A stretch of DNA of 40,715 nt from Oscillospiraceae bacterium (lineage in GTDB: Bacteria > Bacillota > Clostridia > Oscillospirales > Oscillospiraceae). A model generated the notes under the pieces. The model did no database searches. It saw nothing but the letters and a program-made list of their open reading frames with translations, and was not told the DNA's origin. Below are positions 1-40,715 of the stretch, one piece after another; the stretch's first letter is position 1, and every line of letters begins with the position of its first letter. Made by a program: the position numbers and the translations under genes. The DNA is taken from positions 1-40,715 of the forward strand of contig JAFQCV010000010.1 of the NCBI GenBank assembly GCA_017416325.1. Direction: 5' to 3'.

Positions 1-148
1 ATAATCTAGAGCAACTATAAACATAACTAATAGTCAATTAACGCAAAGCCTTCTAAAATGATGAATCTGTGGAAGAAATATGTGTGTTTCTGCCGGGATT
101 TTGTTGATTTAAGTCAAGTCCGTTATGAACACCCGTACCAAAGAAATC

Positions 149-180
149 ACCCGGTATCTGTTCGGATACCGGGTTTTTCT
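149..180 (+). terminator. Rho-independent terminator
   Basis: A 10-bp stem (ACCCGGTATC / GATACCGGGT) with a 6-nt loop is followed by TTTTCT. It would end a rightward transcript starting left of the window. The rest of 1-257 is AT-rich and shows no gene I can support. Confidence 0.75.
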
Positions 181-239
181 TGCATATATGGCTCTTTTTG
201 GGCTTGAAATGTGGAGATGTTCATGGGCAGCCTGTTTTG

Positions 240-260
240 TTTCCCTTTTGTTTTCCCTTA
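240..260 (+). repeat. Possible integrase arm-type site, left copy
   Basis: The 21-bp sequence TTTCCCTTttGTTTTCCCTTa recurs at 12052-12072 with 19 of 21 matches in the same orientation. One copy lies near each end of the element, the layout expected for integrase or Xis arm sites. This copy overlaps the last codon of int. The role is inferred from position only. Confidence 0.4.
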
Positions 261-1430
261 TCCGTTCACGGCTTTTATGAATTGATCCAACTGGGCGGCG
301 CTTTCCTGCTTCATTTTCTCTGTGACATGACCGTATACATCCAGGGTAAAGGCTGCCGTAGCGTGCCCTAAATTTTCCTGCACGGTTTTTATATCGTTGC
401 CGGATCTGATGGAAGCCACGGCGTAAGAGTGCCGCAGATCATGGAAACGGGTCTCAGGGCTGCCGATCTGTTCCATAACTTTCTTAAAGGATTTATACAC
501 GGATGAGGCAGATAGATGGTGCCCCAGCTCGTCAGTAAAGACAAAGCCACTATCCTCCCACAAGGGTCCGTACCGGAGTCGATTCTCCAGCTGCTTTCGT
601 TTCACATCACGCAGCACCTTCACCACAGAGGCGGCAAGTGTGATCGAACGGCATTTGCTGTTCTTTGTGGGGACCATTTGATACTGTCCACCGCTGCCAC
701 GGATCAGCTGCAGCTGCTTGTCTACCGTAATCGTACCTTTGGTGAGGTCCACACAGTCCCACAGCAGGCCCAGGGCTTCACCTTCACGCATTCCAGTGAA
801 CAGGGTAACGGTGAACAGATCGCCAAATTGGTGGCCTTGGATAGCCTTCAGGAAGGCTGTGATCATATCTTCATCCAGGGGCTTTAATTCTTTGCGGATC
901 GCCCGGGGCAGAATGCACGAATCTGCCGGGTTGGTTTTAATATATCCGTTGGATACCGCCTGCTGCAGGGCTTTGTGGAGAATTCCGTGGATGTTCTTTA
1001 CAGTCTTAGGCGCAAGCCCCTCTTTGCTTAGTCCATTATAATAGCTCTGGACAGTATGAGGTGTGAGGGATTCCAGCTTCACGGCTCCCAGTCCTGGCTT
1101 GATCCTGGACCTGATAACGCTCTTGTAAAGGTCAACTGTCCGGGGCTTGACTGCTCCCAGGTATTCCGCTGTCCAGATATCCAGCCATTGCCCCACGGTC
1201 ATTCTGCTGGGAGCAGAGTAGGTACCTGCATCAATGGCGGCGGTGGCTGCCTTCAGCTTTTGGGCTACCTCTTTCTGCGTCTTGCCGGTGATTGACCGTT
1301 GGATCTGCTTGCCGGTGCCCGGATCTCGGCCAGTTGTATAGCGGGCCTCCCAGTAGGTGTATTCTTTGCCGTTTCTTGTGATCGTCTTCTTGCGGATCGT
1401 GCCGGTACCGGCTGCTGCTTTTCTTGCCAT
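258..1430 (-). CDS. int: Tyrosine recombinase (phage integrase)
   Basis: Catalyses site-specific integration and excision of the element. The N-terminal ~60 residues (GTIRKK, a WEARY-type beta strand segment, GKTQKEVAQKL) resemble the AP2-like arm-binding domain. A SAM-like core-binding domain with the phrase TVGQWLDIW follows. The C-terminal catalytic domain shows TGMREGEALGL (first Arg), HDLRHSYAV (H-x-x-R) and LGHATAAFTLDVYGHV (late His and nucleophilic Tyr). At 390 aa it has the normal length. I chose the ATG at 1430 because it follows a GAAAGG-type ribosome binding site and begins the conserved basic segment; an upstream ATG at 1460 lacks such support. The gene points out of the element, as is common for integrases near an attachment site. 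Confidence 0.95.
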   Translation of the reverse strand: MARKAAAGTGTIRKKTITRNGKEYTYWEARYTTGRDPGTGKQIQRSITGKTQKEVAQKLKAATAAIDAGTYSAPSRMTVGQWLDIWTAEYLGAVKPRTVDLYKSVIRSRIKPGLGAVKLESLTPHTVQSYYNGLSKEGLAPKTVKNIHGILHKALQQAVSNGYIKTNPADSCILPRAIRKELKPLDEDMITAFLKAIQGHQFGDLFTVTLFTGMREGEALGLLWDCVDLTKGTITVDKQLQLIRGSGGQYQMVPTKNSKCRSITLAASVVKVLRDVKRKQLENRLRYGPLWEDSGFVFTDELGHHLSASSVYKSFKKVMEQIGSPETRFHDLRHSYAVASIRSGNDIKTVQENLGHATAAFTLDVYGHVTEKMKQESAAQLDQFIKAVNG

Positions 1431-1450
1431 GGTGTTTTTTCCTTTCGTAT

Positions 1451-1479
1451 TTGACACCACGGCCCAGAGGTGATATAAT
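1451..1479 (+). promoter_or_regulatory. Consensus sigma-A promoter for a candidate small RNA
   Basis: TTGACA at 1451-1456, a 17-bp spacer and TATAAT at 1474-1479 give a perfect consensus promoter facing right. No open reading frame of note follows; the transcript would run into the terminator near 1570. It lies directly upstream of, and divergent from, int. Confidence 0.8.
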
Positions 1480-1485
1480 AAATGG

Positions 1486-1570
1486 GCATAGTGATGCCTT
1501 GATTTAGTCGTCGGGTTTCATTTGTGCGTTGCCGCCACAGTGGTTGCCGCCGCTGTGGTGGTTTTCTTTT
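1486..1570 (+). ncRNA. Candidate small RNA of about 85 nt
   Basis: A transcript from the consensus promoter at 1451-1479 would start near 1486 and end at a stem CCGCCACAG (1532-1540) / CTGTGGTGG (1553-1561) followed by TTTTCTTTT. A short 5' hairpin (GGCAT-AGTG-ATGCC) is also present. The only frame from the first ATG (1481) is seven codons at most. It sits between divergent int and the 3' end of the KilA-N gene. I recognise no known RNA family. The promoter-terminator pair is seen; the function is unknown. Confidence 0.55.
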
Positions 1571-1618
1571 GCCTGATATTCTGAGTTATTAATCTGGTGT
1601 TGATAGTGCCAGATTGGT

Positions 1619-2494
1619 TTAGGCTTGGGGTAATTTGAGTTGGTTGTGCATATCGTTTAGCTTTCTTGTTCCGGCGCTGTCTGCAAGGGTTTTTAACTGA
1701 GATACGGCCATTTTGCGAAGCTGCTCAAGTCTTTCACGCTGCGGCACTCTCTGCTCCAAAAGCATAGCATTGGCTGTTTCGAGATTTGTCATAACGAGCA
1801 GCTGTTCAATGCTGGCATAATCTCGCATATTCCCTTTTAACTCTGGATTCTCTGTCCGCCACTGTTTTGCAGTTTTTCCAAACAATGCTACATTCAGTAC
1901 ATCTGCCTCATCAGCATAGATAAATCCCTGCTGATGTTTAGGCAGTTCCGGCGGGATGAGATTTTCTTTGATTGCGTCCGTATGGATGCGGTAATTGGCA
2001 CTGGCCAGAATCCGCTTGACATTCCACTCCAGGGCAAAGCGGTGGCTCTCGTCGTCTTTGAGCCGTTGATAATCTTTGATTATATACAGCTTAAACTCCG
2101 GGGAGAGCCAAGACGCAAACTCAAATGCAATATCCTTGTGGGCGTAAGTACCGCCACCGTAACGGCCGGATTTGGAAACGATACCAATGGCGTTTGTTTC
2201 TTTAATCCATTTGCGAGGTGAGAGAGTAAAAGCATTCTCACCAGACTCATTTTTAAACCTATCGAAAACGATAGGGTTAAAACTGGGATTGTTTAGTTTT
2301 TCCCATAGGCCAAGAAACTGTATTGTGCTTGTGGTACGCAACCAATTGCACACGACGATATACGGTTCACTGGGGTTTTTGTGTTTGGCAATATCAGTAA
2401 GGGAAATATAATCATCATCGTTCCCGACTGTAGTTACAACGGAAATATCCACACCGTCGGCATGAATAACACTTTCAACTTTTTTGTTTGCCAT
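1619..2494 (-). CDS. KilA-N domain protein
   Basis: 291 aa. The N-terminal ~130 residues carry KilA-N features: the phrase YISLTDIAKHKN, a WLRTTSTIQFLGLWE segment, and the signature stretch SGRYGGGTYAHKDIAFEFASWLSPEFKLYI. This domain is thought to bind DNA and is found in many phage and large-virus regulators. The C-terminal half is helical and contains an LNVALFGKTAKQWR segment also seen in other phage KilA-N/antirepressor-type proteins. Start ATG 2494 follows an AGGAGGTAAT-type site. It lies 62 bp downstream of the repressor gene on the same strand, so it is probably co-transcribed and expressed in the integrated state. An antirepressor or lysogeny-linked regulatory role is inference. Confidence 0.85.
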   Translation of the reverse strand: MANKKVESVIHADGVDISVVTTVGNDDDYISLTDIAKHKNPSEPYIVVCNWLRTTSTIQFLGLWEKLNNPSFNPIVFDRFKNESGENAFTLSPRKWIKETNAIGIVSKSGRYGGGTYAHKDIAFEFASWLSPEFKLYIIKDYQRLKDDESHRFALEWNVKRILASANYRIHTDAIKENLIPPELPKHQQGFIYADEADVLNVALFGKTAKQWRTENPELKGNMRDYASIEQLLVMTNLETANAMLLEQRVPQRERLEQLRKMAVSQLKTLADSAGTRKLNDMHNQLKLPQA

Positions 2495-2531
2495 AGATTA
2501 CCTCCTTGGTGAATGGTATAGTGTAGATTGT

Positions 2532-2564
2532 CCGTCCTAGGTTAGTCCTGGGACGGTTATTTTT
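2532..2564 (+). terminator. Rightward terminator between repressor and KilA-N genes
   Basis: The stem CCGTCCTAGG / CCTGGGACGG with a 5-nt loop is followed by TTATTTTTT. It reads on the plus strand, opposite to both flanking genes, and overlaps the repressor stop codon. I see no good plus-strand promoter for it, so it may block readthrough entering antisense to the repressor. Confidence 0.5.
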
Positions 2565-2913
2565 TATACTTGGGGATCTCCGTCAGCTCCTCGACACGCT
2601 CGACGGCTTTGCTTTGGCCCTCGTCATTTAGCTGGTCAAATAGGCTGTTGATTAGATCCTTATAGGGATTGGCCGCAAGGGCAGCTTTCTTTTCACTTTC
2701 AGGAAGTGTTGACCAAAAGTCACTACCTACCAGATCTGATACCGTAACGCCGATAGCTAATGCAATTCTGCGTATTTGTTCCAGATGAGGCTGACGTTTT
2801 CCAGCTTCGTACAGTCGAAGGCTATTGACGGCTATTTTTGCCCTTTGAGCGACAACTGCCTGTGTTAATCCTTTTTTCTTGCGTGCTTCCCGGATTTGCT
2901 GTCCAATTTCCAT
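2557..2913 (-). CDS. XRE-family repressor (cI-like)
   Basis: 118 aa. Residues 1-60 form a lambda-repressor-like helix-turn-helix (IGQQIREARKKKGLTQAVVAQ, then NSLRLYEAGKRQPH), and the rest is a short charged tail ending ELTEIPKYKK. There is no Ser/Lys LexA-type cleavage domain, so induction would need another route, for example an antirepressor or ImmA-type protease. I chose ATG 2913 because a GGGGGTG site precedes it and the HTH begins immediately. It diverges from the Cro-like gene across a control region with three matching dyads. Its likely job is maintaining lysogeny. Confidence 0.88.
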   Translation of the reverse strand: MEIGQQIREARKKKGLTQAVVAQRAKIAVNSLRLYEAGKRQPHLEQIRRIALAIGVTVSDLVGSDFWSTLPESEKKAALAANPYKDLINSLFDQLNDEGQSKAVERVEELTEIPKYKK

Positions 2914-2935
2914 TGATACACCCCCTTTGGAGGTA

Positions 2936-3039
2936 AGTATATCACATAACCACGTTTGTGGCAATAATTTTTTGAAAATAGATTGACAAAAACCATCAAA
3001 GCGGTTATATTATACACATAGATAACCACATTAGTGGTT
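2936..3039. promoter_or_regulatory. Lysogeny switch: two divergent promoters and three dyad operators
   Basis: The leftward promoter for the repressor is TTGCCA (complement of 2959-2964), 17 bp, TATACT (complement of 2936-2941). The rightward promoter is TTGACA 2983-2988, 17 bp, TATATT 3006-3011. Three dyads of form AACCAY-NNN-RYGGTT occur at 2948-2962, 2991-3006 and 3024-3039. The first overlaps the leftward promoter, the second lies between the rightward -35 and -10, and the third covers the rightward transcript start region. The arrangement parallels lambda-type OR logic; binding by the flanking repressor and Cro-like protein is inferred. Confidence 0.8.
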
Positions 3040-3057
3040 AGAAAAGGGGGTGGAACA

Positions 3058-3255
3058 ATGAAAATTGACACGAAAAAGGTTGTTTTGATTCTTGCAGAAC
3101 AGGGGTTGACAAAGACAGCTCTTGCAGAGCGTAGCGGAATGTCACGGCAGAACATTAGTACAATCCTGGGGCGTGGAACCTGCGAGCCTGCAACAGCAGG
3201 GAAACTGGCCAAAGGTTTAGGTGTGTCTGTAGCTGAAATTACAAAGGAGGAATAA
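3058..3255 (+). CDS. Cro-like XRE-family regulator
   Basis: 65 aa, essentially a single helix-turn-helix domain: KTALAERSGMSRQNISTIL forms the HTH, followed by a short wing with GTCEPATAGKLAKGLGVSVAEI. ATG 3058 follows AAAAGGGGG; an upstream in-frame start at 3034 would lie inside operator 3. As first gene of the rightward early operon, opposite a cI-like repressor, it is probably the lytic-side regulator. Confidence 0.85.
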   Translation: MKIDTKKVVLILAEQGLTKTALAERSGMSRQNISTILGRGTCEPATAGKLAKGLGVSVAEITKEE

Positions 3256-3257
3256 CC

Positions 3258-3458
3258 ATGTCAGCAGTCGAAAGTTTAACCATGAGCGTTGAGGAAGCGG
3301 CCCAGCAGCTGGGGATCTGTACAAAGATCGCCTATCAGCTGACCCACCGGGCTGACTTCCCAACAATTAAGATCGGACGGCGTACCCGGGTATCTCGTGA
3401 AGGTCTACGGGAATGGGTGCGCAGCCAGGAGCAGAACAGAATGGAGGTTGCACAATGA
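3258..3458 (+). CDS. Excisionase-like winged HTH protein (HTH_17 type)
   Basis: 66 aa. The phrase MSVEEAAQQLGICTKIAYQL, then FPTIKIGRRTRVSREGLREWV, is the typical layout of the MerR-like helix-turn-helix domain of excisionase-family proteins. It follows the Cro-like gene by two bases after an AAAGGAGGAATAACC ribosome binding site, so the two are translationally close. A role in excision directionality is inferred from family and from the integrase on the same element; a purely transcriptional role is possible. Confidence 0.8.
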   Translation: MSAVESLTMSVEEAAQQLGICTKIAYQLTHRADFPTIKIGRRTRVSREGLREWVRSQEQNRMEVAQ

Positions 3459-3796
3459 AAACCACAACGACAATTAAGGCGTTTGCCTACCCTGTGATTA
3501 TCAAGGACCACCGCACCTGCGAAAAGTTTGAGGATGTGATCGTACTCCCGAAGGAGTGGTTGCAGATCTGCGGCAGTGATGGCGTGAACATCTGCGACGA
3601 TAAGCATATGATTTACCGGGCCTATAATGTCAAGGGCTACGAGGTTCTGGAGGTCGGCAAGCGGCGCAGCGTACAGCTCACTGTGGATCTGGAGGAACTG
3701 TACAACAAGCAGGCCCGGATGGAACGGGTGCAGGTATTTGGTAAAGCCCACACCGATGCACAGCTGGATAACCAGGAGGCTGATGCCTGTGATTAA
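3455..3796 (+). CDS. Hypothetical element protein, 113 aa
   Basis: I do not recognise this protein. The ATG at 3455 overlaps the preceding TGA (ATGA), and a GGAGG motif sits within the end of the upstream gene. The sequence mixes beta-rich segments (IKAFAYPVIIKDHRTC, EDVIVLPKEWLQIC) with an acidic C-terminus. It has three cysteines with no clear metal-binding spacing. Its place between the excisionase-like gene and the RepA-like ATPase, and the 14-bp overlap with the latter, put it in the early operon. Confidence 0.75.
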   Translation: MKTTTTIKAFAYPVIIKDHRTCEKFEDVIVLPKEWLQICGSDGVNICDDKHMIYRAYNVKGYEVLEVGKRRSVQLTVDLEELYNKQARMERVQVFGKAHTDAQLDNQEADACD

Positions 3797-4856
3797 AGGG
3801 GTGGCACCATGGGAGCGGGACGACGATAACGACGATCTGGGCTGGCCTGAGAATCTAGGGGATGCTTTTAACGGTATTCCGGCTTTATCCCCACACCTGA
3901 TCGAAGGGGTTCTTCGTAAAGGTCACAAGATGCTGATTGCTGGACCCTCCAAAGCAGGAAAATCCTATAGCCTAATTGAACTATGCTGTGCAATAGCTGA
4001 AGGTAGATCCTGGCTTGGTTGGGACTGTGCTCAAGGTCGAGTGCTCTATGTGAATTTCGAATTAGATGCTGCAAGCTGCTTGCATCGATTCAAAGACATA
4101 TATACGGCTCTTGGTTGGGCGCATGACCATATCAAAAACATCACTGTTTGGAATCTGCGAGGCCACACCCTTCCATTAGACAAACTTACGCCGTTATTGA
4201 TCCGCAGGGCAAAGTACAAGGGCTATGCAGCCATAATCATCGATCCTATCTACAAAGTACTTACCGGCAACGAGAATAACGCTTATGCAATGGCACAGTT
4301 CGTCAATTATTTTGATCAAATTGCCTATGCGTGTAACTGCGCAGTAATTTACTGCCATCACCACAGCAAGGGCGATCAGAGTTGGAAGCGCTCTATGGAT
4401 CGTGCTTCTGGATCCGGCGTGTTTGCCCGGGATGTGGATGCACTGCTAGATATGACAGAGCTGGAATTACCACAATACCGTCGACGTGAGGGTGTCACGG
4501 CGTGGCGTGTAACGGGCACCCTTCGTGAGTTTCAGTCATTCCCACCGGTTGACGTGTGGTTTGATTCCCCCCTTCATGTGATGGAGCATTTTGACAAAAA
4601 AGAGGTAGCACCGCACCATGAGCTACAGCCTCACCAACGAGCAATGAACGCCCGGAAATCTAAGGAACAGAAATTAAAAGAACGTAAGCGGCGGCTGGAG
4701 GCGGCATACGACATTTGTTCCGCTGATGGTCCGGTAACTGTTTCTACTCTGGCTGAATACCTAGGTGTTACCAATCAAAGTATCCGCAACAGTGTCGATG
4801 AACATCCAGGCTTTACACGTGAAAATGGCGTTATATCGAGAGTTTTCCACAGGTGA
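3783..4856 (+). CDS. RepA-type AAA/RecA-fold ATPase (replicative helicase-like)
   Basis: 357 aa. Walker A is GPSKAGKS at residues 54-61. Walker B is the hydrophobic run before IIIDPI near residue 150. A HHHSKG motif follows near residue 182, as in RSF1010 RepA-like hexameric helicases and the AAA_25 family. The C-terminal ~60 residues form a basic region and a winged-HTH-like segment (VSTLAEYLGVTNQSIRNSV). The start at 3783 overlaps the upstream gene by 14 bp and keeps the N-terminal acidic linker; no better ribosome binding site is seen for later starts in this frame. The role is probably replication of the excised element, supported by repeat-rich DNA directly downstream. Confidence 0.85.
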   Translation: MPVIKGVAPWERDDDNDDLGWPENLGDAFNGIPALSPHLIEGVLRKGHKMLIAGPSKAGKSYSLIELCCAIAEGRSWLGWDCAQGRVLYVNFELDAASCLHRFKDIYTALGWAHDHIKNITVWNLRGHTLPLDKLTPLLIRRAKYKGYAAIIIDPIYKVLTGNENNAYAMAQFVNYFDQIAYACNCAVIYCHHHSKGDQSWKRSMDRASGSGVFARDVDALLDMTELELPQYRRREGVTAWRVTGTLREFQSFPPVDVWFDSPLHVMEHFDKKEVAPHHELQPHQRAMNARKSKEQKLKERKRRLEAAYDICSADGPVTVSTLAEYLGVTNQSIRNSVDEHPGFTRENGVISRVFHR

Positions 4857-5106
4857 AAACAAAGGTCAAAAAAACAGAAATTTTTGGTCTTTGCCGTGCG
4901 GAAAAACAGGGTCAAAAAAACAGTATTATATATATGGAAAATTATGTGCATGTGTGTACCCCCATATGTGGGGGCTAAGAGTACGCCCCACACATGGGGT
5001 AATACACACACTAAGCCGAAGTTTGAGAGAAGGAAGTAAAGTGAAAATTCTGCGAGTTATAATTTACCCGTTGATTTAGGCAAAACAAAAGTTAGGAGGA
5101 TGCATA
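4857..5106 (+). other. Repeat-rich non-coding region, candidate replication origin
   Basis: GGTCAAAAAAACAG occurs twice as an exact direct repeat (4864-4877 and 4910-4923). An AT-rich stretch (TATTATATATATGG) follows. Next come two short dyads, CCCCCA-TATG-TGGGGG (4959-4974) and CCCCA-CACA-TGGGG (4986-4999), enclosed by an outer inverted GTGTGTA/TACACAC. The region lies immediately downstream of the RepA-like gene. Iteron-plus-AT-rich structure beside a replication gene suggests an origin; this is inference. Confidence 0.45.
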
Positions 5107-5271
5107 ATGCCCTTTTACAGAATTTGTCCACTGTGTCACGCATACCTCGATTTTGGAGAACGGTGTGACTGCCAGGACAAAGAAACCGCCCCCGATGCGG
5201 CTAACATCGAGGACGGCCAGGTGGAAAATGGTTTGCCGACCAACATTTCCACCTCCCATTTTAACGAATGA
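5107..5271 (+). CDS. Small zinc-ribbon-like protein, 54 aa
   Basis: A strong TTAGGAGGATGCATA ribosome binding site precedes ATG 5107. The 54-aa product begins MPFYRICPLCHAYLDFGERC and then has DCQDK, so a CxxC pair and a CxC pair could bind one metal ion. The remainder is acidic and polar and ends HFNE. The stop overlaps the start of the ribosome binding region for the next gene. Function unknown; the Cys pattern suggests a small structural zinc site. Confidence 0.75.
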   Translation: MPFYRICPLCHAYLDFGERCDCQDKETAPDAANIEDGQVENGLPTNISTSHFNE

Positions 5272-5288
5272 TCAGGAGGAAATCAAGT

Positions 5289-5588
5289 ATGAAGATCAAG
5301 GAAATTATTCCGGAGTATGAAGCCACGACCGGCAAGAGGGTGTCTCCTTTCGTTGCTCGTTTCGCTGAGCAGATGGATATTGTTGGACAGAGGTTCAATA
5401 TTAAAGGTTATGAAGATGCTGCCCAGGGCAAGCCTGTGCCGTCTGAAAATGTGTTCCAGATGTGGGGCAAGAAGCTCTTTGAGGATGATTCTACTATGGC
5501 TGAGGCGTTGGCAAACCTGGCCCAGCTATACTACATGGACGGTTACGAAGCGAGGATGAAGCGAGGTCAAACGGAGGTTCCGGCATGA
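5289..5588 (+). CDS. Hypothetical element protein, 99 aa
   Basis: I do not recognise this protein. ATG 5289 follows CAGGAGGAAATCAAGT, a clear ribosome binding site, and removes a seven-residue extension available from 5268. The sequence is mostly helical (FVARFAEQMDIVGQRF, MAEALANLAQLYYMDGYEAR) with no membrane segment or cysteine. It overlaps the following gene by 4 bp (ATGA), indicating translational coupling in the early operon. Confidence 0.8.
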   Translation: MKIKEIIPEYEATTGKRVSPFVARFAEQMDIVGQRFNIKGYEDAAQGKPVPSENVFQMWGKKLFEDDSTMAEALANLAQLYYMDGYEARMKRGQTEVPA

Positions 5589-5773
5589 AAATCAAGATCT
5601 CCTACAAGCCCGATGAGGAGAAGGAGGCCGCTGCTTCGGTGGTGGCCTTCCTCCGAATCCACCCGGGGGCGATTGTCCGTAAGAGTGACCGGCACGACCC
5701 TTTTCGCCATATCTACATTGCAACTGAAAAACAGCGGAATCCCCCTTGCAAAAACACCCAAAATGTGGTATAA
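5585..5773 (+). CDS. Hypothetical small basic protein, 62 aa
   Basis: Starts at 5585 inside the ATGA overlap with the preceding gene, with GGAGG just upstream. It begins MKIKISYKPDEEKEAAASVV and contains a central IHPGAIVRKSDRHDPFRHIYI beta-strand pattern, then a polar tail. I do not recognise a named family with certainty. The last codons overlap the -10 element of the next promoter, marking it as the final gene of the early operon. Confidence 0.7.
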   Translation: MKIKISYKPDEEKEAAASVVAFLRIHPGAIVRKSDRHDPFRHIYIATEKQRNPPCKNTQNVV

Positions 5774-5774
5774 T
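5746..5774 (+). promoter_or_regulatory. Sigma-A-type promoter of the late block
   Basis: TTGCAA 5746-5751, a 17-bp spacer and TATAAT 5769-5774. It overlaps the end of the preceding small gene and would start transcription near 5781, ahead of a structured leader and the genes from 5952 onward. Confidence 0.75.
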
Positions 5775-5780
5775 ATAAAA

Positions 5781-5871
5781 CAAAGAATACGGCACAGTAC
5801 CGCCCTCTAGGGTTAGCCATTACCGGCATGGGAAGACAGCTTATTGCTGCTCCTGTGCCGGTTTTCTTTTT
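5781..5871 (+). ncRNA. Structured leader or small RNA ending in a strong terminator-like hairpin
   Basis: Downstream of the promoter, a long hairpin pairs ACCGGCATGGGA (5822-5833) with TCCTGTGCCGGT (5851-5862), including wobble pairs, with a nested CAGC/GCTG stem. TTTTCTTTTT follows directly. The product would be about 90 nt, either a small RNA or a terminated leader that controls readthrough into the late genes. No riboswitch class recognised. Confidence 0.55.
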
Positions 5872-5911
5872 GCCCGGGGTGAGGTTTCTCCTCCTTTCCC
5901 TCACTCCGGGC
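5872..5911 (+). other. Second strong hairpin in the late leader
   Basis: GCCCGGGGTGAGG (5872-5884) pairs with CCTCACTCCGGGC (5899-5911), with one wobble, directly after the U-tract of the previous hairpin. No U-tract follows, so it is not itself a standard terminator. It may be an antiterminator or protein-binding site, or may stabilise the processed mRNA. Confidence 0.5.
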
Positions 5912-5951
5912 CGCCGGCAAAAGGGAGGAAAAAACGAAAGGAGAATTTTTT

Positions 5952-6590
5952 ATGAGTACGCATGTAGGAAAGATGAAGGATGTCCTTGTGTCATTTAACA
6001 CCACGGCGCTGGATATCCGCAAAAAGATGCAGAATGCCCATGCACAGTACAAGGAGGACATTGCTGCAGCGGAGGAAAACAAACTCCGGGAACAGCTCAA
6101 GCAGGCAGAAGCAACGGCGCGAGAGCAGATTGCCGGCATTCTGCAGGAGGCTGTGGCAGCTGCTAAGCAGTGGGCAGCTCCTGACGGTGCCAAGATCGAT
6201 GCCGCGGATCTGGAACTGTTGCGGGGTGATTTCAACCTCTCTACGGAAGATATTCACGGCCTGCTTGTAAAGCATCAGGGCAACGGCGTGATGGTCAATG
6301 CTATCGCAAAGTATGCCAAGGAGCACGGTATCACACCCAGCTACATTCCTAATGTAGAGGATAAGGAGAGTGCCTATGAGGCATTTGCAAATGGTGCCAA
6401 TAACATGATCTCCAATATCGCTGGCAATCTGGGGTATTCCGCAGATAGCGACACGCTGGCGCTGTGGGGGCAGCCTGGTAATATGTCTCAGCGGTTGGAG
6501 CTTGCAATTTTCGGCATTAAGGATCTGTCTGCGGCAGAACCCCCCAAGGCTACGTTTGATTTTGGTTTTAAGCCCTTAGAGGGCCGCTGA
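5952..6590 (+). CDS. Hypothetical helical element protein, 212 aa
   Basis: First gene of the late block, with an AAAGGAGAATTTTTT ribosome binding site. Residues ~15-80 are strongly helical and charged (HAQYKEDIAAAEENKLREQL, KQAEATAREQIAGILQEAVA), likely coiled coil. The C-terminal half is more globular (TEDIHGLLVKHQGNGVMVNA, FDFGFKPLEGR). No cysteine or membrane segment stands out. Position upstream of a tape measure gene makes a structural or assembly role plausible, but it does not look like a standard major tail protein or tail chaperone. Unrecognised. Confidence 0.8.
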   Translation: MSTHVGKMKDVLVSFNTTALDIRKKMQNAHAQYKEDIAAAEENKLREQLKQAEATAREQIAGILQEAVAAAKQWAAPDGAKIDAADLELLRGDFNLSTEDIHGLLVKHQGNGVMVNAIAKYAKEHGITPSYIPNVEDKESAYEAFANGANNMISNIAGNLGYSADSDTLALWGQPGNMSQRLELAIFGIKDLSAAEPPKATFDFGFKPLEGR

Positions 6591-6608
6591 TAAAGAAAGG
6601 GGATAACT

Positions 6609-7286
6609 ATGAATCAGATTATTGTTGATAACCGCCACAAGATCGATACCGCATGCCAGAGCTGCTTCTTTGCGCTGGATAAGTACCACAAGGCTGTGAA
6701 TACCTTTAACGAGGAAAAACGACGGATTGCCGCTACACCTTATATTCAGCAGGAGCAGGAGCGGATGGTAAACACAGCGGCGGACAACCTGAAGGCCACA
6801 GCGCAGGGACTTTATGAGGATATCAAGCACAACCTGGATACAATCCGGGCGGCAGCTGGTGAAATGGAGAGCCTGATGGATATCGGCGAGGACCTCCAGA
6901 ATGCTCTTTCCGTGGTCAAGGCACTGGGCGCATCTCTGCCCGGAGAATCTCGTATCAAGCTGGTAGAGCAGTTTAAGGGCCAGCGGCAGGCGCTTTCCTT
7001 ACTGAGGGCTGCCTATGAGTCTGCAGGAATCACCTCTCAGCCTTACTTCCAGGACTTGATCCTCAACACTACCAATGAACTGGATGCCCTGGAAGATGAA
7101 GCTTACCGCATGGTGGCTGCGGCTGGTGAGAATATGATGGTTGTGGTCACCTTCGGCAGTGACCTGGAGAAGTTTGCTGAATCCCTGGGAGTGGATCTTA
7201 CCAAGAAGTTTAGAGAGATCGTCGATACCGCTGATGCCTTAAATGCTCAGCTCCGGGCTGCCATGGGGCTCAGTGCGTCTAACTAA
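6609..7286 (+). CDS. Hypothetical helical element protein, 225 aa
   Basis: Follows the previous gene by 18 bp with an AAAGGGGATAACT ribosome binding site. Nearly all of it is predicted helical by eye (DKYHKAVNTFNEEKRRI, AADNLKATAQGLYEDIKHN, ELDALEDEAYRMVAAAGENM), with no cysteine-rich motif beyond one early CQSC. It probably acts with the 212-aa neighbour. I do not recognise a family; phage structural, scaffold-like or partner-protein roles are all possible. Confidence 0.8.
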   Translation: MNQIIVDNRHKIDTACQSCFFALDKYHKAVNTFNEEKRRIAATPYIQQEQERMVNTAADNLKATAQGLYEDIKHNLDTIRAAAGEMESLMDIGEDLQNALSVVKALGASLPGESRIKLVEQFKGQRQALSLLRAAYESAGITSQPYFQDLILNTTNELDALEDEAYRMVAAAGENMMVVVTFGSDLEKFAESLGVDLTKKFREIVDTADALNAQLRAAMGLSASN

Positions 7287-7300
7287 TTAAGAATTAGGTA

Positions 7301-7570
7301 ATGGGTTGCTTGGAAGTAGAGTGCCTTAAATGTGGATGCCGATTTACAATTATGGCCGATGAAATTGAAACCAAGAAGGAGTATTTTTGTCCTAGCTGTT
7401 CATTGAAAATAGATGATCGACTATGGCGTAAAATGCGGATAGGTTTTTTTACCACGGAAGAGACGTTGGACAGGCTAGAAAGGCCTATTCTTGAGTTGCG
7501 ACTATTTCGGGCTCAGTACCAGCGTCCTGGTGTGGATTTGGGCAGCCTTTTTGGTATATTTTTGGAATAA
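7301..7570 (+). CDS. Small zinc-ribbon protein, 89 aa
   Basis: Begins MGCLEVECLKCGCRFTI and continues with a second pair in YFCPSCSLKIDDRLWRKM, giving CxxC...CxxC spacing of a zinc ribbon. The C-terminal half is amphipathic. The ribosome binding site is weak (TTAGGTA), and the base composition is more AT-rich than the genes on either side, suggesting a different origin. Function unknown; it may bind nucleic acid or merely be a structural zinc protein. Confidence 0.65.
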   Translation: MGCLEVECLKCGCRFTIMADEIETKKEYFCPSCSLKIDDRLWRKMRIGFFTTEETLDRLERPILELRLFRAQYQRPGVDLGSLFGIFLE

Positions 7571-7595
7571 CTAATATAAATTAGGAGGTGAGTTT

Positions 7596-10172
7596 GTGGC
7601 AGGCTCACATGACGGTCGTGTTACACTTTCGACCAAACTGGACACCTCCGGCATACAGGCCGGAGCAAAGGGAATAAAAAGCGCCTTGGCAGTATCCACT
7701 AAGGCTGTTGCGGCATTGGGTGCAGCAGCAGCTACTGCAATCGTTGCGGTAACAAAGAAATCAGTAGATGCTTATGCGGCATACGAGCAGCTGGCAGGTG
7801 GTGTGGAAACCCTGTTTAAGCAGTCTGCCGATAAGGTGAAGGCCTATGCTGAAGATGCGTACAAGACCGCCGGTGTCTCTGCAAATGCCTACATGGAGGC
7901 AGTTACCAGCTTTTCGGCAAGTCTGATCAGCTCCCTTGGTGGCGATACCGAGAAGGCAGCCGAAGTTGCCAATATGGCAATGGTGGATATGAGCGACAAT
8001 GCCAATAAAATGGGTACACCCCTCGCAAATATCCAGAACGCCTATCAAGGTTTTGCTAAGCAGAACTATACCATGTTGGATAACTTGAAGCTTGGTTACG
8101 GTGGCACGAAAACGGAGATGGAACGGCTGCTGAAAGATGCGGAAGCTTTTTCCGGGGTGAAGTATAATATCAACAATCTGAGTGATGTATATGAAGCGAT
8201 CCACCAGATCCAAGTCAAGCTAGATGTTGCCGGTACCACGGCAAAAGAAGCGGAGAGCACGATCACCGGCTCTATCACCATGACAAAATCGGCATGGGAA
8301 AACCTCTTGACCGCCATGTCCGGTGGCGGAAGTCTGGACCGTGCAATTGATGATTTTGTGTATTCCCTCGAGAAGGCTATGCAAAACATCCTCCCGGTAG
8401 TTGAACGGTCTCTTGTCGGGATCGGTTATGCGATCGAAAGATTGGCGCCAAAGCTTGTAGAGAGGATTGCTGTGGCCTTAATAAAGGCAATCCCCAGCCT
8501 GCTGAATGCTGTGTACAAGATGATTATCGGTTTGGCACAGGGTGTGTACCAAGGCATCAGGGCACTGTTCGCCGGTGGCACAGTGGAAGTGCTGGAGGAG
8601 CAGGCTGAGCAGATCAGGGCCTCTGTAGAGAACCAAGAGGCTTTAACGGAAGAGGTAAAAGAAACTGAGAAAGTTGCCAAGAAGGCGCTCGCGGGATTCG
8701 ATGAGCTGAATGTGCTGTCGCATGGTTCTGCAGGTGCGGCAGATAGTTCTGTGGGCGCTGTGGCGACGGGGGATGTATCGGTTGGCAACATATCCGTTGG
8801 TGGAGAGGTTAAGGATGAAGTAACCAATGAGGTTCAAGGGGTTATTGATAACATCCTTAGCAAGATTCAGGGGTTGGAGGAAAGTATTTCTACAGCCTTT
8901 CAGCCTACAATCAGCTCTTGGGGGAAGGCTTTCTCTAGCTTGGTTCCGGCTGTCAAGGACACGGCATCTCGCATAGGGGGAGCGTGGACAAACCTTTGGG
9001 ACACCTCTTTGGCTCCCTTTGGCAGAAAGATTATAACCGAGTGGGTTCCTTCGATTGCAAACACCTTCAGCGAAACATTTGCACCAATGTTCGCAGATGT
9101 AATGCCGGTGGCTATGGATGCCTGGACCACAGATTTTGAAAATGGGTGCATAGTCGTCCAAGAGGCAACAGGATGGCTGACAACAGCTTTTGAAGGCGTC
9201 AAAACCGTATTTTCCGATATGTGCATGTCAATCTCCACAAACTGGGAGATCTACGGCGGAGATCTCCTGCAAGGCTTCACAGACTTCAAAGACGGACTGT
9301 GGGAAACCTGGTGGTATATTTACGACAACATCATTAACCCTGTGATCGCTGCCTGCAGTGAGACCCTTACTTGGCTCTGGGACGAGCACCTGAAGCCCCT
9401 TTGGGACGATGTTGTAGAGTTCGTAATGTCGGTTAGTGAGAACATCCTTGCACTGTGGAACGGTTTCTTGAAGCCTGTGATTGATTGGATCATAGCATTT
9501 TTGGCACCAGCTGTGACCAATGTCATTAACCTAATTGTCGACTGGGTAGGTTATGCTGTCGCACTTATCGCGGATGTCGTAGACGGCATTATAACCTTCC
9601 TTGATGGTATTATCCAGTTCATTGTTGGCGTTTTCACATTAGATTGGGAGCGAGCTTGGGGCGGCATTGTGAAGATGTTTGAAGGCGTGTGGAATGGTGT
9701 TGTAGGCATAGTGAAGGGTGTTGTGAACTCGGTTATTTGGGTTGTCAATGCGTTAATCGCAGCGCTATACTCTGGTATCGCAGGTGTGGTAAATGGCGTT
9801 GGCAGCATCGTAAAGAGTTTTGGCGAACTGCTCGGAAAAGACAACTGGGGATTCAGCATGCCCACCCAAACGCCTAAAATCCCATATCTTGCAGAAGGCG
9901 CTGTCCTGCCGGCTAACAAACCATTTCTGGCCGTGGTCGGTGATCAGAAGCATGGCACCAACATTGAAGCGCCTTTGTCCACAATTCAAGAGGCTGTCCG
10001 GGCGGAGTTGGGAGCAGCAGAAAGCGCGATCCTGACTTCCGCAGAAGTGCTACTGGAAGAGATTCAACGGTTACGCAAGGTGGTTGAAGGTATCGAAGTC
10101 GGCGACACCACCATCGGCCAGGCAGCAAACCGGTACAACCGAGAGATGGCCATTATCAAAGGGGTCCTGTAA
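7596..10172 (+). CDS. Phage tail tape measure protein
   Basis: 858 aa from a GTG start after TTAGGAGGTGAGTTT. The N-terminus (VTLSTKLDTSGIQAGAKGIK) and the segment GVETLFKQSADKVKAYAEDAY... with the later phrase TITGSITMTKSAWENLLTAM are typical of siphovirus tape measure proteins of Gram-positive phages. Hydrophobic helices occur near residues 30-55, around 270-320, and in a long stretch near 640-740, as expected for a protein later delivered into the host membrane. Tape measure proteins set tail length at about 0.15 nm per residue, so this one would specify roughly 130 nm. No tail chaperone frameshift pair, Dit or Tal gene flanks it, so it stands alone. A coiled-coil charged segment lies near residues 330-370. 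Confidence 0.88.
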   Translation: MAGSHDGRVTLSTKLDTSGIQAGAKGIKSALAVSTKAVAALGAAAATAIVAVTKKSVDAYAAYEQLAGGVETLFKQSADKVKAYAEDAYKTAGVSANAYMEAVTSFSASLISSLGGDTEKAAEVANMAMVDMSDNANKMGTPLANIQNAYQGFAKQNYTMLDNLKLGYGGTKTEMERLLKDAEAFSGVKYNINNLSDVYEAIHQIQVKLDVAGTTAKEAESTITGSITMTKSAWENLLTAMSGGGSLDRAIDDFVYSLEKAMQNILPVVERSLVGIGYAIERLAPKLVERIAVALIKAIPSLLNAVYKMIIGLAQGVYQGIRALFAGGTVEVLEEQAEQIRASVENQEALTEEVKETEKVAKKALAGFDELNVLSHGSAGAADSSVGAVATGDVSVGNISVGGEVKDEVTNEVQGVIDNILSKIQGLEESISTAFQPTISSWGKAFSSLVPAVKDTASRIGGAWTNLWDTSLAPFGRKIITEWVPSIANTFSETFAPMFADVMPVAMDAWTTDFENGCIVVQEATGWLTTAFEGVKTVFSDMCMSISTNWEIYGGDLLQGFTDFKDGLWETWWYIYDNIINPVIAACSETLTWLWDEHLKPLWDDVVEFVMSVSENILALWNGFLKPVIDWIIAFLAPAVTNVINLIVDWVGYAVALIADVVDGIITFLDGIIQFIVGVFTLDWERAWGGIVKMFEGVWNGVVGIVKGVVNSVIWVVNALIAALYSGIAGVVNGVGSIVKSFGELLGKDNWGFSMPTQTPKIPYLAEGAVLPANKPFLAVVGDQKHGTNIEAPLSTIQEAVRAELGAAESAILTSAEVLLEEIQRLRKVVEGIEVGDTTIGQAANRYNREMAIIKGVL

Positions 10173-10179
10173 TCAACCT

Positions 10180-10213
10180 GGGGCGTGCAGGCGGTGCTTG
10201 TGCGCCCCTTTTT
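10180..10213 (+). terminator. Terminator or attenuator after the tape measure gene
   Basis: GGGGCGTGCA (10180-10189) pairs with TGTGCGCCCC (10199-10208) allowing G-T pairs, followed by TTTTTG. It ends transcription, perhaps partly, before the last two rightward genes. Confidence 0.65.
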
Positions 10214-10231
10214 GTGTAGGGAGGTGTTAGC

Positions 10232-10807
10232 ATGGGAGGATGGGGGAGCGGTGGACGCAATAAGACCCATGGCACAGTAGAGTGGTACCGGAGAATTGAT
10301 AGCTTTGAATTGCTACGATGTATCGATGCAGATGATAAACCGCACGACCTCATAGATCCAGTGTTCTACGGCAATCACCGATTCCGGCTGCATTGGGTGG
10401 ACGGTATTGACGGTACACTATCTAGGCTGTATTTCGGCTGTCCTCTGTGCCACCGTAGAGTACGTTATCTGTATGCCTATGGTGATGGCTATGTGTGCCG
10501 GAAGTGCCTAAATGTCAACTACGAAAGCCAGCAGATGCGACAGGGGAGCACTGAAGATATAATACGGAAGATGCGGAAGCTTGTTGAGGGTCAGTTGGGG
10601 TACACTTGGTGGAAACATGATAATCCAGGCAGTCAGATCGAGGAGCTGGACATTATTCCTAAGCCACGATACATGCGCTGGGCGAAATACAGTGCCCTGA
10701 TGATGAAATATCAGGAGCTACAGGGAGAATGGTGGAGAGCCTTTGTTCGTGAATGCCCATGGGCGATTCCGCCTGATATGATGGCGGCTCTAGGTAAGTA
10801 TTTGTGA
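10232..10807 (+). CDS. WGSGG-type protein with zinc ribbon, unknown function
   Basis: 191 aa after AGGGAGGTGTTAGC. It begins MGGWGSGGRNKTHGTVEWYR and has a middle zinc ribbon CPLCHRRVRYLY...YVCRKCLNVNYESQQ. The same layout, a WGSGR-like start followed by CP..C.RRV..LY and CR.C..L.Y.SQ, is known in a widespread family of uncharacterised proteins often carried by mobile elements. The C-terminal third is basic and tryptophan-rich. It lies 2 kb from no other structural gene and overlaps the ribosome binding site of the sigma-like gene, so the two are probably co-transcribed. Nucleic-acid binding is a guess from the ribbon and charge. Confidence 0.75.
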   Translation: MGGWGSGGRNKTHGTVEWYRRIDSFELLRCIDADDKPHDLIDPVFYGNHRFRLHWVDGIDGTLSRLYFGCPLCHRRVRYLYAYGDGYVCRKCLNVNYESQQMRQGSTEDIIRKMRKLVEGQLGYTWWKHDNPGSQIEELDIIPKPRYMRWAKYSALMMKYQELQGEWWRAFVRECPWAIPPDMMAALGKYL

Positions 10808-10817
10808 GGTGATCGCA

Positions 10818-11741
10818 ATGTCAAATGAAGAATTGGTGGCGGTGATTCAGGCCGGTGAGAAGGACCGTATGGGTGAATTGTGGGAACAAGTGGCGGGATT
10901 GGTCAAGTGGAAGGCAAAGCGGATTATGACCGTCCTAGAGGGGTGTCCGGGGCGTGGTGTAGAATTTGAGGATTTGTACCAGTCCGGCTATCTGGCTATG
11001 GTGGCAGCGGTGAACACTTACGACCCGTCCGCCGGCGGTGCTTTCTCCACTTGGCTTATGTATCACCTGAAGACTGCATTTGCAGAGACTACTGGTTACC
11101 GTACTCAGAAGGACCGCCAAGAACCACTGAACAATTATCTCAGTTTGGACACACCGCTATCCGATGATGCAGATAGCGACGATCTGATGGATGTGGTTGC
11201 AGATCCAGCTGGACTGCAGTGGCGGGAATCCTTGGAGGAATCTATGTGGCGGAAGGAACTGCAGGGAGCTGTGGAGACCGCTCTGTCAACCGTACCGGAG
11301 CAATACCGTGAGATCTTGCGCCTGCGGTACTGGGAGGATATGACGCTGGAGGATGTGGGAGATCTGCGCGGTATCAGCAAAGAGCGAGTGCGGCAGATGG
11401 AAAACAAGGGTATCCGTTTGTTAAGGCAACCCCGCAACGCCTGTCACCTACGGCCATTCCGCGACTTTGATTTTTACTGCCATACAAGCCTCAGTGCGTT
11501 CAATCAGACCGGTATGAGCATCCAGGAACGATACTTGGTGATCGAGGAGGAGCGCAAAGAGAGAGAAGCCAAAGAGCGCAAGCGAAGAGATGAAGAGTGG
11601 CAACGGCGAGTCGAGGAAAGCCAACGGTGGATTGCGGAACATCAAGCACGACGAGATCAAGAGATTGAAGAGGCATTCAGCAGAATGACCCCGGAGGAAA
11701 AAGAATACTTGTTGAAAAAGTATGGTTATGTGAGAACCTGA
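10818..11741 (+). CDS. Sigma-70-family RNA polymerase sigma factor, element-encoded
   Basis: 307 aa. Residues ~45-95 match sigma region 2 (EFEDLYQSGYLAMVAAVNTY, FSTWLMYHLKTAF), which binds core polymerase and the -10 element. Residues ~150-205 match region 4 (LSTVPEQYREILRLRYWEDM, then GISKERVRQMENKGIRLL), a helix-turn-helix for -35 contact. Residues ~235-307 form an unusual highly charged helix (EERKEREAKERKRRDEEWQR) likely to be a coiled coil. ATG 10818 follows GTGAGGTGATCGCA. It probably directs transcription of element genes. Its target promoters are not obvious; the late promoter at 5746 looks like housekeeping sigma. Confidence 0.85.
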   Translation: MSNEELVAVIQAGEKDRMGELWEQVAGLVKWKAKRIMTVLEGCPGRGVEFEDLYQSGYLAMVAAVNTYDPSAGGAFSTWLMYHLKTAFAETTGYRTQKDRQEPLNNYLSLDTPLSDDADSDDLMDVVADPAGLQWRESLEESMWRKELQGAVETALSTVPEQYREILRLRYWEDMTLEDVGDLRGISKERVRQMENKGIRLLRQPRNACHLRPFRDFDFYCHTSLSAFNQTGMSIQERYLVIEEERKEREAKERKRRDEEWQRRVEESQRWIAEHQARRDQEIEEAFSRMTPEEKEYLLKKYGYVRT

Positions 11742-11822
11742 TAAAACCTGAACCGGAAAAGAGTTTGCATAAAGCACAATGCGTCGTAATAGTGACAACC
11801 CACAAAGGTAGCTCCTGTTTGC

Positions 11823-11993
11823 TTATTCTTCCAATGCGGGAGCATAGCGTCCGTACTTCTTGAAATGCCACTCTTGAAACTTTTTCTCGTGTTCGGGATC
11901 TTTATAATAGTCGATGATATTTTGCGCCAAATAGGTTCCCAAAGGTTTCGCCAGCTCTTCTATCTGCTCTTCAGATAACTTAAACTGTTCCAT
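11823..11993 (-). CDS. Hypothetical small acidic protein, 56 aa
   Basis: ATG 11993 follows a strong AAAGGAGGGATAAT site; the longer frame from 12104 lacks support. The product (MEQFKLSEEQIEELAKPLGT, then YYKDPEHEKKFQEWHFKKYG) is charged and helical, convergent with the sigma-like gene and near the right end of the element. No family recognised. Confidence 0.65.
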   Translation of the reverse strand: MEQFKLSEEQIEELAKPLGTYLAQNIIDYYKDPEHEKKFQEWHFKKYGRYAPALEE

Positions 11994-12051
11994 ATTATCC
12001 CTCCTTTCTGTTTGATATAATAGCATACTGCAAAGTCGGGTATAGCTTGGG

Positions 12052-12072
12052 TTTCCCTTATGTTTTCCCTTT
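12052..12072 (+). repeat. Possible integrase arm-type site, right copy
   Basis: TTTCCCTTatGTTTTCCCTTt matches the 21-bp sequence at 240-260 at 19 positions, in direct orientation, about 115 bp inside the tRNA-fMet fragment. Spacing from the crossover region fits an arm site. The remaining 11994-12186 shows nothing else I can assign. Confidence 0.4.
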
Positions 12073-12186
12073 GTCCCAATATACAGGATTCCTATATGTA
12101 CCACAAAATACCATGTTTGCAGTGTTTATGGAGTGAAATGCCGTAAGAATCCATGTTATTCTGCGCGCTGAAAAGTGTCGTTCTAA

Positions 12187-12209
12187 TTCGAGTCCTGCCT
12201 CCGCAACCA
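12187..12209 (+). pseudogene. 3' fragment of initiator tRNA-fMet gene (attR of the element)
   Basis: The T-loop TTCGAGT is followed by CCTGC and then CTCCGCAACCA. The acceptor ending CCGCA-A-CCA, with A before the discriminator opposite an expected C1, is the hallmark of bacterial initiator tRNA. The 5' half of the T-stem (expected GCAGG) is missing: TCTAA stands there instead, so only the part from the T-loop onward is tRNA-derived. This is what a tRNA 3'-end integration leaves on the distal side. The intact tRNA gene should be at the other end, outside the window. Confidence 0.75.
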
Positions 12210-12214
12210 AAAAA

Positions 12215-12246
12215 GACAGTCATCCATCCGGATGGCTGTCTTTTTT
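12215..12246 (+). terminator. Native terminator of the tRNA-fMet gene
   Basis: GACAGTCATCC / GGATGGCTGTC with a 4-nt loop is followed by TTTTTT, 5 bp after the tRNA CCA end. It is the original tRNA terminator now on the far side of the element. Confidence 0.85.
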
Positions 12247-12277
12247 CGTTATGGAAAAGTGACTCGAAGAGGGCGGC

Positions 12278-12325
12278 GGAAGTTGCAAAACTTCCGTAAA
12301 AAAGTGTCCGGTGGACACTTTTTTA
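12278..12325. terminator. Two tandem perfect hairpins, the second a bidirectional terminator
   Basis: GGAAGTT-GCAA-AACTTCC is followed at once by AAAAAAGTGTCC-GGT-GGACACTTTTTT. The second has an A-run and a T-run, so it can terminate on both strands. It separates the tRNA locus from the restriction-modification island. No gene is visible in 12247-12697. Confidence 0.6.
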
Positions 12326-12342
12326 GCCCGGGGAAGAGTCCA

Positions 12343-12385
12343 TTCATGCAAGACGGTATCCGATACGGATGCTGGCTTGCATGAA
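12343..12385. repeat. Inverted repeat with nested dyad
   Basis: TTCATGCAAG (12343-12352) and CTTGCATGAA (12376-12385) are perfect inverted repeats enclosing a smaller dyad GTATC-C-GATAC. About 35 bp further on, TTTGACCCAT occurs twice in tandem (near 12419-12440). This could be an old recombination or attachment site. A further perfect palindrome, TTTTCAAAACTTTTGAAAA, lies at 12514-12532. Confidence 0.5.
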
Positions 12386-12697
12386 TTTGTTTGTGCTGAA
12401 ATTTCCTTGCAAAACCGTTTGACCCATGTTTTGACCCATAATAGGATATCACCGTATGGAAAAATTAGGATTTTTCAGAATACAATCTCCATCAAATCGT
12501 AAAATCCGAGAAATTTTCAAAACTTTTGAAAAGATTTTTCTGCGACCTCCGGGTGCTGCACTCGATGTTCAAAACTTCTCCCAATGCTGATCACCGGCAC
12601 CGGGAGAGGTTTCTTTGTTTATGGCGTACCAATAAACGTGTCGGGAATAGACAGATTCTTGCACAGTTAAAAAATTTTTACTTTTTGTAAGAAAATG

Positions 12698-12726
12698 TTG
12701 ATTTTTGCTGATTGCTATGCTATATT
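12698..12726 (+). promoter_or_regulatory. Promoter of the methyltransferase operon
   Basis: TTGATT 12698-12703, 17-bp spacer, TATATT 12721-12726, 24 bp before the first methyltransferase start. Confidence 0.6.
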
Positions 12727-12749
12727 TGTCAAGCAAGGAGGGATTGTGT

Positions 12750-13607
12750 ATGAACACACTACCGATTAATACTATCATCAATGGCGAATGTGTTTCTGAG
12801 ATGAAAAAATTGCCCGACTCATGTATTGATTTGATTATTGCTGATCCACCGTATAATCTTTCTAAAGGTGGAGATTGGAAATGGGATAACAGTGTTGAAC
12901 TTCAAGGTATGGGCGGCAACTGGAATAAAGTTATGCAAGAGTGGGATGATTTTACTTTTGAATCCTACATGACATTTACGAAAGCATGGCTTAGCGAGGC
13001 AAAAAGAATACTTAAGCCGACTGGTTCCATGTGGATTTTTGGCACATACCATAACATCGGCGTTATCAATGTTATGTGTCAAATGCTTGGAATTGAGATT
13101 ATCAATGAAGTTGTATGGTATAAAAGAAATGCTTTCCCGAATTTGGCAGGACGGAGATTGACGGCCAGCCACGAAACAATTCTGTGGTGCAACAAAGGTG
13201 GAAAGAAAAGAGAATACTATTTTGATTATGAGTATTCAAAAAATGGTGACTTTTCCTATGATGGCTTAAAGTCTCCGGGAAAGCAAATGCGAACTGTATG
13301 GGATATTTCGAATAACAAAGATAAAAGTGAGCTTGCGTATGGCAAACATCCTACCCAAAAGCCAATTAGAATTCTCAAACGAATGATTAAACTTGCTTCA
13401 AGAGAAGGTGATGTTATGCTCACGCCTTTTTCAGGCGCTGGAAGTGAATGTGTTGCTGCAAAAATGACGGGAAGAAAATACATTGGTATCGAACTTGATA
13501 ATTCTTACTGTGAAATTGCCGTGGATCGTTTAAGCCAGGTTGAAGAAAACGAAGATCAGTTAGGTCAGATCAGCTTAAGCCTGTTCGAAAGCGAGGCAAC
13601 CGAATGA
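12750..13607 (+). CDS. Beta-class DNA methyltransferase (N6-adenine/N4-cytosine type)
   Basis: 285 aa from ATG 12750 after AAGCAAGGAGGGATTGTGT. Catalytic motif IV, ADPPYNLSKG, comes first (residues ~33-40). The SAM-binding motif lies near the C-terminus as TPFSGAGSECVAAKMTGRKY. This IV-before-I order defines the beta class. The middle (WKWDNS...WNKVMQEWDDF, then HETILWCNKGG) resembles adenine methyltransferases of type II systems. It is the first gene of an operon with an HTH regulator and a second methyltransferase of another class. The DPPY form favours adenine-N6 methylation; the target site cannot be read from sequence. Confidence 0.9.
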   Translation: MNTLPINTIINGECVSEMKKLPDSCIDLIIADPPYNLSKGGDWKWDNSVELQGMGGNWNKVMQEWDDFTFESYMTFTKAWLSEAKRILKPTGSMWIFGTYHNIGVINVMCQMLGIEIINEVVWYKRNAFPNLAGRRLTASHETILWCNKGGKKREYYFDYEYSKNGDFSYDGLKSPGKQMRTVWDISNNKDKSELAYGKHPTQKPIRILKRMIKLASREGDVMLTPFSGAGSECVAAKMTGRKYIGIELDNSYCEIAVDRLSQVEENEDQLGQISLSLFESEATE

Positions 13608-13834
13608 AAAATCTGATACTCAACGAAAAAGAGCTTCGCAAAAAAATGATTGATTTGGATATCAAGACCATTAATGAGTTGGCTACGAAAGCGGGAGTGT
13701 CCAAACCTACAATATATGAATACATAAACGGCAAGTCTCCACTTTCTGCAGCTTTTATTCGCTTATGCGACTATTTAAGTGTTAATCCTCGCGATATTTT
13801 AATAGAGACTGAAATAACACCCACGGAGGAATAA
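13604..13834 (+). CDS. Small XRE-type HTH regulator (controller-like protein)
   Basis: 76 aa, overlapping the upstream methyltransferase by 4 bp. The core LATKAGVSKPTIYEYINGKS is a helix-turn-helix, followed by LSAAFIRLCDYLSVNPRDIL as in XRE proteins. Restriction-modification systems often carry such controller proteins to time endonuclease expression. Here it lies between the two methyltransferases instead of next to the nuclease, so control of the nuclease promoter at 16738-16766 would be in trans. Role inferred from context. Confidence 0.8.
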   Translation: MKNLILNEKELRKKMIDLDIKTINELATKAGVSKPTIYEYINGKSPLSAAFIRLCDYLSVNPRDILIETEITPTEE

Positions 13835-13835
13835 A

Positions 13836-14639
13836 ATGTTTAAACCTGTTATTAAGTGGAGTGGCAGTAAACGTAGCCAAGCAGCAAGAATAAAAGAGTA
13901 TTTACCAAAAGAATTTAATAGATATTATGAGCCGTTTATTGGTGGAGGTTCAATGTTATATGCTATCAACCCTCCTGATGCTGTTTGCGGAGATATTTGC
14001 GCCCCGCTTATTGATTTGTGGAATGAAATCAAGCGTGATCCGATGGGACTATCTGAAGCATATAGACAACATTGGACAAAACTGCAAACAGAAGGTTATC
14101 AGGCATATTACGAAATCAGGGATGATTTCAACCGAACCCGTTCCCCTGAAGATCTTCTGTTCTTATCTAGAACCTGCGTCAATGGCTTAATTCGCTTTAA
14201 CGCAAACGGTGACTTTAACAACTCCTTACACCATACTCGCCCTGGTATATCTCCTGACAGTTTAGAAAAAATAATTCTGGATTGGTCTGAGCATATCCAA
14301 GGTGCAGAATTTATTGCTGCCGACTATACTGTTACAACCGAAAGTGCCCAAACGGGTGATCTAATATATTTAGACCCTCCGTATTTTCATACGAAGGGTC
14401 GTTATTATGGTGCGATTAATTTTGATGCGTTCCTCACCTATCTTGAGCATTTGAATAGTAAAGGTATTAAATACATGCTTTCTTTTGATGGTATCAGAGG
14501 AGAGGATGACTTTACTATTGAATTGCCCAAGGAACTATATAGACGGCATGAGTTTATTCCATCGGGAAATTCTAGTTTCAAAAAAGTTATGGATAAAGAA
14601 AGTGTTCACGTTTTGGAGTCACTGTATCTGAACTGGTAA
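13836..14639 (+). CDS. Dam-like DNA adenine methyltransferase (D12 class)
   Basis: 267 aa. The N-terminal motif KPVIKWSGSKRSQAARIKEY with FIGGGSMLYAI is the SAM-binding region of alpha-class (Dam/DpnM, D12) enzymes. Motif IV LIYLDPPYFH is located around residue 180. The length matches Dam-type enzymes. It starts 2 bp after the regulator stop, with GGAGG upstream. Two methyltransferases of different classes in one system often protect the two strands of an asymmetric site, or act on double- and single-stranded DNA as in DpnII-type systems. It converges on the putative endonuclease gene with one base between the two stops. Confidence 0.92.
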   Translation: MFKPVIKWSGSKRSQAARIKEYLPKEFNRYYEPFIGGGSMLYAINPPDAVCGDICAPLIDLWNEIKRDPMGLSEAYRQHWTKLQTEGYQAYYEIRDDFNRTRSPEDLLFLSRTCVNGLIRFNANGDFNNSLHHTRPGISPDSLEKIILDWSEHIQGAEFIAADYTVTTESAQTGDLIYLDPPYFHTKGRYYGAINFDAFLTYLEHLNSKGIKYMLSFDGIRGEDDFTIELPKELYRRHEFIPSGNSSFKKVMDKESVHVLESLYLNW

Positions 14640-14640
14640 C

Positions 14641-16692
14641 TTAGAAGACAACGATATTGGTAAATCCACTTTCCTCTATCTTGTTGCAGATAAACTCTTT
14701 CAGAATTTCAGCGGAATGGGTAGCCGTTACAATTTCAATCTCCCAGCCATGTGCAACCGGATCCATGATGAACAGCATATCGCAGTTGCTCTGTTCAAAC
14801 ACAGTACGGTTTGTTTGCGCAGTTTTTCGCAAATAGGCCGCAGCAGAGATTGTTTCAAATGTGTTGAAGTCAACGAGAATGTCCGATTGCGTCCATGCTC
14901 CAATGCGAGGATAGACTAGCCGTTCCACATTAGGAACATAATTCATGAGGTTTTGGATGTAGTTTACGAGGCCTTCGCCAACATTTTCCTCCAAATCAAA
15001 GGACCGCTCCTTTGATTCAATGGAAAGCAAAACAGGACGATCGAATACCCCAAATAGCTCTAAAACATGATCGGGGCGCTTACCATCAACTTCTTCGCTT
15101 ACACGGGGCAAAGATAGCCAACGCACTTCATGGTTGCCACAAATGACAGAAAGGCCACTCCAGTCGCCACCAGGAGGATTACACATGCCTTCAAAGCAAA
15201 CTTCACGGAGTAGATGTGCAAAAAGAAAATGGATTCCTGCATCCACATCATCTTCGTGGAAGGATTGCGGGATGCTTGAAAAAGCGATTTGGGTCAAACC
15301 ATTTTCATCAGGCTGTTGCTCGATATAGTGCTCCTTCAATGCAGAAGTGTCTAAAAGGACCTCAGCATCGTATGTGTTAATGGCAGGCTTGGTGAGCACA
15401 GGAACATCAAGCGCGATGTAGTTGCTCAAAGAGAGAATGGCGCGCCAAAAACCATTGTAAGCTGCAAGACGTTCGGGACTAGCCATAAGTGCGTTAAAAT
15501 TGCGTTCAACAACTGGTCCGTAAATATATGTCATCACTTCAATATCAGTTGAGGCAAGCATAGCAGCTAACGGCAAAACACCTCTATCAGGTCGGTTGTC
15601 GTCACCTCCGGGTTTAAAACCCTTAATCATACACAAAAGCAAATCTGAGCGATTGGAGGAGATTCGATCAAGCACATTGGTGTCATAGGTTGGATATAAG
15701 CGGCGTATTCCATTCGCCAGTCTGCGTCTATTGGCGGCGGGGATAATTCCAAAGGGAAGATCTTTGGAGGCTAAGCCGACACTAAGACTTTCAACTAAAT
15801 CAAGAAATTCCGGAGAATTCCCATGGTGCCCTTTCCCGGAAATCTTCTTGCGAAAATTGAACCGAGAGTTTGCTAACGAAAAATCAACGATACTCTGCGG
15901 ATGGGTATATAGCTGACTCCATTGTGTAGGTGTAAAATTCGTGGAGGGACGTAAACTACTTGCAAGGAAAAGTACGATGTTTAGATTTTTTTGAAGAATA
16001 ATCGATTCTTCTTCACTTGTATCAAAACCACACATCCGTTTTATGATATATCGAGAAAGTTCTTCTTCAGCAAAATTTTCTTCGTCAAAGCCACGTAGTT
16101 TAGGTTCGGAATGTTTGTCGAATTCTGCAGAACGAACATAAAGTTGTGCGACAAAATTCTCTGAATCATCCGAGAAATTAATATAGCTATAAGGAACTGC
16201 AGGATTAGGAAAACGCAGTGATTTTCGTTCACGTGTTTTGGGATTAAGTTCGTAATTGACAAACTCAACAACGTATATATAGGGGCAGCCGGTTCGACCG
16301 GTAGAGAACGCACGACCACTTCGCTGCCACGCTTGATTACCAGCCTGCAAGGCACTACAAAATTCGATTGCAAAAAGAACGGTTTCTAATCCATTCTCTA
16401 CATAGGTAACAATGGCATCTGGTGTTTCATCGAGGAAACTGCCGCTGTTTTTAAGACCAGTAAAAATATTGGCCTCCCATCTGCTGCGGCCTGCTTTGTT
16501 AAACCCGGGCAGCAGTTCTAACTGCCACTGAAAATCGTATCCTAAATAGCTAAATTGAAGGTTATAAACAATGGTGGACGGGGACATCAAGGAAATTTCA
16601 ATGGATGTCGGGTCGGTTTCGTCTAAAATGAGCTTGGCGATTCGCTCACATTCCACAATATTATCGCCATGTATTCTAAATACTCTCGGCAT
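14641..16692 (-). CDS. Putative restriction endonuclease of the two-methyltransferase system
   Basis: 683 aa from ATG 16692 after GGAGGG; longer starts lack a ribosome binding site. I do not recognise a named enzyme. Two PD-(D/E)xK-like motifs can be read. The first is P91-D92, 18 residues, E110 with AGNQAWQRSGRAFS after it. The second is P540-D541, 18 residues, then E559-S-K561 (SIESKERS). Only the second has the canonical Lys; the first resembles variants with Gln. The gap between them is large and mixed alpha/beta. It is much longer than DpnII-type nucleases (about 290 aa). Its position convergent with two methyltransferases is the main reason for the call. Confidence 0.7.
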   Translation of the reverse strand: MPRVFRIHGDNIVECERIAKLILDETDPTSIEISLMSPSTIVYNLQFSYLGYDFQWQLELLPGFNKAGRSRWEANIFTGLKNSGSFLDETPDAIVTYVENGLETVLFAIEFCSALQAGNQAWQRSGRAFSTGRTGCPYIYVVEFVNYELNPKTRERKSLRFPNPAVPYSYINFSDDSENFVAQLYVRSAEFDKHSEPKLRGFDEENFAEEELSRYIIKRMCGFDTSEEESIILQKNLNIVLFLASSLRPSTNFTPTQWSQLYTHPQSIVDFSLANSRFNFRKKISGKGHHGNSPEFLDLVESLSVGLASKDLPFGIIPAANRRRLANGIRRLYPTYDTNVLDRISSNRSDLLLCMIKGFKPGGDDNRPDRGVLPLAAMLASTDIEVMTYIYGPVVERNFNALMASPERLAAYNGFWRAILSLSNYIALDVPVLTKPAINTYDAEVLLDTSALKEHYIEQQPDENGLTQIAFSSIPQSFHEDDVDAGIHFLFAHLLREVCFEGMCNPPGGDWSGLSVICGNHEVRWLSLPRVSEEVDGKRPDHVLELFGVFDRPVLLSIESKERSFDLEENVGEGLVNYIQNLMNYVPNVERLVYPRIGAWTQSDILVDFNTFETISAAAYLRKTAQTNRTVFEQSNCDMLFIMDPVAHGWEIEIVTATHSAEILKEFICNKIEESGFTNIVVF

Positions 16693-16737
16693 ATAGGAAC
16701 CCTCCATGAAATAGTTTTTCTGCTGGTTTTTTGTTTG

Positions 16738-16766
16738 ATTATAGCATAGAGGATAAGTATTTACAA
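16738..16766 (-). promoter_or_regulatory. Promoter of the putative endonuclease gene
   Basis: On the minus strand TTGTAA (complement of 16761-16766), 17 bp, TATAAT (complement of 16738-16743), about 45 bp before the start codon. No obvious dyad for the controller protein is seen in it. Confidence 0.65.
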
Positions 16767-16785
16767 GAATCCAATAGTTTGTCAA

Positions 16786-17101
16786 AAAACATAATATTTG
16801 TTGGTAGATACAGCTTGGATATTCCTCTGATACTTATTAATCTTAAACTATGGTTCAGAACCCCGATCCTAGAGCGGGGAAATCGGGACAAAAATTTACA
16901 GCGAAGCCGTGAACGATGTGTTGTCGTTCACGGCTTTTCTATCGGCTGCAAAGCCGATTTACAGGCCCAGAATGTTTCCCATGGTCGGGGCGGCTTTTTC
17001 TGTGCCGAGGTGGTGACATGGGCGCAGGTGTCCGGGGTGAACCCCAATGTATATTCTTCGGAAGAAACTGGCAGAATAGGCATATCACGGTGAAGGGAGT
17101 G
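16786..17101 (+). other. Intergenic region with an orphan terminator
   Basis: A 12-bp stem AGCCGTGAACGA (16905-16916) / TCGTTCACGGCT (16924-16935) followed by TTTTCT makes a rightward terminator with no gene before it. A weak promoter (TTGGAT, 17 bp, TAATCT, from about 16813) precedes it, so it could be an attenuated leader of the catalase gene or a short RNA. A GGCT-GCAA-AGCC hairpin follows. No protein-coding gene supported. Confidence 0.45.
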
Positions 17102-17773
17102 ATGTGCTTGTTCAAGCACGAAAAGCAGTTATTTCATCCGGTGGCGGTGGAGCGCCCCAATCCCCAGTACGCGGCACTGCTGCAGGAGCAGCTAGGTGGC
17201 GGCAATGGCGAGCTGAAAGCCGCCATGCAGTATATGTCCCAGAGCTTTCGCATCAAAGATCCGAAGATCAAGGATCTGTTTCTTGACATTGCGGCGGAGG
17301 AGCTGGGGCACATGGAGATGGTTGCCCAGACCATCAACTTGCTCAACGGCCATGATGTGAATGCGGCGCAGGTGCCCAGTGGAGAAATTCAGAGCCATGT
17401 GATCCTGGGACTGAATCCCGGGCTCATCAATGCTTCCGGCTATTCCTGGACGGCAGATTATGTTACAGTGACCGGAGATCTGTGCGCCGATCTTTTGAGT
17501 AACATCGCATCGGAACAGCGGGCGAAGGTGGTCTATGAATACCTGTACCGACAGATCCATGACAAGAAGGTCCGGGAAACCATTGATTTCCTGCTGAACC
17601 GGGAAGAGGCTCACAATCAGATGTTCCGGGATGCTTTCAATGCGGTGCAGAATTCCGGCTCCAATCAGGATTTTGGCACCACCAAGGCAGCAAAGATGTA
17701 TTTCTCCCTGTCCGATCCCGGTCCGAATGCTTTCGCAGGGAACCCGGTGAATCCACCAAAGTTTTCTAACTGA
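17102..17773 (+). CDS. Manganese catalase (CotJC-like)
   Basis: 223 aa. A non-haem dimanganese enzyme of the ferritin-like fold that converts hydrogen peroxide to water and oxygen; in spore formers the CotJC branch is a coat-associated protein. Candidate metal ligands are E37, E67, H70, E138 and H171, in the motifs GELKAAMQYM, AAEELGHMEMV, SNIASEQRAK and REEAHNQMF. The start at 17102 follows AAGGGAG and removes an unsupported N-terminal extension. There are no adjacent cotJA/cotJB genes. The C-terminal ~35 residues (DPGPNAFAGNPVNPPKF) are proline-rich. A terminator follows. Confidence 0.9.
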   Translation: MCLFKHEKQLFHPVAVERPNPQYAALLQEQLGGGNGELKAAMQYMSQSFRIKDPKIKDLFLDIAAEELGHMEMVAQTINLLNGHDVNAAQVPSGEIQSHVILGLNPGLINASGYSWTADYVTVTGDLCADLLSNIASEQRAKVVYEYLYRQIHDKKVRETIDFLLNREEAHNQMFRDAFNAVQNSGSNQDFGTTKAAKMYFSLSDPGPNAFAGNPVNPPKFSN

Positions 17774-17811
17774 TCAGGAAATCTCTTTATTTGATTGCTT
17801 CGTATTGTTAG

Positions 17812-17863
17812 CTGCCGCCAGACGGGATCAGTCGATCCTGTCTGGCGGCAGTTTCTGTTTTTT
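17812..17863 (+). terminator. Rho-independent terminator of the catalase gene
   Basis: An 18-bp stem starting CTGCCGCCAGACGGGATC with loop AGTC and tail TTTCTGTTTTTT. The stretch from 17864 to 18086 shows no gene. Confidence 0.9.
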
Positions 17864-18086
17864 GCTGTAAGAGGAAAGCTGTGATGATGGGCTGCGGTCA
17901 AGAGCTGCACCGGCAAAAAGATACACAGGTTTCAAAAACAGGAAAGCGCCAAGGCGTGGAAGGCGGGCGGCACATAAAACGGCTTTGTTTTTACAGAACG
18001 GACGTTTGTTTTTCGTGGAGAGTGAACAAAAATTTGTTATATGCCATTAAAATTTGTGATTATCAGCATAAAAACACCTAAAACAT

Positions 18087-18115
18087 TTGACAACAGGGAA
18101 TTTTGGATGTATAAT
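18087..18115 (+). promoter_or_regulatory. Consensus promoter of the oligopeptide ABC operon
   Basis: TTGACA 18087-18092, 17-bp spacer, TATAAT 18110-18115. The leader of about 80 nt contains a short AGGTGG/CCACCT stem and a strong ATAGGAGGAAAAATC ribosome binding site. It suggests high basal expression. Confidence 0.85.
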
Positions 18116-18202
18116 TTCATATATTTATGAGAGGTGGTATTTTTGTCGGAGAGCCACCTTAGTAAATAATTATTTCTATATTTTCATATAGGAGGAAAAA
18201 TC

Positions 18203-20353
18203 ATGAAAAAGCTTCTTGCACTGTTGCTGGTTGCTATGATGGCCGTTTCTATGGTCGCATGCGCACCTGCCAACACCGACCCCACAGAGAGCACCAACAA
18301 GAATGTCGAGTACGTTGATCCCTTTAAGGACATCACTGACTACGACGAGCTGTCCGCCGCTGTTTATGACCTGGTTCTGGGCGACTTCTACGAAGCCTAT
18401 CAGGCAGCCCTGGCGGAGAAGAATGTTCCCACCCGCTATGCCTTGATGGCTATTGCCGAGGCTAAGCTGCTGGGCGCAGGCATCTTCCTGCCCACCACTT
18501 CTCGGGGCGGCAACTACGCTATGACCAAGATCGCTCCCTACACCAACACCCCCATCCTGTACGGCAACGACACCTACCGTTTCCACGACCGTATTGTTAC
18601 CAAGGAGCCCATCGAGGCTGCTCACATTGCAGAGATGAAGGCTAAGTGGAACGAAGTAATCGGCACCGGCACTTACGAGCAGTGGGTCAAGGACTACCTG
18701 ACCGGTAAGGGCTACACCATCGAGGACACCGCTACCTTCTACTTTGATGCGGATCTGGAGTCCTGGGATGTTCTGGCAACCTCCAATGCTGCTGACTCCG
18801 AGATCCTCGTCCAGACCTATGACGGTCTGTATGAGTACGATATGGAGAACAAGGCTCAGCCCGCTCTGGCTCTGAGCTACACCGTTTCCGATGACGGCCT
18901 GAAGTACACCTTCAAGCTGCGTGAGGGTGTGGTCTGGGTTGATAACCAGGGCCGTAAGGTTGCTGATCTGACTGCTGACGACTTTGTTGCTGGTATGCAG
19001 CATGCAATGGACCAGGGTCCTGACCTTGGTTACCTGACTGGTGCTGGCTGCGCCAACATCCTTAACGCTGATGCATATATGAACGGCGAAATTACCGATT
19101 TTGCTCAGGTTGGCATCAAGGCTGTTGACACCTACACGGTTGAATACACCCTGTCTGAGGCTACAAGCTACTTCCCCACCATGCTGGGCTACGGCGTCTT
19201 CGCTCCCATGAGCCGTTCTTACTACGAGTCCATGGGCGGCAAGTTCGGCGCTGACTTCGACAGCTCTGCTGAGACTTACCTGTACGGCAAGGGCCCCGAC
19301 TCCATCGCTTACTGCGGTCCTTACATCATCACCAGCTTCACCTCCACAAACTCCATCGTTCTGGAGTCTAATGAGACCTACTGGAATGCTGGCAACAACA
19401 ATCTGAAGTCCTTCACCTACATGTATACTGACGGCACCGACCATCAGAAGATGTACGATGACTTCTTCAACGGCGTTGTTGACACCCTGGGTATGACCAC
19501 CGAGCGTGTCGAGATCGCTAGAAAAGCTGGAACCTTTGATAAGTATGCTTACATCTCCGACACCGATGCAACCACTTACTGCGGCTTCTTCAACCTGCGC
19601 CGTGCTGCTTTTGCTAACTATAACGACGCAAACGTTGGTAAGTCCTCCAAGACTGAGGAAGAGATCGTCCGCACCGGCGCTGCCATGCTGAACCAGAACT
19701 TCCGTCTGGCTCTGGCTATGTCCATCGACCGCGGCACCTACAACGCGCAGTCCGTAGGCGAAGAGCTGAAGCTGAACTCTCTGGTCAACTCCTACACTCC
19801 CGGCAATTTTGTGTTCCTGGAGGAGGAAGTTACTGTCAGCATCAATGGCACTGACAAGACCTATGCTGCCGGTACTATGTACGGCCAGATCGTGCAGGAT
19901 CAGCTGACTGCTGACGGCATCCAGCTGACCGTTTGGAACGGCTCTTCTTCCGTTGGCTTCGACGGCTGGTACAACAAGGAAGCTGTTGCTGCCTACATGG
20001 CTAAGGCTGTCGAGGAGCTGAAGGCAAAGGGCATCGAAGTTTCCGCTGAGAAGCCCATCTATCTGGACATCCCCGTCCGTGGCGACAGCGAGAACTCCAA
20101 GAACCAGAAGAATGCTATGAAGCAGTCCATCGAGGACGCTACCGCCGGCTGCATCAAGGTCAACCTGGTTGAGTACGCTACCCGCGACACCTATCTGGAT
20201 GCTACCTACTGGTACAGCGCTGGCTCTGAAGCCAACTTTGACCTGAACGACGGTTCCGGTTGGGGCCCCGACTACGGCGATCCCTCCTCTTACCTGAGCA
20301 CCATGCTGCCTAACTACTCTGGCTACATGACCAAGTCTCTGGGTATCTTCTAA
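18203..20353 (+). CDS. Oligopeptide ABC transporter substrate-binding lipoprotein, apparently circularly permuted
   Basis: 716 aa with a lipoprotein signal (hydrophobic residues 4-19, lipobox SMVAC, Cys20). From residue ~185 the order is that of a normal SBP_bac_5 protein: SWDVLATSNAADSEILVQTY, DGLYEYD, PALALSYTVSDDGLKYTFKL, REGVVW, then TADDF, and finally GWGPDYGDPSSYLSTM close to the C-terminus. In ordinary family members about 90-110 residues follow that last motif, including an RYxxxxxAExxL helix and a strand reading IP. Here the protein stops soon after, and such a segment is instead at the N-terminus (residues ~45-140: TRYALMAIAEAKLL, GIFLPTTSRGGNYAMTKIAP, DRIVTKEPI). The fold is therefore probably intact but permuted. 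It captures peptides outside the membrane for the OppBCDF proteins encoded next. Confidence 0.88.
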   Translation: MKKLLALLLVAMMAVSMVACAPANTDPTESTNKNVEYVDPFKDITDYDELSAAVYDLVLGDFYEAYQAALAEKNVPTRYALMAIAEAKLLGAGIFLPTTSRGGNYAMTKIAPYTNTPILYGNDTYRFHDRIVTKEPIEAAHIAEMKAKWNEVIGTGTYEQWVKDYLTGKGYTIEDTATFYFDADLESWDVLATSNAADSEILVQTYDGLYEYDMENKAQPALALSYTVSDDGLKYTFKLREGVVWVDNQGRKVADLTADDFVAGMQHAMDQGPDLGYLTGAGCANILNADAYMNGEITDFAQVGIKAVDTYTVEYTLSEATSYFPTMLGYGVFAPMSRSYYESMGGKFGADFDSSAETYLYGKGPDSIAYCGPYIITSFTSTNSIVLESNETYWNAGNNNLKSFTYMYTDGTDHQKMYDDFFNGVVDTLGMTTERVEIARKAGTFDKYAYISDTDATTYCGFFNLRRAAFANYNDANVGKSSKTEEEIVRTGAAMLNQNFRLALAMSIDRGTYNAQSVGEELKLNSLVNSYTPGNFVFLEEEVTVSINGTDKTYAAGTMYGQIVQDQLTADGIQLTVWNGSSSVGFDGWYNKEAVAAYMAKAVEELKAKGIEVSAEKPIYLDIPVRGDSENSKNQKNAMKQSIEDATAGCIKVNLVEYATRDTYLDATYWYSAGSEANFDLNDGSGWGPDYGDPSSYLSTMLPNYSGYMTKSLGIF

Positions 20354-20388
20354 TTTAAGATTTAGATTAGATATTTTTCCAATAACAA

Positions 20389-20512
20389 GGAGGGTGGGCG
20401 AATTTTCGCCCATCCTCCCGATTGGCACTATGGCAAAGCACTGTTGGATAGGAAATGCTGCCCCCAGTATTCCTTGTGGTTTGGTTTTATCTGCCAGGAA
20501 TATTGAGGGCAG
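20389..20512 (+). other. Two long hairpins between binding-protein and permease genes
   Basis: GGAGGGTGGGCGA (20389-20401) pairs with TCGCCCATCCTCC (20406-20418) without a U-tract. CTGCCCCCAGTATTCC (20458-20473) pairs with GGAATATTGAGGGCAG (20497-20512). Such hairpins can protect the upstream mRNA from 3' exonucleases or attenuate, giving more binding protein than permease. This accounts for most of 20354-20582. Confidence 0.7.
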
Positions 20513-20582
20513 TGTTCTCTACTGCCGGGATATTTTTATGCTGTATGTGTTATCCTAAGAGACAAGACGAAGGAGACTGACT

Positions 20583-22154
20583 ATGACAAAATATTTAATC
20601 AGCAGAATCCTGCGGGCACTGTTCTCTGTTGTCCTCGTTATTGCGGTGATCATGGTGATGATCTACTCGTTCCTGGACAAGCAGTCGATCTTTGCCAACG
20701 ATCCTTCTTTCACCAAAATGAAGCTCAATGCAAAAGAAACATACATGATGCAACAGTGGGAGAAGTATGGCTATCTGGACTATGTTCCGTTTGCCGATTA
20801 TCTTCAGGAAGAGGTAAAGGCAGGACGCCTGACCCAAGAGGAAGCTGATTCGGCAAGGCTTGCGATCACCGCCGAAGAAGACGATGAGCATACCAAGGCT
20901 CTGGTGGATGCGTTTACCGAAAAGTATAGAAGCGAAGGCTACGAGGTTGAGCGCCTTCCCGGTTCTTATAAGATCGGCACCAAGAAGTACAAGGAAGGTG
21001 GCGAGCCTCGCCTGTACGCCTCCAAGGATGTTCCCCTGATCAAGCGGCTGGTAACCTACTTTACCGGTCTGATCAAGGTGGATAATATCCATAATGTGGA
21101 GAGTATAGAAGGGGAGCGGGGACTGACCTTTACCTGGCGCGACCCTGCCTACGGCGGAGAAAAATTCTCTCCTGCCATTATGGGTAACGGTACAAGCTAT
21201 AAGTATTTGCTGTACTTTGATGATTCCTTCCCCTATATCCACCAGAATCTGGTGAAGATCCGCCTGGGCGTTTCTTACTCTGTTAATAGAAATATTGACG
21301 TGTTTAACACCATGACGGATGCCCAGGGTCCCCAGAAATTCACCACCATCACCTATCCCAGCGGTGTGGTGGAAACGACTGCGGATGATATCCATTCGCT
21401 GCGATACATTCCTGACACCAAGGATTCCAGTCTGCTGAATCAGAAGTACTATGTGGACAATTATACCGGTGTTACCACCGCCAAATCCGGCTTGTCCCAG
21501 ATGGGGTATTCTTTCAGCATCGGTATCATTTCCGTAATTCTGGCATACCTGCTGGCTGTGCCCCTGGGCGTGATGATGGCGCTGAATAAGGATAAGTTTA
21601 TCGACAAGCTGGGCACTTTCTATATTGTTTTCATTATGGCAGTGCCTTCCCTGGGCTATATCTTTATCTTCCGCGCCATCGGCAGCAGCTTCAAGCTGCC
21701 TACCACATTTGATATGCAAAATCCCACATGGCTGATGTATGTGCTGCCGGTGATTTCTCTGGCTCTGCCCTCCATCGCGAACCTGATGAAGTGGCTGCGC
21801 CGGTATATGATCGACCAGATGAACTCTGACTATGTGAAATTTGCCCGCAGCGGCGGCCTTTCTGAGGGTGAGATCTTCAGTAAGCACATTCTGAAAAATG
21901 CGATCATTCCCATCGTACACGGCATCCCCGGCAGCGTGCTGGGCGCTCTGACAGGCGCTATCATTACCGAGCGTGTGTACCTGGTACCCGGTATCGGTAA
22001 TGTCCTGACAGAAGCCATCAACAAGTATGATAACGGCGTTATCGTCGGCGTCGCGCTGTTCTATGCGCTGCTGTCTGTTACGTCCTTTATCCTGGGAGAC
22101 GTGCTGATGTCCATTCTGGATCCCAGAATTTCCTTCTCTTCGAAAACGAGGTGA
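20583..22154 (+). CDS. oppB: Oligopeptide ABC transporter permease OppB-like, enlarged external domain
   Basis: 523 aa, against about 306 for typical OppB. Membrane helix 1 spans residues ~9-31. The next helix begins only at ~312 (SFSIGIISVILAYLLAV), so roughly 280 residues lie outside the membrane in place of the usual 60-70. The C-terminal five-helix core is standard and has the EAA loop (YVKFARSGGLSEGEIFSKHI, then LKNAIIPI). Start ATG 20583 follows GAAGGAG. It forms the channel with OppC. The extra domain is rich in charged residues and could contact the permuted binding protein. Confidence 0.9.
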   Translation: MTKYLISRILRALFSVVLVIAVIMVMIYSFLDKQSIFANDPSFTKMKLNAKETYMMQQWEKYGYLDYVPFADYLQEEVKAGRLTQEEADSARLAITAEEDDEHTKALVDAFTEKYRSEGYEVERLPGSYKIGTKKYKEGGEPRLYASKDVPLIKRLVTYFTGLIKVDNIHNVESIEGERGLTFTWRDPAYGGEKFSPAIMGNGTSYKYLLYFDDSFPYIHQNLVKIRLGVSYSVNRNIDVFNTMTDAQGPQKFTTITYPSGVVETTADDIHSLRYIPDTKDSSLLNQKYYVDNYTGVTTAKSGLSQMGYSFSIGIISVILAYLLAVPLGVMMALNKDKFIDKLGTFYIVFIMAVPSLGYIFIFRAIGSSFKLPTTFDMQNPTWLMYVLPVISLALPSIANLMKWLRRYMIDQMNSDYVKFARSGGLSEGEIFSKHILKNAIIPIVHGIPGSVLGALTGAIITERVYLVPGIGNVLTEAINKYDNGVIVGVALFYALLSVTSFILGDVLMSILDPRISFSSKTR

Positions 22155-22160
22155 TACGCA

Positions 22161-23150
22161 ATGAATGAAAATAAGATCAACCTGAGTGAATTTAACCTGT
22201 CCGACGAAGAGCTGTTTGCTCCCGTTGCCCAGGATGAGCTGGCTTCTGAGCGTATCACGGCTCCCAGATACTCCTATTGGCGCAGTGTGTTCCGTGTGTT
22301 CTTCCGCAAGAAGATCAACATTGTTGCCCTGGCGCTGCTGGCTGTTCTGATTATTTTCTCCTATGTGTATCCCGCTGTCATCGGCTACGATGCCGCGGTG
22401 GACCCCTATGTCAACCTGATGGACGGCTCTACCAAGCACCTGAAGCCCGCGGATGCGATCGCGAAGTTTGGCTTCAACCTGAAGTGGATCCTTGGCTCCG
22501 GCGCTTCCGGCAACTCCACCTTCGATGCCATCTGGTATGGCTCCAGCATCTCCATTTCTCTGGCGCTGGTCTGCGCGGCCATCAATATGATCGTTGGCGT
22601 TGCCATCGGCGCGGTATGGGGCTTCAGCCGGAAATTCGACATCGTGATGACGGAAGTTTACAACGTGGTGGCTAATGTGCCGTATATCCTGCTGATCTCC
22701 GTTATCGTTTTGATCATGTCTGCCAGCTTCTGGTCCATGGTCTTTGCGTTGACCGTTACCGGCTGGATCGCCATTGCCTACTTTATCCGTACCCAGGTTA
22801 TCATTATCCGTGACCGGGAGTACAATTTGGCATCCCGGTGTCTGGGAACCCCCATCACCCGCATCGCTACCAAGAACATCCTTCCCTTTATGACCTCCGT
22901 TATCGTGACGCTGGTTGCTACCGAGATCCCCTCCTACATCTCCTACGAGGTGTTCCTGAGCTATATCGGCATGGGACTTTCTGATATGTCGCTGGGTAAG
23001 CTGATCGAGGCCGCAAAAAGCGCTATGATCACCCCCGGCTGGGGATTCGAGTTCTGGAGCCCCGTTGCGGTGGCTTCCATCATCGCTGTGGTGCTGTATG
23101 TTGTCGGCCAAAATCTGGGCGACGCGTCTGACCCCAGAACCCACATGTAA
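22161..23150 (+). CDS. oppC: Oligopeptide ABC transporter permease OppC-like
   Basis: 329 aa, normal length for the family. An N-terminal cytoplasmic segment (SDEELFAPV) leads to membrane helix 1 (NIVALALLAVLIIFSYV), then an external loop and five helices including SISISLALVCAAINMIVGV. The EAA loop reads REYNLASRCLGTPITRIATK. It starts 7 bp after oppB with a GAGGTG ribosome binding site. Paired with OppB to form the transmembrane pore. Unlike its partners it shows no large insertion. Confidence 0.93.
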   Translation: MNENKINLSEFNLSDEELFAPVAQDELASERITAPRYSYWRSVFRVFFRKKINIVALALLAVLIIFSYVYPAVIGYDAAVDPYVNLMDGSTKHLKPADAIAKFGFNLKWILGSGASGNSTFDAIWYGSSISISLALVCAAINMIVGVAIGAVWGFSRKFDIVMTEVYNVVANVPYILLISVIVLIMSASFWSMVFALTVTGWIAIAYFIRTQVIIIRDREYNLASRCLGTPITRIATKNILPFMTSVIVTLVATEIPSYISYEVFLSYIGMGLSDMSLGKLIEAAKSAMITPGWGFEFWSPVAVASIIAVVLYVVGQNLGDASDPRTHM

Positions 23151-23162
23151 GAGGTGACGGAT

Positions 23163-24911
23163 ATGGAAAACAAGAAGGTTTTGCTGTCCGTTAAGGACCT
23201 TGAGGTTAAATTCCGTGTTCGTGGCAGAATTCTGACAGCGATTCGCGGTGTTTCCCTGGATTTTCACGAAAATGAATCCGTTGCCATTGTTGGTGAGTCC
23301 GGTTCCGGTAAGTCCGTCTTTACCAAGACCTTTGCCGGTATGCTGGAGACCAATGGCTACATCAGCAACGGCTCTATCATCTTCAACGATGAGGAGCTGG
23401 CCGATACTTCCGTTGTGCTGGATACTACCGCTGTACGGATGATCAACGCGGCGAAGGAAGCTTTGAACCGTTACGCCAAGCTGGAGGCCGGCGCTGAGAT
23501 CTACAAGCAGATCTTGGAGCTGGAATCGGAAAAGAAGCAGCGCGCCACCATCAGCGATGCGGAAGATCAGGCAGCGACTGCCCAGATCGAGGATCTGGTG
23601 TTCAAGCGCACGGAACTGTTCAATCAGCGTCAGACTGTTGACACCAAGAACGAAAAAGAGCGCTACCGCGCTATGGGCAATGAGATCGCCGAGCTGGACA
23701 AGCAGATCAAGGACCTGCAGAAGGCCAAAGCGGAGATGATCAAGAGCCACCGGAAAGCCATCCATTCCGACTCTGCATACCTGAAGCAGTACGAAGCGCG
23801 TATGAACGAGCTGAAGAGCGCCTATGCAAAGGCCATTGATTGCACCGTCTCCGATGAGACGAAAGCCCGCAACGAGATCATTGCCAAAGAAATATACCTT
23901 TCTGTTGGCCGTTTCAGCGCGCACAAGCGCAGTCAGTGCCATACCAAGCTGCTGAAGGCCATGAAGAAGGCGATGCAGTTGGGTGTTGATCTGGGCGATG
24001 AAGCACAGAGAAACAGTGTCTTCGACAGCGTTGTCTTCCGCGTAAAATACCTGGATGAGACATCTGAGAAGCTCCACGGCACTTGCGTGCTGAATCTGGC
24101 AAAGATCCAGGATGCCAAGGACTGGAGCCAGATCCGCGGCGGCAAGATCGCCACCGTCTTCCAGGATCCTATGACTTCTCTGAACCCCATCATTACCATC
24201 GGCAAGCAGATCACATCCATCATTCTGAAGCACCAGGACTGCACGGAGCTGGAAGCCCGAGCCAGAGCGCTGGAGCTGATGAAGAAGGTTGGCATCCCCA
24301 ATGCGGAAAAACGCTTTGACGATTATCCCTTCCAGTACTCCGGCGGTATGCGTCAACGTATCGTTATCGCCATTGCCCTGTCCTGCCAGCCCAAGATCCT
24401 GATCTGTGACGAGCCCACCACGGCGTTGGACGTTACCATTCAGGCTCAGATCCTGAAGCTGATCAAGGACCTGCAGAAGGAATTCAACTACACTATCGTA
24501 TTTATCACCCATGACCTGGGTGTTGTTGCCAACGTTGCTGACCGCGTTGCTGTTATGTATGCCGGCCAGATCGTTGAGACCGGTACGGTGGAAGAAGTCT
24601 TCTATGATCCCAAGCATCCCTACACTTGGGCTTTGCTGTCCAGTCTGCCTCAGTTGGCACAGCGCAATACGACCCTGTATTCTATTACCGGCACGCCTCC
24701 GTCGCTGTATAACAGCATTGTTGGTGATGCCTTTGCTCCCCGAAATCCCTACTGCCTGAAGGTGGATACCCTGAAGGAGCCTCCCATGTTCCAGGTTACC
24801 GATACCCATTATGCAAAGACTTGGCTTCTGGACCCCAGAGCGCCTAAGGTGGAAAAGCCGGAGATCATCCAGAACATCCACGAAAAGCTCATTGATGCAT
24901 TCAATATTTAA
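23163..24911 (+). CDS. oppD: Oligopeptide ABC transporter ATPase OppD-like, with large internal insertion
   Basis: 582 aa, against roughly 330-360 normally. Walker A GESGSGKS is at residues 44-51, Q-loop TVFQDP has Gln334, signature YSGGMRQR is at 392-399, Walker B ILICDEP at 412-418 and the switch His is 450. Normally the Q-loop follows Walker A by about 55-65 residues; here about 280 separate them. The insert, residues ~80-320, is charged and helical ([40 protein letters not shown]) and probably includes coiled coil. The remainder, including the oligopeptide-type C-terminal domain ([15 protein letters not shown]), is standard. I chose ATG 23163 over GTG 23154 because it is better spaced from GAGGTG. 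It energises OppBC. Confidence 0.9.
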
Positions 24912-24924
24912 GGAGGGGTGTGTC

Positions 24925-26229
24925 GTGTCAAAAGATAAAATGAAAAAGACTGCCTCTTACTTGCCCGAGCATGGTCCCATTGCGGAAAACGGCAGAGAGA
25001 TCCTGCTGTCTGTCAAAAATGTGGATATCACCTTCGGTAAGGGCGACAACGCGGTGAAGGCTGTTAAGAATGCCAGCTTTGATATTTACAAGGGCGAGAC
25101 CTTCTCTCTGGTTGGTGAATCCGGCTCCGGTAAGACCACTATCGGCCGTGCCGTCATCCGTGTCAATCCCTGTGCCGCCGGTGAGATCCAGTACAAGGGC
25201 GTGCGTATTTCCGGCAAGACCAGCCGTGGTCTGGACCGGGAAGTCATCCGTAATATCCAGATGGTTTTCCAGGACCCTGCAGCATCTTTGAACGAGCGTG
25301 CAACGGTAGATTATATCATCTCCGAGGGTCTTTACAATTTCCATTTGTACGAGAATGAAGAAGATCGCATCCGCAAGGTCGAGAAGATCGTGGAAGAGGT
25401 AGGTCTGCTGCCTGAGCACTTGACCCGCTATCCCCATGAGTTCTCCGGCGGCCAGCGTCAGCGTATCGGCTTGGCCCGTGCCATGGTTATGGAGCCTGAA
25501 CTGGTTATCGCCGATGAGCCCATCTCCGCGCTGGACGTTTCTATCCGCGCGCAGGTTTTGAACCTGCTGAAGAAGTTCCAGCGTGAGAAGAATCTGACTT
25601 ACCTGTTCATTGCTCACGACTTGTCCATTGTTCGGTTTATTTCTGACCGGATCGGTGTTATCTACAAGGGTAACATTGTGGAGGTAGCAGAGGCGGAAGA
25701 ACTGTTTGACTATCCTTTGCACCCCTATACTCGCAGCCTGATCTCCGCCATTCCCATCCCGGATCCCAAGCTGGAAAAGAATAAGGTGCTGTTTACCTAC
25801 GATCCCTCTGTTCACGATTATTCCCAGGAGCAGCCGGAGCTGGTCAACATCGGCCACGAACACTATGTCTACGGCAATACCAAGGAGATCGAGGAGTACA
25901 AGGCAATCCGCGATGCCGGTGTACCCATGAAGTCCATCACCATCATGGACCCTGAAACGGCAGCAAATGACGCGCCTGTGCAGCAGGAGATCGACTGGAA
26001 CAGCAGTCAGTTTATGCTGCAGACACCCCTGCACGATACCGGCAGCCTGTGGTATACCATCGGTTCTTTCTTACTGCCGCCTCTGGGCATTATCGGCGGC
26101 CTGCTCTTTAAGAAGTTCAAGCATTTGCGCAACGCAAAGGCTTGCTTCAAGGGCGCGTGGATCGGGCTGGGACTGCTGGGCGCTATCGTTGCGCTGTTTG
26201 GCATATTCCTGTTGTCTGCCCTGCTGTGA
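24925..26229 (+). CDS. oppF: Oligopeptide ABC transporter ATPase OppF-like, with membrane tail
   Basis: 434 aa from GTG 24925, preceded by AAGGAGGGG; the longer frame overlaps oppD without support. Walker A is [10 protein letters not shown]-loop [10 protein letters not shown], signature [15 protein letters not shown], Walker [13 protein letters not shown], and switch His in FIAHDLSIV. The family's C-terminal peptide-type segment ([16 protein letters not shown]) follows. Beyond residue ~370 it has an extra ~60 residues with two hydrophobic helices ([18 protein letters not shown] and [20 protein letters not shown]) separated by a basic loop, which is not usual for a cytoplasmic ATPase. The stop overlaps the next start (ATGA). 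Confidence 0.92.
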
Positions 26230-27458
26230 TGAAAAAGAAAAGAGATTTGGAAGGCAACCGCCTTCACCACTTCGAACTGTCCGACAAAAATCGGACAGTT
26301 CGTTGGGTTTTGATTGTCATTTTGTTGATCGTGGCGGCTGTGTCATTGACAGTGGGAATACTCAGTGTACTGCAAACCCCTGCCGGCTGGCAGACGGTGA
26401 CAGGCAGCTCTTCCGGCCTTAATTGCGGCGGAGAGTTTGTCTTGCAGTATGAGTACGGCGCAGGAGAAAACTCCCCTACAGCGGAAAGCAAAGCGCTGGA
26501 ACAGCTTTATGGAAAAACGCTGGAAGACGCCTGGAAGCTGTTTTTCAACGAAGCCGGTGCTTCGGATTTGAAGGGGATGTATGAAATAAATCAGCATCCC
26601 AATGAGCAGATCACTGTGGACAGCGGCCTGTACCTGGCGCTGGAGCAGCTAGTCAACAGCGGCAGCAGGGCGCTCTATCTGGCACCGGTGTACGCGGAAT
26701 ATGACCGGGTGTTTTACAGCGATAATGAAAGCATAGCCCGAGATTATGACCCGGGGCAGAATGACGACCAGCGGGCTTATGTGCAGACGCTGGCAGAATT
26801 CGCAACAGATCCGCAAGCCGTTCAGCTTGTGCTGAGTGGCAGCAACAAGGTCATGCTGCAGGTGTCCCAGGAATACCTGACCTTCGCAGAGAAAAACGAG
26901 GTAAGATATCTGGTGGACTTTGGATGGCTGCGAAATGCCTTCATTGCGGACTATATTGCCTCCGTGCTGACAGATCATGGCTTTACAAACGGCTATATCG
27001 CCAGTGTGGACGGATTTACCCGGAATTTGGATCCGAGAGGAAATGCGTATAGCCTGAACCTGTTTAACAGGAGCGAGGAAGGCATCGATCTGGCGGCGGT
27101 AATGGATTATACCGCACCCCAAAGCCTGGTGTTCTTGCGTAGTTATCCTATGTACGACCTGGCTTATCATCGGTATTACAGCTTCTCGGACGGCAGAATC
27201 GTCACCGCGATGATCGATCCTGCCGATGGACAGAGTAAAGCGGCAACAGACAATTTGGTGTCCTATAGCGCGAAGCTTGGCTGCGGTCAGCTGGCGCTGT
27301 CTGTTATGCCGGTGTATGTGGCAGATACTTTTTCTGAGGATGCGCTGAATGACCTGACAGAGCAGGGAATTTACAGTGTCTGGTTCAGCGGTAAGCAGTT
27401 GATGCACAATCAGAAGGATCTGAAGCTTACCGTCAACACCCCGTATTATACGGAATAA
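26229..27458 (+). CDS. Membrane-anchored ApbE-like protein, probably catalytically degenerate
   Basis: 409 aa, translationally coupled to oppF. One N-terminal membrane helix (residues ~25-48) is followed by an extracytoplasmic domain. The domain plan resembles FAD:protein FMN transferase (ApbE): a region reading YEINQHPNEQITVDSGLYLA, later LQVSQEYLTFAEKNEVRYLV, then VDFGWLRNAFIADYIASVL at 229-247 followed by a hydrophobic strand. ApbE normally has D-x-G-x-x-A-K-G there; here Lys-Gly is replaced by Arg-Asn-Ala, so FAD/Mg binding may be lost. The assignment is by pattern only. It may instead be an unrelated accessory subunit. The operon position suggests a role with the transporter. Confidence 0.6.
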   Translation: MKKKRDLEGNRLHHFELSDKNRTVRWVLIVILLIVAAVSLTVGILSVLQTPAGWQTVTGSSSGLNCGGEFVLQYEYGAGENSPTAESKALEQLYGKTLEDAWKLFFNEAGASDLKGMYEINQHPNEQITVDSGLYLALEQLVNSGSRALYLAPVYAEYDRVFYSDNESIARDYDPGQNDDQRAYVQTLAEFATDPQAVQLVLSGSNKVMLQVSQEYLTFAEKNEVRYLVDFGWLRNAFIADYIASVLTDHGFTNGYIASVDGFTRNLDPRGNAYSLNLFNRSEEGIDLAAVMDYTAPQSLVFLRSYPMYDLAYHRYYSFSDGRIVTAMIDPADGQSKAATDNLVSYSAKLGCGQLALSVMPVYVADTFSEDALNDLTEQGIYSVWFSGKQLMHNQKDLKLTVNTPYYTE

Positions 27459-27482
27459 GCACGATCACGGGTAAGAAATAAA

Positions 27483-27520
27483 AGAATGGCAGGCACAAAA
27501 GTGCCTGCCATTCTTTTATT
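27483..27520 (+). terminator. Terminator of the oligopeptide operon
   Basis: A perfect 14-bp stem AGAATGGCAGGCAC / GTGCCTGCCATTCT with loop AAAA, then TTTATT. Confidence 0.92.
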
Positions 27521-27674
27521 TGCTGAAAACAAGATGCGACCTTATCCAAAGGCGATGCGGAAGCGGCTTGACCCCAAAATCTTAAGATTTCTTTATATTT
27601 CCGCAGGAATTTACAAATATCGCCCTTTGTTTGCTATAATGGCGCAAGTGAAAAATACAAAAGAGGGATTTACT

Positions 27675-28451
27675 ATGAGGGAGTTCTTTGGTTTTGGGGG
27701 TTATGCCCGGGAGCCGGAAGGGTTTTTGTCCTGGCAGCATTTGCTGTTTGTCACATCGTTGATGGTGGTTATGACGGGGCTTGCGCTGATTTTGGGAAAG
27801 AAAAACCGTCACAGCCAGGCGGCGAAAAAGGACCGGGTTCTGAAGGTTGCTGCCATTTTGATCGACAGCATTGAGCTGTTCAAGCTGGTGATCGTCTGTA
27901 TCCGTTCAAAGGATGCCTGGGCGTGGCTTTATGATCTGCCGCTGTTTTTGTGCAGTATCCAGTTGATCACCATTCCGCTGGCAGCATTTTCCCGTGGCCG
28001 GGTGAAGGAAGCCGCTTTGGATTTCGTGTGCATTTTTGGCATGCTGGGCGCGGTGCTGGGCACCTATGGCGCAGGCAACAATTACGGCTCCTATCCCGTT
28101 CTGAGTTTTGACAATGTGGTTTCCGGTATTACCCACAGCATTTCCGGCTTTTCCGCCCTGTATATCCTTGTCAGCGGTATGGCCAGCATGAAAAAACGCA
28201 ATATTTGGATCACCTTTACCATTCTGCTGGGGTTCTGTGTCGCGGCTTATACGGCAAATGTGCTGTTGGATTACAACTATATGTTTCTGATGCGGGGCGA
28301 CGGCACGCCCTACGATATCCTGTTTAACCTGTTAAGCGGCCATGCGGTGCTGTATCCCATCTGCGTGGTGTTGCTGTTCCTGGCGTACATTTTTGGATTC
28401 TACGGCATCTACTTTTTAGCGAAGCAGAAGAAAAAAGTAAAAGCAGTATAA
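27675..28451 (+). CDS. YwaF/TIGR02206-like integral membrane protein
   Basis: 258 aa with about seven hydrophobic helices (for example LLFVTSLMVVMTGLALIL and LYPICVVLLFLAYIFGFY). Family-like features are a short N-terminal segment ending in SWQHLLF, a histidine early in helix 1, DLPLFLCSIQL in the middle, and SGHAVLYPICV near the end. The function of the family is unknown. I chose ATG 27675 since an AGAGGG site precedes it and a TATAAT element lies about 40 bp upstream; a longer frame would start in the preceding terminator. Confidence 0.85.
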   Translation: MREFFGFGGYAREPEGFLSWQHLLFVTSLMVVMTGLALILGKKNRHSQAAKKDRVLKVAAILIDSIELFKLVIVCIRSKDAWAWLYDLPLFLCSIQLITIPLAAFSRGRVKEAALDFVCIFGMLGAVLGTYGAGNNYGSYPVLSFDNVVSGITHSISGFSALYILVSGMASMKKRNIWITFTILLGFCVAAYTANVLLDYNYMFLMRGDGTPYDILFNLLSGHAVLYPICVVLLFLAYIFGFYGIYFLAKQKKKVKAV

Positions 28452-28457
28452 GGAAAC

Positions 28458-28584
28458 AGGGCTTGTTGCAAAATGCCGCAACAAGCCCTCAGACTATGCA
28501 AATATCTACGTCCTGCGGATGTAGGAGCGAACTGTTCGCCCTACGGATTCTATCGGGCACATTCTGTATTTTGCAACAGCCCCA
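28458..28584. repeat. Small inverted-repeat element (MITE-like)
   Basis: The left end AGGGCTTGTTGCAAAATGCC and the right end, read on the minus strand (GGGGCTGTTGCAAAATACAG), are imperfect inverted repeats. Inside is a dyad GTAGGAGCGAA / TTCGCCCTAC, and the left end itself folds as GGGCTTGTTGC / GCAACAAGCCC. The ends resemble IS6-family termini (CTGTTGCAAA), but no transposase is present. No clear target duplication. It fills most of 28452-28798. Confidence 0.5.
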
Positions 28585-28798
28585 ATATATCTTTAGAACC
28601 TATCGAATGTGGCGTATGGGGGTGCTGCGTGTGAGAAAATTTACATTCCTATAAAAAAGAAGCGAAGAAGACCGGGTTTTCCCTTGAAAAACAGGTTTTT
28701 TTATTATAATATATACAGGATCGGTGTCTGCTGTGATGCAGGCAGATACAAATGCCATTGCTTTTGTCGTTAAAATATCTGTAAGGAGTATATTTTCT

Positions 28799-29824
28799 AT
28801 GTTAGAACAGTTTTTGGCTTGGTATAACGGCTTAACGGACAGCCTGTTGGGATCGTTGGCTTTGTTCGCTGTGGGCGTAGTCCTGCTCATCAAGGGCGGC
28901 GACTGGTTTGTTGACAGCGCGGTGGGTATTGCCAAGCGCTTTCGTGTTCCGGAAATTATCATCGGCGCAACGGTGGTTTCCATCGGCACGACCCTGCCGG
29001 AGGTTATGGTCTCTGTGACAGCGGCGGTGAACAACAATGGCGCCATTGCTTACGGAAATGCCATTGGTTCTATTATCTGCAACACTGCCCTGATTGCGGC
29101 TTTGACCATCGCCATCCGTCCTGCGCCCGTCAACCGAAAGACGGTCGTTACCCCGGTGCTGTTTTTCTTTGGCGCTGCAGCTATTTATATGGTAGCTGCC
29201 TATATCTTCGGCCGCTTTGACAGATGGATGGGTATCGTACTGCTTTTGGTCTTTGGTGTGTATATGGCCATGACCGTTTATAAGGGCTTTAAAAATCCTG
29301 TTCAGCACGAAGAGGCAGAAGAGGAGAAGGGCGGTGGCTCCTTGCTGAAGGATCTGGTGGTTCTTGTGGCAAGTGCCGCCTTGATCGCCGTTGGCGCGGA
29401 TATGCTGGAGGGTTCTTCCGTATCGCTGGCAACCATGGCAGGCATCCCCACAGAGGTCGTGGGCGTTACGGTGGTTGCTCTGTGCACCTCTCTGCCGGAA
29501 CTGGTGACTGCGGTTACTGCTCTTGTGAAGGGACATGGCGCCCTGTCTCTGGGTAACATCATTGGCGCAAATATCTTCAATCTTGTGCTGGTAAGCGGCG
29601 CGGCCGCGGCCATTTCTCCCTTTGAGATCCCGGAGGGCAGCAAGCTTCTGGGCTACAATACCTCCCAGCTGTTCGAGATCCCTCTTATGGTGGGCGTGAT
29701 GGCGATTATGACACTGCCCGCTTTGATAAAAGGAAAGCTGCGCCGCTGGCAGGGCATTACGCTGCTGAGTATTTATGTGGCTTTCGTAGTCCTGCAGGTG
29801 CTGATCGCCCTGAAGGTTGTGTAA
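28799..29824 (+). CDS. Calcium/sodium (CaCA family) antiporter
   Basis: 341 aa, typical for the YrbG-like bacterial branch. About ten membrane helices arranged as two inverted halves. The alpha-repeats are clear: GTTLPEVMVSVTAAV with GNAIGSIICNT in the first half and CTSLPELVTAVTALV with GNIIGANIFN in the second. The acidic residues in these motifs bind cation. The central loop is charged (HEEAEEEKGGG). ATG 28799 follows TAAGGAG; a promoter-like TTGAAA-17-TAATAT starts at 28684. It exports calcium in exchange for sodium or protons at the cytoplasmic membrane. Exact ion preference not determined. Confidence 0.93.
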   Translation: MLEQFLAWYNGLTDSLLGSLALFAVGVVLLIKGGDWFVDSAVGIAKRFRVPEIIIGATVVSIGTTLPEVMVSVTAAVNNNGAIAYGNAIGSIICNTALIAALTIAIRPAPVNRKTVVTPVLFFFGAAAIYMVAAYIFGRFDRWMGIVLLLVFGVYMAMTVYKGFKNPVQHEEAEEEKGGGSLLKDLVVLVASAALIAVGADMLEGSSVSLATMAGIPTEVVGVTVVALCTSLPELVTAVTALVKGHGALSLGNIIGANIFNLVLVSGAAAAISPFEIPEGSKLLGYNTSQLFEIPLMVGVMAIMTLPALIKGKLRRWQGITLLSIYVAFVVLQVLIALKVV

Positions 29825-29836
29825 ACAGAACATGAA

Positions 29837-29873
29837 AAAACCCCCGACATCCTTGTGGAATGTCGGGGGTTTT
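29837..29873. terminator. Bidirectional terminator between convergent genes
   Basis: A 14-bp stem AAAACCCCCGACAT / ATGTCGGGGGTTTT serves the antiporter gene and the convergent GH3 gene. Confidence 0.9.
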
Positions 29874-29887
29874 GACTGTTTCCGTAT

Positions 29888-31576
29888 TTATAAGAATGGG
29901 TTATTCACAAACCAATCGGGAATCAGCGTAAACGGGCACTTGCCCTGGAAGGGGATCTCTCCGAACAGCGCGTCCACAACGGCCTCCTGCAGCTCCTTGG
30001 TATAATCATAGGCAGCAATGAAAGCCTTACCGGTGTTGGTAAAGTAGTCAAAGTAAATGTGGGGAGAGCCGTAGGCTACGGCGACTAACTTGTTGTTGGC
30101 ATAGGTCTGCAGGAACTGCAGGAACCGCTGATGCCAGTGGTTGTAACCGGGGACACCGGCAGGCCGGTGCGCCCGGAGGTAGCTGCCGCACAGCACCAGA
30201 TCATACTGCTCCATGTCCACCATGGTCTTCACATACGCCCATTTGTCCACCTCTGTGGGCAGCATATAGTCCACCTGGATACCCTTGGCTTCCAGGAGCT
30301 TGCCGGTATGGTGGATCGCTTCGTCAAACTCAGGCCAGTAGGAAACCGGGGCGATGAGGACCTTGTGAAGGTTTTCTTTCTTCAGGGGCAGCATCCCGTC
30401 ATCCCTGACCAGGGTGATGGCCTTGCGGGCGGCAGAGGCTTCGATTTCGTGGGTTTTTGCCAGCAGCTCCGGTGTGATCTCCAGATCCAAGCCGAAATCC
30501 TCCTGGAACATGCCCAGCTTCTCCTTCATCTGCAGCACACGCTCACAGGCATCGTCGATCCGGCTTTCGGGGATCCGTCCGTCCAGAACCGCCTGCTCCA
30601 CATAGTCAATGTAGTCGTCGGTTGCCTGGGGGGTGGGGCCCAGAATCATATCGTTGCCGGCCAGCAGCAGATGAACATACAACTCGCTTTCGGGCATATG
30701 GGTATACAGCGCGCCCATGCCGATGGCATCGGTGATGACCACGCCCTTGTAGCCCAGCTCACCCTTGAGAAGCTCCGTCAGGATCTTGTAGGACAGGGTA
30801 GAGGGGATAAAGGTACCGTTGGGCATCTTGGTGTTGTCAACACAGGGAAGACCCTGGTGACCGACCATGATGGCCCAGGGGTCAGACTCACGGATGATCT
30901 CCCGGTAGATATAGCCGTTGGTTTTCTCCCATTCCTCCCGGGTCTGCATATTAAAGGTGGAGGCGAAGTGAGAGTCCCGATAATCCACGCCGTCCTTGCC
31001 GGGGAAGTGCTTGACAGAAACCGCAACACCCTCAGACTGGGTGCCACGAACAGCGGCAATGGCGCAGCGGATGATCTGATCCGGGTCGCCGGAGTAAGCG
31101 CGTCCGTAGGCGGAGTAGCCGTGCAGGTCGTCGGTATCAATGTTGGGAGACCACTTCCACTGCACACCGCTGGCCTTCATTTCCCGGGCGATGGCGGCAG
31201 CTTGTTCATAGATCAGCGCTTCATCGTTGGTGGCAGAAACGGCCATTTGGCCCATGTTGTGGGTCAGCTCCGGGAAAACGGAAGAGAAGCCGCTTTCGGT
31301 GTTGCCCACCATGAGAACGGGGATCTTGGTGGCGGCCATCAGCTTCTTGGTGGTTTTTAAGTATGCCTTGCCGGTAGCCTTGCCGTTCTTGTTGGTTTCT
31401 TCACCCATGTTTTCCGTATCGTTGAGCTGGTTGCCCATAGCCCAGATACAGCCGTAGGGGTATTTTTTCAGATACTCGGAAAGGTCAGGGATATTTGTCA
31501 GCAGATTTTCCCGGACACAGACGGTCTGGCCGACTTTCTCCCGCAGGGTAAGGTCTTTTAATTGGGGTCTTTTCAT
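29888..31576 (-). CDS. Glycoside hydrolase family 3 protein (NagZ-like)
   Basis: 562 aa without a signal peptide, so cytoplasmic. The N-terminal TIM-barrel domain has the substrate-binding motif KHFPG (189-193) followed by DSH (201-203), whose His serves as acid/base in NagZ-type beta-N-acetylhexosaminidases. The nucleophile is Asp283 in VVITDAIGMGAL. The C-terminal ~170 residues form a second domain (KAITLVRDDGMLPLKKENLH), as in two-domain GH3 enzymes. In the motif usually KHFPGHG, Lys-Asp replaces His-Gly. Its likely role is cleaving N-acetylglucosamine from cell-wall or dietary glycans; substrate not proven. ATG 31576 follows TAGGAGG. Single-gene unit. Confidence 0.9.
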   Translation of the reverse strand: MKRPQLKDLTLREKVGQTVCVRENLLTNIPDLSEYLKKYPYGCIWAMGNQLNDTENMGEETNKNGKATGKAYLKTTKKLMAATKIPVLMVGNTESGFSSVFPELTHNMGQMAVSATNDEALIYEQAAAIAREMKASGVQWKWSPNIDTDDLHGYSAYGRAYSGDPDQIIRCAIAAVRGTQSEGVAVSVKHFPGKDGVDYRDSHFASTFNMQTREEWEKTNGYIYREIIRESDPWAIMVGHQGLPCVDNTKMPNGTFIPSTLSYKILTELLKGELGYKGVVITDAIGMGALYTHMPESELYVHLLLAGNDMILGPTPQATDDYIDYVEQAVLDGRIPESRIDDACERVLQMKEKLGMFQEDFGLDLEITPELLAKTHEIEASAARKAITLVRDDGMLPLKKENLHKVLIAPVSYWPEFDEAIHHTGKLLEAKGIQVDYMLPTEVDKWAYVKTMVDMEQYDLVLCGSYLRAHRPAGVPGYNHWHQRFLQFLQTYANNKLVAVAYGSPHIYFDYFTNTGKAFIAAYDYTKELQEAVVDALFGEIPFQGKCPFTLIPDWFVNNPFL

Positions 31577-31638
31577 AGAATTTGCCTCCTAAACTGTGAT
31601 ATTTTTGTGTGCAGAAAATGGCACAGTTGATCGTCTCC

Positions 31639-31667
31639 AGTTTACCATACACGCAAGGTCGCGTCAA
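31639..31667 (-). promoter_or_regulatory. Promoter of the GH3 gene
   Basis: On the minus strand TTGACG (complement of 31662-31667), 17 bp, TAAACT (complement of 31639-31644). Confidence 0.55.
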
Positions 31668-31699
31668 GTGTCCGCAAGGATAAAAAAGTCAAAAAATGG

Positions 31700-31728
31700 T
31701 TGCAAATCCCAGTAAGATTTGCTATAAG
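31700..31728 (+). promoter_or_regulatory. Promoter of the esterase gene
   Basis: TTGCAA 31700-31705, 17-bp spacer, TATAAG 31723-31728; 34 bp before the start codon. Confidence 0.65.
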
Positions 31729-31762
31729 TATAGAAAAGCTGTAAACAAAGGAGTGTTAGCGT

Positions 31763-32506
31763 ATGCGCACATTTTTAGATGTCCATTACAATACAGACGA
31801 TGCCCAGTGCATGAATCTTTACCTGCCGGATACGGAGAGCTTTCCGGTGCTGGTGTATTTTCACGGCGGTGGATTGGTCAGCGGCGATAAGGCAAAGCAG
31901 GAGGTGCCCTGTCAGTATCTGGCGGAGCACGGTATTGGCGTTGTCAGCGCCAATTACCGGATGTATCCCACAGCCAAGTATCCGGAATTTCTGGAGGACG
32001 CGGCCAATGCGGTGGCTTGGGTGTTTGAGAATATCAAGCAGTACGGCGATGTGACGGAGATCTATGTGGGCGGCAGCTCTGCCGGCGGTTATATGTCTCA
32101 GCTGCTCTGCTTCGATAAGTCCTGGCTGGGCAAGTATGGGATCGATCCTATGGATGTTGCCGGCTTTGTCCACGATGCCGGTCAGCCTACCTGCCATTTT
32201 AATGTACTTCGGGAAAGAGGAGTCGATCACCGGCGGCTGATCGTAGACGAGGCAGCGCCCCTTTACCATGTAGGCAAAGACGAGCAGTATCCGCCCATGC
32301 TGGTGATCGTGTCCGATGAGGATATGCCCAGCCGCTATGAGCAGACCATGCTGCTGATCTCGACCTTCAAGCATTTTGGATATACGGAAAACATTACCCT
32401 CAAGGTGATGCACAGCAAGCATTGCCGGTATATCAACCTGGTAGACGAAAACGGCGTCAGCGTTTTCGGAAAGCTCATCGAAGATTTTATCCGCAGAGAA
32501 AAATAA
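31763..32506 (+). CDS. Alpha/beta-hydrolase esterase
   Basis: 247 aa. The oxyanion-hole motif HGGG is at residues 34-37 and the nucleophile elbow GGSSAGG holds Ser106. Asp in VSDEDMPS and His in KVMHSKHCRY near residues 193 and 220 would complete the triad. The pattern is that of the hormone-sensitive-lipase/carboxylesterase group (alpha/beta hydrolase fold 3). No signal peptide, so an intracellular short-chain esterase or deacetylase is likely. ATG 31763 follows AAAGGAG. Flanked by its own promoter and terminator. Confidence 0.9.
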   Translation: MRTFLDVHYNTDDAQCMNLYLPDTESFPVLVYFHGGGLVSGDKAKQEVPCQYLAEHGIGVVSANYRMYPTAKYPEFLEDAANAVAWVFENIKQYGDVTEIYVGGSSAGGYMSQLLCFDKSWLGKYGIDPMDVAGFVHDAGQPTCHFNVLRERGVDHRRLIVDEAAPLYHVGKDEQYPPMLVIVSDEDMPSRYEQTMLLISTFKHFGYTENITLKVMHSKHCRYINLVDENGVSVFGKLIEDFIRREK

Positions 32507-32507
32507 C

Positions 32508-32545
32508 ACAACGCTCCACGGTCTGTGACCGTGGAGCGTTGTTTA
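32508..32545 (+). terminator. Terminator of the esterase gene
   Basis: A perfect 16-bp stem ACAACGCTCCACGGTC / GACCGTGGAGCGTTGT with a 3-nt loop, then TTATC. Confidence 0.85.
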
Positions 32546-32560
32546 TCTTGCCGGCATTGC

Positions 32561-32735
32561 CAAGTCCCCTTTACCGGGCGGTGCCTGCCAATGGATAATG
32601 GAAAATGTATAATGGATAATGAAGGAGTCGCCTTCAGCGATATATTTGAAATCATTTTCGAAGAAAATACCACAATTGTCAATTATTAATTATCCATTAT
32701 TCATTCGTGCGTCAGCACGATAAATGGCAATTTTA
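32561..32735 (+). repeat. MITE-like repeat, copy 1
   Basis: About 175 bp. The same element occurs at 37370-37528 (opposite orientation) and 40535-40715. Shared core: GGAGTCGCCTTC-(A/G)GCGA, an AAATCATTTTCGAAG-type stretch, ACCACAATT, then AT-rich TCNATTAT repeats. The right end (minus strand) reads TAAAATTGCCATTTATCG. The last bases overlap the stop codon of the convergent small gene (TTA at 32733-32735). Confidence 0.85.
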
Positions 32736-33167
32736 CAGATACTGACGGATATCTTCTGTCAGCTGGGCTTCCAGCTTGATCAGCCGTTTGGTGATGTCCT
32801 TGGACTGCTCGTCGGCGGCTTTGTACTGGTTGAGATATTTGCTCAGGGATTTTACACCCATATTGCAGCCGTCGGTCATCAGATCGGCTACCACCCGGTC
32901 GGAATCCTCCATGCCCAGCTTCATATTGGTCTTCATCCAGGACATTCCCTTAGCGATGGGGTTTGGGTCCTTTCCGTCGTCATGATACTGATCCAAAAGG
33001 GTTTGGATCTCGGTTTTCAGGGCATCATGCTCTCGCTTGCACCGGTTTAAATGGTTGCGAAAATCGCCGCTTCGGACGTGCCCCAAAACATCGTCGATGG
33101 ATGCCACACCCATTTTAATGCCTGCGTCACATTCCCGCAAAAGTTTTATGGTATCTTGCTGTACCAT
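32733..33167 (-). CDS. Small four-helix protein, ferritin-like/DUF2383-like
   Basis: 144 aa from ATG 33167, nine bases after GGGGAGG; a start at 33173 is possible but too close to the site. The sequence is all-helical: QDTIKLLRECDAGIKMG, VLGHVRSGDFRNHLNRCKRE, SWMKTNMKLGMEDSDRV and SLSKYLNQYKAADEQSKDIT. This resembles the DUF2383/ferritin-like group of unknown function, but metal-ligand residues are not obvious. The stop codon lies in the end of MITE copy 1. A TATAAT (complement of 33220-33225) lies just upstream and overlaps the divergent regulatory region of the aldo/keto reductase. Confidence 0.75.
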   Translation of the reverse strand: MVQQDTIKLLRECDAGIKMGVASIDDVLGHVRSGDFRNHLNRCKREHDALKTEIQTLLDQYHDDGKDPNPIAKGMSWMKTNMKLGMEDSDRVVADLMTDGCNMGVKSLSKYLNQYKAADEQSKDITKRLIKLEAQLTEDIRQYL

Positions 33168-33232
33168 TGTCATCAGCCTCCCCTTGTTGGATAATTTCAG
33201 TATCTGCTTTTTTGCTGGCATTATACGGATGC

Positions 33233-33261
33233 TTGACAGGGATTTTTCAGCTTAGTATACT
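33233..33261 (+). promoter_or_regulatory. Promoter of the aldo/keto reductase gene
   Basis: TTGACA 33233-33238, 17-bp spacer, TATACT 33256-33261. Confidence 0.8.
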
Positions 33262-33284
33262 AAAAGAAAAAGGGGGCTGACAAT

Positions 33285-34394
33285 ATGTTTGCGGGTAGCA
33301 ATAAGAAGCTGGGCTTTGGCTGCATGCGGTTTCCGATGACCGGCGAGGAAGTGGACCTGCCGGCAGTGACCCAGATGGTGGATACCTTTATGGAAATGGG
33401 CTTTTCCTATTTTGATACCGCCCACGGCTATCTGGACGGAAAAAGTGAGACTGCCCTGCGGGAATGTCTGACTTCCCGGTATCCCCGGGAGCGGTATATT
33501 CTGACCAACAAGCTCTCTGTCAACTTTTTTGACAAAGAGGAGGATATCCGTCCTCTGTTTCAAAAACAGCTGGAAGCCTGTGGGGTGGACTATTTTGATT
33601 TTTACCTGATGCATGCGCAAGACAAAAAGTCCTTTGTCAAGTATCAGCGCTGCCGTGCCTATGAAACAGCGTTGCAGCTGAAAGAAGAGGGGCTTTTCCG
33701 GCATTTCGGAATCTCCTTCCATGACCGGGCCGAGGTGCTGGAGCAGATACTAACAGAGTATCCCCAGATCGAAGTGGTGCAGCTGCAGCTGAACTATGTG
33801 GATTACGAAGACCAGGCGGTTCAGTCCCGGATGTGTCTGGAGGTCTGCCGGAAACACGGAAAGCCGGTGATCGTCATGGAACCGGTAAAGGGGGGCAGCC
33901 TGGTGAATCTGCCACAGGAGGCGCAGGCGGTATTCGATAGATTACATGGCGGTTCCTATGCCAGCTATGCCATCCGCTTTGCCGCCAGTCAGGAAGGGGT
34001 GTTTATGGTCCTTTCCGGCATGAGCGATCTGGAGATGGTCCGGGACAACTGCGGCTATATGCAGCAGTTTCAGCCCCTGGATGACCGGGAGCAGGCAGCG
34101 GTGGCGGAGGTCTGCGGTATTTTTCGCAGTCTGGGTACTGTGGCATGCACCGGCTGCCGGTACTGTATGGAGGTTTGTCCCCAGAAGATCCCCATGCCGG
34201 CGATCTTCGCCTGCTTAAACGCGAAAAAGATCTTCCAAAACTGGAACAGCGGCTATTATTTCCGCAATGTTCAGGAATCGGGCGGCGGCAAGGCGTCAGA
34301 CTGCCTTGGGTGTGGCGCCTGTGAGGATAGCTGTCCCCAGCATTTGCCCATTCGCCAGCTGCTGAAGAAATCGGCAGCGGAATTTGAAAAATAA
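33285..34394 (+). CDS. Aldo/keto reductase with C-terminal 4Fe-4S ferredoxin domain
   Basis: 369 aa. The N-terminal TIM barrel carries aldo/keto reductase catalytic residues: Asp and Tyr in YFDTAHGYLDG, Lys in LTNKLS and His in YLMHAQD. The C-terminal ~90 residues hold two cysteine clusters, CTGCRYCMEVCPQKIPMP and CLGCGACEDSCPQHLP, giving two possible [4Fe-4S] clusters. Such ferredoxin-tailed reductases are common in strict anaerobes and may couple carbonyl reduction to ferredoxin, but the substrate is unknown. The ribosome binding site is AGGGGGC. Single-gene unit. Confidence 0.93.
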   Translation: MFAGSNKKLGFGCMRFPMTGEEVDLPAVTQMVDTFMEMGFSYFDTAHGYLDGKSETALRECLTSRYPRERYILTNKLSVNFFDKEEDIRPLFQKQLEACGVDYFDFYLMHAQDKKSFVKYQRCRAYETALQLKEEGLFRHFGISFHDRAEVLEQILTEYPQIEVVQLQLNYVDYEDQAVQSRMCLEVCRKHGKPVIVMEPVKGGSLVNLPQEAQAVFDRLHGGSYASYAIRFAASQEGVFMVLSGMSDLEMVRDNCGYMQQFQPLDDREQAAVAEVCGIFRSLGTVACTGCRYCMEVCPQKIPMPAIFACLNAKKIFQNWNSGYYFRNVQESGGGKASDCLGCGACEDSCPQHLPIRQLLKKSAAEFEK

Positions 34395-34424
34395 ATTGTC
34401 ATTAGATACCGAGTTAACAGTAGA

Positions 34425-34459
34425 CCCGCCTGTTGCAGAGTGCTGCAACAGGCGGGTTT
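34425..34459 (+). terminator. Terminator of the aldo/keto reductase gene
   Basis: CCCGCCTGTTGCAG / CTGCAACAGGCGGG, a 14-bp stem with loop AGTG and TTT tail. Confidence 0.8.
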
Positions 34460-34469
34460 GCGTATGTGT

Positions 34470-34889
34470 TTAGTCTTCCGGGAACAGCTGCTGGCTGCAG
34501 TAGCGGATGATAGCGCTTCGGGTCACGATGCCGATAAAGGCATCCTTGTCATCCACCACGGGGACAAAGTTCTGGGAGCTGGCCCGCTCCACCAATGTAT
34601 GCATGGAGGTGGTTACCCGAACAGGGACATTGTCCTTGCGCCGGGAGATCTCCATAATTCGATGGGCCTCTGCCTGGCGTATGTCCATATAGCACATATT
34701 TTTGATACCCCAAAGCAGGTCGCCCTCGGTGAGAGTGCCCCGGTATTCGCCCCGCTTGTTCAGAATGGGAAGCGCGGCGTATCCGGCGGCTTCCATTTTT
34801 TCCAATGCCTGCCGCATGGTGAAGTCATCATACAGGTAGGCGCACATGGCCTTGGGTGTGAGGAAGAACAGAATATTATTGGTATTCAT
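34470..34889 (-). CDS. CBS-domain pair protein
   Basis: 139 aa consisting of two CBS motifs: FTMRQALEKMEAAGYAALPI, LNKRGEYRGTLTEGDLLW in the first, and MHTLVERASSQNFVPVVDDK, DAFIGIVTRSAIIRY in the second. CBS pairs bind adenine nucleotides. Free-standing CBS proteins of this size in Gram-positives (for example DarB/CbpB) bind c-di-AMP; that specific link is only a possibility here, interesting because c-di-AMP controls potassium uptake and trkAH lies 3 kb away. I chose ATG 34889 for its AAAGGAGC site. Confidence 0.9.
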   Translation of the reverse strand: MNTNNILFFLTPKAMCAYLYDDFTMRQALEKMEAAGYAALPILNKRGEYRGTLTEGDLLWGIKNMCYMDIRQAEAHRIMEISRRKDNVPVRVTTSMHTLVERASSQNFVPVVDDKDAFIGIVTRSAIIRYCSQQLFPED

Positions 34890-34937
34890 ATAAGCTCCTT
34901 TGCTGGGCTGCATTACGGAATTACTGCCACCCGTATC

Positions 34938-34946
34938 ATTATAACA
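34938..34946 (-). promoter_or_regulatory. Extended -10 promoter of the CBS gene
   Basis: Minus strand reads TGTTATAAT, an extended -10 with no good -35; about 50 bp before the start codon. Confidence 0.5.
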
Positions 34947-35015
34947 TACTTACGCGAAAAGAGCATGAAAACTTACTGTAAACACCCGGATTTTGATGCC
35001 GAAATATTTCTGTAA

Positions 35016-35038
35016 AATTTGTGCACAGTGCACAAATT
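35016..35038. other. Perfect 23-bp palindrome at the lysA stop, probable terminator
   Basis: AATTTGTGCAC-A-GTGCACAAATT. It overlaps the lysA stop codon, and in lysA's direction a TTTTAC follows, so it may act as a short terminator. The perfect symmetry also fits a dimeric protein site. Confidence 0.5.
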
Positions 35039-36305
35039 AGCTGGAAAAATGGAATTGAGTACCATCCAATGTAGCAAAATAGTCCTGGGGGGTTTCTGCC
35101 CGGCGGATCAGCTGGAAGCTTCCGTCCGGCTTCAGCAGCACCTCCGCGGAGCGAAGCTTGCCGTTGTAGTTGTAACCCATAGAGAAGCCGTGGGCGCCGG
35201 TGTCATGGAGGACCAGAATGTCTCCAATGTCGATTTCGGGAAGACTCCGTTCAATGGCGAACTTGTCGTTGTTTTCACACAAGCCGCCGGTGACATCGTA
35301 GACATGATCCAAAATAGCGTCTTCTTTGCCCAACACGGTGATGTGGTGGTAAGAGCCGTACATAGCCGGGCGCATCAGGTTGGCGGCGCAGGCATCCAGA
35401 CCGATGTACTCCCGGTAAATGTGCTTCTGGTGCAGAACCGTAGAGACCAGATGACCGAAGGGTGCCAGCATAAACCGGCCCAGCTCGGTGTAGATGGCAA
35501 TGTCATCCATACCCTGAGGGACCAAAATGCTGTTGTATTCCCGCTGGACACCTGCGCCGATGGCGGCGATATCGCAGCAGGGCTGCTCAGGGCGGTAATC
35601 CACACCCACACCGCCGGACAGGTTTACAAAGCTGATGTGCGCGCCGGTGGCGTTGCGCAGCCGAATCGCCAGACGGAACAGGTTGGCTGCCAGCTGGGGG
35701 TAGTATTCATTGGTGGTGGTGTTGGAGGCCAGGAAAGCATGGATGCCGAAATGCTTGGTACCCAAAGCCATCAGCCGGTTGATGGCGCCGGCCATCTGGT
35801 CCTCGGTCATGCCGTACTTGGCGTCCCGGGGCATATCCATGATGGTATTGCCCAAAGAGAAAGAGCCGCCGGGGTTATACCGCAGGCATACCGTTTCGGG
35901 GACTTTACCGCCGGTGATCCGTTCCAAAAATTCCACATGGGTGGCATCGTCCAGATTGATGTAAGCGCCCAGCGTATAGGCCTTGCGCATATCCTCTTCC
36001 GGAGTTACGTTGGAGGAGAACATGATCTCGTGACCGGTAACACCCACAGCCTCAGCCAGCAGCAGCTCCGTGTAACTGGAGCAGTCGCAGCCGCAGCCTT
36101 CTTCTTTCAGAATCTTTAGGATGTAGGGGTTGGGGGTGGCCTTTACGGCGAAGTACTCCTTAAAGCCGGGATTCCAGCTGAAGGCGTCTTTCAGGTCCCG
36201 TGCCCGCTGCCGGATACCGGCTTCATCGTAGATATGGAAAGGGGTGGGGATCTGGGCAATGATCTCCCGTGCCTTTTCCAATGTCAGAAAGGATGTCTTT
36301 TTCAT
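35037..36305 (-). CDS. lysA: Diaminopimelate decarboxylase
   Basis: 422 aa. PLP enzyme for the last step of lysine synthesis, meso-diaminopimelate to lysine plus CO2. The PLP lysine lies in YFAVKATPNP. The glycine-rich phosphate loop is NLSGGVGVDYRP. Substrate motifs include TELGRFMLAPFG, GGLCENNDKFA with the catalytic Cys, and GAHGFSMGYNYNG near the C-terminus. Length and motif order are normal for the family. ATG 36305 follows AGGAGAGAG. It is preceded by a lysine riboswitch and terminator, so it is repressed by its end product. Confidence 0.95.
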   Translation of the reverse strand: MKKTSFLTLEKAREIIAQIPTPFHIYDEAGIRQRARDLKDAFSWNPGFKEYFAVKATPNPYILKILKEEGCGCDCSSYTELLLAEAVGVTGHEIMFSSNVTPEEDMRKAYTLGAYINLDDATHVEFLERITGGKVPETVCLRYNPGGSFSLGNTIMDMPRDAKYGMTEDQMAGAINRLMALGTKHFGIHAFLASNTTTNEYYPQLAANLFRLAIRLRNATGAHISFVNLSGGVGVDYRPEQPCCDIAAIGAGVQREYNSILVPQGMDDIAIYTELGRFMLAPFGHLVSTVLHQKHIYREYIGLDACAANLMRPAMYGSYHHITVLGKEDAILDHVYDVTGGLCENNDKFAIERSLPEIDIGDILVLHDTGAHGFSMGYNYNGKLRSAEVLLKPDGSFQLIRRAETPQDYFATLDGTQFHFSS

Positions 36306-36321
36306 GGTTCGTCTCTCTCCT

Positions 36322-36357
36322 AAAAAATAAAATGCCCCATGTCATGGACATAGGGCA
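36322..36357 (-). terminator. Riboswitch expression-platform terminator
   Basis: On the minus strand TGCCCTATGTC / GACATGGGGCA forms an 11-bp stem with a 3-nt loop followed by TTTTATTTTTT, between aptamer and lysA start. Confidence 0.88.
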
Positions 36358-36364
36358 GCTAAAG

Positions 36365-36545
36365 TCGTTACCCCAGGTCAGCACTCCACCTTGCGGTGAC
36401 AGTCCTGCGCATATTCTGCGCAGGCCCAGGAAATGTTCCTTTGGCGATGAACAGATCCTTCGGCGGTTTTCCCTTTCACCCGGCGGCATTTGCCAAACCC
36501 CAGGGATACTGATGAAAACCGCAACCTCAGCCATGGTTCTAACTG
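36365..36545 (-). promoter_or_regulatory. Lysine riboswitch (L box)
   Basis: Read on the minus strand, the region holds the lysine-aptamer landmarks in order: TGAGGTTGCGG near the 5' end, GTGAAAGGG...CCGCCGAAGG, CTGGGCC, then GGACTGTCACC and GGTGGAGTGCT. These conserved blocks surround the binding junction. A terminator follows at 36322-36357, so high lysine stops transcription of lysA. Strong pattern match by eye; not scored with a model. Confidence 0.9.
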
Positions 36546-36547
36546 GG

Positions 36548-36576
36548 ATTCTAGTCTATTCAGGGATATTTGTCAA
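36548..36576 (-). promoter_or_regulatory. Promoter of the lysine riboswitch-lysA transcript
   Basis: Minus strand TTGACA (complement of 36571-36576), 17-bp spacer, TAGAAT (complement of 36548-36553). Transcript start near 36541, just before the aptamer. Confidence 0.8.
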
Positions 36577-36700
36577 CATTTTTCTTTCTCTACATGGGGT
36601 AGAATTACAAAAAAGCAGCGGTAGAGCGGTTCAACGCCATAGTAGGGTGTAACGGGAAGGGGATTGTGGTATGCTGTTGCCAGACGAAGGAGGTCATGCT

Positions 36701-37372
36701 ATGAAACGGACAAAGCTGAGAGACCGGCAGTTACCGGTCTATTCCAGAGGCGAGGAAATTATGAATATGGTCACCCACATTGTAGGGGGAGGTCTTGGTT
36801 TGGCGGCGTTGGGGCTGTGTCTTTACCGGGCATTGCGGTGGGGAGACGGATATGCTCTGGCGGGAGCATTGATCTACGGATGCAGCATGATTCTTTTGTA
36901 TTCCGTTTCCAGCGTCTATCACGGACTGATTCCTGCCACCGGGAAAAAGGTGCTGCAGGTGTTGGACCACTGCACCATCTATCTGCTCATCGCCGGCACT
37001 TATACGCCCATCGCCCTGTGTAATCTTCGCTTAGTTGACCCGGTGCTGGGGTGGGGGATGCTGATCTTCCAGTGGGGCTTGGCGGCAGTGGCGGTGACCT
37101 TGACTGCCATCGATCTGAAAAAGTACAATGTGTTCTCCATGATCTGCTATATTGGCATGGGCTGGGCGATCCTGCCTTTTTTGGGAATTGCCCGGCAGAG
37201 CTTGGGCGAAGGGGGATTTCTGTGCCTGCTGTGGGGCGGGATCGCCTACACCGTAGGGGCGGTGCTGTACGGGATCGGATCTAAAAAGCGGTGGTTTCAT
37301 TCGGTATTTCATATTTTTGTGGTTCTGGGAAGCCTGCTCCAACTGCTGTGTGTGGCATTTTTTGTGCTGTAA
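36701..37372 (+). CDS. Hemolysin III / YqfA-like (PAQR superfamily) membrane protein
   Basis: 223 aa with seven hydrophobic helices. Family landmarks are EEIMNMVTHIVGG at the start, SSVYHGLIP with the conserved Ser and His, LDHCTIYLLIAGTYTP, and KRWFHSVFHIFVVLGS near the C-terminus. The Ser, Asp and His residues form the zinc site conserved in the PAQR group. The physiological role in bacteria is poorly known. I chose ATG 36701 for the GAAGGAGG site 8 bp upstream; an in-frame start at 36671 lacks one. The stop codon coincides with the edge of MITE copy 2. Confidence 0.9.
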   Translation: MKRTKLRDRQLPVYSRGEEIMNMVTHIVGGGLGLAALGLCLYRALRWGDGYALAGALIYGCSMILLYSVSSVYHGLIPATGKKVLQVLDHCTIYLLIAGTYTPIALCNLRLVDPVLGWGMLIFQWGLAAVAVTLTAIDLKKYNVFSMICYIGMGWAILPFLGIARQSLGEGGFLCLLWGGIAYTVGAVLYGIGSKKRWFHSVFHIFVVLGSLLQLLCVAFFVL

Positions 37373-37528
37373 ATTGCCATTTATCGTGCTGACGCACGAA
37401 TGAATAATTGATAATTGATAATTGACAATTGTGGTATTTTCTTCGAAAATGATTTCAAGTATGTCGCCGAAGGCGACTCCTTCATTATCCATTGGCAGGC
37501 ACCGCCTGCCCGATAAACGGGAGTTTGA
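37370..37528 (-). repeat. MITE-like repeat, copy 2
   Basis: About 159 bp, inverted relative to copies 1 and 3. The left edge TAAATTGCCATTTATCG supplies the TAA stop of the preceding hemolysin III-like gene; the right end reads CCCGATAAACGGGAGTTTG. It lacks one internal AATGGAAAATG-type repeat unit that copies 1 and 3 have. Confidence 0.85.
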
Positions 37529-37549
37529 AATTTCTCTTCACAGTCAAGA

Positions 37550-37580
37550 AAAACACGCCTGCAATGCGCAAGCGTGTTTT
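37550..37580 (-). terminator. Terminator of the trkA-trkH operon
   Basis: AAAACACGC / GCGTGTTTT stem; on the minus strand it is followed by TTTTTCTT. Confidence 0.7.
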
Positions 37581-37583
37581 CTG

Positions 37584-39038
37584 TTATCTGTGACGCCAGG
37601 TGCTGCGGGAGAGCAGGACCAGAACGGGGAAGATCTCCAGGCGGCCTGCCAGCATGTCCAGACTCAGGATGATCTTGGAGAAATCGCTGAAGCCGGAGAA
37701 GTTGCAGGTGGGGCCTACCGCATCCAGACCGGGGCCGACGTTGTTGAAGCAAGCCAGTACCGCGGTGATATTGGTCGTGGTGGAGAAGTTGTCCATGGAG
37801 ATCAGCAATACACTGACAACAATAATGATGACATAGGCAGCCAGGTACGCATTGGTGTTGGTCAGGATCTGTTCATCTACTACCTGACCGTTGCTGCGGA
37901 CCACCTGGACCTTTCTGGGATGCAGGACCTGACGGATGTTCCTCCGCAGGCTTTTGAAGATCAGCAGTAGTCGGGCGACCTTGATACCGCCGCCGGTGGA
38001 ACCGGCGCAGGCGCCGATGACCATCAGCCCCAGCAAGATAGTTTTGGAGAAGCTGGGCCACAGATCAAAATCGGTGGTGGCAAAGCCGGTGGTGGTGATG
38101 ATACTGGACACCTGGAAAAGGGCGTGGCGGAAGGTCTCCTCAAAGGTCACATAGGTGCCGCCTAAATTTACCGCGATCATCAGAACACTTCCGGCAACGA
38201 TCAAGAAATAGAGGCGTAGCTCTTCGTCCTTAAATACATTGCGAAATTGTTTTAAAAGCAGCAGGTGGTAGCAGCTGAAGTTGATACCAAACAGCAGCAT
38301 GAAGATCGCCGTTACATACTGAAGATACGGAGAAAATCCCGCCAGAGAATCGCTGCGGGTACCGAAGCCGCCGGTACCGGCTGTGCCGAAGGCGGTGCAG
38401 ACTGCGTCTAAAAGGGACATGCCGCCCGCTAGCAGGAACAGGATGTTCAGCGCTGTCAGCACAATATAGATCAAATACAGGATGGTGGCGGTTTTCCGCA
38501 TTTTTGGGACCAGCTTTCCCACATTGGGACCGGGGCTTTCTGCCCGAAGCAGGTGCATGGTAAAGCCGGAGCCTTTCCCGTCTCCGGGGCCTAAGGCAAG
38601 CAGGAAAACCAGTACGCCCATGCCGCCCAGCCAGTGGCTGAAGCTGCGCCAGTAAAGAATACCTTTTGGCAGATCCTCCGGTCTTGCCAGGATGGTAGAA
38701 CCGGTGGTGGTAAAGCCGGAAACGATCTCAAACAGCGCGTCTGTGTAGTGGGGGATCGCGCCGGAGAATACAAAGGGCAGACAGCCCAATAAACTCATGA
38801 CCATCCAACTGAGGGAGACACAAACCAGTCCCTCCCGGGCACCCATAGCCCGAGGCGCTTTGCGGCAGGGAAACCAAAGAAGCCCTGTTACCAGCACCAG
38901 CAGCGCCATGGTATACAGGAAGCCTGTGACCGCTGCGGTTTCCCGGCTGAACAGGCTGATGAGCAGCGCCGGGATCATAAACAGAGTCTCCACAAACAGG
39001 GTCTGGGCAGTGAACCGCCCGATCATTTTATAATTCAT
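37584..39038 (-). CDS. trkH: TrkH-family potassium uptake protein
   Basis: 484 aa integral membrane channel-like subunit. Four pore-loop signatures with the selectivity glycine can be read: FEIVSGFTTTGSTIL, CTAFGTAGTGGFGTRS, SSIITTTGFATTDF and FNNVGPGLDAVG. The segment SLLGCLPFVFSGAIPHYTDA precedes the first pore. ACAGSTGGGIKVARLL near residue 330 is also typical. It starts 11 bp after the TrkA gene and forms the potassium pore gated by that cytoplasmic ring. Length is normal. Confidence 0.95.
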   Translation of the reverse strand: MNYKMIGRFTAQTLFVETLFMIPALLISLFSRETAAVTGFLYTMALLVLVTGLLWFPCRKAPRAMGAREGLVCVSLSWMVMSLLGCLPFVFSGAIPHYTDALFEIVSGFTTTGSTILARPEDLPKGILYWRSFSHWLGGMGVLVFLLALGPGDGKGSGFTMHLLRAESPGPNVGKLVPKMRKTATILYLIYIVLTALNILFLLAGGMSLLDAVCTAFGTAGTGGFGTRSDSLAGFSPYLQYVTAIFMLLFGINFSCYHLLLLKQFRNVFKDEELRLYFLIVAGSVLMIAVNLGGTYVTFEETFRHALFQVSSIITTTGFATTDFDLWPSFSKTILLGLMVIGACAGSTGGGIKVARLLLIFKSLRRNIRQVLHPRKVQVVRSNGQVVDEQILTNTNAYLAAYVIIIVVSVLLISMDNFSTTTNITAVLACFNNVGPGLDAVGPTCNFSGFSDFSKIILSLDMLAGRLEIFPVLVLLSRSTWRHR

Positions 39039-39049
39039 AGCAGACCCTC

Positions 39050-40408
39050 TTACGCAAAGATATCATTAAGCTGCTGCAAAATACCCCGTCCGCTGGTAAC
39101 GACCACCAAAGAGTCGCCCTCTTGAAACACGGAGTTACCGTTGGGGACTTCGGTTTTTGTGCCGTGGGTAATACTGGCGATCAGCACATTGGGCTTCAGC
39201 TTCAGCTCCTTCAGAGGTTTGCCGCAATTTTTGGTGGTGCTGTCTACCAGAAATTCCACGGCTTCTGCCTGACCGTCTGCGATGCTGTGCAAAGAAACGG
39301 CAGCGCCGGTCTGGTTTTTTAAGGCACGGACATAGCGGATAATGTTGCTGCTGCATAGCTCCTTGGGGGAAACAATGCTGCCCAACGCCAGAGCATCGAT
39401 GATGTTTCGGTTTTCAGAATGGCTCAGTTTGGTGATGACCTGAGGCACTTTTTGGGAGTTGCCGTAAAGGGAGATGATCATGTTCATCTCATCCTGTCCG
39501 GTCAGGGTCACCAGGGCGTCGCAGGTGGAAATGCCTTCGTTTTCCAAAAGGTTATGATCCGTGGCATCGCCCTGAACCACACAGACTTCTTCAAGGTCCT
39601 CCGCCAGTTCCTGGCAGCGAACAGGATCGTTTTCGATCAGCTGTACGCTGATGCCGTCCTGCGCCAGCATGCGGGCCAGGTAGTAGCTTACACTGTCGCC
39701 GCCGCAGAGGATGACACGGCGGGCCCGCCGGGCAATGATGTCTAAATTTTTCAGCATGATGGACAGGTTTTCCGTGGGCGCGGTAACAAAGATCCGGTCA
39801 CCGCTCTGGAGCACAAAGTTACCGCCGGGGGCAACGGCATTGCCATCCCGCAGCACAGCGCAGACCAGAACCTTACATTTGACAATGCCGGACATTTCCA
39901 TCAAGGTCGTATTGCAAAGCTTGCTGTTTTCATCGATCCGCAGCTCCACGATCTCGGCGCGGCCTTTGGCAAAGGTATCCCGACGGAGAAAACCGGGGTA
40001 CTTCAGCAGCCGCTGGATCTCCACGGCAGCCTGCTTTTCCGGGTTTACGGTCATAGATAAGCCAAAAACATCCCGCATAGCATAGATCTGTTCGGTATAT
40101 TCCGGATTCCGGATCCGGGCGATGGTATGTAAACTCGGATGGATGCTGTGGGCAGTGGTGCAGCACAAAAGGTTTACTTCGTCAGCACCGGTGGCGGCGA
40201 TGAGAAGATCGGCCTCCCGGGCACCTGCCTGAAGCAGTGTATCCATAGAGGCGCAGTTGCCGTGAACAGCCATCACATCATAACGCTCTACACAGGCGTT
40301 TAAGACCAAGGCGTTATTGTCGATCAAGGTGATGTCATAGCCCTCCGCAGACAGCTGACGGGCCAGGTCAGCGCCGACTCTGCCGGCCCCTGCAATGATG
40401 ATATTCAT
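39050..40408 (-). CDS. trkA: TrkA potassium uptake regulatory protein
   Basis: 452 aa, peripheral membrane NAD(H)-binding subunit. It has the duplicated RCK_N/RCK_C plan of long TrkA: the first Rossmann motif MNIIIAGAGRVGADLARQL, then a TrkA-C domain; the second Rossmann motif RVILCGGDSVSYYLA, then a second TrkA-C domain ending near GKPLKELKLKPNVLIASITHG. The start ATG 40408 follows AAGGAGGACATT. It gates TrkH in response to nucleotide. First gene of a two-gene operon. Confidence 0.95.
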   Translation of the reverse strand: MNIIIAGAGRVGADLARQLSAEGYDITLIDNNALVLNACVERYDVMAVHGNCASMDTLLQAGAREADLLIAATGADEVNLLCCTTAHSIHPSLHTIARIRNPEYTEQIYAMRDVFGLSMTVNPEKQAAVEIQRLLKYPGFLRRDTFAKGRAEIVELRIDENSKLCNTTLMEMSGIVKCKVLVCAVLRDGNAVAPGGNFVLQSGDRIFVTAPTENLSIMLKNLDIIARRARRVILCGGDSVSYYLARMLAQDGISVQLIENDPVRCQELAEDLEEVCVVQGDATDHNLLENEGISTCDALVTLTGQDEMNMIISLYGNSQKVPQVITKLSHSENRNIIDALALGSIVSPKELCSSNIIRYVRALKNQTGAAVSLHSIADGQAEAVEFLVDSTTKNCGKPLKELKLKPNVLIASITHGTKTEVPNGNSVFQEGDSLVVVTSGRGILQQLNDIFA

Positions 40409-40456
40409 AATGTCCTCCTTTTGGGAAACATTCCGGGAAAACAAGAATTTATGTCC

Positions 40457-40484
40457 ATTATAGCAGATTTTTGGAGAAAAACAA
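40457..40484 (-). promoter_or_regulatory. Promoter of the trkA-trkH operon
   Basis: Minus strand TTGTTT (complement of 40479-40484), 16-bp spacer, TATAAT (complement of 40457-40462), about 45 bp before trkA. Confidence 0.65.
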
Positions 40485-40534
40485 CCGGGTTGTTTTGCGC
40501 AATGACAATTTGCCAGGCAATAGGAAATTCCTCG

Positions 40535-40715
40535 TAAAATTGCCATTTATCGGGCAGGCTGCGCCTGCTAATGGATAATGGAAAATGGATAATGGACAAT
40601 GAAGGAGTCGCCTTCGGCGACATATTTCAAATCATTTCCGAAGGAAATACCACAATTATCCATTATCAATTATCAATTATCCATTCGGGTATCTGCCCGA
40701 CAAACGGGAATTGGC
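40535..40715 (+). repeat. MITE-like repeat, copy 3
   Basis: About 180 bp, reaching the window edge. Begins TAAAATTGCCATTTATCG and ends CTGCCCGACAAACGGGAATT. The ends are inverted repeats of each other over about 22 bp (19 matches by the consensus of the three copies). Internal stems include GTCGCCTTCGGCGAC and GCAGGCTGCGCCTGC. It lies upstream of the trkA promoter and does not touch a gene. Confidence 0.85.

Follow-up and report, generated by a model that had tools for sequence, protein, structure and literature searches.

A substrate-binding protein (SBP) of 716 amino acids, encoded in the 40,715-nucleotide stretch of DNA from an Oscillospiraceae bacterium analysed here (the window), carries the two segments of its chain in swapped order, the segment that ends its relatives coming first. 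Judged from its sequence and that of its neighbours, it is very probably the peptide-binding lipoprotein of an Ami-type oligopeptide ABC importer, with a circularly permuted chain.

The gene (18203-20353, + strand) is an intact, single open frame with AGGAGG ahead of its ATG. The parts of the gene and of its product are:

18087..18115, + strand: putative sigma-70 type promoter-like site upstream of the gene, TTGACA-17-TATAAT, 12 of 12 consensus bases
18203..18262, + strand: signal peptide and lipobox from sequence, residue 20 being the predicted lipidated Cys
18263..18310, + strand: tether, residues 21-36, ahead of the first residue matched by the canonical profile
18311..18655, + strand: moved block (residues 37-151), counterpart of the canonical C-terminal end; 42.8 bits at profile positions 494-612, hhalign 99.2%
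18656..18727, + strand: linker (residues 152-175) that connects the former C- and N-termini; its length in the 46 permuted proteins is 20-27 residues
18728..20314, + strand: core SBP, residues 176-704, canonical profile positions 43-501 (301.7 bits; Pfam SBP_bac_5)
20258..20272, + strand: putative site for the peptide N-terminus, GWGPD, in which W687 and D690 align with AmiA W504/D507
20315..20350, + strand: new C-terminus (YSGYMTKSLGIF), the final residue being aromatic in 41 of the 45 permuted proteins with a complete C-terminal end

The promoter-like site is the best of four in the scanned region, where shuffled sequence gives an average of 2.4 sites. The lipobox reads VAC at residues 18-20, and 45 of the 46 permuted proteins have one. 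Further upstream, a manganese-catalase-like gene (16916-17773) is followed by a 20-pair terminator-like hairpin and a T-rich stretch (17810-17853), and the reverse strand holds a 714-residue open reading frame (14641-16785) that has no Pfam match at E 0.001.

An earlier note on this DNA had described a series of family motifs in unusual order, and all of them are present in the order that it gave: RYALMAIAEAKLL (residues 78-90), FLPTTSRGGNYAMTKI (95-110) and DRIVTKEPI (129-137) come before SEILVQTYDGLYEYD (199-213) and GWGPDYGDPSSYL (686-698). The chain does end early after the last of these, as described, but the distance is 18 residues rather than about 25.

Comparison with PDB sequences by phmmer gives the same picture at the level of whole segments. 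Residues 175-715 of the window protein align with residues 12-506 of the AliC chain, and residues 68-117 align with 530-579; the swapped second stretch also appears against AmiA (67-148 with 533-622) and AliB (64-139 with 520-601). All three printed alignments are swapped, but the second stretches are individually weak (i-E 22, 0.24 and 1.8 for AliC, AmiA and AliB, respectively), and a profile was therefore built from 17 canonical relatives (623 positions). Twenty canonical regions had been fetched; three of them (L063, L068 and L074), which matched the first part of the core only, were omitted.

The canonical profile finds two separate matches in the window protein, one of positions 43-501 (residues 176-704) and one of positions 494-612 (residues 37-151), so that the block fills the missing canonical part with almost no gap or overlap. 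When the mature chain is rotated to start near residue 157, one continuous alignment covers positions 43-612 with 337.9 bits, as against 301.7 bits for the best single piece without rotation. Among 500 shuffles of residues 21-175, the maximum score is 4.4 bits, compared with 42.8 bits for the real block. When the block, represented by 25 permuted sequences, is compared by hhalign with the full canonical alignment, it matches columns 504-615 of 622 at a probability of 99.2 and E 7.5e-19; this is the single significant match, the sole other alignment having a probability of 0.1. The profile finds block then core in 26 of 26 permuted proteins, and a second block at the chain end in none of the 26. 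All 17 canonical proteins are in normal order when each is left out of the profile in turn, 16 of them as one alignment and L070 as two pieces. The chain is thus made of two swapped segments that cover the parent and become continuous on rotation, as in a circular permutation; instead of the canonical Ami-type order (core, then C-terminal block and helix), the block precedes the core. The proposal that the C-terminal piece now stands at the N-terminus is borne out by the rotation, the profile search with its shuffles, hhalign and the 46 distinct permuted proteins described below.

A genome scan returned 11 loci, ten of which cover essentially the whole query at 50-74% identity; one (L012) is partial. 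To follow the rearranged joint itself, residues 40-259 served as a joint-region query. At E 1e-5, some match is found in 180 of 398 genomes of the phylum, but among the matches listed, essentially full coverage occurs only in the window's genome and in G142; most of the others listed cover only the query's last third or so, which is the canonical N-terminal part. At E 1e-20, matches are found in 5 of 391 genomes of the class and 12 of 200 of the family, numbers that, like those for the phylum above and the order below, include the window's genome and come from overlapping draws. One permuted gene, in G872, is split across two contigs, and three genomes of the window's own genus listed in the family-level search have no match. 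At the level of the order, a query made from an alignment of the joint gives matches in 25 of 394 genomes, of which 24, in eight families, span the joint; the other (G862) is a partial match and canonical. The permuted protein is thus widespread but patchy.

Another 23 rows are also in permuted order; three of these repeat earlier loci, so that 46 distinct permuted proteins, all of them different, enter the trees below. Two loci cut by contig ends (L012 and L048) and four short copies that were re-fetched at greater length (L049, L051, L052 and L054) had been omitted before counting. Most permuted rows were found by way of the joint itself, and thus their order is partly a matter of how they were chosen; this does not account for the constancy of the cut point, nor for the fact that none of the 46 proteins contains both copies of the block. 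In one member (L078, 851-3325, reverse strand), S-layer homology domains precede the permuted SBP and no lipobox was found; its gene start is unsure, since the first 200 codons of the frame contain no ATG and a contig end is nearby.

As predicted from sequence, the SBP gene is the first of an oppABCDF operon whose permease is AmiC-like. The downstream features are:

20389..20418, + strand: stable RNA hairpin in the gap between the SBP gene and oppB (with flanks -29.5 kcal/mol, z -6.6)
20583..22154, + strand: oppB, permease with AmiC-like extracellular region, BPD_transp_1 at residues 325-517
20673..21500, + strand: extracellular region of OppB, residues 31-306, positional counterpart of AmiC ECD1/ECD2, with no Pfam match
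22161..23150, + strand: oppC, permease with BPD_transp_1 and OppC_N
23154..24911, + strand: oppD, ATPase with ABC_tran and oligo_HPY; NF043079 (MMSYN1_0167) at 734 bits, cut-off 740
24925..26229, + strand: oppF, ATPase with ABC_tran and oligo_HPY; from the sequence, a GTG start after AGGAGG is preferred over ATG at 24811

The hairpin is absent from the list of terminator-like structures in the scan, and it could set the level of the binding protein above that of the permease. In OppB, a region of about 270 residues follows the first membrane helix, in agreement with AmiC, in which residues 31-278 form two extracellular domains according to the available excerpts of a study of the Ami system (PMC11192437). 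An AmiC-like permease with a large extracellular region is thus encoded in the same operon as the binding protein. Over residues 1-519, OppB is 38% identical to the permease of an unpermuted Ami-type operon in a streptococcal-type genome (G292). Genes for OppB and OppC lie downstream of the SBP gene in nine of the 11 loci of the genome scan, the exceptions being L007 and L008. When nine genomes were searched for OppB, full-length relatives were found only in G142, which has a permuted SBP, and in G292; the best match in each of the other seven is limited to about residues 304-521. The extracellular region is present in 3 of 299 genomes of the phylum (the window's, G142 and G292, the last with a canonical SBP) and in 6 of 291 of the class, namely five with a permuted SBP (by the joint query, E 1e-20) and G628; the match in G409 is a fragment at a contig end. 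Since G628 has an Ami-type operon with an SBP in canonical order, the unpermuted form exists in the same class.

Two features of the ATPases stand apart. OppD has an insert of some 200 residues (about 96-313; 23439-24092) between the Walker A region and the remaining ATPase, and its match to NF043079 is nearly full-length. Neither of the two canonical Ami-type operons compared (L134 and L136) has the insert; it is present in an operon with a permuted SBP (L135), as in the window's. At the C-terminal end of OppF (about residues 377-434; 26053-26226), a simple hydropathy scan shows two hydrophobic stretches resembling membrane helices, unusual for an ABC ATPase.

The Ami system (AmiA, AliA-AliD and AmiCDEF) has the same sequence parts, a Trp/Asp site for the peptide amine, a counterpart of the C-terminal helix and the same operon order, as far as the excerpts describe it (PMC11192437). 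The closest solved relatives of the core are AliC, AmiA, AliB and AliD, and the core is 29-31% identical to five canonical proteins of Ami type. The same source assigns AliD, AliB and AmiA residues of the Trp/Asp pair to the amino terminus of the peptide; by alignment, this pair is present in the window protein, and neither W687 nor D690 varies among the 25 permuted proteins aligned. With its lipobox, the window protein also has the type of anchor found in Ami proteins. It differs from them in its permuted order, in an anchor that would sit on Lobe 2, and in that the counterpart of the C-terminal helix is internal.

The position of the anchor can be estimated from the published domain boundaries of AliD, in which Lobe 1 consists of Domain I (residues 29-63, 191-296 and 583-617) and Domain II, Lobe 2 is Domain III (297-582), and a C-terminal helix (622-652) lies against both Domain I and Domain II (PMC11192437, in part). 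For AmiA, 21 was added to the phmmer chain index to obtain residue numbers, with W504 as the reference. By this mapping, the moved block comprises the counterparts of the end of Domain III, of the final Domain I segment and of the first part of the C-terminal helix. Both canonical ends of AliD are on Lobe 1, and so a short linker (20-27 residues) could bridge them; some linker positions are conserved, among them G170, which is the same in all 25 permuted proteins aligned. The new chain ends fall at about AmiA 527 and 554 by alignment, within Domain III, and thus the lipid anchor should lead into Lobe 2 and not Lobe 1. That the anchor is on a different lobe, as the earlier note had supposed, fits the AliD boundaries when the sequence is mapped to AliD and AmiA numbering: it has probably moved from Lobe 1 to Lobe 2.

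The rearrangement may then be pictured as follows. After the signal peptide and tether, the chain would begin with the canonical C-terminal segment (the last part of Domain III, the last Domain I segment and the C-terminal helix); a linker of 20-27 residues would connect the old C-terminus with the old N-terminus; and new ends would have been opened in Domain III, after the GWxPDYxDPxxYL block. The overall fold and the import of peptides would presumably be the same. In AliD, at most about 16 residues separate the first listed ligand contact (G39) from the anchor Cys, which is stated as Cys23 for the group (PMC11192437, excerpts), whereas in the window protein it is some 80 residues from Cys20 to about G102, the equivalent of AmiA G590. 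With more of the chain between the anchor and the nearest mapped ligand contact, tether strain might be kept off the binding loop, leaving Lobe 1 freer to close and dock on the permease. In a published AlphaFold model, ECD1 of AmiC is wedged between the lobes, ECD2 contacts Lobe 1 only and AmiD contacts Lobe 2 (PMC11192437, excerpts); in E. coli DppABCDF, a scoop motif of DppB lies in the DppA cleft (PMC12136057, likewise in part). Anchoring by Lobe 2 could thus keep the protein over the OppC side, with Lobe 1 free to close and to be gripped by OppB.

A reading in which the permutation is real but makes no functional difference, the anchor having moved while docking and binding proceed as in Ami systems, falls only a little short of an even chance. 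The invariant binding pair and the AmiC-like permease speak for it, as does the wide variation in tether length, 21-91 residues. On the other side, all 46 proteins found share the order, some linker positions are conserved, and the permuted tethers are longer than canonical ones when measured from the Cys to the fold. The median in 45 permuted proteins is 50 residues, measured to profile position 512, a figure that includes up to some 18 residues still matching the profile in a few members, the window's among them; in canonical proteins, measured to profile position 43, the tether is 19-21 residues in 14 of the 16 with a detected lipobox and 140 in the other two. The charge of the C-terminal helix counterpart was also considered as a difference and rejected as too variable (means of -0.5 in 19 canonical and -1.4 in 46 permuted proteins).

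Trees were calculated separately for the core and the block. In the core tree (66 rows and 539 columns; a quick tree with a midpoint root), the 46 permuted proteins make up one side of a branch with SH-aLRT 99 and are sister (SH-aLRT 100) to the five canonical proteins of Ami type, of which a single streptococcal-type genome supplies four and a genome of the window's own class the fifth (L134); three canonical rows, including L134, are long-branched and ten canonical rows are odd in composition. In the block tree (109 columns, with a bootstrap that has not settled), the permuted proteins again form one clade (100/99). The sequences thus place the permuted proteins in a single clade, with one origin.

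How the order arose is a separate matter. Published models for circular permutation include duplication and fission and fusion (PMC3320104, in part). The earlier note had proposed duplication and trimming within one gene; the block could instead have come from another SBP gene by fusion, the protein's own C-terminal end being lost afterwards. The resulting end topology is identical and the origin alone differs. We regard an origin from two genes as rather unlikely, though it has points in its favour: the best free block tree separates the block from the Ami proteins, the sisters of the core, and the excerpts on TpMglB-2 of Treponema pallidum (Tp0684) also raise an origin from different genes (PMC4990184). 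Neither the 46 permuted proteins nor the canonical ones scanned include a partly duplicated intermediate. However, the AU test does not reject a tree that keeps the block with the Ami proteins (p 0.248), and the block fills the missing part almost exactly. Mean identity of the block is 23% both to Ami-type and to other canonical blocks, and the 109-column tree, which does not settle placement among the canonical proteins, was set aside as a test of the source. Four canonical proteins with N-terminal extensions (L059, L064, L066 and L067) were considered as duplicated intermediates and rejected: each gives one normal-order match in the leave-one-out search and no second block. In the rows used, the profile starts at residues 115-143, and the extension is presumably a stalk-like repeat domain.

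Pfam places the protein well above its curated cut-off in SBP_bac_5 (PF00496; 154.3 bits against 32.4, E 6.3e-45), and thus among Cluster C SBPs. The earlier note had expected two swapped pieces, but the search returns one, at residues 218-704 (profile 2-363 of 368), and nothing in residues 21-176; the moved block alone has no match in Pfam or NCBIfam up to E 10. An unrelated domain at residues 30-170 of an SBP that merely lost its C-terminal end would give this result, and the related canonical L059, L064, L066 and L067 do have N-terminal additions. We consider such a domain very improbable: the profile, hhalign and the rotation all put the block on the canonical C-terminal end, and PF00496 ('Middle') misses that end in canonical proteins too, stopping in the four scanned at 519 of 654, 524 of 659, 562 of 685 and 502 of 628, with 123-135 residues beyond. 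The earlier note would have taken a complete domain next to a foreign fold as evidence against a permutation; a nearly complete Pfam match is indeed there, but residues 37-151 match the canonical C-terminal end and not another fold. Because Pfam ends before the moved piece in either case, it cannot reveal the order, and both libraries, which give nothing for the block, were dropped as order tests. Such proteins can therefore escape notice in annotation. Misassembly, a frameshift or a pseudogene can safely be dismissed, although the assembly is fragmented (90 contigs), by the same order in ten other loci at 50-74% identity over about the whole query and one more in part, with no internal stops among the matches listed. 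Since dozens of relatives keep the rearranged order, it has the look of a genuine, heritable redesign rather than of a damaged gene.

Other SBPs bear on the comparison. E. coli OppA and DppA (Cluster C) share the SBP_bac_5 core and, at the level of motifs, the Trp/Asp site, which in OppA we take to be W416/D419; their canonical order differs. Compared with OppA, the C-terminal helix is an extra element of Ami proteins (PMC11192437, excerpts). The best NCBIfam match of the window protein is the Mollicutes OppA model NF043077 (MMSYN1_0169), at 114 bits far below the cut-off of 650, while OppD of the operon nearly reaches the sister model. From the profile alone, the order of NF043077 is canonical, with the core start at 43-135, the GWxPD region at 635-733 of 896 and about 160 positions after it; on these positions, Mollicutes OppA was rejected as a possible older permuted form.

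In the literature consulted, partly as excerpts, one other natural circular permutation was found among SBPs. TpMglB-2 is a permuted glucose-binding protein of Cluster B with demonstrated ligand binding, and relatives of it are reported from Gram-positive bacteria, including many gut commensals; the authors of that study suggested the name 'Cluster Bc' and considered that tethering might be the cause (PMC4990184, in part). Both it and the window protein are natural permutations of a tethered SBP. However, TpMglB-2 binds sugar, is of Type I/Cluster B and has the first N-lobe strands near its C-terminal end, whereas the window protein has the C-terminal end first and, by sequence, a Cluster C core outside 'Cluster Bc'; we infer two independent events. 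In the open-access literature, judged by title and the start of the abstract, no permuted oligopeptide-binding or Cluster C protein was recognised. In the available text of PMC2588589, 'circular permutation' and SBP_bac_5 both occur, but in a reference title and a table only, and in that of PMC10601554 domain dislocation appears only in a reference; both were set aside.

The protein is, on its sequence, a permuted variant of a known receptor, an SBP for peptide uptake in gut bacteria. We suggest tentatively, as an idea more open to doubt than to acceptance, that it represents an independent natural permutation defining a permuted Cluster C subclass, and that, with TpMglB-2, tethered SBPs repeatedly escape by permutation the constraint of an anchor beside the binding site; here Lobe 2, which faces the AmiD-type subunit in the published Ami model, would be anchored, and Lobe 1, gripped by the large AmiC domain, would be freed. 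Because the permuted and Ami-type canonical proteins are sister groups with a matching permease in both, and one canonical member of the sister group is in the same class as the window protein, the effect of anchor position on an ABC importer is directly testable. If tethering drives such changes, as raised for TpMglB-2, the permuted family in Clostridia would be a second test case.
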